Part shown: positions 1 through 64,000 of the stretch, in pieces | Position numbering within the stretch: position 1 is the first letter of the stretch | How the letters are laid out: each line of letters opens with the position of its first letter | Source: an uncultured Lachnospiraceae bacterium | GTDB taxonomy: Bacteria; Bacillota; Clostridia; Lachnospirales; Lachnospiraceae | NCBI GenBank assembly: GCA_947623185.1 | Contig: CANQGL010000003.1 | Span: 1 to 64,000, forward strand | DNA length: 64,000 bases | Reading direction: 5' to 3' | Program-made: the position numbers and the translations under genes | Notes under the pieces: model-generated | Told to the model about the DNA's origin: nothing | Seen by the model: only the letters and a program-made list of their open reading frames with translations | Databases searched by the model: none

Positions 1-1
1 C

Positions 2-889
2 AGCATGGTGAACGTGATCGGGACGGCGCAGGAACTCGGCTATATCAGCATCCCGGAGGGGACGCTGATCGATATCGAGCAGATCAAAAACTATCCCGAG
101 GAGCAGATGGTGATCATCACCACCGGGAGCCAGGGCGAGTCGATGGCGGCTCTCTCCCGCATGGCCTCCTCGATCCACAGAAAAGTATCGATCACGCCGC
201 GCGACGTGGTGATCTTAAGCTCCACGCCGATCCCCGGGAACGAGAAGGCGGTCTCGCGGGTGGTCAACGAGCTCTCGATGAAGGGAGCGACCGTGATCTC
301 GCAGGATACGCATGTATCCGGTCACGCCTGCCAGGAGGAGATCAAGCTGATCTATTCGCTGGTGCGGCCGAAGTATTCGATCCCGATCCACGGCGAGTTC
401 CACCACCGCATGGCGCAGCGCGAACTGGCGCTGTCGCTCGGTATGCCGAAGGAGAATATCCTGATGCTGCAGTCCGGCGACGTGCTCTCGATCGGAGAGG
501 ACGGGGCCGAGGTCGTGGACCACGTCCAGTCCGGCAGCATCCTGGTCGACGGGCTCGGAGTGGGAGACGTCGGGAACATCGTCCTGCGCGACCGGCAGAA
601 TCTGGCGCAGAACGGCATCATCATCGTCGTGCTGGCGCTGGAAAAATTTTCCAATCAGCTTCTTGCGGGACCCGACATCGTCTCGCGCGGCTTCGTCTAT
701 GTGCGTGAGTCGGAGGATCTGATGGAGGAGGCGCAGGCTGTGGTCGATCAGGCGGTGGCCGACTGTCTGGAGCGCCACGTTGCGGACTGGGGCAAGATCA
801 AGACGGTCATCCGCGACAGCTTAAGCGATTTCCTGTGGAAGCGGATCAAGCGGAGCCCCATGATCCTTCCGATCATCATGGAAGTATAA
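2..889 (+). CDS. rnj: Ribonuclease J, C-terminal part (5' end outside window)
   Basis: This is the last 295 codons of RNase J, a metallo-beta-lactamase/beta-CASP nuclease that combines endonuclease and 5' exonuclease activity in mRNA decay and rRNA maturation. The frame is open to the window edge and the usual protein is about 555 residues, so the N-terminal metal-binding half is missing here. Visible family motifs are TTGSQGE of the beta-CASP domain, HVSGHA with the following EEIKL helix, and IPIHGEFHH, whose histidine is a metal ligand. The rest is the C-terminal dimerisation domain. The internal ATG at position 5 is not the start. Identification is firm; whether it is J1 or J2 cannot be told. 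Confidence 0.95.
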   Translation, partial: SMVNVIGTAQELGYISIPEGTLIDIEQIKNYPEEQMVIITTGSQGESMAALSRMASSIHRKVSITPRDVVILSSTPIPGNEKAVSRVVNELSMKGATVISQDTHVSGHACQEEIKLIYSLVRPKYSIPIHGEFHHRMAQRELALSLGMPKENILMLQSGDVLSIGEDGAEVVDHVQSGSILVDGLGVGDVGNIVLRDRQNLAQNGIIIVVLALEKFSNQLLAGPDIVSRGFVYVRESEDLMEEAQAVVDQAVADCLERHVADWGKIKTVIRDSLSDFLWKRIKRSPMILPIIMEV

Positions 890-977
890 CGTGCGAAAAC
901 GCATGAAAAATGCGAAAAGCATGAATAATACAGAAAACATGGAAATGTAAAAAGCATGGAAGTGTAGGAAACCATCA

Positions 978-1364
978 ATGAGCAAGATTACAACCGAGAT
1001 CAACAAAATCAGTCTGGCGGTCATCAACATCGCGATAAAGCTTGTCTTTTACGCGCTTGTCGTCGTCCTTCTGGTCGTTGCGGCGAGACAGAGCTATGCG
1101 TTCGGACACAGTATTTTTTACGCGCCCGCGATGGAGGAATCGCCGGGCCGCGACGTGACCGTTACGCTGACGGGCGACGAGTCGGTCCGCGAGGTCGGCC
1201 GCATCCTGGAGGAGGATGGCCTGATCCGCGACGACGTCTCGTTCACGATCCAGGCGCTCTGCTATGAGTACAAGGTGAAGGCGGGAGAATACGTCCTGAA
1301 TACCTCGGTCGACTCAAAGGAGCTGATCGGCATCCTGAACGAAGGCCGGGAGGAAGAGGAGTGA
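978..1364 (+). CDS. MltG/YceG-like membrane stub without catalytic domain
   Basis: This 128-residue protein has a basic N-terminus, one membrane segment at about residues 17-42 and a short extracellular domain. The domain (VTLTGDESVREVGRILEEDGLI, then VKAGEYVLN near the end) matches the LysM-like N-terminal subdomain of endolytic transglycosylase MltG. Family MltG proteins are about 340 residues; here the protein stops after that subdomain, so the catalytic glutamate region is absent. The downstream trmR and trhP genes keep the same order as Bacillus subtilis yrrL (mltG)-yrrM-yrrN/O, which supports the assignment by position. It may be a natural short form that binds glycan or regulates, rather than a cutting enzyme. 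Confidence 0.7.
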   Translation: MSKITTEINKISLAVINIAIKLVFYALVVVLLVVAARQSYAFGHSIFYAPAMEESPGRDVTVTLTGDESVREVGRILEEDGLIRDDVSFTIQALCYEYKVKAGEYVLNTSVDSKELIGILNEGREEEE

Positions 1365-1374
1365 CGGACGGACT

Positions 1375-2064
1375 ATGATCATGGACGACCGGATCGCCGC
1401 GTATATCAATTCCCTTGACGCGGGGGACGGCCCGCTTCTCGACGGGATCCGGAAAAAAGCCGTCGCGGACAACGTCCCGGTCCTCAGACGGGAGACGGCC
1501 GCGCTCCTTAAGGCGATGATCGCCTTAAAGAGGCCGAAGACCGTGCTGGAGATCGGAACGGCCGTGGGCTACTCCGCGCTCCTGATGGCGCAGGCGGCGC
1601 CCGGGGACGCCAGGATCACGACGATCGAGAAGTTTGAAAAAAGGATTCCCGCCGCCAGGGAGAATTTTGCGCGGGCCGATGCTGGGAAGCGGATCACGCT
1701 GCTTGAGGGTGACGCCGGGGAGATTCTGGGACATCTTTCCGGCTCCTTTGATTTTATCTTTCTTGACGCGGCCAAGGGACAGTACATCGTATGGCTGCCC
1801 GAGCTTCTGCGGCTGCTGGCCCCGGGCGGGCTGCTCATGAGCGACAATGTCCTGCAGGACGGCACGATCGTCGAGTCGCGGTATGCCGTGGAGCGGCGCG
1901 ACCGCACGATCCACGCGCGGATGCGCGAGTATCTGTATACGCTGAAACATACGCCGGGGCTCGTCACCTCGGTCCTGCCGGTGGGGGACGGAGTGGCTCT
2001 GAGCGTAAAAACGGCCGGGGCGGGCCAGGCGGGCGCGCCCGCTGTGGAAGGAAATTCAAAATGA
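1375..2064 (+). CDS. trmR: tRNA 5-hydroxyuridine methyltransferase (TrmR-like O-methyltransferase)
   Basis: A 229-residue SAM-dependent O-methyltransferase of the family 3 (catechol O-methyltransferase-like) fold. The SAM-binding motif VLEIGTAVGYSAL lies near residues 55-70, an acidic FIFLDAAKGQY metal/SAM loop near 125-135 and LLMSDNVL near 150. In B. subtilis the orthologue YrrM (TrmR) methylates 5-hydroxyuridine at tRNA position 34 to 5-methoxyuridine. The next gene here is the U32-family hydroxylation protein, as in B. subtilis, which makes this role likely. The start may be either ATG of ATGATCATG (1375 or 1381). The stop overlaps the next start by ATGA. Confidence 0.85.
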   Translation: MIMDDRIAAYINSLDAGDGPLLDGIRKKAVADNVPVLRRETAALLKAMIALKRPKTVLEIGTAVGYSALLMAQAAPGDARITTIEKFEKRIPAARENFARADAGKRITLLEGDAGEILGHLSGSFDFIFLDAAKGQYIVWLPELLRLLAPGGLLMSDNVLQDGTIVESRYAVERRDRTIHARMREYLYTLKHTPGLVTSVLPVGDGVALSVKTAGAGQAGAPAVEGNSK

Positions 2065-3287
2065 AAAAGACGGAACTTCTGGTACCGGCGGGCAGTCTCG
2101 ACGTTTTAAAGACCGCCGTGACCTACGGCGCGGACGCCGTCTACATCGGCGGCGAGGCCTTCGGGCTGCGCGCAAAGGCGAAGAACTTTACAAACGAAGA
2201 GATGGGCGAGGGAATCGCGTTCGCGCACGCGTACGGGGCGAAGGTCTATGTGACGGCGAACATTTTCGCCCACAACGCCGATCTGGCGGGCGTGGAACGG
2301 TATTTTAACGAACTGCGCGAGATCAGGCCGGATGCGCTCATCATCTCGGATCCCGGCGTGTTCGCCATCGCAAGGCGCGTCGTCCCGGAGATCGACGTCC
2401 ATATCAGCACGCAGGCCAACAACACCAACTACGGAACGTACCGGTTCTGGCACGATCTCGGCGCGAAGCGCGTGGTCACGGCGCGGGAGCTGTCGCTCCC
2501 GGAGATCCGCGCGATCCGCGACAATATCCCCGACGACATGGAGATCGAGAGCTTCGTCCACGGTTCCATGTGCATTTCCTATTCGGGACGCTGCCTTTTA
2601 AGCAATTACTTTACGGGGCGCGACGCGAATCAGGGCGAATGTACGCATCCGTGCCGCTGGAAATACGCCGTCGTCGAGGAGACGAGACCGGGCGAGTACC
2701 TTCCGGTCTACGAGAACGATCGGGGAACGTTCCTTTTCAATTCAAAGGATCTCTGCATGATCGAATACATACCCGAGCTCATCGGGGCGGGGATCGACAG
2801 CTTTAAGATCGAGGGACGCATGAAAACGGCCCTCTATGTGGCGACGGTGACGCGGGCTTACAGGCGGGCGATCGACGATTACCGCGAAAGCCCGGAAAAG
2901 TACCGCGCCAATCTTGGGTGGTACCGCGGCGAGCTTGAAAAATGCACGTTCCGCGCCTATACGACGGGCTTTTATTTCGGGAAGCCGTCGGCCGAAACGC
3001 AGATCTACGACAACAGCACCTACACGAAGAACTATATCTATCTGGGGACCGTAAACGGGACCGACGCCCGCGGCTATGCCCTGATCGAGCAGAAAAACAA
3101 ATTTTCGGTCGGAGACACGGTGGAGATCATGAAGCCGGACGGCAGAGATCCGGCGGTCAAAGTCCGCAGGATCGAGACGGCGGACGGCGAGGAGCGGATG
3201 AGCGCGCCGCACGCGCGCGAACTGCTGTGGGTCGATCTTGGCGGGGAGGCGGCGGCAGGCGACGTCCTGCGAGCTCCGGGCGCATAG
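2061..3287 (+). CDS. trhP: U32-family tRNA hydroxylation protein (TrhP-like)
   Basis: A 408-residue peptidase-U32 family protein beginning MKKTELLVPAGSLDVLK, the usual N-terminus of the family. The body shows GADAVYIGGEAFGLRAKAKNF, HISTQANNTNY, the signature ESFVHGSMCISYSGRC with SNYFTGRDANQGECTHPCRW (clustered cysteines), and DSFKIEGRMK. Members TrhP/YrrN/YrrO are required to make 5-hydroxyuridine at tRNA position 34 using prephenate. It overlaps trmR by four bases, so the two steps of mo5U synthesis are probably co-translated. B. subtilis has two adjacent copies; only the larger type is seen here. A frame open further upstream (to 1791) only shadows trmR. Confidence 0.88.
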   Translation: MKKTELLVPAGSLDVLKTAVTYGADAVYIGGEAFGLRAKAKNFTNEEMGEGIAFAHAYGAKVYVTANIFAHNADLAGVERYFNELREIRPDALIISDPGVFAIARRVVPEIDVHISTQANNTNYGTYRFWHDLGAKRVVTARELSLPEIRAIRDNIPDDMEIESFVHGSMCISYSGRCLLSNYFTGRDANQGECTHPCRWKYAVVEETRPGEYLPVYENDRGTFLFNSKDLCMIEYIPELIGAGIDSFKIEGRMKTALYVATVTRAYRRAIDDYRESPEKYRANLGWYRGELEKCTFRAYTTGFYFGKPSAETQIYDNSTYTKNYIYLGTVNGTDARGYALIEQKNKFSVGDTVEIMKPDGRDPAVKVRRIETADGEERMSAPHARELLWVDLGGEAAAGDVLRAPGA

Positions 3288-3341
3288 AAAAATTCGCGGT
3301 GCGCCGTGCATGCGGCGTACGGCCGGAAAGGAGATGGCAGT

Positions 3342-4163
3342 TTGGATTTCATTTTCGGGATTCTTGGTGTGCTCTGCCTTGTATATTACGGGATCATCGT
3401 CTTATATTCCGGTTTCGGCACGTCGTTCTCGCCGGTCTGGATCGTTCTTGCGGTCTGTTTCTTTCTGATGGCGGCCGTCTGCCATTTCTACTGGCGTTTC
3501 CGCGAACGCATCCCCTTAAAAGTCGAGGTCAGCGTTATCACGGTGGTGGCCGCGCTGTTTTTTGTATTTGCGGTCGTGGAAGCCGCCATGGGCTGCTGCG
3601 TCCTGTTCGGACGGGCTTACAGCACCGATTATGTGATCGTTTTAGGGGCGCAGGTGCGGGGCAGCGTCGCCAGCCGGTCGATGCAGTACCGACTCGACAA
3701 GGCGCTGGAGTACGCTCGGGCGAACCCCAATACGGTCATGATCCTTTCGGGCGGACAGGGGCCCGGGGAGGACATCTCCGAGGCCGAGATGATGTACGGG
3801 TATCTGCTTGAAAACGGCGTGCCGGAACATCAGATGATAAAGGAGACGCAGTCGCACAGTACATACGAAAACCTGGTCTACAGCCGCCTGCTGATCGAGG
3901 AGCGGGAGTCCGCGAGGCTCTCGGCCGTCCGACGGATCATGGCGGAGGAGGGCTATCAGATGCCGGACGACGCCGGGATGACGATCGGCGTCGGCGTCAT
4001 CACCAATAATTTCCACCTTCTGCGGGCGGAAGGGATCGCCTCCAGAGTCGGATTCACCAATGTCAGCGGGATCGCGGCGAAGTCGGACCCGGTCCTGTTC
4101 CTCCATTTTTGCGTGCGCGAGTGCTTTGCGATATTAAAAGATAAATTTGTGGGAAACATGTAG
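3342..4163 (+). CDS. YdcF/ElyC (DUF218) membrane protein
   Basis: A 273-residue protein with three membrane segments (about residues 2-25, 30-52 and 62-85) followed by a DUF218 domain. Domain hallmarks are DYVIVLGAQV, MILSGGQGPGEDISEAE, the ESHSTYEN-like ETQSHSTYENL, and GVITNNFHLLRA. Relatives SanA, ElyC and YdcF act in cell-envelope maintenance; the reaction is not established. The start chosen is TTG at 3342, seven bases after AAAGGAG; a GTG at 3306 has no ribosome site. It probably continues the preceding transcript. Function beyond envelope association is inference. Confidence 0.8.
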   Translation: MDFIFGILGVLCLVYYGIIVLYSGFGTSFSPVWIVLAVCFFLMAAVCHFYWRFRERIPLKVEVSVITVVAALFFVFAVVEAAMGCCVLFGRAYSTDYVIVLGAQVRGSVASRSMQYRLDKALEYARANPNTVMILSGGQGPGEDISEAEMMYGYLLENGVPEHQMIKETQSHSTYENLVYSRLLIEERESARLSAVRRIMAEEGYQMPDDAGMTIGVGVITNNFHLLRAEGIASRVGFTNVSGIAAKSDPVLFLHFCVRECFAILKDKFVGNM

Positions 4164-4252
4164 CATAGACACAGGGTCACGGACCGCGGCGCGGTACCGG
4201 GACCCGGACAGAGACAGACCTGGCGGAATGCCCGGACGGAAAGAGGTTTCAA

Positions 4253-7249
4253 ATGCAGGATCAGTTGGATAAAATCAGCCGGCTTACGGTGTACCGGCTC
4301 ACACAGGCGAGGACGATCCCGGAGCTCGACGCGGACGGCTATATTCTGGAGCACAAAAAGACGGGGGCGAAGATCTTCCTTTTGAGCACCGACGACGAAA
4401 ACAAGGTGTTCTGCATCGGTTTCCGCACGCCTCCGAAGGACAGCACGGGCGTGCCGCATATCCTCGAGCACAGCGTGCTTTGCGGTTCCCGAAAATTCCC
4501 GGTCAAGGACCCGTTCGTGGAGCTTGTGAAGGGGTCGCTTAATACGTTTTTGAACGCGATGACCTATCCGGACAAGACGGTCTATCCGGTCGCGAGCTGC
4601 AACGAGCGCGATTTCCAGAACCTGATGGACGTCTATATGGACGCGGTCCTCAACCCGAACATCGGGCGCGAGGAGAAGATCTTCATGCAGGAGGGCTGGC
4701 ACTACGAGCTGACCGAGCCGGACGGCGAACTGACCTACAACGGCGTCGTCTACAACGAGATGAAGGGCGTGTTCTCCTCGCCGGAGAGCCTGCTCGACCG
4801 CTATACGCGCTCGGTCCTGTTCCCGGACACCTGTTACGGCTTCGAGTCCGGCGGCGATCCGGAGGAGATCGTCGGGCTGACCTATGAGGAATACCTGAAC
4901 TTTTATCACAAATATTACCATCCGTCGAACAGCTACATCTATCTCTACGGAGATATGGATATGGCGGAGAAACTGGAATGGCTGGACAAAGAGTACCTCG
5001 GAAAGTACGAACGGGCGGAGATCGATTCGGAGATCAGGGTCCAGAAGGCGTTTGAGGAACCCGTCGAGCATGAGATCTTCTACTCGGTCTCCGAGTCGGA
5101 GGAGCTCTCGCACGCGACCTACCTTTCGGTCAATACCGTGGCCGGAAACGAGCTGTCGCCCAAAGAATACATCGCGTTCCAGGTCCTTGAATATGTGCTT
5201 TTGGATGCGCCGGGCGCGCCCTTAAAGCAGGCGCTTCTCGACGCGGGCATCGGCGACGATATCATGGGCGGCTATGAGAACGGGATCCTGCAGCCGTATT
5301 TTACCGTCGTCGCCAAGAACGCCGAGAAGGAGCAGAAGGGCGAATTCCTGGCGGTCGTGAAGGGAACGCTCCGGAAACTGGCGCTCACGGGACTCGACAA
5401 AAAGAGCGTTCTCGCGGGGATCAATTACCACGAGTTCCAGTACCGGGAGGCCGATTTCGGCTCCACCCCGCGCGGGCTGATGTACGGCCTGCAGTGCCTC
5501 GACAGCTGGCTTTACGGCGGCGATCCGATCATGCATCTCGAATACGCGGATACCTTCGCAGCCCTGAAGCAGGGCGCGGAGGAGGGCTATTTTGAGGGCC
5601 TGATCCTAAAATACCTGCTCGACAATCCCTACGAGGCGGTCATCATCGCCAGCCCCAGATGCGGGCTCACCGCCGAGATGGAGAAAAGGACGGCGGAAAA
5701 ACTCGCGGCCTACAAGGCGGGGCTTAACGATGAAGAGATCCGGGAGCTGATCCGCCGGACCAGGGAACTGAAAGCTTACCAGGATGAACCGTCGCCGCAG
5801 GAGGATCTTGAGAAGATCCCGATGCTTTCGCGCGGGGACATCGGAAAAGAGGCCGCGAAACTGATCTTTGAGGAGACAAAGATCGACGGGATCACCGTGA
5901 TCCGCCATGAGATGTTCACTTCCGGGATCGGATACCTGAAGGTGCTGTTTGATACCGGCCGCGTGCCCGCGGAGGACTTGCCGTACCTGGGGATCCTGCG
6001 CGCCGTGCTGGGGAACGTGAACACCGAACGCCATACCTACGGCGATTTAAGCAGCGAGATCTTTTTAAACAGCGGCGGGATCAGCTTTTCCATCCTGACG
6101 TATCCGCACCTTTCGGATCAAAGCGGCCCGGCGGCCGGGACCGGACGGTCCTTTACCGGCGCTTTTGCCGCGAACGTGAGGGTGCTTTATGAGAAACTGG
6201 ATTTCGGCTTTGAGATCCTGGCGGAGATCCTCACGGAGTCGGTCCTTGACGACGAAAAACGGCTGCGCGAGGTCTTAAATGAGATCCGGTCAAAGCAGCA
6301 GATAAAACTGACCAATTCCGGCCATACCGCCGCGGTCGGAAGGGCGACCGCGTATTTCAGCGAGGCGTCCAGGTACGCCGAGGACACCGCCGGGATCGCG
6401 TTCTTCCGTTTCGTGGAGGACTGCGTGCGCGACTTTGACGCGAAGAAGCGGGAGATCACGGACGGCCTTAAGCGCGTCATGAGGGAACTGTTTACCGCCG
6501 GGAACATGACCGTCAGCTACACGGCGGATGAGACGGGCTTTTCGCTCCTTCCGGGGGCCATGAGAAAGCTGACCGGGGCGCTCCCGGCCGCAGACGGCGC
6601 GATCTGTCCGCCCGCGGCTCCGCTTTCCAATAAAAACGAGGGCTTCGTATCGGCGTCCAAGGTCAACTATGTGGCGCGCTGCGGGACGTTTGCCGGAAGC
6701 GGTTTTTCCTATACCGGGACTCTGCGCATCCTGAAGGTCATGCTGAGCTACGACTATCTGTGGATCAATCTCCGCGTCAAGGGAGGCGCGTACGGATGCA
6801 TGAGCGGCTTCTCCAAAAACGGGGAGAGCTACTTCGTCTCCTACCGCGATCCGAACGTGGGGGAGAGCGATGCGGTCTACCGCGGCATACCGGATTATCT
6901 GGAGCGGTTCGACGCGAGCGAGCGCGACATGACGAAGTTCGTGATCGGCACGGTCAGCGAGATGGACACGCCGCTGCCTCCGTCGCTTAAGGGCGCGCGC
7001 GGGCTGGCCGCGTGGTACTCCGGGCTTACGCAGGAGATGGTGCAGAAGGAGCGGGACGAGGTCCTTTCCGCATCGGTCTCCGATATCCGCGCCCTGGCGG
7101 GCCCCGTGCGCGCGATCCTCGGGACGGGAGCCGTCTGCGTGATCGGAAACGGCGACAAGATCCGGGCGGACGCTGCGATGTTCGGGGAGATCAGGCCGCT
7201 GTTCGGTCCGGACAGGGAACCGCAGGCGGAGACGGGAGAGAGCGAATGA
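4253..7249 (+). CDS. M16C metallopeptidase (presequence-protease/insulinase type)
   Basis: A 998-residue single-chain pitrilysin-fold protease. The inverted zinc motif HxxEH is H69-I-L-E72-H73 within PHILEHSVLCGSRKFP, a form typical of the PreP/M16C branch, and the distal zinc glutamate region YNEMKGVFSSPE follows about 90 residues later. The length equals the usual 970-1,000 residues (two M16 halves joined by a helical hinge, then the M16C-associated domain). No signal peptide is seen, so it is likely cytosolic and degrades short unfolded peptides. The stop overlaps the era start by ATGA, so both are probably translated together. Confidence 0.92.
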   Translation: MQDQLDKISRLTVYRLTQARTIPELDADGYILEHKKTGAKIFLLSTDDENKVFCIGFRTPPKDSTGVPHILEHSVLCGSRKFPVKDPFVELVKGSLNTFLNAMTYPDKTVYPVASCNERDFQNLMDVYMDAVLNPNIGREEKIFMQEGWHYELTEPDGELTYNGVVYNEMKGVFSSPESLLDRYTRSVLFPDTCYGFESGGDPEEIVGLTYEEYLNFYHKYYHPSNSYIYLYGDMDMAEKLEWLDKEYLGKYERAEIDSEIRVQKAFEEPVEHEIFYSVSESEELSHATYLSVNTVAGNELSPKEYIAFQVLEYVLLDAPGAPLKQALLDAGIGDDIMGGYENGILQPYFTVVAKNAEKEQKGEFLAVVKGTLRKLALTGLDKKSVLAGINYHEFQYREADFGSTPRGLMYGLQCLDSWLYGGDPIMHLEYADTFAALKQGAEEGYFEGLILKYLLDNPYEAVIIASPRCGLTAEMEKRTAEKLAAYKAGLNDEEIRELIRRTRELKAYQDEPSPQEDLEKIPMLSRGDIGKEAAKLIFEETKIDGITVIRHEMFTSGIGYLKVLFDTGRVPAEDLPYLGILRAVLGNVNTERHTYGDLSSEIFLNSGGISFSILTYPHLSDQSGPAAGTGRSFTGAFAANVRVLYEKLDFGFEILAEILTESVLDDEKRLREVLNEIRSKQQIKLTNSGHTAAVGRATAYFSEASRYAEDTAGIAFFRFVEDCVRDFDAKKREITDGLKRVMRELFTAGNMTVSYTADETGFSLLPGAMRKLTGALPAADGAICPPAAPLSNKNEGFVSASKVNYVARCGTFAGSGFSYTGTLRILKVMLSYDYLWINLRVKGGAYGCMSGFSKNGESYFVSYRDPNVGESDAVYRGIPDYLERFDASERDMTKFVIGTVSEMDTPLPPSLKGARGLAAWYSGLTQEMVQKERDEVLSASVSDIRALAGPVRAILGTGAVCVIGNGDKIRADAAMFGEIRPLFGPDREPQAETGESE

Positions 7250-8148
7250 ACGGACAGTACAGATCGGGGTTCGCGACTCTGATCGGACGGCCGAACGTCG
7301 GGAAATCGACGCTCATGAACCATCTGATCGGACAGAAGATCGCCATCACCTCGGATAAGCCGCAGACCACCAGGAACCGCATCCAGACCGTCTATACGGA
7401 CGAGAGAGGACAGATCATCTTCCTGGATACGCCCGGGATCCACCGCGCAAAGAACAAACTGGGCGAATACATGGTGAGCGTCGCCGAGCATACCCTAAAG
7501 GAGGTCGACGTGATCCTCTGGCTCGTCGAGCCGGGGACCTGGATCGGCCCGGGAGAGCAGCATATCCTGAAGGTGTTAAAGCAGGTGAAGACGCCGGTCT
7601 TCCTGGTGATCAACAAGATCGACACCGTGACGAAGGCCGCGGTCGCGGAAACGATCGAGGCCTATAAGGGCGCATACCGGTTCGCGGAGATCGTTCCGGT
7701 ATCGGCCCGGTTAAAGACCAATACCGACACGCTGATCGGCGAGCTGTTCCGCTATCTGCCGGAGGGGCCGCAGTATTATGACGAAGATACCGTGACCGAC
7801 CAGCCGATGCGCCAGATCGCCGCGGAGCTGATCCGCGAGAAGGCGCTGCGCCTGCTCTCCGACGAGATCCCGCACGGGATCGCGGTGATGATCGAGCAGA
7901 TGACCGAGCGCGAAAACGGGATCTTCGACATCGAGGCCACGATCGTCTGCGAGCGCGATTCCCACAAGGGCATCATCATCGGAAAGGGCGGCGCGATGTT
8001 AAAGAAGATCGGGACCGCCGCCAGGATCGAGATCGAGAACCTGATGGACGCGAAGGTGAACCTGAAACTCTGGGTCAAGGTGCGAAAGGAATGGCGCGAC
8101 AGCGACCTTCTGGTGAAGAATTACGGATACGATGTGAAAAACATCTGA
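7246..8148 (+). CDS. era: GTPase Era, 16S rRNA maturation
   Basis: A 300-residue Era GTPase. The G1 motif GRPNVGKST, switch region KPQTTRNRIQTVYTDERGQIIFLDTPG split across G2/G3, NKID for G4 and VPVSA for G5 are all present. The C-terminal KH domain shows IIIGKGGAMLKKIGTAARIEIE, which binds the 3' end of 16S rRNA. Length matches the family. The ATG lies inside the stop overlap with the M16C gene, and recO follows, the conserved era-recO order. Confidence 0.97.
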   Translation: MNGQYRSGFATLIGRPNVGKSTLMNHLIGQKIAITSDKPQTTRNRIQTVYTDERGQIIFLDTPGIHRAKNKLGEYMVSVAEHTLKEVDVILWLVEPGTWIGPGEQHILKVLKQVKTPVFLVINKIDTVTKAAVAETIEAYKGAYRFAEIVPVSARLKTNTDTLIGELFRYLPEGPQYYDEDTVTDQPMRQIAAELIREKALRLLSDEIPHGIAVMIEQMTERENGIFDIEATIVCERDSHKGIIIGKGGAMLKKIGTAARIEIENLMDAKVNLKLWVKVRKEWRDSDLLVKNYGYDVKNI

Positions 8149-8227
8149 AACACGGGGGCCCGGCCCGCGCTGGCATGGAGCGCGCCGGCGGATGGCGGGA
8201 GGCGTTTCGGATGCTGAAAGGGCGAAG

Positions 8228-8887
8228 ATGAGGGAGCAGATCGTTTTGACCGGCATGGTGTTAAAGTCCTCGCCGGTCGGTGAATATGACAGGCGGCTCG
8301 TGATCCTGACCGCGGAGCGCGGAAAGATCACGGCGTTCGCCCGGGGAGCCAGACGGCCGGGAAATTCCCTGATGGCCGCTTCGGGCCCGTTCGCGACCGG
8401 AACGTTCTCGCTCTACGAGGGCCGGGACGCCTACACGCTGGTCTCGGCCGCGATCAGCAATTATTTCCGCGAGATCGCCGCGGATATGGAGACGGCCTGC
8501 TATGGCTCGTATTTTCTGGAATTCGCCGATTACTACGGCCGCGAGGGGATCGAGGGGCTGGAGACGTTAAAACTCCTCTACCAGTCGCTTCGGGCGCTGC
8601 TTAGGCCCGCGATCCCGAATCCGCTCATCCGCTCCGTCTTCGACCTGAAGCTGATGGAGCTGAACGGGGAGTACCGCGAGAGACCCGAGAGGGACCTTAC
8701 GGAAGCGGCGCTCTACACCTGGGAATATGTCCTTGCGTCCCCGCCGGAAAAGCTATATAATTTTACCGTGTCTGCGCAGGTGCTCGGGGAATTCGCGGGA
8801 TGCGTGGAGGAGAACAGGCGCAGATTCGTCGATAAAACCTTTCATTCGCTTGACATTTTACAGTCCGTTGTGGATAATGGAACGTAG
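8228..8887 (+). CDS. recO: DNA repair protein RecO
   Basis: A 219-residue RecO. It starts with the OB-fold sequence MREQIVLTGMVLKSSPVGEYDRRLVILTAERGKITAF split over the first 37 residues, followed by the helical domain. RecO anneals SSB-coated DNA and loads RecA with RecR. The usual CxxC...CxxC zinc cluster of the C-terminal half is absent; only single cysteines are seen. The start at 8228 was preferred over an in-frame ATG at 8192 because it matches the family N-terminus. It follows era by 79 bases. Confidence 0.9.
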   Translation: MREQIVLTGMVLKSSPVGEYDRRLVILTAERGKITAFARGARRPGNSLMAASGPFATGTFSLYEGRDAYTLVSAAISNYFREIAADMETACYGSYFLEFADYYGREGIEGLETLKLLYQSLRALLRPAIPNPLIRSVFDLKLMELNGEYRERPERDLTEAALYTWEYVLASPPEKLYNFTVSAQVLGEFAGCVEENRRRFVDKTFHSLDILQSVVDNGT

Positions 8888-8916
8888 CGATCTGCAATGA
8901 GAAACAGGAGGAGCCC

Positions 8917-9558
8917 ATGAAACGAGCCGCGATCACAGCGATGGCGCTCGCGGCGGTCCTTGCGGCCGGCTGCGCGCGGATCCAGAATAAAAGCGACGCC
9001 TTTGATCCGGACGAGAGCTGTCTTTACGTCGCCGCAGAGGGAACGGTCACGGCGGTGACGGTCGAACACTACGATTCCGGCGATTACAGCGAGGAGGAGC
9101 TTAAGGCTTCTACGGAGGAATATCTGGCCGCCTTTAACGGCGCGGACGAAGGATCCGGCGGTGATATGGCCGCGGAACTTGAGGAGTGCACGCTCGGGGA
9201 CGGGATCGCAAGGCTTCGGATCCGCTTTTCGGATGCTGCGCAGTACCTTCGCTTCATGAAGGAATACCCCGATGAGGAGAGTGCGATCCAGGTAAAGAAA
9301 CTCGACGTGGTCCCGGTGCCGGAAGGCGTGAAGAAGGGATACATCGTCGGCGCGTCCTTTACGGAGGCGGGATCCGGGAATAAAAGTATTGCGGCCGGAG
9401 ACATCATGGAGAAGACAAAAATGTCCGTGATCGCCGTGGAAGGCCCGGCGGTCGTCTATACCGGCGGTACGATCCGCTACGTTTCCTCCGGGGCGGCGGT
9501 AAGCGGGAACCGGGCGGAGACGGACGGATCCGAAACGGCCTATATCGTGTTTGAATAG
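8917..9558 (+). CDS. Lipoprotein of unknown function
   Basis: A 213-residue predicted lipoprotein. Residues 1-19 form a signal peptide ending in a lipobox (LAAGC), so the mature protein should be lipid-anchored by Lgt, whose gene is also in this window (45908). The mature part begins with an acidic stretch, then alternating strands and helices without a family motif I recognise. A clear ribosome site (AGGAGG) lies eight bases upstream of the ATG. It sits between recO and glyS without an obvious functional link. Function unknown. Confidence 0.75.
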   Translation: MKRAAITAMALAAVLAAGCARIQNKSDAFDPDESCLYVAAEGTVTAVTVEHYDSGDYSEEELKASTEEYLAAFNGADEGSGGDMAAELEECTLGDGIARLRIRFSDAAQYLRFMKEYPDEESAIQVKKLDVVPVPEGVKKGYIVGASFTEAGSGNKSIAAGDIMEKTKMSVIAVEGPAVVYTGGTIRYVSSGAAVSGNRAETDGSETAYIVFE

Positions 9559-9627
9559 ACCGGTCCGGCCACCGGGTCACGGGCGGCGGGAGCGGCTGTA
9601 AATTATAGAATAAAGAGGAGAATGATC

Positions 9628-11016
9628 ATGGAAAAAACGATGGAAAAGATCGTGGCGCTTGCGAAATCGAGAGGATTTGTATATCCCGGCTCCGAGATCT
9701 ACGGCGGCCTTGCCAACACATGGGATTACGGCAATCTCGGCGTCGAACTGAAAAATAATGTAAAGCACGCCTGGTGGAAGAAATTTATCCAGGAGAACCC
9801 CTACAACGTGGGAGTGGACTGCGCGATCTTAATGAATACCCAGACCTGGGTCGCCTCCGGCCATATCGGGAGCTTTTCCGACCCGCTCATGGACTGCAAG
9901 GCCTGCAAGGAGCGTTTCCGCGCCGACAAGCTGATCGAGGACTTCATGGAGGAGAAGGGCATCAAACCGGAGAAGTCCGTCGACGGCTGGAGCCAGGAAG
10001 AGATGATGAAATTCATCGAGGACAACAACGTTTGCTGCCCGAGCTGCGGAAAGCACGACTTCACCGAGATCCGTCAATTCAACCTGATGTTCAAGACCTT
10101 CCAGGGCGTCACCGAGGACGCGAAGAACACGGTCTATCTGCGTCCGGAGACGGCGCAGGGCATTTTCGTAAACTTCAAAAACGTCCAGCGCACTTCGAGA
10201 AAGAAAGTCCCGTTCGGCATCGGACAGATCGGAAAGTCCTTCCGCAACGAGATCACGCCGGGCAACTTTACGTTCCGGACCAGAGAGTTTGAGCAGATGG
10301 AGCTCGAGTTCTTCTGCAAGCCCGACACGGACCTCGACTGGTTCGCGTACTGGAAGCAGTTCTGCATCGACTGGCTCAAGAACCTCGGCATGAAGGACGA
10401 GGAGCTCCGCGCCCGCGACCATGAGAAAGAGGAACTGAGCTTTTACAGCAAGGCGACGACCGACCTTGAATTCCTGTTCCCGTTCGGCTGGGGAGAACTC
10501 TGGGGCATCGCCGACCGTACCGATTACGACCTGACCCGCCACCAGGAGGTGTCCGGACAGGATCTTACCTACTTTGACGACGAGATCAACCAGAAGTACA
10601 TCCCGTATGTGATCGAGCCGTCCCTCGGGGCGGACCGCGTGACGCTGGCGTTCCTCTGCTCGGCCTACGACGAGGAGCAGATCGGCGAGAACGACGTGCG
10701 CACCGTCCTGCATTTCCATCCGGCGCTGGCTCCGGTCAAGATCGGCGTGCTGCCGCTCTCCAAGAAGCTGAACGAAGGCGCGGAGAAGGTGTTTGAGGAG
10801 CTCTCCAGGGAGTACAACTGCGAGTTTGACGACCGCGGGAACATCGGTAAGCGCTACCGCAGACAGGACGAGATCGGAACGCCGTTCTGCGTGACATACG
10901 ACTTTGATTCCGAGACCGACGGGGCCGTTACGGTGCGCGACCGCGACACGATGGAGCAGGTGCGCGTCCCGATCGCGGAGCTTAAGGCATATTTCGCAGA
11001 GAAATTTGCATTTTAG
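9628..11016 (+). CDS. glyS: Glycyl-tRNA synthetase, alpha2 type
   Basis: A 462-residue class II synthetase of the single-chain homodimeric type. It opens with [20 protein letters not shown] and [14 protein letters not shown]. Class II motif 2 is visible as [27 protein letters not shown] (split: [17 protein letters not shown]), and motif 3 as [12 protein letters not shown]. Two CxxC pairs (CKAC near residue 90, CPSC near 137) probably bind zinc. The C-terminal anticodon-binding domain starts around residue 360. The start at 9628 lies seven bases after AGAGGAG; the ATG at 9622 is only one base away from it. Confidence 0.96.
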
Positions 11017-11043
11017 TACCATCCGGATCAGAAAGGGAAAGGA

Positions 11044-11634
11044 ATGGAATTTGGACATATTATCCTCGCCTCGGCATCGCCGAGGCGAAAGGAGTTATTG
11101 CTGCAGATCGGGATCCGGCCCGAGATCGTTGTAAGCCACGTTGAGGAAAAAGTGAGCTCCGACGTGCCGCAGGAGGTCGTCATGGAGCTGGCCTCGCAGA
11201 AGGCGCGCGACGTGGCGCAGACCGCTCCGGCGGGTTCGGTCGTCATCGGGGCGGACACCGTGGTGGCGATCGACGGACAGATCCTCGGGAAACCCGCGAC
11301 GCATGAGGAGGCCGCCGCGATGGTGCGGCACCTCTCCGGGCGCACGCATCAGGTCTACACGGGCGTCTGCCTGATCCTTAAGGGCAAGGAAAAGGACCGC
11401 GAGCGGATCTTCTTCGACGAGGCGGATGTGCAGATCGACCCCATGACGGATGAGGAGATCGCGGAGTACGCGGCGGGCACGGAGCCGATGGACAAGGCCG
11501 GCGCGTACGCCGTGCAGGGCTTTTTCGCCCGCTACATACGGGGGATCCGGGGTTCCCACGCCAACGTCATGGGCCTTCCGGTGAACCGCGTATATCAGGA
11601 ACTGAAACTGCTTTTGGGCGGTGAGGACGCATGA
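11044..11634 (+). CDS. maf: Maf-family nucleoside triphosphate pyrophosphatase
   Basis: A 196-residue Maf protein, a house-cleaning nucleotide pyrophosphatase of the dTTP/UTP or modified-nucleotide type. The N-terminal signature ILASASPRRKELL, then GADTVVAIDGQILGKP, SGRTHQVYTGV and DKAGAYAVQG are complete. Length is typical. In low-GC Gram-positives the gene is linked to septum formation and competence, but its biochemical role is nucleotide sanitation. The stop overlaps the next gene by four bases. Confidence 0.94.
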   Translation: MEFGHIILASASPRRKELLLQIGIRPEIVVSHVEEKVSSDVPQEVVMELASQKARDVAQTAPAGSVVIGADTVVAIDGQILGKPATHEEAAAMVRHLSGRTHQVYTGVCLILKGKEKDRERIFFDEADVQIDPMTDEEIAEYAAGTEPMDKAGAYAVQGFFARYIRGIRGSHANVMGLPVNRVYQELKLLLGGEDA

Positions 11635-12419
11635 TCCGCCTGATCGTATCCGACATCGACGGGACCCTCGTCGAGGACGGAGGAAGCAGCCTGAAACCGG
11701 AGGTCTACGCGCTGATCCGAAAGCTCGGAGAGCAGGGGATCCGCTTTGCGGCGGCGAGCGGCCGCCATGTGGCGGGCATGAAATACCTGTTCGGCCCGGT
11801 GAGCGACGAGATCGCCTATATCAGCGACAACGGCGCGTATATCGAATACGGCGGGAACGTGCGGGCCCTGACGCAGTATGACAGGAACCATATGGCGGAA
11901 GTGGTCGCGGATCTCCGCCGCCTGGGGATCGACATCATGATCGACGGCCCGGACGGGGTCTACACGGATTCCAAAAACGAGGCTTTCGTCGGCTGGCTGA
12001 AAAACAGCTATCATTTCCGCGTCATGTGCATGGACGACGTCATGCGGCTTACGGCACCGTTCGTAAAGATCGCGGGCTGCCGCATGAGCGGGATCTCGGA
12101 CGGCGAGGTGGACGAGCTGCGCGAAAAGTACGGCGGACGCCTCAAGGTGACGCTCTCCGGGATGCAGTGGATCGACACGCAGCCGCCGGGGATCAACAAG
12201 GGCAGGGCTCTGACGACCCTGCAGAAGGAGTTGGACGTTGCGCCGTCGGAGACGATGGCATTCGGGGACCAGCTCAACGACATCGAGATGTTAAGCTGCG
12301 CGCATTACAGCTTCGCGGTCGCCAACGCGCGGCCGGAGACGAAGGCCGCGGCGCGGTTCCTCGCGGATTCCAACGTGCGGGACGGCGTATACAAGATCAT
12401 CAGACTGCTGGAGACCTGA
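11631..12419 (+). CDS. Cof-type HAD-IIB phosphatase
   Basis: A 262-residue haloacid-dehalogenase superfamily hydrolase of the IIB (Cof) type. HAD motif I is SDIDGTLV with both aspartates, motif II is around AASGRH, the motif III lysine lies in GINKGRALTTL, and motif IV is FGDQLNDIEML. Between them is the alpha/beta cap. Cof enzymes dephosphorylate sugar phosphates or vitamin cofactors; the substrate cannot be told here. It overlaps maf by four bases. Confidence 0.9.
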   Translation: MIRLIVSDIDGTLVEDGGSSLKPEVYALIRKLGEQGIRFAAASGRHVAGMKYLFGPVSDEIAYISDNGAYIEYGGNVRALTQYDRNHMAEVVADLRRLGIDIMIDGPDGVYTDSKNEAFVGWLKNSYHFRVMCMDDVMRLTAPFVKIAGCRMSGISDGEVDELREKYGGRLKVTLSGMQWIDTQPPGINKGRALTTLQKELDVAPSETMAFGDQLNDIEMLSCAHYSFAVANARPETKAAARFLADSNVRDGVYKIIRLLET

Positions 12420-12475
12420 CGGTTTATGAGCCGCTTTCGCGCGGGTATGCGCGGCGCGGCATCGGGAGAGACGGA

Positions 12476-13474
12476 ATGAAGCCTGGAAAGGGAAAGAACA
12501 GAAGAAGACCGGTTCGCGCGGCTGCGTTTCTTGCGGCGCTTCTTTTGCTTGTCCCGGTCCTCGGCGGATGCGGCGTGCGCGAGGCGTTCTCGTCCGGCGT
12601 GCGGACGGAGAAGGAGTACGGGGCCGGAGAGACGATGGTGATCGTGACTTCGGAGCGCTACCGCTACGAGACGATGTACACGGACCAGATCTGGACCGCC
12701 GCCGTCGACAACCGCGGGACGATCTTCGAATCGGTCCTCATCGAGCAGATCCACAGTTTCCTGCAGGAGCTTCGGGTGATGAGCCTGATGGCGGCCGACG
12801 AGGGGATCGAGCTTTCCAGCAAGGAAAAGGATCTCGTGCGCGAGGCGGCCAGGCAGTATTACGAGACGCTCGGCGGGACGGACGCGGCGCGTTTCGGGGT
12901 GACCGAGCGCGACATGGAGGAGTTCTTTACCGACTACTGGCGGTCCGAAAAGCTGGTCGACAGGCTGACGAAGGGGCTGAATCTGGAAGTCAGCGACAGC
13001 GAGGCCAGAGTCATCAGCGTCCTGCAGATCGAGGTGGACCGGGAGGAGACCGCGAACGAGCTTCTCAGGCGCGTGCGCGAGGACGGGGCCGATTTCAGCT
13101 CCCTGGCGCACGAGTATTCGACCGATCAGGAGATCCATAAGCAGATCTACCGCGGGCTCCGCGGGAGCGAATACGAGGAAGCGGCCTATGGCCTTGCCTC
13201 CGGCGAGGTGAGCGGCGTCGTGAAGGACGGCGGTAAATATTACATCATCAAATGCCTGAACGATTACGAGGAGACCGCGACGCGCCTGCGCCGCGAGGAG
13301 ATGGTCCGCCAGAAAAAGAACAATGCGTTTTACGGGACCTATCAGACTTACAAAGACCAGATCGAGTTGGTCGGCGATCCGCAGCTCTGGCGGGATATCT
13401 CGATCTCGGAAAGCCCGCAGGTGACGGCGGATTTCTTCGGGATCTTCGAGCGGGTCTGCCGGAGTCAGGGATAG
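12476..13474 (+). CDS. Lipoprotein foldase, parvulin-type (PrsA/SurA-like)
   Basis: A 332-residue lipoprotein with a basic N-terminus (KPGKGKNRRRPVR), a hydrophobic stretch and the lipobox LGGC near residue 30. A SurA-N-like helical region covers about residues 60-170. The parvulin-like segment runs from about 180 to 275: VISVLQIEV, GADFSSLAHEYSTDQ, LASGEVSGVVKDGGKYYIIK. Such proteins assist folding of exported proteins on the outer membrane face. The parvulin domain is short and its histidine/serine active-site set is only partly recognisable, so catalysis is uncertain. The start at 12476 is the first ATG before the signal; an open frame further upstream shadows the HAD gene. Confidence 0.82.
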   Translation: MKPGKGKNRRRPVRAAAFLAALLLLVPVLGGCGVREAFSSGVRTEKEYGAGETMVIVTSERYRYETMYTDQIWTAAVDNRGTIFESVLIEQIHSFLQELRVMSLMAADEGIELSSKEKDLVREAARQYYETLGGTDAARFGVTERDMEEFFTDYWRSEKLVDRLTKGLNLEVSDSEARVISVLQIEVDREETANELLRRVREDGADFSSLAHEYSTDQEIHKQIYRGLRGSEYEEAAYGLASGEVSGVVKDGGKYYIIKCLNDYEETATRLRREEMVRQKKNNAFYGTYQTYKDQIELVGDPQLWRDISISESPQVTADFFGIFERVCRSQG

Positions 13475-13499
13475 CGGAAAACGCGGGGGAGGTTGCGGG

Positions 13500-13997
13500 A
13501 TGGTCGCTCTGAAGATCGAGGACCAGAGGGCCTTTACGGCCGGACTTTTTATAGGAGAACTTTTCGACGCGTTCCTGGTGCGCGAGGCGGAGATCACGAC
13601 CTTCAACCGGTTTACGATCGACGGGGGCGTCCGCCAGGGTTACTACTCCGACGAGGAGCTTGAGGAGAACCGGGTGGAGGAATTTTCGGCGTGGCGCGTG
13701 TTAAAGCCGGTCTGCTACTCGCTCATCAGGGGAAAACGGCTGCCGGAGAGCTTTCGGATCGTGTTTCTGCTCACGCCGTCGGCAAGAGACCGCTTTACGG
13801 CCGCCCACGCGCCGGGACTTTCGGCCGGATCGGTCGGCGGGCTGTACCTGAACGTGGTCTACGAAAACGGGGGCCTAAGCTGCGTGACGGGCGCGTCCAT
13901 GAATTTCTTCACGCCGGACCGCACGCTGGAGCGCGAGTGGGACGAGAGCGTGATGCGGTTCCTCAGGCAGAACGGGATCGCTTTTACACGGATATGA
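13500..13997 (+). CDS. Conserved hypothetical protein (DUF5721-like)
   Basis: A 165-residue cytoplasmic protein without a signal peptide or membrane segment. It resembles the uncharacterised DUF5721 family found next to similar genes in Lachnospiraceae, recalled from sequence pattern only (MVALKIEDQRAFTAGLFIGE and LYLNVVYENGGLSCVTG). The ribosome site GGGGGAGG precedes the ATG. The CIRCE operator of htpG starts nine bases after its stop. Function unknown. Confidence 0.65.
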   Translation: MVALKIEDQRAFTAGLFIGELFDAFLVREAEITTFNRFTIDGGVRQGYYSDEELEENRVEEFSAWRVLKPVCYSLIRGKRLPESFRIVFLLTPSARDRFTAAHAPGLSAGSVGGLYLNVVYENGGLSCVTGASMNFFTPDRTLEREWDESVMRFLRQNGIAFTRI

Positions 13998-14005
13998 ATG
14001 AATTA

Positions 14006-14032
14006 TTAGCACTCAAATAAAATGAGTGCTAA
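14006..14032 (+). promoter_or_regulatory. CIRCE operator (HrcA binding site)
   Basis: The perfect consensus inverted repeat TTAGCACTC (14006-14014), nine-base spacer, GAGTGCTAA (14024-14032). HrcA binds this element and represses heat-shock genes. It ends seven bases before the -35 box of the htpG promoter. Confidence 0.96.
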
Positions 14033-14039
14033 ATTTTTG

Positions 14040-14068
14040 TTGACTTTTTGCCTGAAGAGTACTACAAT
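14040..14068 (+). promoter_or_regulatory. htpG sigma-A promoter
   Basis: TTGACT (14040-14045), 17-base spacer, TACAAT (14063-14068). It lies between the CIRCE element and the htpG start, giving a leader of about 70 bases. Confidence 0.85.
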
Positions 14069-14145
14069 ACAATAGAACAAAATATGTGCCGCAGGCGCGC
14101 ACCGCGCCGACGGCACGAAATCCATTCAGCAAGGAGTGATCATAT

Positions 14146-16161
14146 ATGGCAAAGACAGGAAGTCTGTCGATCAACAGCGAAAATATTTTCCCGATCATCA
14201 AGAAGTGGCTTTATTCGGATCATGACATTTTTTACCGCGAGCTGGTAAGCAATGGATGCGACGCGATCACGAAGTTAAAGAAACTGGCGTTAATGGGCGA
14301 GTACGAGGAGCCGGACGGGGCGGAATACAAGGTGACCGTCACGGTAAATCCGAAAGAGAAAACGGTGGCCGTGAGCGACAACGGCATCGGAATGACGGAA
14401 GAAGAGGTGGATGAGTATATTAACCAGATCGCTTTTTCCGGCGCGCAGGATTTTTTGAACAAATACAAGGACAAGGCCAACGAGGACCAGATCATCGGAC
14501 ATTTCGGCCTCGGCTTTTATTCGGCGTTCATGGTCGCCGACCGGGTGACGATCGATACGCTCTCCTATAAGGAGGGCGCGAAGGCGGTCCACTGGGAGTC
14601 CGAGGGCGGCACCGAGTTCGCGATGGACGAGGGCGACAGGACGGAGCAGGGCACGACGGTCACGCTGTGCCTAAACGACGACAGCACCGAATTCTGCAAC
14701 GAGTACCGCGCGCGCGAGGTCCTGGAAAAGTACTGCGCCTTCATGCCGATCGAGATTTATGTAAACGACGAGACGGCGGAGCCGCAGTACGACACGATCG
14801 AGAAGGACGAGCTGACCGATAAGGATACGGTCGTGGAGACGGTCATCGAGGAGGCAAAGACCGAGGAAAAGGAGAAGGAAGACGGGACGAAGGAGACGGT
14901 CGAGGTCTCCCCGGCGAAGGAAAAATACAAGATCCTAAGACGGCCGAAGCCCATCAACGACATCCATCCGCTCTGGAACAAGCACCCGAACGAGTGCACG
15001 GAGGAGGAGTATAAGGAATTTTACCGCAAGGTATTCCTGGACTTTAAGGAGCCGCTGTTCTGGATCCACCTGAACATGGACTATCCGTTCAACTTAAAGG
15101 GCATCCTCTACTTCCCGAAGATCAACATGGAGTACGAGAGCATCGAGGGAAAGATCAAGCTCTACAACAACCAGGTGTTCATCGCCGACAATATCAAGGA
15201 GGTCATCCCGGAATTTCTGATGCTGCTCAAAGGCGTCATCGACTGCCCGGATCTGCCCCTCAACGTGTCGAGAAGCGCCCTGCAGAACGACGGCTTTGTC
15301 GCGAAGATATCCGATTACATCACGAAGAAGGTCGCGGACAAGCTGTCCGGCATGTGCAAGACCGACCGCGAAAACTACGAGAAATACTGGGACGACATCA
15401 ATCCGTTCGTCAAGTTCGGCTGCTTAAAGGACGAAAAGTTTGCCGAGAAGATGAACGATTATATCATCTTCAAGGACCTGGATGGGAAATACCTCACCCT
15501 GAAGGACTGCCTGGAGGCGAACAAGGAAAAGCACGAGAACCAGGTCTTCTATGTGACGGATGAGAAGGAACAGAGCCAGTACATCAACATGTTCCGGGAA
15601 GCCGGGCTTGACGCGGTGATCCTTCCGCACCCGATCGACTCCCCGTTCATCACCCAGCTGGAGCAGAAGAACGAGGGCGTGAAGTTTTTGCGCATCGACG
15701 CCGACGTCGACAAAGCGTTCAAAGAGGATGCGAAAGAGCAGGACGAGGCCGGAAAAGAGCAGGAGAAGGCAGACGCCGAGGCGCTGACGGAGACGTTCCG
15801 CAAGGCTCTGGCAAACGACAAGCTGGAGGTCAAAGTCGAGAAGTTAAAGAACGAGGGTCTGGCTTCGATGATCACGGTATCCGAGGAGAGCCGCCGGATG
15901 CAGGAAATGATGAAGATGTACAGCATGTACGGCGGGGGAGAGGACATGTTCCCGGCCTCCGAGACCCTGGTCTTAAACGCCAACAACGGCCTTGTGAAAT
16001 ACATTCTCGCGAACCGCGAGGGCGATCTGACCGGAAAGATCTGCGAGCAGCTCTACGATCTCGCAAAGCTGGCCCACGGAAGCCTTTCGCCGGAGCGCAT
16101 GACGAAGTTCATCGCGCGCAGCAGCGAGATCATGATGGAAATGACCGGAGAACAGAAGTAA
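14146..16161 (+). CDS. htpG: Hsp90-family chaperone HtpG
   Basis: A 671-residue Hsp90 chaperone. The GHKL ATPase N-domain shows YRELVSNGCDAITKL (binding-site Glu and Asn/Asp; the family usually reads ELISNASDA), VSDNGIGMT and GHFGLGFYSAFMV. The middle domain carries LNVSRSALQND with the catalytic-loop arginine. Between them, residues about 211-265, is an acidic/lysine-rich low-complexity linker much longer than in Escherichia coli HtpG. The C-terminal dimerisation domain follows. Ribosome site AAGGAG precedes the ATG. The CIRCE operator upstream implies HrcA control, whereas B. subtilis htpG is a class III heat-shock gene without CIRCE. Confidence 0.97.
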   Translation: MAKTGSLSINSENIFPIIKKWLYSDHDIFYRELVSNGCDAITKLKKLALMGEYEEPDGAEYKVTVTVNPKEKTVAVSDNGIGMTEEEVDEYINQIAFSGAQDFLNKYKDKANEDQIIGHFGLGFYSAFMVADRVTIDTLSYKEGAKAVHWESEGGTEFAMDEGDRTEQGTTVTLCLNDDSTEFCNEYRAREVLEKYCAFMPIEIYVNDETAEPQYDTIEKDELTDKDTVVETVIEEAKTEEKEKEDGTKETVEVSPAKEKYKILRRPKPINDIHPLWNKHPNECTEEEYKEFYRKVFLDFKEPLFWIHLNMDYPFNLKGILYFPKINMEYESIEGKIKLYNNQVFIADNIKEVIPEFLMLLKGVIDCPDLPLNVSRSALQNDGFVAKISDYITKKVADKLSGMCKTDRENYEKYWDDINPFVKFGCLKDEKFAEKMNDYIIFKDLDGKYLTLKDCLEANKEKHENQVFYVTDEKEQSQYINMFREAGLDAVILPHPIDSPFITQLEQKNEGVKFLRIDADVDKAFKEDAKEQDEAGKEQEKADAEALTETFRKALANDKLEVKVEKLKNEGLASMITVSEESRRMQEMMKMYSMYGGGEDMFPASETLVLNANNGLVKYILANREGDLTGKICEQLYDLAKLAHGSLSPERMTKFIARSSEIMMEMTGEQK

Positions 16162-16173
16162 GAGGAAAGTTTT

Positions 16174-17139
16174 ATGAACCGTACCGGAAAAAGCTGTTTC
16201 ATAACATTTACCGTCCTCGGACTGGCGCTCACCGTGCTGATGATCCTGAACTATTACGGCTCGGGCGTCTATCTGGCGGCGGATCATATGATCGCGGGCC
16301 ATGAAGGCGGCGTTTACCGCCTGCTTTCATGGCTGTTCCGGTCGGACTGGACGTCTGTGCTGGTGCAGTATGTCTTCGCGTTCGGCATCCCGTATTTTTG
16401 CGCTTACTGCATCATGCGCTTCCTGCCGGTATTCCGGGGACCGGCGAAAAAGTTTTCGCTGGAGGAGTTTATGGTCTGCCTGGTGATCGCATCCGGGCTC
16501 GGCTATATCCTCAATATGGGCGGCAACCTGATCAACGCCTTTTTTTCTCTGTTCAACGGGAAAACGTTTGAGGAAATGAATCCGATTACCGAGGTGGTCA
16601 CGGACTATACGCCGTCCATGGTCATTTATATCTGCCTGCTCGGACCGTTTATGGAAGAGCTTATGTTCAGGGGACTGCTGCTTAAGCGCGCCAGAGTGTT
16701 CGGGGACCGCACGGCCGTGGTGTTCTGCGCGGTCATGTTCGGCCTGATGCACGGGAATCTGCCGCAGTTTCTCTATGCGACTTTCGTGGGACTGGTCCTG
16801 GGGTACATTGCCGTGACGACCAACCGGATACGCTATAACGTGATCCTCCATATGATTTTCAACAGCTATACGATGATCACGACCGCCTTTCTCTTCTGGC
16901 TGGAGGAGCACGGGCTCTTCGCGCTCTCCGCGCTGTATTCCCTGGCGCTGATGGCGGTGATGGCCCTCCAGATCGTCGGAGCCGTCTACTTTGCGGCGAG
17001 ATACGCGGCGCCTGCGTACAAAAAACTGACCGCGGCAAACGGAGCACCGTACCGCGGTCGGATATTTGCTTATCTGAATCCCGGCTTCGCCGTCTATCTC
17101 ATCGTCTGCACGGCCGAGATCCTGTCGTTCCTTCTTTAG
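16174..17139 (+). CDS. CPBP-family intramembrane protease (CAAX-like)
   Basis: A 321-residue polytopic membrane protein with about eight hydrophobic segments. The three CPBP/Abi motifs are present: EELMFRG (EExxxR), FGLMHGN (FxxxH) and HMIFN (HxxxN), which form the glutamate-based active site of Rce1-like proteases. Substrate is unknown; relatives act in bacteriocin self-protection or membrane protein processing. It begins 12 bases after htpG, and no promoter is visible between, so it may share the heat-shock transcript. Confidence 0.88.
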   Translation: MNRTGKSCFITFTVLGLALTVLMILNYYGSGVYLAADHMIAGHEGGVYRLLSWLFRSDWTSVLVQYVFAFGIPYFCAYCIMRFLPVFRGPAKKFSLEEFMVCLVIASGLGYILNMGGNLINAFFSLFNGKTFEEMNPITEVVTDYTPSMVIYICLLGPFMEELMFRGLLLKRARVFGDRTAVVFCAVMFGLMHGNLPQFLYATFVGLVLGYIAVTTNRIRYNVILHMIFNSYTMITTAFLFWLEEHGLFALSALYSLALMAVMALQIVGAVYFAARYAAPAYKKLTAANGAPYRGRIFAYLNPGFAVYLIVCTAEILSFLL

Positions 17140-17172
17140 GGCGTTTCGCGGCCTTGCGCGGCCGGAGACGGA

Positions 17173-18003
17173 TCAGCCTTCGTACCCGATCATCAGCCCG
17201 CCCTTTTCCGCATAGAAACTGCAGAGAGCCGTACATTCGCCGATGTGCACGTTCGCGGACGGATAGCCGGCCTTGATCAGATCGGAGAGGGACTGGGCCA
17301 TTTTGAGGTTCAGACAGTGGTCGATCCGGACCTTTCCGCCCTTATATCCGTGCTTTTTCATCTCATCCCAGATACACGCTACCGAAGCGGATTCGCCGCG
17401 GCATTTGTGCAGCTGCTGCAGGGTGCCCGTGTCGCTGGCTTTCCCCACGACGCGGATGCCGAGAACGCCGGCGATCTTGGCGATCGCGGGATTGACCCGG
17501 CCGTTCCTTGCCAGGTTATCCATATGCTGAAGGGCAAACAGCAGGTGGCTTTGCCTGCAGTAGTCCGTAACGGCTTTGGACATTTCCTCAAAAGAGAGCC
17601 CTTCTTTTACGACTTCTTCCATTTTATCGATAATCAGCCCGAGTTCCGGACCGGCGGACAGCGAGTCTATGATCAGCACGTTCGCGCCCGGATGGGATTC
17701 CTCATAATCCTTTTTGGCCTGCATGGCGGAGGCGTAGCTTCCCGAGAGATTGCTGGTGATCGTCACGCCGAGGATCACATCCGCGTCCCCGAACGCTTCC
17801 AGCCAGTCGTGGACGTTCGGACATGAGGTGCTGGAACGCCCTTTGTAACCCTGCAGGTACTCGACCATTTCGGTAACGTCGGTCCCCTTCACATCCGTAT
17901 ATTCGCGCTCGGAAGTCACGATCTTCAACGGGACGCTGCGGTAATCGACGTCTTTTCTCTCGTATACGTTGGCGGAAGAATCCGCGACAATTTTGTACTT
18001 CAT
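17173..18003 (-). CDS. DegV-family fatty-acid-binding protein
   Basis: A 276-residue DegV protein. The N-terminal fold starts MKYKIVADSSANV (DSS/DSA motif), followed by the STSCPNVHDW segment and the ligand-gripping motif ITSNLSGSYASA. The C-terminal domain starts around residue 155. DegV/FakB proteins bind single fatty acids and present them to the kinase FakA, which is not in this window. The gene stands alone on the minus strand and is convergent with the CPBP gene. It has a consensus promoter occupied by two palindromes (separate entries), implying tight repression. Confidence 0.9.
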   Translation of the reverse strand: MKYKIVADSSANVYERKDVDYRSVPLKIVTSEREYTDVKGTDVTEMVEYLQGYKGRSSTSCPNVHDWLEAFGDADVILGVTITSNLSGSYASAMQAKKDYEESHPGANVLIIDSLSAGPELGLIIDKMEEVVKEGLSFEEMSKAVTDYCRQSHLLFALQHMDNLARNGRVNPAIAKIAGVLGIRVVGKASDTGTLQQLHKCRGESASVACIWDEMKKHGYKGGKVRIDHCLNLKMAQSLSDLIKAGYPSANVHIGECTALCSFYAEKGGLMIGYEG

Positions 18004-18035
18004 ACCACCTTACCTCGCTTATGATTATCGAAAAC

Positions 18036-18088
18036 ATGGTTTTGAAAACCATATAAGTCATTATATCCGGTTTTGAAAACCATGTCAA
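18036..18088 (-). promoter_or_regulatory. degV promoter with twin palindromic operators
   Basis: On the minus strand the promoter is TTGACA (18088-18083), 17-base spacer, TATAAT (18065-18060). The spacer holds the palindrome GGTTTT-C-AAAACC (18069-18081). A longer copy, ATGGTTTT-C-AAAACCAT (18036-18052), covers the expected start point. Centres are 31 bases apart, close to three helical turns. A dimeric repressor on both would block polymerase. The regulator is not identified. Confidence 0.88.
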
Positions 18089-18110
18089 GTATTATTGCGT
18101 GCGGCGGGAT

Positions 18111-18280
18111 ACGCTTTGCCGCGGAGAGACCGGCGTCACCGCGGCGCGCGGTTCGTTTTACGGCGGCGGGGGCTGCTTTGCGGCGCGGGACCGATATCGT
18201 CGCGTCGCGGCTCGTTTTGCCGCGGCGGAGTCCGTATTCTCCCGGCGGGACCGATATCACCGCGGCGCGGCCTGCGGCAC
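18111..18280. repeat. Degenerate GC-rich tandem repeat, three units of about 60 bases
   Basis: Three diverged units in the gap between degV and galK. Aligned landmarks are GAGACCGGCGTC (18126), GGGACCGATATC (18187) and GGGACCGATATC (18247), giving periods of 61 and 60 bases. The flanks GTCGC/CACCGC and CGGCGCGG and the linking TCGTTTTGCCGCGG-type segments also recur. No gene is supported: all frames look open only because the DNA is so GC-rich. The rest of the 373-base gap holds the degV and galK promoters. Confidence 0.65.
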
Positions 18281-18294
18281 TTTGGGAAACGGGA

Positions 18295-18323
18295 TTGCAA
18301 ATCGGATGAAATTTTAGTACAAT
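18295..18323 (+). promoter_or_regulatory. galK promoter
   Basis: TTGCAA (18295-18300), 17-base spacer, TACAAT (18318-18323), about 50 bases before the galK start. Confidence 0.75.
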
Positions 18324-18376
18324 GGGGATAACCGAAAGGAAAGGGAAAAAACTATCAGGGGAAAAGGAGTACGGGT

Positions 18377-19666
18377 ATGAGAACGGATATGCTTACGGAA
18401 CGCTTAAACGGAGATAAGGCGGAACGCTTTTTTAAAGAAATGTACGGAAAGGACGGCGTAGCGGAGAACAGGGCGCGCTACGCGAAGGTGATCGAGGGCT
18501 TTCGCCGGGAATTCGGCGAGACAGAGGATATAAGCCTGTTCAGCTCGGCCGGCCGGACCGAGATCAGCGGCAACCACACGGACCATAATCACGGCAGGGT
18601 GCTTGCCGGCAGCATCAACCTTGACTGCGTGGCGGCGGCGGCTCCGAACGGGAGAGACGAGGTCCGCATCGTCAGCGAGACGTATGACCAGAAATTCACG
18701 GTCAGCTTAAAGGACCTCTCGCCGAGCGCGAAGATGGCCGGGACGGTCGATCTCACGAAGGGGATGTTCAAGGGCCTTCTCGAGATGGGACATTCCGTCG
18801 GAGGTTTCGACGCATACATAACCAGCAACGTGATCAGCGCCGCCGGAGTCAGCTCGTCGGCGGCCTACGAGATGCTGATCTGTTCGATGGCTGACACATT
18901 CTTCAACGACGGGAAGCTCGGCGTGGTGACGTACGCCCATGTCGGAAAATACGCGGAGAACCGCTACTGGAACAAGGGGTCCGGGATGCTCGACCAGATG
19001 GCGTGCGCGGTCGGCGGCATGGTCGCGATCGACTTTAAGGACCCGCAGGATCCGGCGGTGGAGAAGATCGACTACGATTTCGGCGCGCAGGACCACAGCC
19101 TGATCATCGTCCAGACCGGCAAGGGACACGCGGATCTGAGCGAGGAGTATTCCTCGATCCCCAACGAGATGATGGCGGTCGCGCATGTCTTCGGCAAGGA
19201 CTACCTGGCCGAAGTCTCGGAGGACGAGGTGGTGGAGAACGCCGCCAAAGTGATAGCGGAGGCGGGCGGACGCGCGTTTCTCCGCGCACTACACTTCTTT
19301 GAGGAAAACAGGCGCGTCGGCCTGCAGGTGGCCGCGCTACGCGAAAACCGCTTCGACGATTTCCTGAAGCTGATCACCGAGTCGGGGAATTCGTCCTGGA
19401 AATGGCTCCAGAACTGCTACGTCGGCGGAAGCACCGAGCAGGGCATCACGACGGCGCTGGCGCTCACCGAGCTCTTCATTAAGGAAAAGGGATGCGGCGC
19501 CTGCCGCGTTCACGGCGGCGGATTCGCGGGCGTGATCATGGCGATGCTGCCGAACCGGTTCGCCGATGAATACATCGCCTATATCGAGCGGGCAATGGGC
19601 GCGGGCAGCGCCTACCGGATGAGCATCCGCCCGTACGGGGCCGTATGCGTTGACCGTTTTATCTGA
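18377..19666 (+). CDS. galK: Galactokinase
   Basis: A 429-residue GHMP kinase that phosphorylates galactose at C1 in the Leloir pathway. The galactokinase signature is seen as GRTEISGNHTDHNHG (usual GRxxxxGEHxDYxxG), the ATP motif as ISAAGVSSSAAYEML, and the third GHMP motif as CGACRVHGGGFAGVI. It is longer than the usual 385-400 residues, mainly at the N-terminus. AAGGAG precedes the ATG. No galT, galE or mutarotase lies nearby, so the pathway must be completed elsewhere. The conserved His-to-Asn/Glu variation in the signature suggests a divergent clade, and activity on another sugar is possible. Confidence 0.88.
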   Translation: MRTDMLTERLNGDKAERFFKEMYGKDGVAENRARYAKVIEGFRREFGETEDISLFSSAGRTEISGNHTDHNHGRVLAGSINLDCVAAAAPNGRDEVRIVSETYDQKFTVSLKDLSPSAKMAGTVDLTKGMFKGLLEMGHSVGGFDAYITSNVISAAGVSSSAAYEMLICSMADTFFNDGKLGVVTYAHVGKYAENRYWNKGSGMLDQMACAVGGMVAIDFKDPQDPAVEKIDYDFGAQDHSLIIVQTGKGHADLSEEYSSIPNEMMAVAHVFGKDYLAEVSEDEVVENAAKVIAEAGGRAFLRALHFFEENRRVGLQVAALRENRFDDFLKLITESGNSSWKWLQNCYVGGSTEQGITTALALTELFIKEKGCGACRVHGGGFAGVIMAMLPNRFADEYIAYIERAMGAGSAYRMSIRPYGAVCVDRFI

Positions 19667-19806
19667 GGAGAGCGAAAGACCCCTCCGGAGGAGACGGGCA
19701 GGTACAGGTAAAAATATGTCGAATCCGGTCGAAAAAAGTTTTCCAGAATATTCCATTTTTTAGTTAAAATGCTAAAATCATAGGATGAAAGGAGGTCTTT
19801 CATTCT

Positions 19807-20613
19807 ATGATGACAGACAAATTTGAAGATTACTTGCGGGAGACGAACCTGTCGGAAAATACTGTCACTTCCTACCTGTTCGCCGTCAAACAGTTTTACC
19901 GGCAGTACGACCACATGACAAAACGCAGGCTCAAGGAACACAAGATGTGGCTGATCGAGTCGTACAAGCCCAAAACGGTAAATCTGCGGATCCGCGCGAT
20001 CAACTGTTATCTTGACTTTATCGAAAAACCCGAATGGAAAATGCCGTTCGTCCGCGTTCAGCAGAAGGCGTTCCTGGAAAACGTGATCAGCGAGGCCGAT
20101 TACGAGTATTTTAAGAGCAGCTTAAAAGCGGACGGGGAGCTGTTCTGGTATTTCGTGATCCGCTTTATGGCGGCGACCGGCGTCCGCGTCAGCGAACTGA
20201 TCCAGATCAAGGTGGAGCATGTGCAGATCGGCTATGTGGATCTGTACTCCAAGGGCGGAAAGCTCAGGCGCATCTACATCCCGAAGGCCCTGCGGGAGGA
20301 GGCGCTTGAATGGATCACTTCGAGGGGACTGACGAGCGGCTTTATTTTTCTGAACCGGCACGGAAAACGGATCACCACGCGCGGGATCTCGGCGCAGCTA
20401 AAGATCCTGGCCGAGCGTTACCAGATCAATCCGGCCGTCGTGTATCCGCATTCGTTCCGCCACAGGTTCGCCAAGAGTTTTCTGGAACGGTTCCAGGACA
20501 TCGCGCTCCTGGCCGATCTGATGGGGCATGAGAGCATCGAGACGACCCGTATCTATCTTCGGAGAACAAGCACGGAGCAGCAGGCCATCGTGGACAGTGT
20601 CGTAAGCTGGTGA
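19807..20613 (+). CDS. Orphan tyrosine recombinase (XerC/D-like)
   Basis: A 268-residue tyrosine recombinase. The N-terminal SAM-like core-binding domain covers about residues 1-85. The catalytic residues are R127 (TGVRVSEL), a lysine in SKGGKLRRI (K149 or K152), H215 and R218 (HSFRHRF), H241 (MGHESIETT) and the nucleophile Y250. It is a little shorter than XerC/XerD (about 295). No phage or integrative-element genes and no clear att repeats flank it. AAAGGAGG precedes ATG at 19807. It may be the housekeeping Xer recombinase, or a phase-variation invertase of the kind common in gut Clostridia. Confidence 0.88.
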   Translation: MMTDKFEDYLRETNLSENTVTSYLFAVKQFYRQYDHMTKRRLKEHKMWLIESYKPKTVNLRIRAINCYLDFIEKPEWKMPFVRVQQKAFLENVISEADYEYFKSSLKADGELFWYFVIRFMAATGVRVSELIQIKVEHVQIGYVDLYSKGGKLRRIYIPKALREEALEWITSRGLTSGFIFLNRHGKRITTRGISAQLKILAERYQINPAVVYPHSFRHRFAKSFLERFQDIALLADLMGHESIETTRIYLRRTSTEQQAIVDSVVSW

Positions 20614-20655
20614 GAAATTTAATAAATTCATAATAAAACTGACGGGTAATTTAAT

Positions 20656-20685
20656 TTGACAGGAACCGTGCCGGTTTGCTAGAAT
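20656..20685 (+). promoter_or_regulatory. Promoter of the SH3/NlpC gene
   Basis: TTGACA (20656-20661), 18-base spacer, TAGAAT (20680-20685), about 60 bases before the start. Confidence 0.75.
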
Positions 20686-20745
20686 GATGATGGGCCGGAG
20701 CCGGGAAAAAACGGCGGCGCCGGCTGGAAAGGAAGAAACCGACAG

Positions 20746-22542
20746 ATGGCAGACGGTGAGAGAACGAAGGAAAAGTCCGCAAAGGAACAGTCCGCGGACA
20801 ACATTGAACGTCTGAAGAAAATAAAGAAACAGCGCCAGATGGGCGTTCCCCAGAAGGCGATGGCAGCCGCGGTCGCGGCCGTGGCCGTGGTATCCGTCGT
20901 GGCCGTTACCGGCGGAATGATCGGTAATTACAGAAAGGCCCACAGCGGAGACATGAAGGTCGAGACGGTGGCGGCTTCCCTGGAGACGACGCCCGCGCCC
21001 GAGACCGAAGTGGCCGTGGCGTCCGCGGAGGAGACGAAATCGATCGTCCTGGAGACGACGCTCTCCGCGGAGGAGATCGCATCCATCGAATACGCGGAAA
21101 AGGTCGACAGCGTGATCGACGGCTACGCCAATCTCGGGATCGCCGGAGTGTCCGGCTATCTGAACATCCGCAAGACGCCGGAGAGCTTCGGCGAGATCGT
21201 CGGAAAGCTCCAGAGCGGCGGGGCCTGCGAGGTCGTCGACACCACGACGGACGGCTGGTATAAGATCAGATCCGGCGGCGTGACCGGCTATGTGAAGTCC
21301 GATTATATCTATACCGGGGAGAAAGCGCGCGAGGAGGCGTCAAAGAACGTCATGGAGCGCGCCGTGATCAACACGGCCAAGCTGAACGTGCGCGCCGAGG
21401 CGAATTCGGACTCCGAGATCGTGGGACAGGTCCTCGAGGATGAACGGTACCCGATCAAAAGCCATGAGGGCGGCTGGATCCAGATCGACAACGGCTATAT
21501 CTCCGACGAGTATGTGACGGTTCGCTACGCCTTAAACGAGGCGAGAAAGCAGGATATGCGGACGACGGTCTTAAGCCTCTACGACAATCTGGGCGTTTCC
21601 AACGTCAGCAATTATCTGAACGTCCGCGACAATCCCAGCGAGGAGAAGGGCAAGATCATCGCCAAGCTGCCGAGCAACGCGGGCTGCGATATCCTCGATA
21701 CGACCGAGGACGGCTGGTACAAGATCCGTTCCGGCGGCATCACCGGATACGTCAAATCCGAGTTTATCCTGACGGGCCAGGCGGCGCAGGACAAGGCCAT
21801 GCAGGTGGCCCAGCTGATGGCGTTCGCCAACACGGACGGCGTCAACGTCCGCACGGAGCCGAACACGCAGTCCTCGATCTGGACGCAGATCGTCAGCAAC
21901 GAAAAGTTCATCGTCGCCAGCCAGACCGACGACTGGGTCGAGATCGAGCTCGACGATACGAACGCCTACATATCCAGCGACCTGGTGGACGTCAAGTACG
22001 GCCTCAACGAGGCGATCCGCTACACGCCTGTGGTCGCGGCGGAGAACAAGCCCCAGCCCACCACGAAGGCGTCCTCCAAGAGCAGCGGCTCCAAATCTTC
22101 TTCCAGCAGCTCCTCCGGATCGAAGACGACTTCGAGCGTCAATACCGGGGCGGCGGGCTCCAATGCCGGGAGCGTTTCGTCCAGAAGGGCGGAGATTGCC
22201 AACTACGCCGTGCAGTTTGTCGGGAATCCTTACGTTTACGGCGGGACGAGCCTGACGAACGGGGCGGACTGCTCGGGATTTACGATGTCCGTCATGGCTC
22301 ATTTCGGCGTGTCGCTGCCGCACAATTCCGGCGCGCAGTCGAACTGCGGAAAGGCGATCACCTCGAGCGAGCTCAGACCGGGCGATCTGATCTTTTATTC
22401 CGGCAGCGGCGGGATCAACCACGTCGCGCTCTACATCGGAAACGGCCAGGTCTGCCACGCGTCGAGCAGGAAGACCGGCATCAAGATCTCGACGTGGAAC
22501 TACCGGACCCCGGCGAAGATCCGGAATGTTCTGGGCGATTGA
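20746..22542 (+). CDS. SH3-repeat NlpC/P60 cell-wall peptidase
   Basis: A 598-residue wall hydrolase. A charged N-terminus precedes one membrane segment (about residues 38-60), more like an anchor than a cleaved signal. Four bacterial SH3 modules follow in two alternating types: YLNIRKTPES / YLNVRDNPSE with DGWYKIRSGGVTGYVKS, and LNVRAEANSDSE / VNVRTEPNTQSS. A Ser/Lys-rich linker (about 440-475) leads to the NlpC/P60 domain with C509 (GADCSGF), H559 (NHVALYIGNGQ) and a third polar residue near HASSRKTG. It likely cuts stem-peptide bonds in peptidoglycan. It has its own sigma-A promoter. Confidence 0.92.
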   Translation: MADGERTKEKSAKEQSADNIERLKKIKKQRQMGVPQKAMAAAVAAVAVVSVVAVTGGMIGNYRKAHSGDMKVETVAASLETTPAPETEVAVASAEETKSIVLETTLSAEEIASIEYAEKVDSVIDGYANLGIAGVSGYLNIRKTPESFGEIVGKLQSGGACEVVDTTTDGWYKIRSGGVTGYVKSDYIYTGEKAREEASKNVMERAVINTAKLNVRAEANSDSEIVGQVLEDERYPIKSHEGGWIQIDNGYISDEYVTVRYALNEARKQDMRTTVLSLYDNLGVSNVSNYLNVRDNPSEEKGKIIAKLPSNAGCDILDTTEDGWYKIRSGGITGYVKSEFILTGQAAQDKAMQVAQLMAFANTDGVNVRTEPNTQSSIWTQIVSNEKFIVASQTDDWVEIELDDTNAYISSDLVDVKYGLNEAIRYTPVVAAENKPQPTTKASSKSSGSKSSSSSSSGSKTTSSVNTGAAGSNAGSVSSRRAEIANYAVQFVGNPYVYGGTSLTNGADCSGFTMSVMAHFGVSLPHNSGAQSNCGKAITSSELRPGDLIFYSGSGGINHVALYIGNGQVCHASSRKTGIKISTWNYRTPAKIRNVLGD

Positions 22543-22546
22543 TGGA

Positions 22547-22573
22547 ACCAATTTTCGCGCGTCCCATATGATA
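22547..22573 (+). promoter_or_regulatory. Possible sigma-K-type promoter
   Basis: AC (22547-22548), 16 bases, CATATGATA (22565-22573), matching the sporulation mother-cell pattern AC...CATANNNTA. No acceptable sigma-A -35/-10 pair at normal spacing precedes this gene. Short motifs of this kind occur by chance, so this is tentative. Confidence 0.45.
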
Positions 22574-22609
22574 TAGTACAAACCTGAAATTTTAAGGAGA
22601 CTTCATCAT

Positions 22610-22993
22610 ATGGGTATCTGCAGAAATTGCTTTTGCAACGGCTCCAATTCCTCGAGCGGTGTGAATTCCGGAACCACCAATTCGAATTCCGGAGCGAACA
22701 ACAGCTGCAGCTGCGCTTACAAGAGCGGCTACAAATGCGGTTACAACGCCGGTTACAATACCGGCTACAACGAGGGCTACAACGCCGGTTATAACGCCGG
22801 CTACAATGCCGGATACCAGGCGGGCTACACGGCCGGCGCCCAGAGCTGCACGAACACCGGCGTAGGCGGAGCCACCACCGGATGCGGATGCAATTCCGGC
22901 TGTAATTCGGGATGCAACTCCGGATGCAATTCCGAGAGCACCACGCCCATGACGTGCTGCAAGACCGTCTGCGGCCCGTGCACCACGATCTGA
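22610..22993 (+). CDS. Cys/Tyr/Gly/Asn-rich period-4 repeat protein
   Basis: A 127-residue low-complexity protein with 16 cysteines and 10 tyrosines. Three zones are visible: an N-terminal Ser/Asn/Gly zone with C4, C7 and C9; a central tract where tyrosine recurs every fourth residue from Y37 to Y73 (GYNA-type repeats); and a C-terminal zone with C94, C98, C102 and C106 again at period four (GCNS repeats), ending TCCKTVCGPC. There is no signal peptide or membrane segment. A good ribosome site (AAGGAG) and a terminator downstream support a real gene. I do not recognise a family. Composition and the sigma-K-like promoter suggest a cross-linked spore-surface protein; a metal-binding protein is an alternative. 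Confidence 0.8.
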   Translation: MGICRNCFCNGSNSSSGVNSGTTNSNSGANNSCSCAYKSGYKCGYNAGYNTGYNEGYNAGYNAGYNAGYQAGYTAGAQSCTNTGVGGATTGCGCNSGCNSGCNSGCNSESTTPMTCCKTVCGPCTTI

Positions 22994-23041
22994 CGGATGC
23001 GGTATGACCGGAAGAGAACGGTCATAAGACAGAAATGATCA

Positions 23042-23087
23042 AAGCCCGGCGGGAACTGCGTTAAGCAGCCCCGTCGGGCTTATTCTT
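23042..23087 (+). terminator. Terminator after the Cys/Tyr repeat gene
   Basis: Stem AAGCCCGGCGGG (23042-23053) pairs with CCCCGTCGGGCTT (23069-23081), followed by a T-rich stretch. Confidence 0.8.
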
Positions 23088-23162
23088 TGCGTGTGCCGGC
23101 TCGTCTTTGCCTGCGAGCCGGTGTGTTTTTGCCTGTGTGCCTGTTCGCTGCCTGCCCTGTGG

Positions 23163-24071
23163 CTATACGGCCTTCTCGGAATTTCCGCTCACGGCGCGGT
23201 AGGCGTCGATGATGGAGGGCAGGATCTCCGGATGCTCGAAATCGTTCGCATAGACGATGTTGATCTCGCGCATCATGCTGAAGTTCTCGATCGGCAGCGC
23301 GGCGATCTTTTTCTTTGACAGCTCGTCCATACATGCGCTGCGGGCAAGCACGGAAACGCCGAACCCGCGGCGGATCAGATCCTTGATGGTGGCGATGTTG
23401 TCGATCTCAAGCACGACGTTGAAGTCATTGATGCTCATGTTCCGGCTCTCGAGCTGCGCGCGGAAGAGGTTGCGGGTGTTGGACCCGGCGCTCCTTAGGA
23501 TCAGGTTCTCCTTCTTGATCTGGTCGATCGTCACCACGCCCTGCTTTGCCAGTGGATGGTCCGGGGCGACGATCAGCATCAGGCAGTCGGTGTCCAGCAT
23601 CAGATGGCTGAGCGAGCTGCCGCTGATCCGGCCCTCGGCGATGATGAAATCGAGCTCGTAATTCTTGAGCATGCTGCGGAGGTTCTTGACGCTGTCGGTC
23701 ACGACCTTGACGGTCAGACCGTCCTGCGTGGTCGCGTAGGAAGCCAGGGCCTCGGCGATCGCGCTGCTCTCCGCGGTGTGGGTGATGCCGACGGTGAGGG
23801 AGGTGATGCGCTCCTTCTCCTCCTTGAGGTCCCGCTCGAGATTGTGGCGCAGGGCGGAGACCCGCCGCGCATAGCGCAGGATCAGCTTGCCCTCGCGCGT
23901 CAGATGGAGCTCGTTGTGCGCGCGCTCAAAGATCCGCGCGCCCATTTCCTCCTCGAGAAGACGGATGTGCTGGCTGACCGCCGGCTGCGTGAGAGAGAGC
24001 TGTTCCGCCGCGCGGGTAAAGCTCCCGGTTTCCGCCACCGCGATCAGGGAATAGAGTTTGGGATCGACCAT
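23163..24071 (-). CDS. LysR-family transcriptional regulator
   Basis: A 302-residue LysR regulator. The winged-helix domain occupies residues 1-60 (LIAVAETGSFTRAAEQLSLT, QPAVSQHIRLLEEEMG), and the periplasmic-binding-like effector domain covers about 90-295 (LTVGITHTAESS, FIIAEGRI, LRSAGSNTR, RRGFGVSVL). The latter resembles the CysL/YtlI-type branch. It lies 42 bases downstream of the MATE gene, probably on the same transcript, and a T-N11-A operator sits in front of that gene, so it likely controls the exporter and itself. The inducer is unknown. Confidence 0.93.
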   Translation of the reverse strand: MVDPKLYSLIAVAETGSFTRAAEQLSLTQPAVSQHIRLLEEEMGARIFERAHNELHLTREGKLILRYARRVSALRHNLERDLKEEKERITSLTVGITHTAESSAIAEALASYATTQDGLTVKVVTDSVKNLRSMLKNYELDFIIAEGRISGSSLSHLMLDTDCLMLIVAPDHPLAKQGVVTIDQIKKENLILRSAGSNTRNLFRAQLESRNMSINDFNVVLEIDNIATIKDLIRRGFGVSVLARSACMDELSKKKIAALPIENFSMMREINIVYANDFEHPEILPSIIDAYRAVSGNSEKAV

Positions 24072-24113
24072 GTCCGTTTACCTCCCTTTTGCCCTGCCGG
24101 GGTACTGCTTTTA

Positions 24114-25553
24114 TTATATCCGATGTTTCCGGATCGCGCAACCGAAAGCAGGTAAGACCGCCTCCGGTTTTGCCGCCGTTTTGGCTTCATCCGGGTGTTT
24201 CACAAGGAAAGCCGCAAAGAGGACGAGCGCCGTAAGGCAGCAGAGGAGATCCGCGATCGGGGTCGCCCACACGATCCCGTAGACCGGAAGGACCGAGCTC
24301 AAAACGAACATGAGGGGGATATCGATGATCCCCTTTCTGAGGACCGCGAGCAGGAACGACTTCCCGCCTTCTCCCGTCGCCTGGAAGAAGGAGATGATCG
24401 TGTACGCGCAGGCGGAGAACGGACCGCCGATGCAGAGGATCCGCAGGAACCGCGAACCGTAAACGACCGATTCGGAGCCGGGGCGTATGAAGATCCCGAT
24501 CAGCTGCGCGGAGAAGACCAGGTTCGCGCCCATGCAGAGGAAGGCCGCAGCGACCGCGATGGCCGCCGCAAGCAGGACGGACTGGCGCATACGTTTGTAG
24601 TTCCTGGCCGCGTAGTTGTAACCGATCAGCGGAAGCGCCCCCTGGGCGATGCCCCGCACGATACAGTGGGCGAGCATGTTGACTTTTTTGGCGACGCCGA
24701 TCCCGGCCTGCATCTGCGTCCCGCAGAGGGACATCAGTTTGTCGAGCACGGCGTAGGATATATTCTCAAACAGCGTCATCAGACAGGCCGGCAGGCCGGC
24801 GCTCAGTATTTCTTTCGGGATCTCATCCGCGAAAGCGCCCGCGGCGGGCGCAAGCATGATGACGGAATTTCCCTTCCGGTTGATCCATACGAGGGCCAGG
24901 AAATAGACGGCCGCGACCGCGTTGGAGAGAGCGGTGGCGATCGCCGCGCCGAGCGTCTCCTGTCCGGGCGGAAGGATGACGAACATGAAAAGCGGGTCGA
25001 GCGCGATGTTTAAAATGCCGCCGAGCGCGATGCCCGCGCTGGCGAGGACCGAACGGCCCTCGGCCCGGATCAGGTGCGAGAGCAGCACGCTTACGGAGGT
25101 CGTTATGCCGCCGATCACGACCGTGCAGATCAGATAGGCGGACGAATATCCGTGGACCTCGGCGGCGGTGCCGCCGAGAAGGTCCACAAAGGAGTCAATG
25201 AAAAGAAAAGTACCGAGCGAATAGACCGCCGTGAGCGCAAGGCAGCCCCAGAACGCAAACGAGGACGCCAGACGGGCGCGCTTACGGTCCTGGCTCCCGA
25301 GCGCACGGGAGATCACGCTCGCGCCGCCGATGCCGAACAAATTCGAGATGGCGGAGAGGAACATGAAAGCCGGCATACAGACGGTAACGGCGGTCAGCAT
25401 GGCGTCGCTGCCGGTAAGTCCGATAAAGAAGGTGTCGGCGAGATTGTAGACGACCAAAATGATTTGGCCGATCACGGTCGGAAAAGCAAGACGGAGGATC
25501 GCGCTTGTCACGGAGCAGTCCTCGAACAGCTCTTTTTCCTTTGCAGGATTCAT
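24114..25553 (-). CDS. MATE-family efflux transporter
   Basis: A 479-residue multidrug and toxin extrusion transporter with 12 predicted membrane helices in two halves. Characteristic features are the opening LRLAFPTVIGQIILVVYNLAD (in two parts), DTFFIGLTGSDAMLTAVTVCMP, GIGGASVISRALG and GIAQGALPLIGYNYAARNYKR. MATE proteins export drugs or metabolites with Na+ or H+. The start at 25553 follows AAAGGGGG at good distance; an ATG 24 bases earlier has no ribosome site. Its own promoter and a LysR box lie upstream. Confidence 0.92.
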   Translation of the reverse strand: MNPAKEKELFEDCSVTSAILRLAFPTVIGQIILVVYNLADTFFIGLTGSDAMLTAVTVCMPAFMFLSAISNLFGIGGASVISRALGSQDRKRARLASSFAFWGCLALTAVYSLGTFLFIDSFVDLLGGTAAEVHGYSSAYLICTVVIGGITTSVSVLLSHLIRAEGRSVLASAGIALGGILNIALDPLFMFVILPPGQETLGAAIATALSNAVAAVYFLALVWINRKGNSVIMLAPAAGAFADEIPKEILSAGLPACLMTLFENISYAVLDKLMSLCGTQMQAGIGVAKKVNMLAHCIVRGIAQGALPLIGYNYAARNYKRMRQSVLLAAAIAVAAAFLCMGANLVFSAQLIGIFIRPGSESVVYGSRFLRILCIGGPFSACAYTIISFFQATGEGGKSFLLAVLRKGIIDIPLMFVLSSVLPVYGIVWATPIADLLCCLTALVLFAAFLVKHPDEAKTAAKPEAVLPAFGCAIRKHRI

Positions 25554-25609
25554 GCCCGGATCCCCCTTTCTTCGCATTTTGCACAGACATTTTCAATTTG
25601 GATAGCAAT

Positions 25610-25638
25610 ATTATAGGAAGTTTCACCTATAAAAGCAA
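25610..25638 (-). promoter_or_regulatory. MATE gene promoter
   Basis: Minus strand TTGCTT (25638-25633), 17-base spacer, TATAAT (25615-25610), giving a start point near 25603. Confidence 0.8.
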
Positions 25639-25659
25639 ATAATCGTTGGTTATCGTAAA

Positions 25660-25674
25660 ATAACGATTCGTTAT
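25660..25674. promoter_or_regulatory. LysR operator (T-N11-A palindrome)
   Basis: The perfect 15-base palindrome ATAACGATTCGTTAT contains T-N11-A. Its centre at 25667 is about 64 bases upstream of the MATE start point, the classic LysR recognition position. A partial second repeat, ATCGT-N6-ACGAT (25652-25667), overlaps it. The rest of the AT-rich gap (25554-25862) shows no other gene. Confidence 0.78.
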
Positions 25675-25862
25675 GGACGACCGATATTTTCTCGAATAAA
25701 CCAAAAAAATTAAAATATAAGAAAATATTCCATAAGGGATCGTTATCGGCGGCAAAAAAATTGTAATGATCCGAACATGGGAATATTTTCCGGACAAACC
25801 GCATACACTGTAAGGAGAGACCGAAACCGGACAAAAACCGAAATCAGAACAGGAGAATGATC

Positions 25863-26090
25863 ATGGCAAGAGGTGCAAGAAAGAGCCCGAAGGAAAAGAT
25901 CCAGGAGCGGCTGACCGACGTGAACGAGTCGATCGCCCGCTACAGCGAGTGCCTGGAGAAGATGAAACAGGAGAAGAAGGAGCTGGAGGCCGAGCTGGAA
26001 AAGCTGGATATCGCGGAGCTCTCCGCGATGCTCAAGGAGAGAAAGCTCTCTGTGAACGAAGTCATGGAGATGGTGAGCCAGGCAGGATGA
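25863..26090 (+). CDS. Small coiled-coil protein, unknown function
   Basis: A 75-residue, highly charged protein. Residues about 10-45 form a heptad-like coiled coil (ERLTDVNESIARYSECLEKM, EKKELEAELEKL), followed by a short helix ELSAMLKERKLSVNEVMEMV. There is no membrane segment. AGGAG lies seven bases before ATG 25863; an ATG at 25857 is too close to it. A hairpin overlaps the stop codon. I cannot assign a family. Confidence 0.7.
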   Translation: MARGARKSPKEKIQERLTDVNESIARYSECLEKMKQEKKELEAELEKLDIAELSAMLKERKLSVNEVMEMVSQAG

Positions 26091-26110
26091 CGGCGATTTT
26101 TCGCCGTCAT
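26087..26110 (+). terminator. Hairpin overlapping the stop codon
   Basis: Perfect ten-base stem ATGACGGCGA / TCGCCGTCAT with a TTTT loop. The following TGCTATTTTG is only a weak U tract, and the promoter of the next gene begins within it. Confidence 0.6.
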
Positions 26111-26138
26111 TGCTATTTTGAATAAAATATGCTATATT
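26110..26138 (+). promoter_or_regulatory. Promoter of the amidase gene
   Basis: TTGCTA (26110-26115), 17-base spacer, TATATT (26133-26138) preceded by TGC, an extended -10. Confidence 0.7.
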
Positions 26139-26176
26139 GGGACCAGATCATTACCGGATAAGGGAGATACTTAACG

Positions 26177-27244
26177 ATGAAGATAAAAACGACGATACGG
26201 ATCATGGGACTTTCATTGGCGATTTCATGCGCGGGCGCTTTTCCGGCGCTTGCGGATACGGTCTATGTAAACGCGAGCTCGCTGAACTTAAGGAGCGGCC
26301 CCTCGACGGAGACGCAGATCCTCGACGTGATCCCGCGCGGAGCCAAACTGGAACGGGAGAGCAGCGCGGACGGCTGGAGCGTGGTGACGGTGAACGGGAC
26401 GAAGGGCTATGTATCCTCCGAATACCTCACGATGAAGGCCCCGGCGGCTTCGGAACCGCAGACTCCCGCCGAGAGCCCGTATGTGGACAGAACGTGGGAG
26501 GTCAGCCTGGACCCGGATTACCGTTACGCCTCGTTCGCGAAGATCACCGGCGGAAAGGCGGTCTATTATCATAACGGCAGCGCGAAGCGGAACGGAAAGG
26601 TCGTCTGTGTCAACGCGGGACACGGGACGAAAGGCGGCGGCTCCGTAAAGACGCTCTGCCATCCGGACGGAAGCGCGAAGGTCACGGGCGGCACCACGGC
26701 GGCGGGAGCCACCACGGCGGCCGCGGTTTCATCGGGCATGACGTTCGCGGACGGGACGGCTGAGAGCAAGGTGACGCTGGCGCTGGCAAAGATCCTGCGC
26801 GACAAGCTGTTGGCGGCCGGCTACGACGTGCTGATGATCCGCGAGGGGAGCGACGTCCAGCTGGACAACATCGCGCGCACGGTGATCGCCAACAACAACG
26901 CGGACTGCCACATCGCGCTCCACTGGGATTCGACCGAGCGGGACAAGGGCGCGTTCTACATGAGCGTTCCTTCCAATAAAAATTACCGCGCGATGGAGCC
27001 GGTGGCTTCGTACTGGAAATCGCACCATGCTCTGGGAGATTCGCTGATCGCGGGGCTTAAGAACGCGGGCGTCAAGATCTTCTCTTCGGGCAGCATGGAG
27101 ATGGACCTTACCCAGACGTCCTACTCGACGATCCCCAGCGTCGACATCGAGCTCGGGGACAAGACCTCGCCGCACACGGACGCGGCGTTGGAAAAAATCG
27201 GAAACGGGCTGCTCGACGGCGTGAACAGGTTCTTCGGATTTTAA
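26177..27244 (+). CDS. SH3-domain N-acetylmuramoyl-L-alanine amidase
   Basis: A 355-residue exported wall amidase. It has a signal peptide (residues 1-26, ending ALAD), an SH3 module at about 28-78 (LNLRSGPSTETQ, GTKGYVSSEYL), a linker, and an Amidase_3 domain from about 140. Zinc-site residues are H149 in VNAGHG, a glutamate in TAESKVTLALAK and the histidine of IALHWDS; the catalytic glutamate is in VDIELGD. An Ala/Thr/Gly-rich insertion lies between the first two ligands. The enzyme removes stem peptides from muramic acid. Confidence 0.92.
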   Translation: MKIKTTIRIMGLSLAISCAGAFPALADTVYVNASSLNLRSGPSTETQILDVIPRGAKLERESSADGWSVVTVNGTKGYVSSEYLTMKAPAASEPQTPAESPYVDRTWEVSLDPDYRYASFAKITGGKAVYYHNGSAKRNGKVVCVNAGHGTKGGGSVKTLCHPDGSAKVTGGTTAAGATTAAAVSSGMTFADGTAESKVTLALAKILRDKLLAAGYDVLMIREGSDVQLDNIARTVIANNNADCHIALHWDSTERDKGAFYMSVPSNKNYRAMEPVASYWKSHHALGDSLIAGLKNAGVKIFSSGSMEMDLTQTSYSTIPSVDIELGDKTSPHTDAALEKIGNGLLDGVNRFFGF

Positions 27245-27377
27245 CAACTGGACTTGTTAAAAAGTATTAAACTGGATATTTTATTCAGTCCAACTCTCCG
27301 CTATGATACGGATAAAAAGAAAACGCGGGCGCGCAGGGACAAGGCGTCTGCGATACGGATAACGGAGAGTGAACGAT

Positions 27378-27902
27378 ATGAAAGACAGGAAGATCAAACG
27401 AATGGTTCTGGCGGCGGTCCTTGCCGCGTTGTGCTGTGTGGCGACGATGTCGGTCCGGATCCCGACGCCGGGCACGGGCGGGTATATCCACCCCGGCGAT
27501 GCGATCGTGATTCTCTGCGGCGTTTTCCTGGACCCGACCGCGGCCCTTCTGGCGGCGGGGATCGGCTCCTGCATGGCGGACCTGCTCGGCGGATACTTTA
27601 TTTACGTTCCGATCACCTTCCTTATTAAAGGGCTGGCCGCGTTTCTCGGAAGCATCCTTTACCGGAAAGCCGCGGCGGCGGGACGTTCCCTTCATCTTGC
27701 GGTCGCGCTCTGCGGGGTGATCGACATGGTGATGGTCGCGGGCGGTTACTGCTTCTGCGAGAGTTTTCTCTACGGCGTCGCGGGGGCGTTTGCCAGCGTT
27801 CCGGCCAATCTGGTGCAGGGCGCAAGCGGACTTTTGATCGCCTGGCTCTTATATCCGCTGGTCTACCGGCCGGTGGAACTGGCGATCGGGGAAGCGGGCT
27901 GA
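27378..27902 (+). CDS. ECF transporter substrate-binding (S) component
   Basis: A 174-residue membrane protein with about six hydrophobic segments. It has the ECF S-component layout: basic start, MVLAAVLAALCCVATM in helix 1 (AxxxA motif that docks EcfT), then GGYIHPGDAIVILCGVFLDP and ADLLGGYFIYVPITFLIKG. S components bind a vitamin or precursor and share an energising EcfA/A'/T module encoded elsewhere. The sequence resembles hydroxymethylpyrimidine/pantothenate-type S proteins, but the substrate is not certain, and I see no riboswitch in the 133-base leader. The start at 27378 is set by CGGAGAG. Confidence 0.82.
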   Translation: MKDRKIKRMVLAAVLAALCCVATMSVRIPTPGTGGYIHPGDAIVILCGVFLDPTAALLAAGIGSCMADLLGGYFIYVPITFLIKGLAAFLGSILYRKAAAAGRSLHLAVALCGVIDMVMVAGGYCFCESFLYGVAGAFASVPANLVQGASGLLIAWLLYPLVYRPVELAIGEAG

Positions 27903-27933
27903 ATAATTTTTTTCGGAAATTTGTAATTCGTTG

Positions 27934-27961
27934 TTGATTTTTTCCTTTTTTCTGGTATAAT
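27934..27961 (+). promoter_or_regulatory. tRNA operon promoter
   Basis: TTGATT (27934-27939), 16-base spacer, TATAAT (27956-27961), 12 bases before the first tRNA. Confidence 0.75.
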
Positions 27962-27973
27962 GGATTTTGTTCG

Positions 27974-28047
27974 CGGGGTATGGCGTAGCTTGGTAGCGCG
28001 CTCGGCTGGGGGCCGAGAGGTCGCAGGTTCAAATCCTGTTGCCCCGA
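27974..28047 (+). tRNA. tRNA-Pro (GGG)
   Basis: A 74-base cloverleaf. Acceptor arms CGGGGTA/TGCCCCG, anticodon stem CTCGG/CCGAG around loop CTGGGGG with anticodon GGG, T stem GCAGG/CCTGT with TTCAAAT loop, discriminator A. No CCA is encoded. Confidence 0.95.
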
Positions 28048-28050
28048 CAT

Positions 28051-28124
28051 GGAAGCATAGCTCAGCCGGGATGAGCGTTCGCCTCACACGCGAGAGGTCA
28101 TGGGTTCGAGCCCCATTGCTTCCA
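28051..28124 (+). tRNA. tRNA-Val (CAC)
   Basis: A 74-base cloverleaf. Acceptor arms GGAAGCA/TGCTTCC, anticodon stem TTCGC/GCGAG around loop CTCACAC with anticodon CAC, T loop TTCGAGC, discriminator A. No CCA is encoded. Only three bases separate it from tRNA-Pro. Confidence 0.95.
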
Positions 28125-28133
28125 CTTCCATAT

Positions 28134-28206
28134 GGGGCATTAGCGCAGTTGGGAGCGCGCTACATTCGCATTGTAGAGGCCGTGGGTTCGAATCCCATAT
28201 GCTCCA
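28134..28206 (+). tRNA. tRNA-Ala (CGC)
   Basis: A 73-base cloverleaf. Acceptor arms GGGGCAT/ATGCTCC include the G3-U70 pair that marks alanine tRNAs. Anticodon stem CTACA/TGTAG holds loop TTCGCAT with anticodon CGC. Discriminator A; no CCA is encoded. Confidence 0.95.
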
Positions 28207-28244
28207 CTTCCGGAAGATTCCGGGACAGTCCGATATATGGGCAT

Positions 28245-28317
28245 GGAGATGTAGCTCAGCTGGGAGAGCATCTGCTTGACGTGTAGAGGGTCGCAGGTTC
28301 GAGTCCTGTCGTCTCCA
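28245..28317 (+). tRNA. tRNA-Val (GAC)
   Basis: A 73-base cloverleaf. Acceptor arms GGAGATG/CGTCTCC, anticodon stem TCTGC/GTAGA around loop TTGACGT with anticodon GAC, T loop TTCGAGT, discriminator A. No CCA is encoded. Confidence 0.94.
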
Positions 28318-28324
28318 TTCAAAG

Positions 28325-28349
28325 AAGTCGCTAAATTGCGGCTTTTTTG
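28325..28349 (+). terminator. Terminator of the tRNA operon
   Basis: Stem AAGTCGC (28325-28331) pairs with GCGGCTT (28338-28344), followed by a T run. Confidence 0.88.
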
Positions 28350-28368
28350 TTTTGAGTTTAAAAATTTA

Positions 28369-28397
28369 TTGAAAAAACATAAAAATAAGAGTACAAT
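28369..28397 (+). promoter_or_regulatory. Promoter of the PPK2 gene
   Basis: TTGAAA (28369-28374), 17-base spacer, TACAAT (28392-28397), 89 bases before the start codon. Confidence 0.8.
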
Positions 28398-28486
28398 ACA
28401 AATTACGGATCAAATTGCGGCCGAAGACAGGCCCGCCCTCCTGGGCGGCCACAGACTACCGATTCAAAAAGGAGAGGAGAATTCGT

Positions 28487-30022
28487 ATGTCGGAGAAGAA
28501 ATCGGGACCCAAACTGACGAGCATGAAACTGGAGAATGCGGACAGCAAGGCAAAACTGAAAGAAAAAAGAAAAGCTGAAGCGGAAAAGCAGAGCGCGAGA
28601 CTCGGGCTGCTCCAGAGAAAGTGCAAGGAAGCGGGAATTCCGGTCCTGATCACCTTCGACGGATACGACGCAGCCGGAAAGGGCCTTCAGATCAACCGTC
28701 TGATCCAGGCGCTCGACCCGCGCGGTTTCGACGTGTACACCGGGGACAAGCAGGGCGAGGAGGAACTCATGCATCCGTTCCTCTGGCAGTTCGCGATCAA
28801 GACGCCGGCCAACGGCCGTATCGTGATCTTCGATACGAGCTGGTACCGCAAAGTCCAGCTCGACCGTTTCGACGGAAAGACGAGCGATAAGGAAGCGGAG
28901 CGGGCGTTTTACGATATCCTGGCGTTTGAAAAACAGCTGACGGACAGCGGCATGGTGCTGATCAAAATGTTCCTGGACATTTCCGAGAAGGAGCAGAAGA
29001 AGCGCTTTGAGAAACTGGAGAAATCGAGCGGAACGTCGTGGCGCGTCTCCAAGGCGGACTGGAAGCGCAACGAGCATTATGACAAATACCGCAAGATGAA
29101 CCAGGAGATGATCTACAAGACCAACACGCAGAACGCGCCGTGGATCATCGTCGACTCGACGGACAAGAGCGCGGCGGGCCTCGCCATCATGACGGCGGTG
29201 GCGGACGCCATGGAACGCGCGCTGACTCTTAAGGCGGCCGGACCGCGCAAGGAGATCCTTGAGGATGCGGAACCGGCGGACCGCTACAAGGAGGGGCCGG
29301 TCACCCGTTCGGATCTTACGAAATCGTACGACCGCGACGAGTACCGCAAGCGTCTCGACGCCCTGCAGAAGCGGCTCGAGTACCTGCACAGCCAGCTGTA
29401 TAAATTAAGGATCCCGGTCGTTCTCGGCTTTGAGGGCTGGGACGCGGCGGGAAAGGGCGGCGCGATCCGCAGGCTTACGAGCCATCTCGACCCGCGCGGC
29501 TACAAGGTCTGCCCGACGGCGTCCCCGAACGACGTGGAGCGGGTCCATCACTATATGTGGCGTTTCTGGAACAACTTCCCGAAGGACGGACACATCGCGA
29601 TCTTCGACCGCACCTGGTACGGCCGCGTGATGGTGGAGCGCCTCGAGGGATTTTGCTCGGAAGCCGACTGGCGCCGGGCGTATCAGGAGATCAACGACGT
29701 CGAGAAGCACCTGACGGATTCCGGCGCGGTGGTCATCAAGTTCTGGATCAACATCGACAAGGACGAGCAGGAGCGGCGCTTTAAGGACCGTATGCAGAAT
29801 CCGGACAAACAGTGGAAGATCACGGACGAGGACTGGAGAAACCGCGAAAAGTGGGATCTTTACGAGGTCGCCGTAAACGAGATGATCGAAAAGACTTCGA
29901 CGAAGCACGCCCCGTGGGTCGTGGTGGAAGGCAATTCCAAGTATTACGCCCGCGTGAAGGTTTTACAGACAGTGGTGGACGCGATCGAAAAGAAGATCGC
30001 GGAAGTCGAAAAAGAACAGTAA
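28487..30022 (+). CDS. Two-domain polyphosphate kinase 2 (polyphosphate:AMP phosphotransferase type)
   Basis: A 511-residue protein of two fused PPK2 domains after a lysine-rich N-terminus. Domain 1 (about residues 35-260) has Walker A GYDAAGKG with K65; domain 2 (about 285-505) has GWDAAGKG with K323. In the Walker B/lid segment domain 2 has the family form FDRTWYGRV with R375, while domain 1 reads FDTSWYRKV, with T117 in place of that arginine. Fused PPK2 proteins use polyphosphate to phosphorylate AMP to ADP, and usually only one domain is thought to be catalytic; by sequence that is domain 2 here. AAAAAGGAGAGGAG precedes ATG 28487. Confidence 0.9.
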   Translation: MSEKKSGPKLTSMKLENADSKAKLKEKRKAEAEKQSARLGLLQRKCKEAGIPVLITFDGYDAAGKGLQINRLIQALDPRGFDVYTGDKQGEEELMHPFLWQFAIKTPANGRIVIFDTSWYRKVQLDRFDGKTSDKEAERAFYDILAFEKQLTDSGMVLIKMFLDISEKEQKKRFEKLEKSSGTSWRVSKADWKRNEHYDKYRKMNQEMIYKTNTQNAPWIIVDSTDKSAAGLAIMTAVADAMERALTLKAAGPRKEILEDAEPADRYKEGPVTRSDLTKSYDRDEYRKRLDALQKRLEYLHSQLYKLRIPVVLGFEGWDAAGKGGAIRRLTSHLDPRGYKVCPTASPNDVERVHHYMWRFWNNFPKDGHIAIFDRTWYGRVMVERLEGFCSEADWRRAYQEINDVEKHLTDSGAVVIKFWINIDKDEQERRFKDRMQNPDKQWKITDEDWRNREKWDLYEVAVNEMIEKTSTKHAPWVVVEGNSKYYARVKVLQTVVDAIEKKIAEVEKEQ

Positions 30023-30026
30023 CGGC

Positions 30027-31322
30027 ATGAGCGACGTTGTGATAGTCGGCGGCGGAGCGGCCGGGATGATGGCCGCCGTCGGAGCCGCCGAATGCGGCTG
30101 TTCCGTCCGCCTTTATGAAAAGAACGAAAAGCTGGGAAAGAAGATCTACATCACGGGAAAGGGCCGCTGCAACCTGACGAACGCCTGCGATACGGAGGAA
30201 TTCTTTTCCCATATCGTGACAAACGGAAAATTCCTGTACAGCGCCGTCTACGGATTCACCAATTCCGACATGACGGAGTTCATGGAGAAAAACGGCTGCC
30301 GCGTGAAGACGGAGCGGGGGCTGCGGGTGTTCCCGGTATCCGACCGGGCTTCGGACGTCACGGAGGCGGTCAAAAGAAGACTGACGGCGCTCGGCGTGCG
30401 CGTTTTCCTGAACGAACCGGTAAAACGGCTCCTGATCGAGGACGGCCGCTGCCGGGGGATCGTGCTGGGCGAACGGACGGGAAGAAACGGCGCATCGGAG
30501 AAAGAGGGCGGACGTACGGTCCGGGCCGACGCGGTCATCGTGGCGACCGGGGGCCTTTCTTACCCGGCGACCGGCTCCACGGGAGACGGATACGCGTTCG
30601 CAAGGTCCGCAGGACATGAGGTGACGCCGCTGTCCCCGGCGCTGGTACCCTTTACCTGCGCGGAGGAGGACGTAAGGGAACTCCAGGGGCTGTCCCTGCG
30701 GAACGTCGAAGTCACGGTCCGCGACGGGAAAAAGACGCTCTACCGGGAGTTCGGCGAGATGCTGTTCACGCATTTCGGCGTCAGCGGACCGGTGGTTTTA
30801 AGCGCCAGCAGCTATGCGGCAAAGATCATAAAGAACCGGCCGCTTATGATGGATATCGATCTGAAACCGGCGCTCTCGGAGGAAAAGCTTGACGCGCGCA
30901 TCCTGCGCGATTTCGCGGAGGCGAAGAACCGGCAGTTTAAGAACGCGCTCGGAAATCTGTTCCCTGCGAAGCTGATCCCGGTCATGGTCGCGCGCAGCGG
31001 GATCGACGCGGAAAAGAAGGTGAGCGGGATCACGGCCGCCGAGAGAAAACGGCTCGTCTCGCTGACAAAGGCGTTTCGCGTCACGCTTACCGGGCTGCGG
31101 GGCTTTAACGAGGCGATCGTCACCCAGGGCGGCGTGAACGTAAAGGAGATCGATCCCTCGACCATGCAGTCGAAAAAGACGCCGGGGCTCTTCTTTGCCG
31201 GAGAGGTCCTGGACGTCGACGGAGTGACCGGCGGCTTCAACCTGCAGATCGCGTGGTCGACGGGGATGCTGGCCGGGCGCAGCGCGGGGACGGCCCGCAT
31301 AAACCGGGAGAAAGAAAAGTAG
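30027..31322 (+). CDS. HI0933/YhiN-family flavoprotein oxidoreductase
   Basis: A 431-residue FAD-dependent oxidoreductase. The dinucleotide-binding motif is VVIVGGGAAGMMAA at residues 4-17, followed by the family signature KIYITGKGRCNLTNAC. GGLSYPATGSTGDGY and, near the end, FFAGEVLDVDGVTGGFNLQIAWSTG complete it. Members are widespread and one clade (BaiN) is proposed to act on bile-acid intermediates, but the general substrate is unknown. It starts four bases after the PPK2 stop and precedes cmk-ispH-rpsA, a common arrangement in Clostridia. Confidence 0.9.
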   Translation: MSDVVIVGGGAAGMMAAVGAAECGCSVRLYEKNEKLGKKIYITGKGRCNLTNACDTEEFFSHIVTNGKFLYSAVYGFTNSDMTEFMEKNGCRVKTERGLRVFPVSDRASDVTEAVKRRLTALGVRVFLNEPVKRLLIEDGRCRGIVLGERTGRNGASEKEGGRTVRADAVIVATGGLSYPATGSTGDGYAFARSAGHEVTPLSPALVPFTCAEEDVRELQGLSLRNVEVTVRDGKKTLYREFGEMLFTHFGVSGPVVLSASSYAAKIIKNRPLMMDIDLKPALSEEKLDARILRDFAEAKNRQFKNALGNLFPAKLIPVMVARSGIDAEKKVSGITAAERKRLVSLTKAFRVTLTGLRGFNEAIVTQGGVNVKEIDPSTMQSKKTPGLFFAGEVLDVDGVTGGFNLQIAWSTGMLAGRSAGTARINREKEK

Positions 31323-31338
31323 AATAGAGGAGGAGACC

Positions 31339-32010
31339 ATGTCTTTTTGCGTGGCAATCGACGGACCCGCGGGAGCCGGAAAAAGCACGGTGGCGAAAGC
31401 GGTCGCCGCGGAAATGAATTTTATCTATGTGGATACCGGAGCGATGTACCGGGCGATGGCCCTGTTCTTTCTGCGAAAGGGGATCGCGGCGGACGATGAG
31501 GAGGCGGTCGCGGCCGCCTGCCCGGAGGCCGACATCTCGATCGCCTATGAGAACGGCGCCCAGCAGGTGATCCTAAACGGAGAGAACGTGTCCGGACTGA
31601 TCCGCACCGAGGAAGTGGGCGGCATGGCGTCCGCCACGTCGGTCTACCGCACGGTGCGCGAAAAGCTGGTCGAGCTACAGCAGGCGCTCGCGAAAAGGAC
31701 GGACGTCGTGATGGACGGCCGGGATATCGCCACGGTCGTACTGCCGGGAGCCGATGTGAAGATCTACCTGACCGCCAGCACGGCCGTGCGGGCGAAACGC
31801 CGCCGGAACGAACTGGCCGAAAAAGGCGTCACGCGGCCGCTCGAGGAGATCGAGCAGGACATCATCGAACGCGACTACCGGGACATGCACCGCGAAAACT
31901 CCCCGCTCACCCGGGTGGGGGACGCGGTCCTCATCGACAGCTCGGAGATGACGCTGCGGGAAGTGGTGGATGCGATCGAGACGCTGATCCGGAAAAAACG
32001 GGGCGAATGA
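31339..32010 (+). CDS. cmk: Cytidylate kinase
   Basis: A 223-residue CMP/dCMP kinase. The P loop is IDGPAGAGKSTVAKA, followed by YVDTGAMYRAMA, the DGRDIATVVLPGADVKIYLTAS segment (in two parts) and the lid arginines in AKRRRNEL. The long CMP-binding insert typical of the bacterial enzyme is present. AGGAGGAG precedes the ATG. It follows the flavoprotein by 16 bases and probably shares its transcript. Confidence 0.97.
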   Translation: MSFCVAIDGPAGAGKSTVAKAVAAEMNFIYVDTGAMYRAMALFFLRKGIAADDEEAVAAACPEADISIAYENGAQQVILNGENVSGLIRTEEVGGMASATSVYRTVREKLVELQQALAKRTDVVMDGRDIATVVLPGADVKIYLTASTAVRAKRRRNELAEKGVTRPLEEIEQDIIERDYRDMHRENSPLTRVGDAVLIDSSEMTLREVVDAIETLIRKKRGE

Positions 32011-32022
32011 GGTGACGGACGG

Positions 32023-32874
32023 ATGGAAGTGATCGTTGCAAAGACCGCCGGTTTCTGTTTCGGCGTCAGGCGCGCGGTGGACAAGGTATATGAGCAGATC
32101 GGTAAAGACGACCGGCCGATCTATACATACGGACCGATCATCCACAACGCCGAGGTCGTGAGGGACCTCGAAGAACGCGGCGTGCGGGTCATCAACACAA
32201 AGGAAGAGCTCGCGGGAGTGAAGGACGCGGTGGTGGTCATCCGCTCGCACGGGGTCGGACGGGACATCTACGAGCTGCTGGAGAAAAACGGCGTCGAGAT
32301 CGTGGACGCGACCTGCCCCTACGTCAGGAAGATCCACAGGATCGTCGGGGAACAGTGCGCGGCGGGCAGACAGGTCGTGATCGTCGGGAACGAGTCGCAT
32401 CCGGAGGTGATCGGGATCCGCGGCTGGGGAAACGAGACGACAAAAGTGATCCAGAACGAGGATGATTTCGCCGGATTGGGGCTCCCTGAGGGCGCAAAGA
32501 TCTGCATCGTCGCCCAGACGACATTTAATTACAACAAATTTCAATATTTAGTTGAAAAAATTTCAAAAATGCGATATGATATAATTGTTTTAAATACGAT
32601 TTGCAATGCAACACAGGAAAGACAAGTGGAAGCGGGGGAGATCGCTTCGCGGGTGGACGCGATGATCGTGATCGGCGATAGGAACAGTTCCAACACCCGA
32701 AGGCTATACGAGATCTGCCGCGAGAAATGCAAAAACACATGTTACATCCAGACTTTGGAAGACCTTGATCCTGAGTGTGTTACGTCGGCGTGCAATGTAG
32801 GTATTACGGCCGGGGCGTCAACCCCGAATTATATTATCGAGGAGGTTCATACTAATGTCAGAGTTAAGTTTTGA
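32023..32874 (+). CDS. ispH: 4-hydroxy-3-methylbut-2-enyl diphosphate reductase
   Basis: A 283-residue IspH/LytB, the last step of the MEP isoprenoid pathway making IPP and DMAPP. The three [4Fe-4S] cysteines are C12 (AGFCFGVRRAV), C98 (DATCPYV) and C194 (NTICNATQ). HPEVIG and SSNTRRL line the substrate site. Its last 20 bases overlap the rpsA start; in several Clostridia these two are fused. A very AT-rich stretch near 32521-32620 carries an internal promoter (separate entry). Confidence 0.96.
   Translation: MEVIVAKTAGFCFGVRRAVDKVYEQIGKDDRPIYTYGPIIHNAEVVRDLEERGVRVINTKEELAGVKDAVVVIRSHGVGRDIYELLEKNGVEIVDATCPYVRKIHRIVGEQCAAGRQVVIVGNESHPEVIGIRGWGNETTKVIQNEDDFAGLGLPEGAKICIVAQTTFNYNKFQYLVEKISKMRYDIIVLNTICNATQERQVEAGEIASRVDAMIVIGDRNSSNTRRLYEICREKCKNTCYIQTLEDLDPECVTSACNVGITAGASTPNYIIEEVHTNVRVKF
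32552..32580 (+). promoter_or_regulatory. Internal promoter inside ispH, likely for rpsA
   Basis: TTGAAA (32552-32557), 17-base spacer, TATGAT (32575-32580), in a sharply AT-rich island of an otherwise GC-rich gene. A start point near 32588 would give rpsA a leader of about 270 bases. Confidence 0.65.
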
Positions 32875-33946
32875 ACAAATGTTGGAGGAGTCGTTGAAGA
32901 CAATACACACAGGAGAGGTTGTTACAGGAAAAGTGATCGATGTGAAGGAAGACGAGATCGTTCTGAACATTGGCTATAAATCCGACGGTATTGTCACCCG
33001 CAGCGAATATACGAGCGATGCGGGAGCGGACCTCAGAGATCTCGTTCATGTCGGGGACGAGATGGAGACGAAGGTCATCAAGGTCAACGACGGAGAAGGC
33101 CAGGTAGCCCTTTCCTACCGGAAGCTGGCTGCCGACCGCGGAAACAAGCGGCTCGAGGAAGCGTACGAGAACAAGGAAGTGCTGACCGCGAAGGTCGCGC
33201 AGGTCCTTGACGGCGGTCTCAGCGTCATCGTCGAGGACGCGAGAATCTTTATCCCGGCCAGCCTTGTATCCGATGTCTATGAGAGAGATCTCAAGAAGTA
33301 CGCGGATCAGGAGATCGAGTTTGTGATCACCGAGTTCAACCCGAAGAGGAGAAGGGTGATCGGCGACCGCAAGCAGATCGTTGCCGCGAGGAAGGCCGAG
33401 ATGCAGAAGGCTCTGTTCGAGCGCATCGAGGTCGGCCAGAGGATCGAAGGAACGGTCAAGAACGTGACCGACTTCGGCGTCTTCATCGATCTCGGCGGAG
33501 CGGACGGACTGCTCCATATTTCCGAGATGTCGTGGGGCCGCATCGAGAGCCCGAAGAAGCTCTTTAAGGTCGGCGAGAAAGTCACGACTCTGATCAAGAA
33601 CATCAACGGCGAGAAGATCGCCCTTTCCATGAAGTTCCCGGAGACGAACCCGTGGGCGAACGCCGCGGAGAAGTATGCGGTCGGAAACATTGTGGAAGGC
33701 CGCGTCGCCAGAATGACCGATTTCGGAGCGTTTGTGGAACTGGAAGCCGGCGTCGACGCGCTGCTGCATGTATCCCAGATCTCCAGAGAGCATGTCGCGA
33801 AGCCTTCCGACGTGTTAAAGATCGGCCAGATCATCACGGCGAAGATCGTCGACTTCAACGAGGCGGATCACAAGATCAGCCTGAGCATGAAGGCCCTCGA
33901 GACCGCTGCTCCGGCTCCCGCCGCGGAAGCTGCGCCCGAAGAATAA
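32855..33946 (+). CDS. rpsA: 30S ribosomal protein S1 (four S1 domains)
   Basis: A 363-residue S1-type RNA-binding protein with four S1 modules at about residues 16-85, 103-168, 189-257 and 274-343. The last two are the most canonical: VTDFGVFIDLGGADGLLHIS and MTDFGAFVELEAGVDALLHV. An Ala/Pro/Glu tail ends the protein. Firmicute S1 proteins are shorter than the six-domain E. coli form, and their role in initiation is less strict. AGGAGG lies within the end of ispH. Confidence 0.93.
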   Translation: MSELSFEQMLEESLKTIHTGEVVTGKVIDVKEDEIVLNIGYKSDGIVTRSEYTSDAGADLRDLVHVGDEMETKVIKVNDGEGQVALSYRKLAADRGNKRLEEAYENKEVLTAKVAQVLDGGLSVIVEDARIFIPASLVSDVYERDLKKYADQEIEFVITEFNPKRRRVIGDRKQIVAARKAEMQKALFERIEVGQRIEGTVKNVTDFGVFIDLGGADGLLHISEMSWGRIESPKKLFKVGEKVTTLIKNINGEKIALSMKFPETNPWANAAEKYAVGNIVEGRVARMTDFGAFVELEAGVDALLHVSQISREHVAKPSDVLKIGQIITAKIVDFNEADHKISLSMKALETAAPAPAAEAAPEE

Positions 33947-33962
33947 AACGGAACGATCATGC

Positions 33963-33998
33963 GGGGCATCGCGCTTTGCGGTGCCCCTGTTTTTTTGC
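33963..33998 (+). terminator. rpsA terminator
   Basis: Stem GGGGCATCGC (33963-33972) pairs with GCGGTGCCCC (33978-33987), followed by TGTTTTTTT. Confidence 0.93.
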
Positions 33999-34017
33999 CG
34001 GAAAAACCGTTTAAAGG

Positions 34018-34046
34018 TTGCTATTTGGAACATTTTTACTTATAAT
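34018..34046 (+). promoter_or_regulatory. mgtE promoter
   Basis: TTGCTA (34018-34023), 17-base spacer, TATAAT (34041-34046). A start point near 34053 gives a leader of about 178 bases. Confidence 0.8.
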
Positions 34047-34105
34047 GAAGTAAGACCCGTGAAGAAAGGAAGTGAACACATAGTGGAAGGTCGAAGTCGC
34101 AAGAC

Positions 34106-34222
34106 GGAGGCGGATGCGCATCCGGAACCGGTGGCAATATATATAACGGCCGGCCGTTATGTGTATTGCCTTTCCTGATGGGGTACCGCCTCCATGTCCT
34201 GAAAAAGAATAAGGAATGGAGG
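34106..34222 (+). ncRNA. Structured mgtE leader, candidate riboswitch
   Basis: GGAGGCGG (34106-34113) can pair with CCGCCTCC (34186-34193), closing a domain that holds a 19-base-pair hairpin (34133-34151 with 34152-34170, only two G-U pairs) and a small palindrome CGGATGCGCATCCG (34111-34124). Part of the 3' closing strand, CCTCCAT (34189-34195), can instead pair with ATGGAGG (34216-34222), which contains the mgtE ribosome site. The two pairings exclude each other, as in a translational switch. I do not find M-box sequence landmarks, so the class is unknown. No ligand evidence is available. Confidence 0.5.
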
Positions 34223-34230
34223 GAAGGAAA

Positions 34231-35598
34231 ATGTCCGTTGAAGCAATGGAAAACATTGATGTGGATGAGCTTTCCAGACTTGCGGATGAAAAAAAGTACC
34301 GCCAGCTCAAGAATCTTCTCCTCGAGATGAATTCGGTCGATATCGCCGCGTTCATCGAGGATCTGGATTCCGAGCGCACGGTGGTCGTGTTCCGCATGCT
34401 GCCGAAGGACCTGGCGGCGGAAGTGTTCGCCGAGCTCTCGTCCGAGAAGGACATGCACATCATCAACAGCATCACGGACCGCGAGCTGTCCGATATCATG
34501 GAGGATCTCTATGTGGACGACGCCGTCGACATGCTCGAGGAGCTGCCGGCAATCGTGGTACGCCGTGTGCTGAAAAATACGAAGACCGATACCAGGAAGC
34601 TGATCAATCAATTCCTTAACTATCCGGAGAACAGTGCCGGAAGCATCATGACGGCCGAGTACATCGGCTTAAAGGAATCGATGACCGTCGAGGAGTCCTT
34701 TGCCTATATCAGAAAGCACGGGATCGATTCCGAAACGATCTACACCTGCTATGTGACCGACGCGGAACGGCGCTTAAACGGCGTGGTCACGGTCAAGGAT
34801 CTCCTGATGAACCCATACGAGACGACGGTGAGCGAGATCATGGACACGCACGTTCTGAAGGTAACGACCACGCAGGACCAGGAAGAGGTCGTCGATATGA
34901 TGAGCCGCTACGATCTTTTGAGCCTGCCGGTCGTGGACAGCGAGAACCGTCTGGTCGGGATCGTCACGGTCGACGACGCGATGGAGGTCATGGAAGAGGA
35001 AGCGACCGAGGACTTCGAGAAGATGGCGGCCATGCTGCCGAGCGAAAAGCCGTATCTGAAGACAAGCGTTCTTCAGCTGGCGAAAAACAGGATCCCGTGG
35101 CTTCTGATCCTGATGCTCTCAAGTACGATCTCCGGCGCGATCCTTGTCTATTACGAGAACGCCTTCGCGGCGCTGCCCCTGCTCGTCAGTTTCGTCCCGA
35201 TGTTGATGGACACCGGCGGAAACTGCGGCGGACAGAGCAGCACGACGATCATCCGCGGCATGGCGGTAGGCGACATCGAGCCGTCCGATATCCTTCAGGT
35301 GGTCTGGAAGGAGATCCGCGTGGGGATAGTCGCGGGCGCGGTGCTGGCGATCGTCAATTTTGTGCGGCTCATGATCCAGTATCCTGGAAATACGATGATC
35401 TGCGTCACCGTCGTGATCAGCATTTTCATCACGGTCATCGTGGCCAAGACGATCGGATGTACGCTGCCGATCGGGGCGAAGGTGCTCCGGCTGGATCCGG
35501 CCATCATGGCTTCGCCGATGATCACCACGATCGTCGACGCGGTCAGTCTTATGGTATATTTCGGCATGGCGAGCCGGCTCCTTGAGCTGGCGGCGTGA
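34231..35598 (+). CDS. mgtE: Magnesium transporter MgtE
   Basis: A 455-residue MgtE channel. The N-terminal superhelical domain (about residues 1-125) is followed by two CBS domains (about 130-250: YVTDAERRLNGVVTVKDLL, LPVVDSENRLVGIVTVDDAMEV in pieces) and five membrane helices from about 285. The pore signature PMLMDTGGNCGGQSST is present. Cytosolic magnesium bound between the N and CBS domains closes the channel. ATG 34231 lies seven bases after GGAGGG; an ATG at 34216 is inside that ribosome site. Expression may also be controlled by the structured leader. Confidence 0.95.
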   Translation: MSVEAMENIDVDELSRLADEKKYRQLKNLLLEMNSVDIAAFIEDLDSERTVVVFRMLPKDLAAEVFAELSSEKDMHIINSITDRELSDIMEDLYVDDAVDMLEELPAIVVRRVLKNTKTDTRKLINQFLNYPENSAGSIMTAEYIGLKESMTVEESFAYIRKHGIDSETIYTCYVTDAERRLNGVVTVKDLLMNPYETTVSEIMDTHVLKVTTTQDQEEVVDMMSRYDLLSLPVVDSENRLVGIVTVDDAMEVMEEEATEDFEKMAAMLPSEKPYLKTSVLQLAKNRIPWLLILMLSSTISGAILVYYENAFAALPLLVSFVPMLMDTGGNCGGQSSTTIIRGMAVGDIEPSDILQVVWKEIRVGIVAGAVLAIVNFVRLMIQYPGNTMICVTVVISIFITVIVAKTIGCTLPIGAKVLRLDPAIMASPMITTIVDAVSLMVYFGMASRLLELAA

Positions 35599-35628
35599 GC
35601 CGTAAATGACAGATAAAGGAGAAACAGG

Positions 35629-37086
35629 ATGGGAAAAGTCAGAACGAGATTTGCGCCGAGCCCGACCGGCAGGATGCACGTCGGGAACCTTCGCACGGCG
35701 CTGTATACTTATCTGATCGCAAAGCATGAGGGCGGGGATTTTATCCTGCGCATTGAGGACACCGATCAGGAACGTCAGGTCGAGGGCGCGGAGGAGATCA
35801 TTTACCGGACGCTAAAAAAGACCGGCCTGGTCCATGACGAAGGCCCGGATAAGGACGGCGGTTACGGCCCCTACGTTCAGAGCGAACGCCAGAAGGCCGG
35901 CATTTACATGGAATACGCGAAGAAGCTGATCGAAAAAGGCGAGGCGTATTACTGCTTCTGCACGCAGGAACGGCTGGATTCACTGAAAAGGACGGTAAAC
36001 GGCGAGGAGATCATGACCTACGACAAGCACTGTCTCCACCTCTCGAAAGAGGAGGTCGAGGCCAATCTCGCGGCCGGGATGCCGTTTGTGATCCGCCAGA
36101 ACAATCCGAACACCGGGACGACCACGTTCCACGACGAGATCTACGGGGACATTACGGTCGAAAACTCCGAGCTGGACGATATGGTGCTCATCAAATCCGA
36201 CGGCTATCCGACCTACAATTTCGCGAACGTGGTGGACGATCATCTGATGGGGATCACGCATGTCGTGCGCGGAAACGAATACCTTTCGTCCTCGCCGAAG
36301 TACAACCGCCTTTACGAGGCGTTCGGGTGGGAGGTGCCGGTCTATGTGCACTGTCCGACCATCACCAACGAGGAACACAAGAAGTTAAGCAAGCGCAGCG
36401 GCCATTCATCCTTCGAGGACCTTCAGGAGCAGGGATTCCTGACGGAGGCCGTCGTCAATTTCGTGGCGCTTTTGGGCTGGTCACCGGCGGACAACCGCGA
36501 GTTCTTCACGCTCGAGGAGCTGGTCAAGGAATTCGACTATCGCAATATGAGCAAGTCCCCGGCCGTTTTCGATATGGTGAAACTGCGCTGGATGAACGGC
36601 GAGTATATGAAGAAGATGGACTTCGACCGCTTCTACGAGATGGCGGAGCCGTATCTGAAGGAGACGATCAAAAAGCCGCTCGACCTAAAGAAGATCGCGG
36701 CGATGGTGAAGACCAGGATCGAGGTGTTCCCGGATATCGCCGGGCAGGTCGATTTCTTCGAGACGCTGCCGGAGTACGATACGGAGATGTACACTCACAA
36801 GAAGATGAAGACCACAAAGGAAACGGCGCTTGAGACGCTTCGGGACGTCCTCCCGATCCTCGAGAAGCAGGAGGACTATTCCAACGACGCGCTCTATGCC
36901 GTGCTCTCGGCGTATGTGGCGGAAAAGGGCGTCAAGACCGGTTTTGTGATGTGGCCCATCCGCACCGCGGTCTCCGGAAAGCAGATGACGCCAGCCGGCG
37001 CGACCGAGATCATGGAAGTGCTCGGAAAGGATGAGTCGCTCGCCAGGATCCGCAGGGGGATCGCGCTTCTGGAAGCGGCGGTCTGA
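35629..37086 (+). CDS. gltX: Glutamyl-tRNA synthetase
   Basis: A 485-residue class I synthetase. The HIGH-type motif is in [19 protein letters not shown] (HVGN), and the second class I signature is [11 protein letters not shown]. The C-terminal anticodon-binding helical domain starts around residue 330. Length is typical. It has its own ribosome site (AAAGGAG). The organism probably also uses it to make Glu-tRNA-Gln for amidation, as usual in Firmicutes, but that is not shown here. Confidence 0.96.
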
Positions 37087-37141
37087 CGGAACGATAAAAA
37101 CCGGGGCGGGATCCGCTCCGCAAACAGGGAAAGGAAAACGT

Positions 37142-38419
37142 ATGAAAAAGAAGGCATTATTTCTGGCGACGGCGGCGCTGACCGCTCTGATGGCGACGAC
37201 CGCGTTCGCGGGAACGTGGATCCAGGACCAGAGCAGGCCGGAAAACGAGAACGGCGTCTCCAACTGGTGGTGGCAGAACGACGACGGAAGTTATCCCGCG
37301 GGCGCAGGCGTGTGGGTATGGATCGACGGGAACGGAGACGGCTGGGCCGAGGATTACTGCTTTAACGAAAGCGGCTGGATGTACGCGAATACGGTGACTC
37401 CGGACGGCTATACCGTGGACGCCTCGGGCGCGTGGACGGACAACAACGTGGTCCAGTATAAGCAGGTCGCGGCGCAGAACACCCAGCAGCAGAGCAGCTC
37501 CTCGACGAACAGCACAACGACCGAGAACCGGTCTTCGGCCGGACTGAAGAATCAGTGGTACGACGACGGTTACGGAAAACAGTACCTGAACTCCAAAGGG
37601 GAACCCGTGATCGGCTGGAAGAAGATCGACAGCAAGCAGTACTATTTTGACGACGGCGGTTACATGGTGACCGGTTATCAGGAGCTGGACGACGGAAACT
37701 ATTATTTCCTCTCGAGCGGCGCGCTGTCGAAGAAGACCGTCCATGATACCGAAGACGGCTATTACTATGTCGTCGACAAGAACGATCATTATGTGATCGA
37801 TATCGTCTATGAGGACGACTGGAAGGAATACAAGAAGGAAGCGGACCGGGATTCGGTCGACGTGTCGAGCGTCACGACCGAGAAGCACACGAACTCCAGC
37901 AGTTCGAGTTCCAGCTCCGACAGCTCCGATCCCGGCAGCTCCAGTTCCTACGACTCACACCAGTACTGGTACGACTATTATAACAGTTACCAGACGGAGA
38001 CGGCTTCGGGGAGCGACCTGACGGATGAAGAGGCGTACGAAAAGATCATCGCCTTAAAGAAGGACTATCCGGAAGGAAAGAAATGGACGAACGACAATTA
38101 TTATGAGGGAACCGGAAATAACGGCAGTTCCCGCCGCGGTTACGGCTGCGCCGCATTTGCGTTCCTTGTGCAGGATAAGGTCTTCGGAAAGACCGGCAAA
38201 CATATCACGACCTACTACGATCTGGAATGGGAGGACCTGCGGGTCGGCGACCATCTGCGGATCAACTACGATACGCACTCCGTGATCGTTCTCTCGGTCG
38301 AGGACGACTACATCACGGTCTGCGAGGGCAACTACAACAGCTCGATCCACTGGGGAAGAAAGATCACCAGAGACAGGCTGGAGGAGACCTTTGCATACAG
38401 GGAGACCTGCTACGACTGA
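37142..38419 (+). CDS. Exported cell-wall-repeat protein with CHAP-like C-terminus
   Basis: A 425-residue secreted protein. The signal peptide is residues 1-22 (ending AFA). An N-terminal aromatic-rich module (GTWIQDQSR, WWWQNDDGSYP, WIDGNGDGWAEDYCF) and choline-binding-type repeats (about 135-200: QWYDDGYGKQYLNSKGEPVI, KKIDSKQYYFDDGGYMVTGY) should hold it on the wall. A Ser/Asp-rich linker leads to a papain-like domain with C336 (RRGYGCAAFAF) and H379 (DTHSVIVL), resembling CHAP/NlpC amidases. Substrate is unknown. ATG 37142 is preceded by AAAGGAAAACG. Confidence 0.85.
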   Translation: MKKKALFLATAALTALMATTAFAGTWIQDQSRPENENGVSNWWWQNDDGSYPAGAGVWVWIDGNGDGWAEDYCFNESGWMYANTVTPDGYTVDASGAWTDNNVVQYKQVAAQNTQQQSSSSTNSTTTENRSSAGLKNQWYDDGYGKQYLNSKGEPVIGWKKIDSKQYYFDDGGYMVTGYQELDDGNYYFLSSGALSKKTVHDTEDGYYYVVDKNDHYVIDIVYEDDWKEYKKEADRDSVDVSSVTTEKHTNSSSSSSSSDSSDPGSSSSYDSHQYWYDYYNSYQTETASGSDLTDEEAYEKIIALKKDYPEGKKWTNDNYYEGTGNNGSSRRGYGCAAFAFLVQDKVFGKTGKHITTYYDLEWEDLRVGDHLRINYDTHSVIVLSVEDDYITVCEGNYNSSIHWGRKITRDRLEETFAYRETCYD

Positions 38420-38438
38420 CGGGTCCTCGGGTACGGAA

Positions 38439-40337
38439 ATGAAATTTGACGAAGCGCAGGCTGCGGCGATCGCCCACCTGGACGGGCCGATGATGGTGCT
38501 GGCCGGACCGGGTTCGGGAAAGACGACCGTGATCACGCACAGGATCAGGAGACTGCTGGATCAGGGAGCGGATCCCTCCGGCATTCTCGTCATCACATTT
38601 ACAAAAGCGGCGGCGGAGGAGATGAAAGCGCGTTTTCTGGCGCTCTCCGCCGCCGAAGGAGATAAAACGGACGGTGGAAGGGTAACATTCGGGACCTTCC
38701 ACTCTGTTTTTTACCGGATCCTGCGGACCGCCTACCGGTTCCCCGCCGGGAACGTGGCCGGGGAGACCGAAAAGAGGGCGTTCTTTAGGGAGTTTCTGGC
38801 CGGGGAGCGGTTTGAGACGGAGGATGAACCGGAGTTCATCGCTTCGGTCATCAACGAGATCAGCTACGTCAAGGGCAACCGCATCGACCCGCGCTATTAT
38901 TACTCGCAGAACTGCCCGGAGGAATGGTTCAAAAAGCTGTATGACGGATACGAAAACTGGCTCATACAGAGCGGAAAGATCGACTTTGAGGACATTCTGC
39001 TCATGTGCGCCGAGCTCTTTGCCGAGAGGAAGGATATCCTGTCGGCGTGCCAGAGGAAGTACCGATACATCCTCGTGGATGAGTTCCAGGACATCAACCG
39101 CCTGCAGTATGAGATCGTGAGGCTCCTGGCGCTGCCGGAAAACAACCTGTTTATCGTCGGGGACGACGATCAGTCGGTCTACCGGTTCCGGGGCGCGAAG
39201 CCGGAGATCATGCTGGGGTTTCCGAAGGACTATCCGGACGCCGGGCGCATCCTTCTGAACGTCAATTACCGCTCGTGCAGGGAGATCGTGGAGTGCTCGC
39301 TGCGGCTGATCGCCCATAACAGAAAGCGGTTCGCCAAGGAGCTGGTCCCCGCGCGCAAAGGCGGGCGTCCGGCGGACCTGCGGGTCTATGCGGATCCGGT
39401 CGCGCAGGCGGAGGATCTTGCGCGCGCCCTGCGCGGTTATCACGAGGCCGGGTACGCATGGGATGAAATGGCGGTGCTGTTCCGCACGGGAATGAGCCCG
39501 GGACTGCCGGCGGAAAAACTGATGGAGTACAACGTGCCGTTCGCGGTGAGGGACCGGATCCCGGACCTTTACGGGCACTGGATCGCAAAGGACATTTTTG
39601 CGTATCTCTCGCTGGGAGCCGGGAGCAGAAAGCGGAGCGATTTCCTGCGTATCATCAACAAGCCCAACCGCTATCTGAGCCGCGACGCGTTTGATACGCC
39701 CGAGATCTCGCTTGAGGCGGTGAGCGCGTTTTACGCGGACCGGGACTGGATGGAGGAACGGATCGGCAGGCTGGACGCAGATCTGCGCACGATCGGGCGG
39801 CTGAGACCGGCGGCCGCGGTCCGTTACATCCGGGAGACGGCGGGCTACGACGGATATCTGAAAAGCTATGCGGAATTCAGACGGATGGATCCGGAGGAAC
39901 TGACGGAGATCGCCGACCGGCTGGCGGAGAGCGCGGCCGGGTTCGCGACGGCGCGGGAATGGATGGAACACGCCGCGCGGTACGAGGAGGAACTGGACCG
40001 AAAGAGCGCGGGGCCTTCGGAGGGGACCGCGGACGGCCCGCGCGTGACGCTCTCCACCATGCACAGCGCGAAGGGACTGGAATTTCCGGTCGTCTTTCTG
40101 ATCGACGTAAACGAAGGGATCATCCCGCACCGCCGGGCGGCGCAGCCGGACGATCTCGAGGAGGAACGGCGACTGTTCTATGTGGCCTTAACGCGCGCGA
40201 AGGAGCGCCTTCACATCTGCGCGGTGCGCGAACGGTATCACAGAAAACAGGAGATCTCGCGCTTTGTGGAGGAATGTATGGGACGGAGCGCGCAGGGGCA
40301 GCCGGAGAAGGCTGCGGGAAAACGGAGGAACGGATGA
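38439..40337 (+). CDS. UvrD/Rep-family DNA helicase
   Basis: A 632-residue superfamily 1A helicase. Motifs seen are Q motif (DEAQAAAIAH), Walker A GPGSGKTT, Ia TFTKAAAEEM, Walker B VDEFQDINRLQ, III GDDDQSVYRFRGA, IV NYRS, V TMHSAKGLEFPVVFL and VI YVALTRAKERL. It is shorter than PcrA/UvrD (about 720-750) and lacks the C-terminal tudor-like extension, so it is a small Rep-like paralogue and not clearly PcrA. It starts 20 bases after the preceding gene and overlaps cobO by four bases. Confidence 0.92.
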   Translation: MKFDEAQAAAIAHLDGPMMVLAGPGSGKTTVITHRIRRLLDQGADPSGILVITFTKAAAEEMKARFLALSAAEGDKTDGGRVTFGTFHSVFYRILRTAYRFPAGNVAGETEKRAFFREFLAGERFETEDEPEFIASVINEISYVKGNRIDPRYYYSQNCPEEWFKKLYDGYENWLIQSGKIDFEDILLMCAELFAERKDILSACQRKYRYILVDEFQDINRLQYEIVRLLALPENNLFIVGDDDQSVYRFRGAKPEIMLGFPKDYPDAGRILLNVNYRSCREIVECSLRLIAHNRKRFAKELVPARKGGRPADLRVYADPVAQAEDLARALRGYHEAGYAWDEMAVLFRTGMSPGLPAEKLMEYNVPFAVRDRIPDLYGHWIAKDIFAYLSLGAGSRKRSDFLRIINKPNRYLSRDAFDTPEISLEAVSAFYADRDWMEERIGRLDADLRTIGRLRPAAAVRYIRETAGYDGYLKSYAEFRRMDPEELTEIADRLAESAAGFATAREWMEHAARYEEELDRKSAGPSEGTADGPRVTLSTMHSAKGLEFPVVFLIDVNEGIIPHRRAAQPDDLEEERRLFYVALTRAKERLHICAVRERYHRKQEISRFVEECMGRSAQGQPEKAAGKRRNG

Positions 40338-40867
40338 TGGAGGAAAGACAGACGGGGCTGGTCCATATCTACTGCGGCGACGGAAAGGGAAAAACGAGTG
40401 CCGCCGTGGGACTGGCGGTGAGAGCCGCCGGGCGCGGTCTTTCGGTCGTGATCGTCCGCTTCCTGAAAACGGACGGCTCCGGCGAGGTCGCCGCGCTGAA
40501 AAAGATCCCGAACATTACGGTCCTGCCCTGCAAAAAAAGTTTCGGATTTGTTCCCGGTCTGAGCGAAGAGGAGCGAAGGGAAGCGGAAGAGCAGAACCGC
40601 GAGCTGTTTTTTGCGGCCGCCCGCATGGCGGAAAAGGCCGACGTGCTGGTGCTTGACGAGATCATGGCCGCAGTCGGATACGGGATGATCTCCGAGACGG
40701 AGGTGCTGGATCTTTTGAAAGACCGGCCGCGGGGCCTGGAGGTGGTGATGACCGGGAGAGACCCGTCCGGGCGGCTCCTTGCGGCCGCCGATTATGTCTC
40801 CGAGATCAAAAACCGGGCGCATCCGTACGGGCGCGGGATCACGGCGAGAATCGGGATAGAGTATTGA
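40334..40867 (+). CDS. cobO: Cob(I)yrinic acid a,c-diamide adenosyltransferase
   Basis: A 177-residue CobO/BtuR/CobA-type corrinoid adenosyltransferase. The P loop is CGDGKGKTSAAVGLAVRA, a form specific to this family; LVLDEIMAAVGYGM is the Walker B region and MTGRDPS the third motif. It attaches the adenosyl group to cobalt(I) corrinoids. No other cobalamin genes are nearby, so it may serve salvage. Its start overlaps the helicase stop by ATGA. Confidence 0.93.
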   Translation: MMEERQTGLVHIYCGDGKGKTSAAVGLAVRAAGRGLSVVIVRFLKTDGSGEVAALKKIPNITVLPCKKSFGFVPGLSEEERREAEEQNRELFFAAARMAEKADVLVLDEIMAAVGYGMISETEVLDLLKDRPRGLEVVMTGRDPSGRLLAAADYVSEIKNRAHPYGRGITARIGIEY

Positions 40868-40892
40868 TTTTTGGACGGTAAACTGGTATTCT
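40864..40892 (+). promoter_or_regulatory. Promoter of the DUF1292 gene
   Basis: TTGATT (40864-40869), 17-base spacer, TATTCT (40887-40892). The -35 box contains the TGA stop of cobO. Confidence 0.65.
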
Positions 40893-40931
40893 GAAATTAC
40901 AGGAAACGACGAAAAAATACGGGAGGCAACG

Positions 40932-41252
40932 ATGGCAAAACAGGATAACGAAAACACGGAAGAAATGACGGTTACTCTGACACTGGATGACGGTACGGAT
41001 CTGGAATGCGTGGTCCTTACGATCTTTGAAGCCGGCGGCCGGGACTACATCGCGCTGCTCCCGCTGGACGGCAGGGAGGCCGAGGACGGCGAAGTCTACC
41101 TTTACCGCTATCTGGAGGACGCGGAGGGGAACCCGGATATCGAAAACATCGAGAGCGACGAGGAATACGAGATCGTGGCGGATGCTTTCGACGAGCTTCT
41201 CGACGAGGAGGAATACGACGAACTCGTCGACGCGGATGAACTGGAGGAATGA
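40932..41252 (+). CDS. DUF1292 (YrzB-like) acidic protein
   Basis: A 106-residue strongly acidic protein of the DUF1292 family. The family core is TVTLTLDDGTDLECVVLTIF, DYIALLPLD and the IENIESDEEYEIVADAFDEL segment (in two parts). A Glu/Asp tail ends it. In Firmicutes the family often lies near yrzL/yrrK; function is unknown. Its stop overlaps the ribosome site and near start of the transaminase gene. Confidence 0.85.
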   Translation: MAKQDNENTEEMTVTLTLDDGTDLECVVLTIFEAGGRDYIALLPLDGREAEDGEVYLYRYLEDAEGNPDIENIESDEEYEIVADAFDELLDEEEYDELVDADELEE

Positions 41253-41254
41253 CG

Positions 41255-42097
41255 ATGAAGTATGTAGGCTATTACAACGGGGAGATCGGACCGCTCGAGG
41301 AGATGAAGATCCCCATGCTGGACCGCGCCGTGTACTTCGGCGACGGCTGCTATGACGCGACGACGTTCGCGAACAACCACATTTTTGCGGTGAACGATCA
41401 TCTGGACCGCTTTTACAACGGATGCCGCCTGCTCGAGATTCCGTTCGGGATGTCCAGGGAGGAGCTGACCGCCGAGCTCCAGAAATGTATCGATCTCTGT
41501 GAACTCGACCACGGCCTGCTCTACTGGCAGTGTTCCCGGGGGACCGGTTACCGCCAGCACAATTTCCTCGGGCCCGAGTCAAAGCCGAACCTGATGATCT
41601 TTACGATGCCGAACGAGATGATCCCGTTCGACCAGACCTTCCGGCTGATCTCCATGGAGGACACGCGGTTCCTCCACTGCAACATCAAAACGCTGAGCCT
41701 GATCCCCAGCGTGATCGGCTACCAGCGCTGCGTCGAGGTGGGCTGCCAGGAGACCGTTTTCCACCGGGGAGAGCGGGTGACGGAATGTGCGCACAGCAAT
41801 ATCCTGATGATCAGGGACGGCGTTCTGTGCTCGCCGCCGCGCGACAATCTGATCCTGCCGGGCATCACCTTAAAGCATCTGCTGATGCTGGCGGAGGCCA
41901 ACGGGATCCCCACGCGGGAGGCGCCGTTTACGATGGACGAGCTCCGTGACGCCGACGAGGTGATCGTCAGCAGTTCCGGCGGGCTCTGCATACGCGCCGT
42001 GGAGCTGGACGGAAAGCCGGTGGGCGGAAAAGATCCCGTCACGCTTAAGAAACTGCAGGACGCCTACGCGGAGTATTACGCGAACGACGTAAAATAA
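41255..42097 (+). CDS. dat: D-amino-acid transaminase (class IV aminotransferase)
   Basis: A 280-residue fold-type IV PLP enzyme. PMLDRAVYFGDGCYDATTF at the start, YWQCSRGTGYRQH, the NIKTLSLIPSVIGYQ segment with the Schiff-base lysine, and ECAHSNILMIRDG match D-alanine/D-glutamate transaminases of Bacillus type. It would supply D-amino acids for peptidoglycan. A branched-chain or aminodeoxychorismate role is less likely from the motifs. The start at 41255 lies seven bases after GGAGG; an ATG at 41249 is one base away. Confidence 0.85.
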   Translation: MKYVGYYNGEIGPLEEMKIPMLDRAVYFGDGCYDATTFANNHIFAVNDHLDRFYNGCRLLEIPFGMSREELTAELQKCIDLCELDHGLLYWQCSRGTGYRQHNFLGPESKPNLMIFTMPNEMIPFDQTFRLISMEDTRFLHCNIKTLSLIPSVIGYQRCVEVGCQETVFHRGERVTECAHSNILMIRDGVLCSPPRDNLILPGITLKHLLMLAEANGIPTREAPFTMDELRDADEVIVSSSGGLCIRAVELDGKPVGGKDPVTLKKLQDAYAEYYANDVK

Positions 42098-42120
42098 AAC
42101 AGAAGAGAAGACCCGCAAAA

Positions 42121-42170
42121 AAGACCTCTGCGGGGGCAGATTATCCGCCCCGCAGGGGTCTTGTCTGTAA
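42121..42170. terminator. Bidirectional terminator between dat and ychF
   Basis: Stem AAGACCTCTGCGGGGGC pairs with GCCCCGCAGGGGTCTT (42147-42162). A-rich and T-rich flanks serve the two convergent genes. Confidence 0.88.
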
Positions 42171-42211
42171 TGTGATATGCCGCCGGTCCGTGAGCGGACG
42201 TCCTGCCGATA

Positions 42212-43309
42212 TCAGACGTTGAACCGAAAGAGGATCACATCCCCGTCCTTTACGACGTAATCCTTGCCCTCGATGCGGACGAGGCCCTTGTCGCGGGCGG
42301 CGCTGTACGTTCCGCAGTCGAGAAGGTCCTGATAATTGACGACCTCGGCCTTGATGAAGCCGCGCTCGAAGTCGGAGTGGATCTTTCCGGCGGCCTGGGG
42401 CGCTTTCGTCCCGACCTTGATGGTCCAGGCGCGCGTCTCCTTCTCGCCGGCGGTCAGATAGCTCAAAAGCCCGAGGATCCGGTAGCTCGCCGCGATCAGC
42501 TTTTCAAGACCGGACTCCGAGAGCCCGAGATCCTCCAGGAACATCTTCTTTTCGTCGTCGTCGAGCTCGGCGATCTCCTGTTCGATCTGGGCGCAGATCA
42601 CGAAGACCTCGGAATCGTTGGCGGCAGCATACTCACGCACCTGTTTTACATATTCGTTGGAGGCCCCGTCGTCCGCCAGATCGTCCTCGCCGACGTTGGC
42701 GGCAAAGATGACCGGTTTCCGGGTGAGAAGATTCAGACTTTCGACAAACTCCAGCGTTTCCTCATCCGCCGTCTCGAAGGTGCGCGCCAGTTTTCCCTCC
42801 TCGAGATGCTCTTTTAGCGCCTTTACGGTCTCCAGCTCCTTTGCCAGCGCCTTGTTGGAGAGAGCGGCCTTGGACGTGCGCGCGATGCGGCGTTCCAGGA
42901 TCTCGATGTCGGAGAAGATCAGTTCGAGATTGATCGTCTCGATATCGCGGAGCGGATCGACGCTGCCGTCCACATGGATCACGTTGTCGTCGTCAAAACA
43001 GCGGACGACATGGACGATCGCGTCCACCTCGCGGATGTGGGAGAGGAACTGGTTGCCGAGACCTTCGCCTTTCGAAGCGCCCTTCACCAGCCCGGCGATG
43101 TCGACGAATTCGATCACCGCGGGGGTGGTCTTCTCCGAATGGTAAAGGTCGGTCAGGAGTTTCAGACGAAAATCCGGGACGGCTACGACGCCCACGTTGG
43201 GGTCGATCGTGCAGAACGGATAGTTTGCGGATTCCGCGCCTGCCCTGGTAAGCGAGTTGAACAGGGTGCTTTTTCCGACGTTGGGTAATCCGACGATGCC
43301 TAATTTCAT
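42212..43309 (-). CDS. ychF: Ribosome-binding ATPase YchF
   Basis: A 365-residue Obg-family P-loop ATPase. G1 is GIVGLPNVGKSTLFNSL, then DPNVGVVAVPD, DIAGLVKGASKGEGLGNQFL, and an NxxD-type region FAANVGEDDL in place of the GTP-selecting NKxD, which fits ATP preference. A coiled coil follows and the TGS domain ends the protein (FFV-like KDYVVKDGDVILFRFNV). It binds ribosomes and the proteasome-like machinery in other species and is linked to oxidative stress. Confidence 0.96.
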   Translation of the reverse strand: MKLGIVGLPNVGKSTLFNSLTRAGAESANYPFCTIDPNVGVVAVPDFRLKLLTDLYHSEKTTPAVIEFVDIAGLVKGASKGEGLGNQFLSHIREVDAIVHVVRCFDDDNVIHVDGSVDPLRDIETINLELIFSDIEILERRIARTSKAALSNKALAKELETVKALKEHLEEGKLARTFETADEETLEFVESLNLLTRKPVIFAANVGEDDLADDGASNEYVKQVREYAAANDSEVFVICAQIEQEIAELDDDEKKMFLEDLGLSESGLEKLIAASYRILGLLSYLTAGEKETRAWTIKVGTKAPQAAGKIHSDFERGFIKAEVVNYQDLLDCGTYSAARDKGLVRIEGKDYVVKDGDVILFRFNV

Positions 43310-43354
43310 ATTGATTCAGATCTCCTTTGTTTTTGATTTTTACCGCGGGCCGTC

Positions 43355-44659
43355 TCACGCAATGTGCAGGATCTCCCAGACGGCCGATACATACAGCTTG
43401 AGCCCGATGAGCAGCGACCGCTCGTCGATGTCGAAACGGTTGTTGTGGTGCGGGGCGGCGATATCGGAGCCGACGCACATATAGGCCGCTTTTCCTCCGT
43501 GCTCCTGGACCTTCGCCATCAGATAGGTCGCGTCCTCGGAACCGGAGAATCCTCCGGACGGAAGAAGTTCGGTGATCTCGGGAACGCGCGCGGCGGCGGC
43601 TCTGATATACGGCCCGAGCTCCTCGTCGCTGTCGGAGCTGGAGGCGCTGCCCATGATCGCGGTCTTTACGGTACAGCCGAACATTTTCGCCGCGCCCTCA
43701 ATGCTTTCGATCGCCCGCTTATAGACGTCCTGCTCGATCTCGGCGGTCTCCCCGCGCGTTTCGAGCTGCAGGTACGCTTTTTCGGCCACGACGTTGCGCC
43801 CGCTTCCTCCCCGGATCGTGCCGACGTTCACGCGGGAGGTGCCGCGGGAATCCTGGCAGACGGTGTGCACGGCAAGCGTGGCGGCGCAGGCGGCGAGGAT
43901 CGCGTTGCGGCCGTCCTGCGGGGACGCTCCCGCGTGGGCGGAAACTCCGGTGAATTCGGCGTCCACCTTGGTCGTGGAGAGGAATCCCTTTGAAAGGGCC
44001 AGCAGCTGGCCGGTCTTTACGCCCATCCCGAGATGCGCGGTGAGGAAAATGTCGACGTCGTCGAGGATGCCGCTCTCGGCGATCGACTTTGCGCCGCGCA
44101 CGCCCTCCTCGGCGGGCTGGAAGATGATCTTTACGGTCCCGCAGAGCGAATCCCGGATCTCGTTTACGGCCAGGCAGACGGCGAGGCCGATCGAAGCGTG
44201 CCCGTCGTGTCCGCAGGCGTGCATACAGCCGGCGTTCTCGGAGCGGAATCCGTCATCCGACGGGATATGGCCGGCGGCGTCATTTTCCGACACATCATTG
44301 CAGTCGATGTCAAAACGGAGCGCGACGACCGGCCCCGGCCTTCCGGTCTCGATCAGCGCGCACGCGCCGGTCAGGTCCCCGATCCGCTCGATGACCGAAG
44401 GATCCGCTCCCTGGCTCACCGCCCGTTTTCTGCATTCGTCAAGTTCCTTTTCGGACGGGTAGGACCAGAGGTAATCGCGGTTGATGATCTTATCGCCGTA
44501 AAGGAACGGGATACCGGCCGCTCCCAGGGCCTCCGCGATCTTTGCGGTCGTGTAAAATTCGCGCCAGCCCGGCTCCGCGTGACGGTGAAAGTCGCGGCGG
44601 CGGCCGGAAAGCTGCTCTTTGTAGCGGTCCAGTCCGTCAAGAAATGTCTGTATCTCCAT
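43355..44659 (-). CDS. M20-family amidohydrolase
   Basis: A 434-residue dinuclear metallopeptidase of the M20D aminoacylase/carboxypeptidase type. It shows the HRHAEPGWREFYTT start, metal motif GCMHACGHDGHASIGL, PAEEGVRGAKSI with the catalytic glutamate, the dimerisation domain TGVSAHAGASPQDGRNAI, and GFSGSEDATYLM near the end. Such enzymes cleave N-acyl amino acids, hippurate or indole conjugates; the AbgB-like branch is possible. The start at 44659 follows AAGGGGG; a longer open frame is untranslated. Confidence 0.9.
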   Translation of the reverse strand: MEIQTFLDGLDRYKEQLSGRRRDFHRHAEPGWREFYTTAKIAEALGAAGIPFLYGDKIINRDYLWSYPSEKELDECRKRAVSQGADPSVIERIGDLTGACALIETGRPGPVVALRFDIDCNDVSENDAAGHIPSDDGFRSENAGCMHACGHDGHASIGLAVCLAVNEIRDSLCGTVKIIFQPAEEGVRGAKSIAESGILDDVDIFLTAHLGMGVKTGQLLALSKGFLSTTKVDAEFTGVSAHAGASPQDGRNAILAACAATLAVHTVCQDSRGTSRVNVGTIRGGSGRNVVAEKAYLQLETRGETAEIEQDVYKRAIESIEGAAKMFGCTVKTAIMGSASSSDSDEELGPYIRAAAARVPEITELLPSGGFSGSEDATYLMAKVQEHGGKAAYMCVGSDIAAPHHNNRFDIDERSLLIGLKLYVSAVWEILHIA

Positions 44660-44851
44660 AATAGCCCCCTTTTGAAAATGATCGGGAAAATATTCTGTCT
44701 TCAGTATAAAATGAGATGGCGGGAAAGTCAATCCGCATCCGCCAAAGGGCGGCGCAAAACATGCGCCTCATCGCAGTCGGCAATGGCATAGACAGGGAAA
44801 ATAACGCTGTCAGCAGACTAAAATGAGGTGGATTTGTTTACAGGCTTGTGC

Positions 44852-44857
44852 TATACT
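44852..44857 (+). promoter_or_regulatory. Extended -10 promoter of the acetyltransferase gene
   Basis: TGCTATACT, an extended -10 with its TATACT hexamer at 44852-44857, without a convincing -35. The rest of the 281-base gap shows no gene. Confidence 0.5.
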
Positions 44858-44940
44858 TTTTCCAAGCTGCGAAGCGACAAATTTGGATCAGCGGAGAGAT
44901 AATGAGGACGGCAAATCGTGCTTTGAAGGAGGTCCATACT

Positions 44941-45543
44941 ATGACAGAAAAAGAAAAGATGCTGGCGGGACTGCTATATGACCCGTCCGATCCGGAATTG
45001 AGCGCGCTGCGGGTGAAAGCGCGAAAACTCGCCAGACGCTATAACCAGATCGATGAGGACCAACCGGAGCAGCAGGAAGCGGTTCTCCGCGAACTTCTGC
45101 CGGACACCCCGTTTTTGCCGGGTTTACAGGCACCGGTCTATTTTGACTATGGATGCAATACCTGTTTTGGCAGGTTTAGCGGTGCGAATTTCAATTTTAC
45201 CTGTCTCGACGTATGTCCCGTCCATATTGGAAATAATGTGTTCATCGGTCCGAATGTGACATTGGCCACACCCATGCATCCTCTTTTGCCGGAAGAACGA
45301 AATGCAAGACAACGATCGGACGGCGGTTATTACAATCTGGAGTATGCAAAACCGATCATGATCGGGGATGACTGCTGGCTGGCAGCAAATGTTGTAGTCT
45401 GCGGAGGGGTGACGATCGGAGCGGGCAGTGTGATCGGCGCCGGCAGTGTGGTTACGCGGGATATTCCTCCACACAGTCTGGCGGCGGGGAATCCCTGTCG
45501 TGTCATCCGAACGCTGACGGATGCGGATAGAATGAAGCAATAA
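44941..45543 (+). CDS. Maltose/galactoside-type O-acetyltransferase
   Basis: A 200-residue left-handed beta-helix acetyltransferase of the LacA/Maa group. The N-terminal mac domain (MTEKEKMLAGLLYDPSDPEL) is followed by hexapeptide repeats (IGNNVFIGPNVTL, IGDDCWLAANVVVCGGVTIG, IGAGSVIGAGSVVTRDI), with the catalytic histidine in TPMHPLLPEER. It acetylates sugars using acetyl-CoA. AAGGAGGT precedes the ATG. Base composition is lower in GC than its neighbours, and it lacks functional links on either side, so horizontal acquisition is possible. Confidence 0.9.
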   Translation: MTEKEKMLAGLLYDPSDPELSALRVKARKLARRYNQIDEDQPEQQEAVLRELLPDTPFLPGLQAPVYFDYGCNTCFGRFSGANFNFTCLDVCPVHIGNNVFIGPNVTLATPMHPLLPEERNARQRSDGGYYNLEYAKPIMIGDDCWLAANVVVCGGVTIGAGSVIGAGSVVTRDIPPHSLAAGNPCRVIRTLTDADRMKQ

Positions 45544-45596
45544 GTTTCAAATTTGCCGGCTTAACAACAACGTTAAGTAAAATAATGTCAACCAGG

Positions 45597-45637
45597 AGCA
45601 GCAGCTTTCCCACAGGAAAACGGCTGCTTTTTTCCAC
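45597..45637 (+). terminator. Terminator after the acetyltransferase gene
   Basis: AGCAGC and TTTCC pair with GGAAA and GCTGCT across a short loop, with one mismatched region, then a T run. Confidence 0.7.
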
Positions 45638-45642
45638 GCTGA

Positions 45643-45822
45643 AAGTCAGAAGGGAATGACGAACTGAATGCACCGCAAGATCCAAAAGGCAAACCACCTT
45701 ATCCGCAAGATCCGGACGGTCCGGAGATCGCCCCTGCATGCTCCGGGCCCCGTTGGGGGATGCCCGGGGATCCGCCGTGCGGCGCTCTCAGACCGCGCCG
45801 CGACAGCCTTCTGTCGAATTAA
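45643..45822 (+). other. Gap with a Pro-rich open stretch, possible gene remnant
   Basis: The 364-base gap before lgt holds an open frame of 59 codons (45643-45822) with biased composition (PQDPKGKPPYPQDPDGPE) but no start codon near its beginning and no ribosome site. It begins right after a terminator. It may be the tail of a lost gene or chance. The lgt promoter follows. Confidence 0.3.
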
Positions 45823-45847
45823 AGGAAACCTTGTCTTGCGAATCTGA

Positions 45848-45876
45848 TTGCTTTTTGTAGTATTTAAGAGTAAAAT
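45848..45876 (+). promoter_or_regulatory. lgt promoter
   Basis: TTGCTT (45848-45853), 17-base spacer, TAAAAT (45871-45876), about 30 bases before the start codon. Confidence 0.7.
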
Positions 45877-45907
45877 AGAACAAGCAGAAAAGTAAAGGGG
45901 TGTGAAC

Positions 45908-46783
45908 ATGGCGGATGGGGCGGATTTAAGTTTTGTACATCTGGGAATTTCCGTCCAGCATATTGTAAAAACCTTCTCGATCGGCGGCATTTCCTTCGCC
46001 TACTATGGCCTTATCATCGGGATCGGGATGATCGCGGGCCTTTTGGTGGCGCAGTCTGACGCCAGGAGGAGAGGACAGGACCCGGAAATGTATCTGGATT
46101 TTGCCATTTATGGTATTATCTTTGCAATTCTGGGTGCAAGGATCTATTATGTAATATTCCAGTGGGGATATTATAAGGAACATCTGGCAGAGATCATCAA
46201 TCTGAGAAACGGCGGCCTTGCGATCTACGGTGGCGTGATCGCCGGCATCGTCACGCTGGTCATTTTTGCCAGAAAACGGAAGCAGTCATTCTTTTCTCTC
46301 GGCGACACCGCCTGCCTGGGACTTCTGACGGGGCAGATCATCGGCCGGTGGGGGAATTTTGTGAACTGTGAAGCGTTTGGCGGCTACACGGACAGCCTGT
46401 TCGCGATGCGGATCAGACGCGCCATTGTCAATGAGAATATGATCTCACCCGAGCTTCTGGATCATCTGATCACGGAGAACGGGATCGAGTATATTCAGGT
46501 CCATCCGACGTTTTTGTACGAATCATTGTGGAATCTGGCCCTCCTGCTTTTTCTTTTATGGTATCGGAAGAGAAAGCGGTTCACCGGGGAGATCGTCTGG
46601 CTGTATCTTGCGGGATACGGGATCGGACGAGCGTGGATCGAGGGCCTGCGGACGGATTCGCTCCTGATCCCGGGGACTTCGGTCGCCGTGTCCCAGGTGC
46701 TGTCTCTGGCTGCAGCTGCCGTGGCTCTGTGTATACTCGTCGGGCATAACAGCAAGAAAACAGGGGAAAGTGAGGAAAACTGA
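45908..46783 (+). CDS. lgt: Prolipoprotein diacylglyceryl transferase
   Basis: A 291-residue seven-helix membrane enzyme that transfers diacylglycerol from phosphatidylglycerol to the lipobox cysteine of prolipoproteins. Motifs are FYYGLII-like IGGISFAYYGLIIGIG, GGLAIYGGVIAG, the signature GRWGNFVNCEAFGG and HPTFLYESLWN. It would modify the lipoproteins at 8917 and 12476. ATG 45908 is preceded by AAAGGGG; a GTG two codons earlier is less likely. The Spo0E-like gene follows without a gap. Confidence 0.96.
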   Translation: MADGADLSFVHLGISVQHIVKTFSIGGISFAYYGLIIGIGMIAGLLVAQSDARRRGQDPEMYLDFAIYGIIFAILGARIYYVIFQWGYYKEHLAEIINLRNGGLAIYGGVIAGIVTLVIFARKRKQSFFSLGDTACLGLLTGQIIGRWGNFVNCEAFGGYTDSLFAMRIRRAIVNENMISPELLDHLITENGIEYIQVHPTFLYESLWNLALLLFLLWYRKRKRFTGEIVWLYLAGYGIGRAWIEGLRTDSLLIPGTSVAVSQVLSLAAAAVALCILVGHNSKKTGESEEN

Positions 46784-46945
46784 ATGAAGGAAGGAAAGGC
46801 CCAACTGATCGACCGGATCGAGGAAGCAAGGAAGAAAATGAACGACAGCATTGAAGCGAAGGAGAGTTACGGAACTATTTTACAGAACAGTAAGGATCTT
46901 GATAAGCTGATCGAACAATATATTGTGGAGGGATACGACGATTAG
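46784..46945 (+). CDS. Spo0E-like aspartyl-phosphate phosphatase
   Basis: A 53-residue protein starting at the ATG directly after the lgt stop. It is a helical hairpin: IDRIEEARKKMNDSIEAKE, a turn, then NSKDLDKLIEQYIVEGYDD. The second helix matches the Spo0E family motif SxxLDxLI, whose serine and aspartate regions are needed to dephosphorylate Spo0A-phosphate and delay sporulation. Length fits the short family members. Ribosome site (GAGGAAAA) lies within lgt. Assignment rests on motif only. Confidence 0.78.
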   Translation: MKEGKAQLIDRIEEARKKMNDSIEAKESYGTILQNSKDLDKLIEQYIVEGYDD

Positions 46946-46967
46946 CAATAAATGTAGGAATTGCCCG

Positions 46968-46996
46968 AAAAGCCGCGAATTTGCGGCTTTTTTTTA
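46968..46996 (+). terminator. Terminator after the Spo0E-like gene
   Basis: Stem AAAAGCCGC (46968-46976) pairs with GCGGCTTTT (46983-46991), followed by Ts. Confidence 0.93.
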
Positions 46997-47024
46997 TTAA
47001 AAAAATCGAAATTTTCTCTTGCGT

Positions 47025-47052
47025 TTTCAAATAGAATATGCTACTTTATTAT
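47025..47052 (+). promoter_or_regulatory. Possible mraZ promoter
   Basis: TTTCAA (47025-47030), 16-base spacer, TATTAT (47047-47052), directly before the MraZ boxes. Other pairings are possible in this AT-rich stretch. Confidence 0.5.
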
Positions 47053-47055
47053 TGT

Positions 47056-47102
47056 AAGTGGTGAAAAGTGGGTCGAAAGGGTGTTCAAATGGTGAAAAGT
47101 GG
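47056..47102 (+). promoter_or_regulatory. Five MraZ boxes
   Basis: Direct repeats AAGTGG (47056), AAGTGG (47066), AAAGGG (47076), AAATGG (47087) and AAGTGG (47097), spaced 10, 10, 11 and 10 bases, so all on one face of the helix. They resemble the MraZ autoregulatory operator of other bacteria. Confidence 0.75.
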
Positions 47103-47139
47103 ATGAAAACCGGACAGCCCCCGACCTTAGGAGAAGAAA

Positions 47140-47565
47140 ATGCTATTCAGGGGAGAGTACAATCACACGATCGATTCTAAGGGCCGTCTGATTGTCCCGT
47201 CCAAGCTTCGCGAACAGCTCGGCGACGAGTTTGTGGTCACGAGAGGAATGGATGGGTGTCTTTTCGCGTACGATAATTCCGCGTGGCAGTCTTTCGAAGA
47301 AGAACTCAGCAAACTTCCCATCACCAACAGCAACGCAAGAACGATGAAGCGTTTCTTCCTTGCCGGAGCCTGCGGCTGTGAGGTGGACAAGCAGGGCAGG
47401 ATCCTGATCCCGTCCGTCCTCCGCGAGCACGCGAAGCTCGAGAAGGACATCACGCTGGCCGGCGTCGGCGATCACATCGAGATCTGGGACAAGCAGACCT
47501 ATGCGAAGAAGAACGCGGAAGACTTCATTGACATCGACAGCAGTCTGGAAGGACTCGGGATATGA
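47140..47565 (+). CDS. mraZ: Transcriptional regulator MraZ
   Basis: A 141-residue DNA-binding protein made of two AbrB-like MraZ repeats: [20 protein letters not shown] at the N-terminus and [20 protein letters not shown] near residue 80, each with the DxxGR motif. MraZ controls the division/cell-wall cluster by binding repeats before its own gene, and five such boxes are visible upstream. It is first in the cluster as usual and overlaps rsmH by four bases. Confidence 0.96.
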
Positions 47566-48494
47566 TGTTCGGGCACAGGCCGGTCCTGCTTGACGAGACG
47601 GTGGACAGCCTGAACATAAGGCCCGGCGGGATCTATGTCGACGGAACGCTCGGCGGCGGCGGACACGCCTCCCTCGTGCTGGAACGTCTCGGAGAGAGCG
47701 GCAGGCTGATCGGGATCGATCAGGACGCCGACGCGATAGAAGCGGCGACAAAACGGCTCGCGCCCTTTTCGGACCGCGTCACCGTGATCCGGGACAATTA
47801 CCGGAACATAGGAGAGATCCTGGAGAGCCTTTCGGTCCCGGCGGTCGACGGGATCTACCTCGACCTCGGCGTTTCGTCCTTTCAGCTCGATTCGGCGGAA
47901 CGCGGATTTTCCTACCGGGAGGACGCTCCGCTCGATATGCGGATGGACCGGCGCGGCGGGAGAACGGCGGCGGACATCGTCAACGAGTGCGGCGAATCCG
48001 AACTGTACCGGATCATACGCGACTACGGAGAGGAACGCTTCGCGGGGAACGTTGCAAAGCGCATCGTGGCGGCGAGAAAAAACGGACGGATCGAGACGAC
48101 GGGGCAGCTGGCCGAAATTATTAAGGAAGCGATCCCGGCGCGGATGCGGGCCGACGGACACCCGGCAAAGCGGACGTTCCAGGCATTGCGGATCGAGGTG
48201 AACCGCGAACTCGAGGTACTGGAAGAGTCGATCGACACCATGATCGACCTGCTGAAGCCCGGAGGACGCCTGGCGGTGATCACCTTCCACTCGCTGGAGG
48301 ACCGCATCGTCAAGACGAAATTCCGCACGGCGGAAAACCCCTGCATCTGTCCCCCGGATTTTCCGGTATGCGTCTGCGGAAGAAAGAGCAGGGGCAGAGT
48401 GATCACGAGAAAGCCCATCGTGCCCGGCAAAGAGGAACTGGAAGAAAACAGACGCGCGCACAGCGCGAAACTGAGAGTGTTTGAACGCTCATAG
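47562..48494 (+). CDS. rsmH: 16S rRNA (cytosine(1402)-N4)-methyltransferase
   Basis: A 310-residue RsmH (MraW). The start [19 protein letters not shown] and SAM site [11 protein letters not shown], then [41 protein letters not shown], and [13 protein letters not shown] are all characteristic. It methylates N4 of C1402 in the ribosomal P site. A C-terminal CxC/CxCG cluster ([13 protein letters not shown]) is a common clostridial feature. Confidence 0.97.
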
Positions 48495-48521
48495 AATAAA
48501 GGCGGAAAGGAGGGATCCAGC

Positions 48522-49010
48522 ATGGCGGAGTACAGAAGGAACAGAAGACCGGTCCAAAGCGCAGAGTATGTATACGGAAATACCGTCCGTAAGCCGGAAC
48601 GCATCGAGCGTCCCGAACGCCCGGAACGGCAGCCGCGCCGGAGCGCACGCCGCTCCGCGATCATCCGGAGAAATCAGGAAAGAGCCGTGCAGATGGATTT
48701 CCCCTTTGTGCTTATGCTCACGGCGGCGGCGATCTGCATGCTCTGCATCTGCGTAGGCTATCTGCAGCTCCAGTCGTCCAATACCGCCCGTCTCAGGAAC
48801 ATCGAGACCCTTGAGAAACAGCTCGAGGACCTGCGGGCGGACAACGATGCGCTTGAGACGAGCATCAACACATCCGTGGATCTGGACTATGTCTATAAGG
48901 TAGCCACGGAGGAGCTTGGCATGGTATATGCAAACCGCAATCAGGTCAGGCTGTACAACAAGACGGAAAGCGGGTATATAAGACAGTATGAAGACATCCC
49001 GGAGTGGTAA
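48522..49010 (+). CDS. ftsL: FtsL-like division protein
   Basis: A 162-residue bitopic membrane protein. An Arg/Pro/Glu-rich cytoplasmic tail (residues 1-58) precedes a membrane segment (about 60-82) and a leucine-zipper-like extracellular coiled coil (LRNIETLEKQLEDLRADNDALE in two parts). Position between rsmH and the septal PBP identifies it as FtsL, which bridges DivIB, DivIC and the PBP at the septum. Sequence alone is too divergent to prove this. GGAGGG precedes the ATG, and its end overlaps the PBP gene by 23 bases. Confidence 0.85.
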   Translation: MAEYRRNRRPVQSAEYVYGNTVRKPERIERPERPERQPRRSARRSAIIRRNQERAVQMDFPFVLMLTAAAICMLCICVGYLQLQSSNTARLRNIETLEKQLEDLRADNDALETSINTSVDLDYVYKVATEELGMVYANRNQVRLYNKTESGYIRQYEDIPEW

Positions 49011-51195
49011 CAGGAGAATCTTCACAACCAAAATGCGGGAAAAGCTGGCGATTACATTCGTTGTAATTACGCTGGCTTTGTTCTGTCTTGTCGTGGTACT
49101 TTACCGGATGGTAAAGAACAACAACGACGAGTACACACAGATCGTCCTGAATCAGCACTCCTCCTACGACAGCCGTACGATCCCGTACCGGCGCGGCGAC
49201 ATCGTCGACCGCAACGGGACCTATCTGGCGACCAGTGAGAAGGTATACAATCTGATCCTCGATCCCAACCAGATCAACCGGGATCCGGAGGATTATCTGG
49301 AACCGACGGTCTCGACGCTCTGCGAGGTGCTGGGCTATGACCGACAGGAAGTCCTTGACGCGATCAACGCCGACCCGAACTCCTACTATGTGAGGTTTGA
49401 ACGGCAGCTTCCGGCGGACAAAAAGGAAGCGTTCGAGGCCCGCGCGGAGGAACTCAATAAGCAGTTCATCGACGCGAGAAGCGGGAACCGGGTAAAGGGC
49501 GTCTGGTTCGAGGACGAGTACCGCCGCATCTATCCGTACAATTCGCTGGCCTGCAACGTGGTCGGATTTTCCTACGATAACGGAAAGCAGGGAAGCGGCG
49601 GTATCGAACAGTATTACAACGATCAGCTCATCGGGACCAACGGCCGCGAGTACGGCTATCTCGATGACGAGTCCAATATGGAGAAGGTCATCAAACCGGC
49701 CGAGAACGGCAATACGGTCGTCTCCACGATCGACGTCAACATCCAGAAGATCGTCGAGAAATACATCGACGAGTGGATGGCCGGGATCGGGAGCCAGACG
49801 GCGGCGGTCGTCGCCATGGACCCGAACACCGGAGAGATCCTGGCGATGAGCTCCAACCGGCGCTTCGACCTGAATCATCCGCGCGATCTGACGGGGATGT
49901 ACACACAGCAGGAGATCGACTCGATGACCGAGGAGGAGCAGAGCGAAGCCTGGAACAAGCTCTGGCGGAACTTCTGCGTGAACGACAGCTATGAGCCGGG
50001 ATCCCCCTCCAAGCCGATCACCGTGGCGGCCTGTATGGAGGAGGGGATCGTCACACCGAACGACACATTCTTCTGCGACGGAGGACAGGAGGTCGGCGGC
50101 TACCGCATCCGGTGCTCCGCCAAGTACGGCCACAACACGATCACGCTGGAACAGTCGCTCATGAAATCGTGCAACGACGCGATGATGCAGATGTCTGCGA
50201 AGCTGGGAGCCAAAAAATTCCTGAAATATCAGAGGCTTTTCGGGATCGGACAGAAGACGGGGATCGACCTGCCCGGCGAGGCGGATTCGGCAAGCCTCGT
50301 CTTTACCGAGGATACGATGGGACCGACCGAGCTGGCTACCAGCTCCTTCGGCCAGGGTTACAACTGTACGATGGTCCAGATGGCGGCGGCGCTGTCTTCG
50401 ATCATAAACGGCGGTTCGTACTACGAGCCGCATGTCGTGCGTCAGATCTTAAACGAACAGGGCAACGTCGTCCGCAAGGTCGAACCGAACCTTGTCCGCG
50501 AGACCATATCGCAGTCCACCAGCGATTTTATCCGCAACGCCCTGTTTGAGACGGTCGACAGCGACGACGGTACAGGTAAGGCCGGTCGCGTCACGGGCTA
50601 CAAGGTCGGCGGAAAGACCGGAACGGCGGAAAAATTCCCGCGTTCCGCGCACAATTACCTGGTATCGTTCGCGGGTTTCGCCCCGGCGGATGACCCGCAG
50701 ATCCTGGTCTATGTCGTGATCGACACGCCGAATCTGCCGGGTGAGGAACAGGCGCACAGCACCTTCGCGACGGAAGTCTTTCAGAAGATCCTAAGCGAGG
50801 TCCTTCCGTATATGAATGTGTTCCCGGATACCGACGTCGAGGAGGAAAGTCCTCTCGCCGAACAGGAGGAAGGGATCACCAACAACAACGCAGGCGGTCT
50901 GGAGCCGTCCGAAAGCGAAACGGCTTCGGAAGACGGGACCGCGGAGAGCGGCGAAGACGAAACGTCCTCCGAGAGCGAGACGGCCGCGGTGCCGACCGAC
51001 GAAAACGGCGAGACCGTTTCCGAGGAAGAACTGAATCCCGACGAGGAATTTATCCCGTATGAGGACGGTCTAGGACTTCCGGAGATGAACGGAGCGCCGC
51101 CCGCGGAGACAACGGAGGAGATCGGAACGATCGCGCCTTCGACCGGAGCGGTCACGGAGGGAGCTGCGCCGGGGCCGGGAGATACGTCGCCCTGA
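48988..51195 (+). CDS. Class B penicillin-binding protein (septal transpeptidase)
   Basis: A 735-residue class B PBP. One membrane helix (about residues 20-42) leads to the PBP dimer domain (RRGDIVDRNGTYLA, YPYNSLACNVVGFS) and the transpeptidase domain: SxxK is S339-PS-K342 (EPGSPSKP), SxN is SCN, and KTG is GGKTGTAEK. After residue about 615 comes an acidic Ser/Glu/Thr low-complexity tail of about 115 residues where SpoVD/PBP2x proteins carry PASTA domains. It crosslinks septal peptidoglycan. Whether it is the vegetative FtsI or SpoVD cannot be told. Confidence 0.93.
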   Translation: MKTSRSGNRRIFTTKMREKLAITFVVITLALFCLVVVLYRMVKNNNDEYTQIVLNQHSSYDSRTIPYRRGDIVDRNGTYLATSEKVYNLILDPNQINRDPEDYLEPTVSTLCEVLGYDRQEVLDAINADPNSYYVRFERQLPADKKEAFEARAEELNKQFIDARSGNRVKGVWFEDEYRRIYPYNSLACNVVGFSYDNGKQGSGGIEQYYNDQLIGTNGREYGYLDDESNMEKVIKPAENGNTVVSTIDVNIQKIVEKYIDEWMAGIGSQTAAVVAMDPNTGEILAMSSNRRFDLNHPRDLTGMYTQQEIDSMTEEEQSEAWNKLWRNFCVNDSYEPGSPSKPITVAACMEEGIVTPNDTFFCDGGQEVGGYRIRCSAKYGHNTITLEQSLMKSCNDAMMQMSAKLGAKKFLKYQRLFGIGQKTGIDLPGEADSASLVFTEDTMGPTELATSSFGQGYNCTMVQMAAALSSIINGGSYYEPHVVRQILNEQGNVVRKVEPNLVRETISQSTSDFIRNALFETVDSDDGTGKAGRVTGYKVGGKTGTAEKFPRSAHNYLVSFAGFAPADDPQILVYVVIDTPNLPGEEQAHSTFATEVFQKILSEVLPYMNVFPDTDVEEESPLAEQEEGITNNNAGGLEPSESETASEDGTAESGEDETSSESETAAVPTDENGETVSEEELNPDEEFIPYEDGLGLPEMNGAPPAETTEEIGTIAPSTGAVTEGAAPGPGDTSP

Positions 51196-51257
51196 ACTCA
51201 TAAATTTGCTGAATTTTAATATAATGAGTAACAAGACAGCGACGCGGACGTGGCTCC

Positions 51258-52991
51258 ATGAATTCTTACCTGACGTATCACCGGAGAAATCTCCTTGCGG
51301 CTGCGCTGATCTTTGCCGTCATGACGGCGGGGGTCACGGCGCACCTCGGATATCTGATGATCTTTCGCTCCGAGCACTACAGCCGCATGGCCGACGAGCT
51401 CCACGAACGCGAGCGGATCATCAAGGCGGCCAGAGGCGAGATCCTGGACCGCAACGGGACGGTGATCGCGGCGAACCGCACGGTCTGTACCGTCTCGGTC
51501 GTCCGCAGCCAGATCACCGACACGGAGGAAGTCGTAAGAGCGCTCACGGCGGAGCTGGGACTTTCGGAGGAGGAAGTGCGGCCGCGGGTGGAAAAACGTT
51601 CCTCGCGGGAGATCATCCGCACCAACGTCGACAAGGAGACCGGCGACAGGATCCGCGCGTATGGCCTCTCCGGGGTCAAGGTAGACGAGGATTACAGGCG
51701 CTATTATCCGTACGGCAGCCTCGCCTCGCGGGTGCTGGGCTTTACGGGCGCGGACAATCAGGGCGTCATCGGCCTTGAGGTCCGCTACGAGGACTATTTA
51801 AAAGGACAGGACGGCAGGATCCTGACCCTGACCGACGCGAAGGGCGTGGAACTCGACCACGCGGCGGAGGACCGGATCGAACCGGTCGCGGGAAACACGC
51901 TGACGCTGAGCCTCGACGTCAACATCCAGAAGTACGCCGAGCAGGCCGCTTACAGGGTCATGGAGCAGAAGGGCGCGAAGGCCGTCTCGGTCATCGTCAT
52001 GGATCCGCGAAACGGCGAGATCTACGCGATGGTAAACGCGCCGGAGTTTGATCTGAACGAACCGTTCGCTTCCGGAGCGGACGTTTCCGATAAAACAGAG
52101 AAGGAACGGCAGGAGTTTTTCAATCAGATGTGGCGCAACCGCTGCATCAACGATACCTACGAACCCGGCTCGACCTTCAAGATCGTCACCGCCGCGGCGG
52201 GACTGGAAGCGGGCGTCGTATCGCTCGACGACCGGTTTTCCTGCCCGGGGTTCCGCATCGTCGAGGACCGGAAGATCCGCTGCCACAAGGTGGGCGGACA
52301 CGGCGGGGAGACGTTCCTGCAGGGAGCGATGAACTCCTGCAATCCTGTTTTTATCGACGTGGGGCAGCGTCTCGGCGTCGAAAAATATTATCATTACTTC
52401 GAACGGTTCGGCCTGCTCGAAAAAACCGGGATCGATCTTCCCGGCGAAGCGGCGACGATCATGCACAAGAAGGAGGATATGGGGCCCGTCGAACTGGCTA
52501 CGGTCTCGTTCGGACAGTCCTTTCAGATCACTCCCGTGCAGCTGATCACGACGGCTTCCTCGATCGTCAACGGCGGGAACCGCGTCACCCCGCATTTCGC
52601 GGTGAAGGCGGAATCGAAGGACGGCACGGCGGTAAGGGAGTTTAAGTGGCCGGTGCGTTCCGGCATCGTCTCGGAGGAAACGAGCGCCACCATGCGGTAC
52701 ATCCTCGAGCAGGTGGTCGCGGAGGGAAGCGGAAAGCGCGCGAAACTCGAGGGCTGGCGCATCGGCGGAAAAACGGCGACTTCGGAAAAGCTGCCGCGGA
52801 GCCTGAAGAAATACATTTCCTCGTTTTTGGGCTTCGCTCCGGCGGACGATCCGCAGGTCATCGCCCTGATCACGATCGACGAACCGGTCGGGGTCTACTA
52901 CGGGGGAACGATCGCGGCTCCGGTCATTGCCGATATATTCGAGAATACATTGCCGTATCTGGGTATTAAATTTGGCGAAGCTGCCGATTGA
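51258..52991 (+). CDS. Second class B penicillin-binding protein (FtsI/SpoVD type)
   Basis: A 577-residue class B PBP in tandem with the previous one. Membrane helix about residues 10-32; dimer domain (ARGEILDRNGTVIA, YRRYYPYGSLASRVLGF). The transpeptidase motifs are S305-TF-K308 (EPGSTFK), SCN and K505-T506-A507 in GGKTATSEK, where the family normally has KTG. No PASTA domains. One of the two is expected to act in division and the other in cortex synthesis. The ribosome site is weak and 63 bases separate the genes. Confidence 0.93.
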   Translation: MNSYLTYHRRNLLAAALIFAVMTAGVTAHLGYLMIFRSEHYSRMADELHERERIIKAARGEILDRNGTVIAANRTVCTVSVVRSQITDTEEVVRALTAELGLSEEEVRPRVEKRSSREIIRTNVDKETGDRIRAYGLSGVKVDEDYRRYYPYGSLASRVLGFTGADNQGVIGLEVRYEDYLKGQDGRILTLTDAKGVELDHAAEDRIEPVAGNTLTLSLDVNIQKYAEQAAYRVMEQKGAKAVSVIVMDPRNGEIYAMVNAPEFDLNEPFASGADVSDKTEKERQEFFNQMWRNRCINDTYEPGSTFKIVTAAAGLEAGVVSLDDRFSCPGFRIVEDRKIRCHKVGGHGGETFLQGAMNSCNPVFIDVGQRLGVEKYYHYFERFGLLEKTGIDLPGEAATIMHKKEDMGPVELATVSFGQSFQITPVQLITTASSIVNGGNRVTPHFAVKAESKDGTAVREFKWPVRSGIVSEETSATMRYILEQVVAEGSGKRAKLEGWRIGGKTATSEKLPRSLKKYISSFLGFAPADDPQVIALITIDEPVGVYYGGTIAAPVIADIFENTLPYLGIKFGEAAD

Positions 52992-53016
52992 TTATTCGGC
53001 CGGACAGACTTATACT
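52988..53016 (+). promoter_or_regulatory. mraY promoter
   Basis: TTGATT (52988-52993), 17-base spacer, TATACT (53011-53016). The -35 contains the TGA stop of the PBP gene. Confidence 0.72.
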
Positions 53017-53046
53017 GGGTATGTACATAAGAATCTGAGGTGCAGC

Positions 53047-54015
53047 ATGGTTAATGAGACAATACTGGCGATCATCATCGCCTTCGCGATCAGCGCGGCT
53101 TTATGCCCGGTGGTGATCCCGTTCCTTCATAAGCTGAAATTCGGCCAGCAGGTCCGCGACGACGGCCCCCAGGCACATCTGAAAAAGCAGGGGACGCCTA
53201 CGATGGGCGGACTGATCATCCTGACGGGGATCGTTATCACCTCCCTCTTTTACCTGAGGGATTATCCGAGGATCATCCCGGTCCTGTTCGTTACCGTGGG
53301 ATTCGGTATAATCGGGTTCCTGGATGACTATATTAAGATTGTCATGAAACGGTCGGAGGGACTGAATCCGAAGCAAAAGCTGATCGGGCAGATCGTTGTG
53401 ACGCTGATCTTCGCCTGCTACCTGATGACTTCGGAGGAGATCGGGACGTCGATGCTGATCCCGTTCACCGGCGGCTTTGAGAACGGTTATTATCTGGACC
53501 TCGGCTGGCTGTTCGTGCCCGCGGTGCTCTTTATCGTCCTCGGGACTGACAACGGGGTGAACTTCACCGACGGCCTCGACGGCCTCTGCACCAGCGTGAC
53601 GATCCTGGTGGCGACCTTCTTTACGGTGGTCGCGATCGGAGAGAACAGCGGCATCAGCCCGATCACGGGGGCGGTTGTCGGAAGCCTTCTGGGCTTTCTG
53701 CTGTTCAATGTGTATCCGGCGAAAGTCTTCATGGGCGATACCGGCTCTCTGGCGCTCGGCGGTTTTGTCGCTTCCAGCGCGTTTATGATGCAGATGCCGG
53801 TCTTTATCGCCATTGTGGGCTTTATCTATCTGATCGAAGTTCTGTCGGTCATCATTCCGGTGACCTACTTTAAAAAGACCGGTGGAAAGCGGATCTTTAA
53901 GATGGCTCCGATCCACCACCATTTCGAGCTCTGCGGATGGTCGGAGACGAGAGTGGTCGCGGTCTTTTCGATCATAACGGCGATCCTTTGCCTGATCGCC
54001 TACATGGGATTATAG
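53047..54015 (+). CDS. mraY: Phospho-N-acetylmuramoyl-pentapeptide transferase
   Basis: A 322-residue ten-helix membrane enzyme that moves phospho-MurNAc-pentapeptide to undecaprenyl phosphate, forming lipid I. Catalytic motifs are GFLDDYIKIV, NFTDGLDGL, GDTGSLALGG and the MAPIHHHFE loop. The start at 53047 follows GAGGTG; an upstream open frame runs through the preceding gene's end and is not used. Confidence 0.97.
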   Translation: MVNETILAIIIAFAISAALCPVVIPFLHKLKFGQQVRDDGPQAHLKKQGTPTMGGLIILTGIVITSLFYLRDYPRIIPVLFVTVGFGIIGFLDDYIKIVMKRSEGLNPKQKLIGQIVVTLIFACYLMTSEEIGTSMLIPFTGGFENGYYLDLGWLFVPAVLFIVLGTDNGVNFTDGLDGLCTSVTILVATFFTVVAIGENSGISPITGAVVGSLLGFLLFNVYPAKVFMGDTGSLALGGFVASSAFMMQMPVFIAIVGFIYLIEVLSVIIPVTYFKKTGGKRIFKMAPIHHHFELCGWSETRVVAVFSIITAILCLIAYMGL

Positions 54016-54035
54016 AGGAATCAGGAGGAAATACC

Positions 54036-55385
54036 ATGTCATCAAAACGGGTTCTGGTAGCGGGGACAGGGATCAGCGGCATCGCCGCGGCAAAGCTTTT
54101 GCTTGCGAGAGGCGGCGAGGTCGTTTTATATGACGGAAACGAATCGCTTTCCAAAGAAAAAATAAAATCGCAGTTTGAAAAGGACGCAAAGGTCTCGGTC
54201 ATCCTCGGCGAGCTTTCGAGAGCGCAGCTAAGAGGGATCGAGCTGTGCGTGATCAGCCCCGGGATCCCGCTGGACAAACCGTTCGTGGCGCTTCTGGACG
54301 AGGCGAAGATCCCGATCTGGAGCGAGATCGAGCTTGCCTATCACAGCTCCAGGGGGAAACTTGCCGCCATTACCGGGACCAACGGAAAGACGACGACGAC
54401 GGCGCTGACGGGAGAGATCCTGCGCCGCCACTTCGAGAGCGTATTCGTCGTCGGGAACATCGGCGACCCCTATACGGCCCACGCGCTGGAGACGACCGAA
54501 AAGTCGGTCACGGTGGCGGAGGTGTCGAGTTTCCAGCTGGAAACGATCATGCAGTTTAGGCCGGATGTCTCGGCCATCACCAACATCACCCCGGACCATC
54601 TGGACCGCCACAAGACGATGGAGTGCTACATCCAGGTCAAGGAGGGCATCGCCGCGAATCAGACCGCAAACGACTGCTGTGTGCTGAACTACGACGATCC
54701 GGTCCTGCGCGAGTTCGGCAAGACGCTGAAATGCAGGGTGCTCTATTTCAGCCGCAGGGAAAAGCTGGAGAGCGGGATCTTCATGGAAGGCGATGTGATC
54801 GTCAGCAGGAAAGACGGTAAGACGGAGAAGATCCTCGACGTGAACGAGATGCAGATCATCGGCGGCCACAACCACGAGAACGCGATGTGCGCGATCGCCA
54901 TCGCCATGACGCTCGGCGTCCCGGCCGATGAGATCCGTCAGGCGTGCAGGGAGTTTAAGGCGGTCGAGCACCGCATCGAATTTGTGAGAGAGCGCTTCGG
55001 CGTTACCTATTATAACGATTCCAAGGGGACGAACCCCGACGCGGCGATCCAGGCCATTAAGGCCATGCCGGGCCCGACGATCCTCATCGCCGGCGGCTAC
55101 GACAAGCACTCGGAATACGACGAGTGGATCGAGAGCTTTGAGGGCAAGGTGCGCTACATGGTGCTGATCGGCCAGACGCGCGACAAGATCGCGGAGTGCG
55201 CGAAAAAGCACGGGATCACGGACATCATGTACGCCGAGGACATGGAGGAGGCCGTTCAGGTCTGCGCCTCCTACGCCAATCCGGGCGACTACGTCCTGCT
55301 TTCGCCGGCCTGCGCGAGCTGGGGAATGTTCAAAAACTATGAAGAGCGAGGACGCATCTTTAAAGAGTGCGTCATGAAGCTGTAA
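54036..55385 (+). CDS. murD: UDP-N-acetylmuramoylalanine--D-glutamate ligase
   Basis: A 449-residue Mur ligase that adds D-glutamate to UDP-MurNAc-L-Ala. The N-terminal Rossmann-type domain starts VLVAGTGISGIAAAKLL, the ATP loop is TGTNGKTTTTALTGEIL, and SSFQLETI, TPDHLDRHKTMECY and YYNDSKGTNPDAAI complete it (the last binds the product). CAGGAGGAA precedes the ATG. It lies 20 bases after mraY. Confidence 0.97.
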   Translation: MSSKRVLVAGTGISGIAAAKLLLARGGEVVLYDGNESLSKEKIKSQFEKDAKVSVILGELSRAQLRGIELCVISPGIPLDKPFVALLDEAKIPIWSEIELAYHSSRGKLAAITGTNGKTTTTALTGEILRRHFESVFVVGNIGDPYTAHALETTEKSVTVAEVSSFQLETIMQFRPDVSAITNITPDHLDRHKTMECYIQVKEGIAANQTANDCCVLNYDDPVLREFGKTLKCRVLYFSRREKLESGIFMEGDVIVSRKDGKTEKILDVNEMQIIGGHNHENAMCAIAIAMTLGVPADEIRQACREFKAVEHRIEFVRERFGVTYYNDSKGTNPDAAIQAIKAMPGPTILIAGGYDKHSEYDEWIESFEGKVRYMVLIGQTRDKIAECAKKHGITDIMYAEDMEEAVQVCASYANPGDYVLLSPACASWGMFKNYEERGRIFKECVMKL

Positions 55386-55427
55386 CGCGGTAGACTATAC
55401 GGCCGGAGCGGAAGGGAGGCAGGAGAC

Positions 55428-56585
55428 ATGGCGGAAGAAGCCGTTCGCAGAAAGAAGAAAAAAGCCCGCAGATTCTACGACTACAGTCTGCTGGTGACGA
55501 TCATCTGCCTGTCGGTATTCGGCCTCATCATGATCTACAGCTCCAGCTCCTACAACGCGCAGATCAACGATCAGCCTTCCTATTACTATATGCTGAGACA
55601 GGGCGTGATCGCGCTGGCAGGTTTTTTTATCATGCTGGTGATCTCGCGCATGGACTATCATTTTTTCGCCCGCTTTACCATCCTGACGCTGGTCGTATCC
55701 TACGTCTGTATGATCCTCGTCAGCTTCACGCCGCTCGGGGTCGTGCGAAACGGAAAGAAGCGCTGGCTCGGGGTAGGGCCCGCAATCTTCCAGCCGTCCG
55801 AGATGGTCAAGATCACGGTCATCCTTGTGCTGGCCGTCGTGATCTCCAAGCTGGGCAAGGAGATCAACGAGTGGTCCTCATGGTTCATGGTGGCGGTGCT
55901 GGTGGGGCCCCTGGCCGTTCTGGTCGCGGCCAACAACCTGAGCGCGGGGATCATCATCTGCGGCATCGGCTTTGTGATGATGTTTATCGCCTGTAAAAAG
56001 AAATGGCCGTTCATAGCGGCCGCAGTGGCGGGCGCAGCCGCATTCGCGTTTGCCGCCCCCGTGGCTACGGCGCTCCTAAACGCCGGCATCCTTCAGCCGT
56101 ATCAGCTGAACCGCATCCTGGTCTGGAAGGACCCGGAGGCGTACCCGCTAAACGGCGGTTATCAGGTCCTCCAGGGACTTTACGCGATCGGTTCCGGCGG
56201 AATGCTCGGAAAGGGCCTCGGACAGAGCATCCAGAAGCTTTCTTTCCTGCCCGAGCCGCAGAACGATATGATTTTTGCAGTTATATGCGAGGAGCTCGGC
56301 CTCTTTGGCGCGCTCTTTGTCATTTTCCTATTTTTGTTCATGATCTACCGGTTTGTGCTCATAGCGAGCAATGCGCCCGATCTGTTCGGCGCGCTGATCG
56401 TGGTCGGTGTCCTGGCGCACATCGCGATCCAGGTGATATTAAATATCGCCGTCGTGACGAACGTGATACCCAATACCGGGATCACGCTCCCGTTCATCAG
56501 TTACGGAGGGACTTCGGTCCTGTTTTTGATGATCGAGATGGGAATGGCCCTGAGCGTCTCGCACCAGATCCGGCTGGAGAAGTAG
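55428..56585 (+). CDS. ftsW: SEDS-family peptidoglycan polymerase FtsW/SpoVE
   Basis: A 385-residue polytopic SEDS protein with about ten helices after a basic start (RRKKKKARRFYDYS). Conserved loops include IFQPSEMVKI, the region before helix 7 (LNRILVWKDPEAYPLNGGYQ in parts), GKGLGQSIQKLSFLPEPQND and FISYGGTSVLFLMIEMG. SEDS proteins polymerise lipid II with a partner class B PBP, two of which are encoded just upstream. FtsW versus SpoVE cannot be separated by sequence. Confidence 0.93.
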   Translation: MAEEAVRRKKKKARRFYDYSLLVTIICLSVFGLIMIYSSSSYNAQINDQPSYYYMLRQGVIALAGFFIMLVISRMDYHFFARFTILTLVVSYVCMILVSFTPLGVVRNGKKRWLGVGPAIFQPSEMVKITVILVLAVVISKLGKEINEWSSWFMVAVLVGPLAVLVAANNLSAGIIICGIGFVMMFIACKKKWPFIAAAVAGAAAFAFAAPVATALLNAGILQPYQLNRILVWKDPEAYPLNGGYQVLQGLYAIGSGGMLGKGLGQSIQKLSFLPEPQNDMIFAVICEELGLFGALFVIFLFLFMIYRFVLIASNAPDLFGALIVVGVLAHIAIQVILNIAVVTNVIPNTGITLPFISYGGTSVLFLMIEMGMALSVSHQIRLEK

Positions 56586-56644
56586 GAACCGGCCGGCGCC
56601 CCGCCGCATAGGATGCTGTATAGCCTTTTTCAGGAGGGATCCTC

Positions 56645-57913
56645 TTGTCAGCCATACAGATCCAGGGACTCCGTCCGCTCTGCGGATCGGTGACGGTCCA
56701 GGGCTCGAAAAACGCCGTGCTTCCGATGATGGCGGCCTCGCTGCTCGCAAAGGGGACGACGGTCCTCTGCCGCGTTCCGGCGATCGCCGACGTCTACGCG
56801 ATGTTCGGGATCCTTGAGAGCCTCGGATGCCGCTGCAGCCTTTCGGACGGAACGGCCGTGATCGACGCCTCCCGGGTGGAGGAAGTGCAGATACCGGAAA
56901 AGTTCGTGAAAGCGATGCGCTCATCCGTGATGGTGCTCGGGCCGCTTATCGCGAGGACAGGCGAGGCCGTGACGTATTATCCGGGCGGATGCGTGCTCGG
57001 CAAACGTCCGATCGACCTGCATCTGTCCGCGCTCCGGAGCCTGGGCGCGGAGATCCGGGAAGCGGGCGGTATGATCGTCGCCTCGGCGGGACGGCTTCGC
57101 GGCACGCGGATCCGGTTCGGATTTCCGAGCGTGGGGGCCACTGAGAACGCCGTTATGGCGGCGGTCCTGGCGCAGGGAACGACGGTGCTCGAAAACTGTG
57201 CGCGGGAACCGGAGATCACGGATCTCTGCGGCTTTCTGAACGCGATGGGAGCGAGGATCTCGGGCGCGGGGAGTAATACGCTCACCGTGGAGGGCGCTTC
57301 GGAGCTTAAGCCCTGCAGGTACACGCCGGGCGCGGACCGCATCTGCGCGGGGACCTATCTGGCGGCCGCGATGGCGGCCACGGGCGAGATCGCCGTAAAG
57401 GGCGTGGAACCGGGGCAGCTTGCGGAACCGTTAAACGTCATGCGGCGGATGGGAGCGGAGATCGAAACGGACGGGAAGGCATCCGGGATTCGCCTCAGGA
57501 TGCGGAAACGGCCGCGGGGGATCGTGCTGAAAACGGGACCTTATCCCGCTTTCCCGACCGATCTTCAGTCCGTGTTTCTTGCCGTCGCCTGTACGGCGGA
57601 CGGGGAGAGCCGTCTGACGGAAGAGATCTTTGAGGCGAGATTTGCAGCTGCCCGTATGCTGCGCAGGTTCGGAGCGCAGATACGGTTGGATGACAGAACG
57701 GCGGCCGTGACGGGGCGTTCCCCCTTAACGCCGGCTATCGTATGCGCGCCCGATCTTCGCGGCGGCGCGGCGCTGGCCGTTGCGGCGCTGGCGGCGGACG
57801 GGATCAGCCTGATCGAGGGCTGCGAACACATTGAACGGGGATATGAAGACATCTGCCGAGATCTTGGGGAGCTCGGGGCGGAGGTCTGGACGATAAAGCA
57901 GAAATTCGGGTGA
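56645..57913 (+). CDS. murA: UDP-N-acetylglucosamine 1-carboxyvinyltransferase
   Basis: A 422-residue EPSP-synthase-fold enzyme, first committed step of peptidoglycan synthesis. The opening QGSKNAVLPMMAASLL, the fosfomycin-target C116 in YPGGCVLGKRPID, VGATENAVMAAVLA and TEEIFEARF are present. TTG at 56645 is the start, with CAGGAGGG before it. In B. subtilis murA is not in this position; here it replaces murG/murB between ftsW and divIB. It may be one of two MurA copies. Confidence 0.95.
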   Translation: MSAIQIQGLRPLCGSVTVQGSKNAVLPMMAASLLAKGTTVLCRVPAIADVYAMFGILESLGCRCSLSDGTAVIDASRVEEVQIPEKFVKAMRSSVMVLGPLIARTGEAVTYYPGGCVLGKRPIDLHLSALRSLGAEIREAGGMIVASAGRLRGTRIRFGFPSVGATENAVMAAVLAQGTTVLENCAREPEITDLCGFLNAMGARISGAGSNTLTVEGASELKPCRYTPGADRICAGTYLAAAMAATGEIAVKGVEPGQLAEPLNVMRRMGAEIETDGKASGIRLRMRKRPRGIVLKTGPYPAFPTDLQSVFLAVACTADGESRLTEEIFEARFAAARMLRRFGAQIRLDDRTAAVTGRSPLTPAIVCAPDLRGGAALAVAALAADGISLIEGCEHIERGYEDICRDLGELGAEVWTIKQKFG

Positions 57914-57919
57914 AATGCA

Positions 57920-58669
57920 ATGAGAAGAAGACGCGGCAGCTACAGGAGAAGAAGGAGAGGAAGGGCGGCAGGGATCGTGCTGGGTATTCTGGCGGCAGTC
58001 CTTTTGCTCGCCGCGATACTGCTCCTGGCGGTCCGTATCACGAACATAGAGGTGAGCGGCAACCGTCAGTATACGAAAGAACAGATCATCGACCTGATCT
58101 TTGACGGGCGATGGTCGCGGAACTCGGCCTACTGTTATTACGAGAGCAAGTTCCGCGAGCACAAATCGATTCCCTTTATCGAGGAATACCGCGTCGAGTT
58201 CAAGAGCCCCACGCACGTCGAGATCGTGGTGTTTGAAAAGAGCGTCGTCGGCTATGTGTCGTACATGAGCAGCTACATGTACTTTGACAAGGACGGCATC
58301 ATTGTCGAGAGCTCCGGCGAACAGCTTCCGGGCGTTCCGTGGATCACCGGGCTCGAGTTCGGGCATATCGTGCTCCATCAGCCGCTCCCGGTCGGGGATC
58401 AGGACATCTTCGAGGACATCCTGAACCTGGCGCAGGTGCTCTCGGTGAACGGCGTTCAGGTGGACAAGATCAACTACAACAGTTTCGGCGAAGCACAGCT
58501 GTTTATCGGCGATGTGATGGTCGAGCTGGGCGGCGACGAAAACCTGAACGGAAAAATCACGGAGCTCAAGGATATCCTTCCGCATCTGGACGGGCTTTCG
58601 GGCACGCTGTATCTGGATACTTATGACGAATCGAACAGCAGTCCGACATATCGGTTCGTCAAAAAATAA
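57920..58669 (+). CDS. divIB: Cell division protein FtsQ/DivIB
   Basis: A 249-residue bitopic protein. A strongly basic tail (RRRRGSYRRRRRGR) and one membrane helix (about residues 17-40) precede a POTRA domain (VRITNIEVSGNRQYTKEQII, in pieces) and a beta domain (VEIVVFEKSVVGYV, GIIVESSGEQLPGVPWITG). It stabilises FtsL and the septal synthase at mid-cell. It begins seven bases after murA. Confidence 0.9.
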   Translation: MRRRRGSYRRRRRGRAAGIVLGILAAVLLLAAILLLAVRITNIEVSGNRQYTKEQIIDLIFDGRWSRNSAYCYYESKFREHKSIPFIEEYRVEFKSPTHVEIVVFEKSVVGYVSYMSSYMYFDKDGIIVESSGEQLPGVPWITGLEFGHIVLHQPLPVGDQDIFEDILNLAQVLSVNGVQVDKINYNSFGEAQLFIGDVMVELGGDENLNGKITELKDILPHLDGLSGTLYLDTYDESNSSPTYRFVKK

Positions 58670-58706
58670 TACTACAGAATTTCAGTGAAATTTATGAAAT
58701 TAGTAG

Positions 58707-58735
58707 TTGATATTTTTCATAAAATCAAATATTAT
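58707..58735 (+). promoter_or_regulatory. ftsZ promoter
   Basis: TTGATA (58707-58712), 17-base spacer, TATTAT (58730-58735), in an AT-rich gap. Confidence 0.75.
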
Positions 58736-58819
58736 ATATGGTAAGGGTGAAATTTGGACTAGTTTGTTTTGCATAACGGCAGGAGAAATTCAGAAAGGGA
58801 GTAAAAGGAGGAGACGTTC

Positions 58820-59995
58820 TTGTTAGAGATTAAGATAAATGAGACGGAAAATGCGGCAAGAATTCTCGTGATCGGTGTCGGCGGCGCCGGTAACAACGCG
58901 GTAAACCGCATGGTTGAAGAAAACATTATGGGGGTTGAGTTTATTGGCATCAACACCGATAAACAGGCGCTCCAGTTCTGTAAAGCTCCGAATGCAATGC
59001 AGATCGGCGAAAAGCTGACAAAGGGACTCGGCGCGGGAGCAAAACCCGAGATCGGCGAGAAGGCTGCCGAGGAGAGCCAGGAAGAGCTGGCTCAGGCAAT
59101 GAAAGGCGCGGACATGGTATTCGTCACCTGCGGTATGGGCGGCGGGACCGGAACGGGAGCCGCTCCCGTGATCGCGCGGATCGCGAAGGACATGGGGATC
59201 CTTACGGTGGGCGTTGTGACCAAGCCCTTCCGTTTTGAGGCCAAGCAGCGCATGAACAACGCGCTTGCCGGGATCGAGAATTTAAAGAACGCGGTCGACA
59301 CCCTGATCGTGATCCCGAACGACCGTCTTTTGGAGATCGTAGACCGGCGGACGACCATGCCGGACGCTCTCAAGAAAGCGGACGAGGTCCTTCAGCAGGC
59401 CGTACAGGGCATCACCGATCTGATCAACGTGCCCGGACTGATCAACCTTGACTTTGCGGATGTGCAGACCGTCATGACGGACAAGGGCATCGCCCATATC
59501 GGCATCGGCAAGGCGAAGGGCGACGAGAAGGCTCTCGAGGCCGTCAAGCAGGCGGTTTCCAGCCCGCTCCTTGAGACAACGATCGAGGGCGCTACGCATG
59601 TTATCATCAATATCTCCGGCGACATCAGCCTGATCGAGGCGAACGAAGCCGCAAGCTTCGTACAGGATCTCGCGGGCGACGACGCCAATATCATATTCGG
59701 TGCGATGTACGACGAGAACGCCGAGGACGAGGCCACGATCACGGTCATCGCGACCGGCCTTGACGCTCGTGGAGCGAACACGCCGGTCCAGAACGCGATG
59801 AAGGACTTCACGAACTACCGTCCGAAGGTCCCGTCGCAGACGGCGCGTCCGACAGTTCCCCAGCAGAGACCGCTCAGCGCTTCCGGCGAAGCGGCGGCGA
59901 CCGCTCCCCGTACCCAGCAGACAAGCCCGGTATACCGTCCGGCCCAGCGGGAGGCCCAGATCAACATCCCCGATTTCTTAAAGAACCGCAGATAA
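58820..59995 (+). CDS. ftsZ: Cell division GTPase FtsZ
   Basis: A 391-residue tubulin-like GTPase forming the division ring. [13 protein letters not shown], the tubulin signature [13 protein letters not shown] and the T7 loop [11 protein letters not shown] are intact. A short variable linker (about residues 320-375) leads to the conserved C-terminal peptide [13 protein letters not shown] is the start, with AAAGGAGGAG before it. No ftsA precedes it. Confidence 0.98.
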
Positions 59996-60021
59996 CGCGG
60001 TGATCATATCACAGTATTTTC

Positions 60022-60053
60022 AGGACGTCGCAGTCGCTGCGGCGTCCTTTTTT
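60022..60053 (+). terminator. ftsZ terminator
   Basis: Stem AGGACGTCGCAG (60022-60033) pairs with CTGCGGCGTCCT (60037-60048), then a T run. Confidence 0.93.
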
Positions 60054-60131
60054 CGTTCTGTATATTCCCCGAAAAATTAATAAAAAAAGATCAGAATATG
60101 ACGATGAAAAAACAGGAATCGCGCACTCCGT

Positions 60132-60164
60132 TTGACAAAATCCGTAACGGCCGGCGACTATAAT
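60132..60164 (+). promoter_or_regulatory. spoIIG-type long-spacer promoter
   Basis: TTGACA (60132-60137), 21-base spacer, TATAAT (60159-60164). The spacing is too long for ordinary sigma-A use but close to the 22-base spacer of the Spo0A-activated spoIIG promoter of B. subtilis. The -35 region on the other strand reads TGTCAAA, one change from the 0A box TGTCGAA. Confidence 0.7.
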
Positions 60165-60194
60165 CAGAACTGTTACGAAGGACAGGAAAAGAGG

Positions 60195-60992
60195 GTGGCG
60201 CGAGCGGAAACGTATGTGTTTTATCCGGATCTGTTTTTTCTGACCGGTCTCTGCTTTAACTTCCTGGCGCTGGGACTGGCGGCCGTTCTCGGAAAATATC
60301 CGCTCCGGATCCCGCGCCTTGTCGCTGCGGCCGCCGCAGGAAGCGCCTGCAGCTGCGCCTTTGCCGTATTTCCCGTGCTGCCCCGGGCGGGGGAGTTTGC
60401 CGTGACTGTGATCTTTGTGGGAGGGGCGATGTCCGCGGCCGCCTTTTCCCTTAAGGATCTGTGCGGTCTGGCGCGCGGCGGCGGGTTATTGTTTCTGGCG
60501 TCCTCGGTCTTAGGCGGCGGGTTCCTGCTCTTTAAACGGTCCCTGCGCCTTACCGACGGGGAAAGCCTGCTGCTTCTGACGGCGTTCGCCGCGGTCTGCG
60601 GCGCGTTTTTCCGCGAAGCGGGGCGGGAACACGCGCACGGTGGGAAACGCTATCCGGTGCGGCTCTATGGCCGGGGCGGGTGCAGGCGGTTTTCCGCGCT
60701 CGCGGATTCCGGGAACCGCCTGCGCGAGCCGGGATCGGGGAAACCGGTCAGCGTCGTCTTTTCGGAGGACCTTAAGGGACTTGCCGGAGCGTCGCCGGGC
60801 CTGCTTCTGATCCCGTACCGGTCGGTGGGAACGGAGAGTGGCATGCTCGCGGCGTTTGTCGCGGACCGGATGGAGATCGAGACGGAGACGGGCGTGCGGA
60901 CGGTGGAGCGCCCGATCGTCGCCGCCGCGAAGGAGCCGCTCTCGAAAGACGGGGATTTTACGATGCTTTTGCCGGAAGAACTGCTTTTTTGA
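60195..60992 (+). CDS. spoIIGA: Pro-sigma-E processing protease SpoIIGA
   Basis: A 265-residue membrane aspartic protease. Five hydrophobic segments fill about residues 8-140. The cytoplasmic protease domain has the catalytic aspartate in [12 protein letters not shown], followed by SGKPVSVVF and [13 protein letters not shown]. SpoIIGA dimerises in the septal membrane and removes the pro-peptide of sigma-E. GTG 60195 is chosen because it matches the family N-terminus ([12 protein letters not shown]) and lies after the promoter; the TTG at 60132 is the -35 box. Its stop lies 14 bases before the sigE start. Confidence 0.9.
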
Positions 60993-61006
60993 AAAAGGAG
61001 GAGCTT

Positions 61007-61747
61007 ATGGTTATAAAAATATCGGTACCCGGACGGTTCAGGCTGAAAAAAGCGGCCACGATCCGGACGCTGCTTCTGAAGGACCAGGGGGAGATCCACT
61101 ATATCGGCGGAGCCGACGTGCTGCCCGCGCCGCTCACGGCCGAGGAGGAGGGCGTCACGCTGGCGCGCTTCGGGACGGAAGGCGAGAAGGAGGCAAAATC
61201 GCGCCTGATCGAGCACAATCTGCGCCTGGTCGTATACATAGCCAAGAAATTCGACAATACGAGCGTCGGCGTCGAAGATCTGATCTCGATCGGCACCATC
61301 GGACTGATCAAGGCCATCAATACCTTCAATCCGACAAAAAATATCAAGCTGGCGACCTACGCCTCGCGCTGCATCGAGAACGAGATCCTGATGTATCTGC
61401 GGCGGACCAGCAAGACAAAACTGGAGGTCTCGATCGACGAGCCGCTCAACGTGGACTGGGACGGGAACGAGCTTCTGCTCTCGGACATCCTGGGGACGGA
61501 TGAGGACGTGATCTACCGGGGGATCGAGGAGGAGACCGAGCGCGATCTTTTGAGGAACGCGATCGACAGCTTAAACCCGCGGGAGAAGCGGATCGTGGAG
61601 CTGCGCTTCGGGCTGAACGGATCGGGCGGGATGGAGATGACGCAGAAGGAGGTCGCGGACCTCATGGGCATCTCGCAGTCCTACATCTCAAGACTGGAAA
61701 AGAAGATCATGAAAAGACTGAAAAAAGAGATCGTGCGGTTCGAATGA
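61007..61747 (+). CDS. sigE: Sporulation sigma factor E (pro-sigma-E)
   Basis: A 246-residue sigma-70 factor with a basic/hydrophobic pro-peptide of about 27-30 residues ([18 protein letters not shown]). Cleavage by SpoIIGA is expected near [11 protein letters not shown], matching the B. subtilis site around EVYYIGGSE. Region 2 shows [16 protein letters not shown] and [14 protein letters not shown], then [17 protein letters not shown]; region 4 has [20 protein letters not shown]. It directs early mother-cell transcription. AAAGGAGG precedes ATG 61007. The usual downstream sigG is absent here. Confidence 0.97.
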
Positions 61748-61754
61748 ACCGCAC
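61733..61754. terminator. Hairpin between convergent sigE and zinc-ribbon gene
   Basis: Nine-base stem GTGCGGTTC / GAACCGCAC around GAAT, overlapping the sigE stop. No T run follows on either strand, so termination strength is uncertain. Confidence 0.55.
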
Positions 61755-61762
61755 GACGGGCG

Positions 61763-62491
61763 TCAGTTTTCGTAGAGTTTTGAATAGATCATGTCGCAGA
61801 GAGCGTCCACATAGGACTGGTCCGGCAGGTCGCGTCCGGTGATCAGAAGATCCTGGATCAGCTCGAAGCGCTTTAAGGCGAGTTCCTCGCCGGAGAGGGA
61901 GGGATCTTCCGCGAGCAGCCTCGTATCGAGATCGTCGCCGGAATAGCTCTGGACGAACCAGCTGATGATGTCGCCGGTCTCCGCTTTTTCCTCCGCGGCC
62001 TCGCTTTTGAGCGTTCCGGCCCTCTTGCGGGAGGAGACCGCGACGATCAGGGAACCTGCGGCCATCACGGCCAGCATCCCCTCGAAAAGGTAACGGGACA
62101 GGCCCCTCATGGGGAGCGGGATCACGCCGGCAAGGCAGAGGATGGCTGCCGCGGCCAGCAGACCGCCGACGATGAAGAACGCGGAGGCGGAGGAACGCAT
62201 ATCCTCGTAGCGCTGGCCCTTATCGATATAGGCGTGGGATAAGGAGGGAGCGGCGGCTCTTGCTCCTCCTTCCGCATCGCCCTCCGTTTCTTCGGATTCC
62301 TCTTCACCGGGTCCCTCCCCGGGAGCCATGAGGTCTTCATACCCGCGGATGAGCATTTCCCTTTCCCGCTCTTCGGCCTCGCGCTTCATGGCGAGAGCGG
62401 CCTCCTTCGATTCGACGAGCGGGCCGCCGCAGTCGGTGCAGACGGTCACGCCCTCAACAAATTCCATATCGCATTTCGGACAGTACGGCAT
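61763..62491 (-). CDS. Zinc-ribbon membrane protein
   Basis: A 242-residue protein. The N-terminus is a zinc ribbon, MPYCPKCDMEFVEG and CTDCGGPLVES (two CxxC knuckles). A charged helix, an acidic low-complexity segment, then two membrane helices (about residues 110-160) and an acidic C-terminal domain follow. Such architecture is common in Clostridia, with unknown function. ATG 62491 has AAAGGAA upstream; the longer open frame has no ribosome site. Confidence 0.75.
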   Translation of the reverse strand: MPYCPKCDMEFVEGVTVCTDCGGPLVESKEAALAMKREAEEREREMLIRGYEDLMAPGEGPGEEESEETEGDAEGGARAAAPSLSHAYIDKGQRYEDMRSSASAFFIVGGLLAAAAILCLAGVIPLPMRGLSRYLFEGMLAVMAAGSLIVAVSSRKRAGTLKSEAAEEKAETGDIISWFVQSYSGDDLDTRLLAEDPSLSGEELALKRFELIQDLLITGRDLPDQSYVDALCDMIYSKLYEN

Positions 62492-62695
62492 AACTGTGAG
62501 ATTCCTTTCTTTATAAAATGCCGGGACCGGAAGGCGCTTTTTTTGATCCCGCGCCTCGCCCCATATTTTCACATTATATCCCACTTTACAAAATTCGTCT
62601 ATAGTTTCATCCGGTTTCCACTTCCATTTCCGGAAAAAATCGGTTATGATAGTGAAGTACTGATTTTAATGAATGTGAAGGGAGTTCGGAAATCT

Positions 62696-63592
62696 ATGAA
62701 GATAGCGGTCGTTACGGACAGCAACAGCGGTATCACCCAGGCGCAGGCCGAAAAGCTCGGCGTTACGGTCATCCCGATGCCGTTTATGATCGACGGCGAG
62801 ACATACTATGAGGATATCACGCTGTCCGCGGAGGACTTTTTCAGGATACAGGCGGAAGACCACGATATTTCGACCTCGCAGCCTTCCCCGGAGACGCTGG
62901 CGAGCGTCTGGGACGGCCTTTTGAAAGATCACGACCAGATCGTCCACATCCCGATGTCGAGCGGGCTTTCAAGCTCCTGTGCGGCCGCGGCCGCGCTGGC
63001 GGAGGAGGAATACGCGGGAAAGGTCTTCGTCGTCGACAATCAGCGGATCTCCGTCACCCAGGAACAGTCCGTCTACGACGCGCTGCTTCTGGCCCGCCGG
63101 GGCGCGGATGCGGAGCACATCCGGAAACGGCTCGAAGAGACAAAGTTCGACTCGGTCATCTTTATCACGGTCGACACGTTAAAATATCTGAAGAAAGGCG
63201 GGCGCATCACCCCGGCGGCCGCGGCCCTCGGCACGCTTCTTAAGATCAAACCGGTGCTGATCATCCTCGGCGAGCGCCTGGACGCGTTCGCGAAGGCGCG
63301 GACGATGAAGCAGGCGAAGGCGATGATGACAGCCGCTATCCAAAAGGAGCTGGATAACAGGCTCGGGGACAGCGAGTGCCTGCACACGCATCTTGCGATC
63401 GCCCATACGCAGAATCAGGAGATGGCGGAGGAATTCCAGAAAGAGGTCCTTGAGCGCTGGCCGCACGCGGACTGCCACATCGCGCCGCTTTCCTTAAGCG
63501 TTTCCTGCCATATCGGACCGGGCAGCCTCGCCCTGACCGCAACAAGAAAGATAGTTGAGGAAGATGAAACGGATCCGGCAAAAGCTGATTGA
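62696..63592 (+). CDS. DegV-family fatty-acid-binding protein (second copy)
   Basis: A 298-residue DegV protein with start MKIAVVTDSNSGITQ, the STSQPSPETL loop, PMSSGLSSSCAAA ligand segment and DTLKYLKKGGRI before the C-terminal domain, all more canonical than the copy at 17173. It would bind a fatty acid for FakA. GGGAG lies upstream of ATG 62696. It overlaps the next gene by 29 bases, so the two are linked in translation. Confidence 0.92.
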   Translation: MKIAVVTDSNSGITQAQAEKLGVTVIPMPFMIDGETYYEDITLSAEDFFRIQAEDHDISTSQPSPETLASVWDGLLKDHDQIVHIPMSSGLSSSCAAAAALAEEEYAGKVFVVDNQRISVTQEQSVYDALLLARRGADAEHIRKRLEETKFDSVIFITVDTLKYLKKGGRITPAAAALGTLLKIKPVLIILGERLDAFAKARTMKQAKAMMTAAIQKELDNRLGDSECLHTHLAIAHTQNQEMAEEFQKEVLERWPHADCHIAPLSLSVSCHIGPGSLALTATRKIVEEDETDPAKAD

Positions 63593-64000
63593 ATTCTATA
63601 AAGAACACACGCCCAGCGTCAAACTGCCCCTGATCGTCGTGATCCTGCTGTTCTGCATGGTCCCGCTGATTTTTCAGGGGCGTATTCTGGCGCGCTCTTC
63701 CAGACAGGCGCAGATCGAGCGCCGCATCATCGACGTCCAGAACCAGTGCCAGATCCTGAGCGACCGCATGTCGCGCTCCGGCTACATGACGAATTCCCGG
63801 GTGGACAACGCCTCGACCGACATGGAGCTCTCGGCTCTGGCCGACATTTACTACGGGCGCATCCTGATCGTAAACCCCGGTTTTAAAATTCTGAAAGACA
63901 CGTTTTCACTGTCCGAGGGCAAGATCTGCATCTCGGAAGAGATCATCCGCTGTTTCCAGGGCGAGAGCACCAGCACCTACAATACGGAAAAACAGTATTT
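63564..64000 (+). CDS. Membrane sensor protein, probably histidine kinase (3' end outside window)
   Basis: The first 145 residues of a larger protein. A basic N-terminus is followed by a membrane helix (about residues 19-38, LPLIVVILLFCMVPLIF) and an extracellular domain (ILARSSRQAQIERRIIDVQN, then YYGRILIVNPGFKILKDTFS) of the kind seen before HAMP and kinase domains. No kinase motif is within the window, so the class is inferred. It overlaps degV. Confidence 0.6.
   Translation, partial: MKRIRQKLIEFYKEHTPSVKLPLIVVILLFCMVPLIFQGRILARSSRQAQIERRIIDVQNQCQILSDRMSRSGYMTNSRVDNASTDMELSALADIYYGRILIVNPGFKILKDTFSLSEGKICISEEIIRCFQGESTSTYNTEKQY

Follow-up and report, generated by a model that had tools for sequence, protein, structure and literature searches.

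Lachnospiraceae are major spore formers of the gut. The spore coat and exosporium are built by sigma-K genes, and in C. difficile bclA1-3 and several cot genes are under the control of this factor (PMC3789822). The sigma-K promoters of that organism have AC at the -35 position and a -10 element resembling that of sigma-E promoters, in which the -35 element is ATA; the choice of -35 element goes with a residue of the factor itself, arginine in sigma-K and glutamine in sigma-E, and promoter P2 of C. difficile sigK carries AC and CATATAAT (PMC3789822). The C. difficile exosporium proteins CdeC (405 residues, 9% cysteine) and CdeM (8.7% cysteine) contain repeats of the types NPC, CCRQGKGK and CNECC; a sigma-K promoter has been predicted for cdeM, and both proteins have been sought by others in Lachnospiraceae and not found (PMC6101409). 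CsxA of Clostridium sporogenes and ExsY and CotY of Bacillus are unrelated cysteine-rich proteins that self-assemble into disulfide-held spore layers, and the same assembly is expected by the authors of that work for diverse cysteine-rich proteins of spore formers (PMC7333573). Added to these is a precedent of another kind, the deca-GX3 zones (glycine at each fourth residue, about ten units) that are required for the pairing of Yae1 with Lto1 (PMC4523923).

The gene considered here lies in a window of 64,000 nucleotides (the whole stretch of DNA that was analysed) from an uncultured Lachnospiraceae bacterium, the source genome being a 2.75-Mb draft (G000). This genome encodes SpoIVA, SigK and SigE, in agreement with the original prediction that the organism sporulates, and at the sigma-discriminating place its SigK has arginine (GISRSY) and its SigE glutamine (GISQSY). 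SigE is itself encoded in the window (61040-61735, forward strand) and scores above the cut-off of NCBIfam TIGR02835. SpoIVA together with SigK and SigE is present in the carriers of the cysteine-rich gene; co-occurrence with SpoIVA is not discriminating, because most of the bacterial family sporulates and most non-carriers have SpoIVA as well. The features of the gene are as follows.

22547..22548, forward strand: -35 element AC of a sigma-K-type promoter, kept in six close relatives
22565..22579, forward strand: -10 element CATATGATA plus its conserved TAGTAC extension, kept in relatives
22594..22599, forward strand: ribosome-binding site aaggag, read from the sequence and also kept in relatives
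22610..22993, forward strand: gene of the Cys/Gly/Tyr-rich protein, an ORF of 127 residues; proposed spore envelope protein
22610..22717, forward strand: N-terminal head, residues 1-36, rich in Cys, Ser and Asn, with a conserved M-x-x-C-R-N start (from alignments)
22718..22837, forward strand: GX3 zone, residues 37-76, glycine at each fourth residue and then tyrosine
22847..22990, forward strand: C-terminal Cys-rich tail, residues 80-127, including the CNSG repeat
23042..23088, forward strand: terminator-like hairpin, then a T-rich stretch; its long stem (23042-23081) comes from inspection by eye

The original prediction had described a protein of 127 residues with 16 cysteines and two zones of strict four-residue periodicity. 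The count of 16 cysteines holds (residues 4, 7, 9, 33, 35, 43, 80, 92, 94, 98, 102, 106, 116, 117, 121 and 124; 12.6%), and all ten tyrosines of the protein do stand in a single register, at every fourth residue from 37 to 73 (37, 41, 45, 49, 53, 57, 61, 65, 69 and 73). When the protein's own residues were permuted 200,000 times, the run of ten tyrosines was never matched (0/200,000; longest shuffled run, 6), nor was the run of ten glycines at residues 40-76 in steps of four (0/200,000; longest shuffled run, 9). The second zone, with cysteines at 94, 98, 102 and 106, is correctly placed but does not amount to a strong feature: a run of four cysteines arose in 3,640 of the 200,000 shuffles (1.8%), and the CNSG form of the register is absent from the six close relatives. 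The first zone stands, and is better named a GX3 repeat with an aromatic residue after the glycine; over the runs counted in relatives, that residue is tyrosine 59 times and phenylalanine 21 times. The register is maintained while the repeat number varies, the check that the original prediction had suggested, with glycine runs of 7-11 and tyrosine runs of 4-10 across the homologues.

At the DNA level the GX3 zone is a diverged 12-bp repeat, and since the glycine and tyrosine codons of its units vary at third positions only, the pattern is held at the protein level. Among relatives, dN/dS is 0.043/0.555 (G001/G002) and 0.100/0.683 (G021/G343), a ratio of about 0.08-0.15. Values as low as these mark the 127-residue ORF as a real, constrained coding gene which, judged by these rates, is under purifying selection. 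The good ribosome site and the terminator claimed for the gene are also found; in addition to the long stem, a hairpin scan gave shorter hairpins 3' of the gene at 23067-23080 and 23091-23126.

That the protein has no named family, another part of the original prediction, is borne out by searches of Pfam, NCBIfam and PHROG, in which no model with a curated cut-off was reached. A sequence search of the PDB returned no relative; neither did the viral contigs searched, so nothing hints at a phage origin of the gene. The only profile matches are weak ones of GX3 type, namely Yae1_N (PF09811; 22.4 bits against a cut-off of 27.5), FliH (32.6 against 180) and unnamed PHROGs. The first two lie over the GX3 zone and, along with the mediation of Yae1-Lto1 pairing by deca-GX3 zones (PMC4523923), they could point to a regulatory or adaptor protein whose GX3 helix binds a partner as in Yae1 or FliH, the cysteines being secondary. 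We regard this as very improbable: the scores are far below the curated cut-offs, and three members found through their promoter (G113, G050 and G363, see below) combine it with a high cysteine content and no GX3 zone, so the zone is optional. The GxxxG helix that had been offered as an alternative to a spore role is better read as a module within the same protein than as a rival to that role. A structure model from a seven-row alignment places helices at residues 39-56 and 63-77, unreliably, with a mean pLDDT of 34.

Clear homologues, of 151-222 residues, were found in six genomes, two of the same genus and four others of the same family (G002, G001, G284, G021, G343 and G230). They share a modular build: Cys-Arg-Asn near the N-terminus, a GX3 zone that differs in length from one to the next, and ends rich in cysteine. 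In G001, G002, G284 and G230 the homologue is immediately preceded by an SH3/NlpC/P60 gene and followed by a small coiled-coil gene and/or an SH3/amidase_3 gene. The window has, at 25857-26090 (forward strand), a gene for a coiled-coil protein of 77 residues without a Pfam match, which is kept 3' of the cysteine gene in several genera; a LysR regulator and a MATE transporter (23163-25577, reverse strand) separate the two genes and are missing at the corresponding place in G001 and G002. Four tRNA genes, for Pro, Val, Ala and Val, lie at 27974-28318 (forward strand). Among the loci read from a phylum-wide profile search there were only GX3 proteins without cysteine. Many of the matches within the family were rejected on reading as unrelated proteins with GX3-like tails; so was a GX3 protein of 312 residues in the source genome (G000:C128, at L010:3361-4299, forward strand), with a GYETGRSDGYETGRS repeat in its tail. 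A Cys-GX3-Cys protein of 208 residues with a CNSGCNNGCNSGC tail is encoded in G022 (L034:1495-2121, forward strand). The sigma-K motif of the form AC-N16-CATATGATA was not found upstream of it, and it is possibly a convergent or distant member.

In an upstream alignment, AC-N16-CATATGATAwAGTAC is invariant 5' of seven syntenic homologues, G230 included; the block is conserved above its surroundings, and the leader and ribosome-binding site come next. The arrangement of AC, 16-17 nt and a -10 element of the form CATANNNTA, a consensus taken from C. difficile (PMC3789822), is present at the gene and at its relatives, and from this likeness we infer that the promoter would be used by sigma-K. In the window, AC-N16-CATATGATA occupies 22547-22573, 36 nt before the ATG, which is its single occurrence in the whole source genome; the only exact copy being that of this gene, no known sigma-K gene of the source genome is seen with it. 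A looser sigma-K pattern gave one match in the same genome, with no credible gene behind it. The AGTAC that follows CATATGATAw (22574-22579) is conserved like the -10 element itself and has the same place in all members. To our knowledge the sigma-K consensus does not include it, and another factor may bind there.

The conserved SH3/NlpC/P60 and SH3/amidase_3 neighbours could instead suggest a vegetative protein of the cell wall or surface that works with those enzymes, the upstream block then being a sigma-A promoter. TATGAT within CATATGATA is indeed near TATAAT, and TGCACA, found in some members, matches TTGACA at 4/6 positions. However, the -35 element at this gene would be GGAACC, a match of 2/6, and no forward sigma-70 site came up in a promoter scan. 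What does not vary is AC together with CATA...TA, also seen in the variant CATAATATA of G061, and six members in other neighbourhoods (below) have the promoter without those enzymes. The sigma-A reading of the promoter is therefore judged worse than the sigma-K reading, and the vegetative role has, in our view, very little chance of being correct.

Screens led by the promoter bear on the sigma-K reading further. The first used CATANNATANAGTAC, with AC not required, in seven genomes and gave nine matches against four for the reversed pattern that served as control. Seven of the nine precede Cys-rich family members, one precedes a BclA-type gene in G061 and one lies inside a coding gene; in all eight that precede a gene, AC is found at a spacing of 16 or 17 nt. 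The BclA-type gene (L123:5365-5967, reverse strand) is collagen-like with a Cys-rich head, and has CATATGATATAGTAC upstream with AC at 17 nt; a second collagen-like gene (L123:885-1622, reverse strand) lies about 4 kb beyond it. Another of the eight, also in G061 (G061:C14), precedes the gene of a Cys-GX3-Cys protein of 71 residues, divergent from cotJA/cotJB; this gene and the BclA-type one thus have the looser form of the motif.

The second screen, for AC-N16-CATATGATANAGTAC in 397 genomes of the same family (inferred to be Lachnospiraceae), used no protein information. It gave 15 matches in 15 of the 397 genomes, against one for the reversed pattern; a single match is inside a coding gene, and each of the other 14 is followed, at 25-31 nt, by the ATG of a short ORF of 12.6-28.3% cysteine. 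We propose a promoter-anchored family of short ORFs with at least 12% cysteine, starting 25-31 nt beyond the motif, a definition that the gene in the window fits. In about 309 genomes from other families of the class, AC-N16-CATATGATANAGTAC was not found. Eight members were new, six of them in neighbourhoods without the flanking genes of the window and two (G050 and G363) in the same one. A short Gly-aromatic zone is present in five (G196, G255, G362, G048 and G035) and lacking in G113, G050 and G363. As the screen was blind to the protein, its finding of Cys-rich ORFs behind the motif links product to promoter on independent grounds; leader and ribosome-binding site are alike too, which makes common descent of the 5' part likely. 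What recurs would thus be a conserved gene head, not a repeated invention.

The cysteine content of these members, with many CxC and CxxC groups, might also fit a protein akin to metallothionein, acting in the mother cell or the spore, in which CxC, CC and CxxxC store or buffer metal instead of building a shell. No metallothionein family was matched in Pfam or NCBIfam, though, and across the members cysteine number (16 to 56) and spacing vary widely, both of which a defined metal cluster should hold constant. The sigma-K-type promoter, common to the BclA-type gene, points instead to the envelope, and we think metal binding unlikely.

The protein resembles CdeC and CdeM in being Cys-rich and repeat-bearing and in its sigma-K-type promoter (predicted for cdeM), but the NPC, CCRQGKGK and CNECC repeats are absent from it and no GX3 zone is described for CdeC or CdeM. 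With CsxA, ExsY and CotY it shares a high cysteine content, disulfide self-assembly in an outer layer being only proposed for it; there is no known sequence relationship, no Pfam or NCBIfam model was reached, and its low-complexity body with a GX3 zone is a difference. Yae1, Lto1 and the N-terminal region of FliH likewise have about ten units with glycine at each fourth residue, a zone proposed to pair helices (PMC4523923), whereas their remaining parts are missing from the 127-residue protein and they have no Cys-rich ends. The link to the BclA-type collagen-like exosporium glycoproteins is the motif shared with the G061 gene; collagen-like GXY triplets are absent from our protein. By analogy, the best explanation would be that it works like the CdeC/CsxA/CotY class, which does not imply membership in any of those families.

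We consider it quite probable that the product is a structural component of the outer spore envelope (coat or exosporium), made under sigma-K, set by disulfides and paired through GX3 helices. The spore coat or exosporium role originally proposed is well supported by the conserved sigma-K-type promoter, the sporulation genes of the carriers and the motif before the BclA-type gene. The mother cell would transcribe the gene during late sporulation, with its RNA polymerase carrying sigma-K. The GX3 zones, where present, would pair helix to helix like the deca-GX3 zones of Yae1-Lto1, bringing together the Cys-rich tails, which would then oxidise and so surround the forespore with a disulfide-linked, insoluble layer. 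Disulfide cross-linking, part of the original prediction, fits what is seen. Dityrosine links, the other part, fare poorly: phenylalanine freely replaces tyrosine, and several promoter-sharing members have few tyrosines or none, so that dityrosine is possible but weakly supported as a shared mechanism. Since members without GX3 or without tyrosine exist, cross-linking through cysteine is the likelier shared function, with the GX3-Tyr zone as a module that members can lack.

A literature search, which is not proof of absence and did not extend to the Cys-rich proteins listed in the supplement of PMC7333573, found no description of the family. We give about even chances to a broader proposal, namely that this is a Lachnospiraceae-specific class of spore-shell proteins that replaces CdeC/CsxA and is found by promoter, not by protein homology. 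Such a class would have a near-invariant sigma-K promoter and leader, an N-terminal Cys motif and a fast-changing low-complexity body of Cys, Asn and Gly, with a GX3-aromatic helix in some branches. As a design for protein materials, the GX3 and Cys-tail build is a simple one: assembly first, then setting through oxidation. If the reading is correct, promoter search would be a homology-free route to fast-evolving spore genes, and the members of this unnamed, promoter-anchored Cys-rich family would be candidates for the spore surface of Lachnospiraceae.
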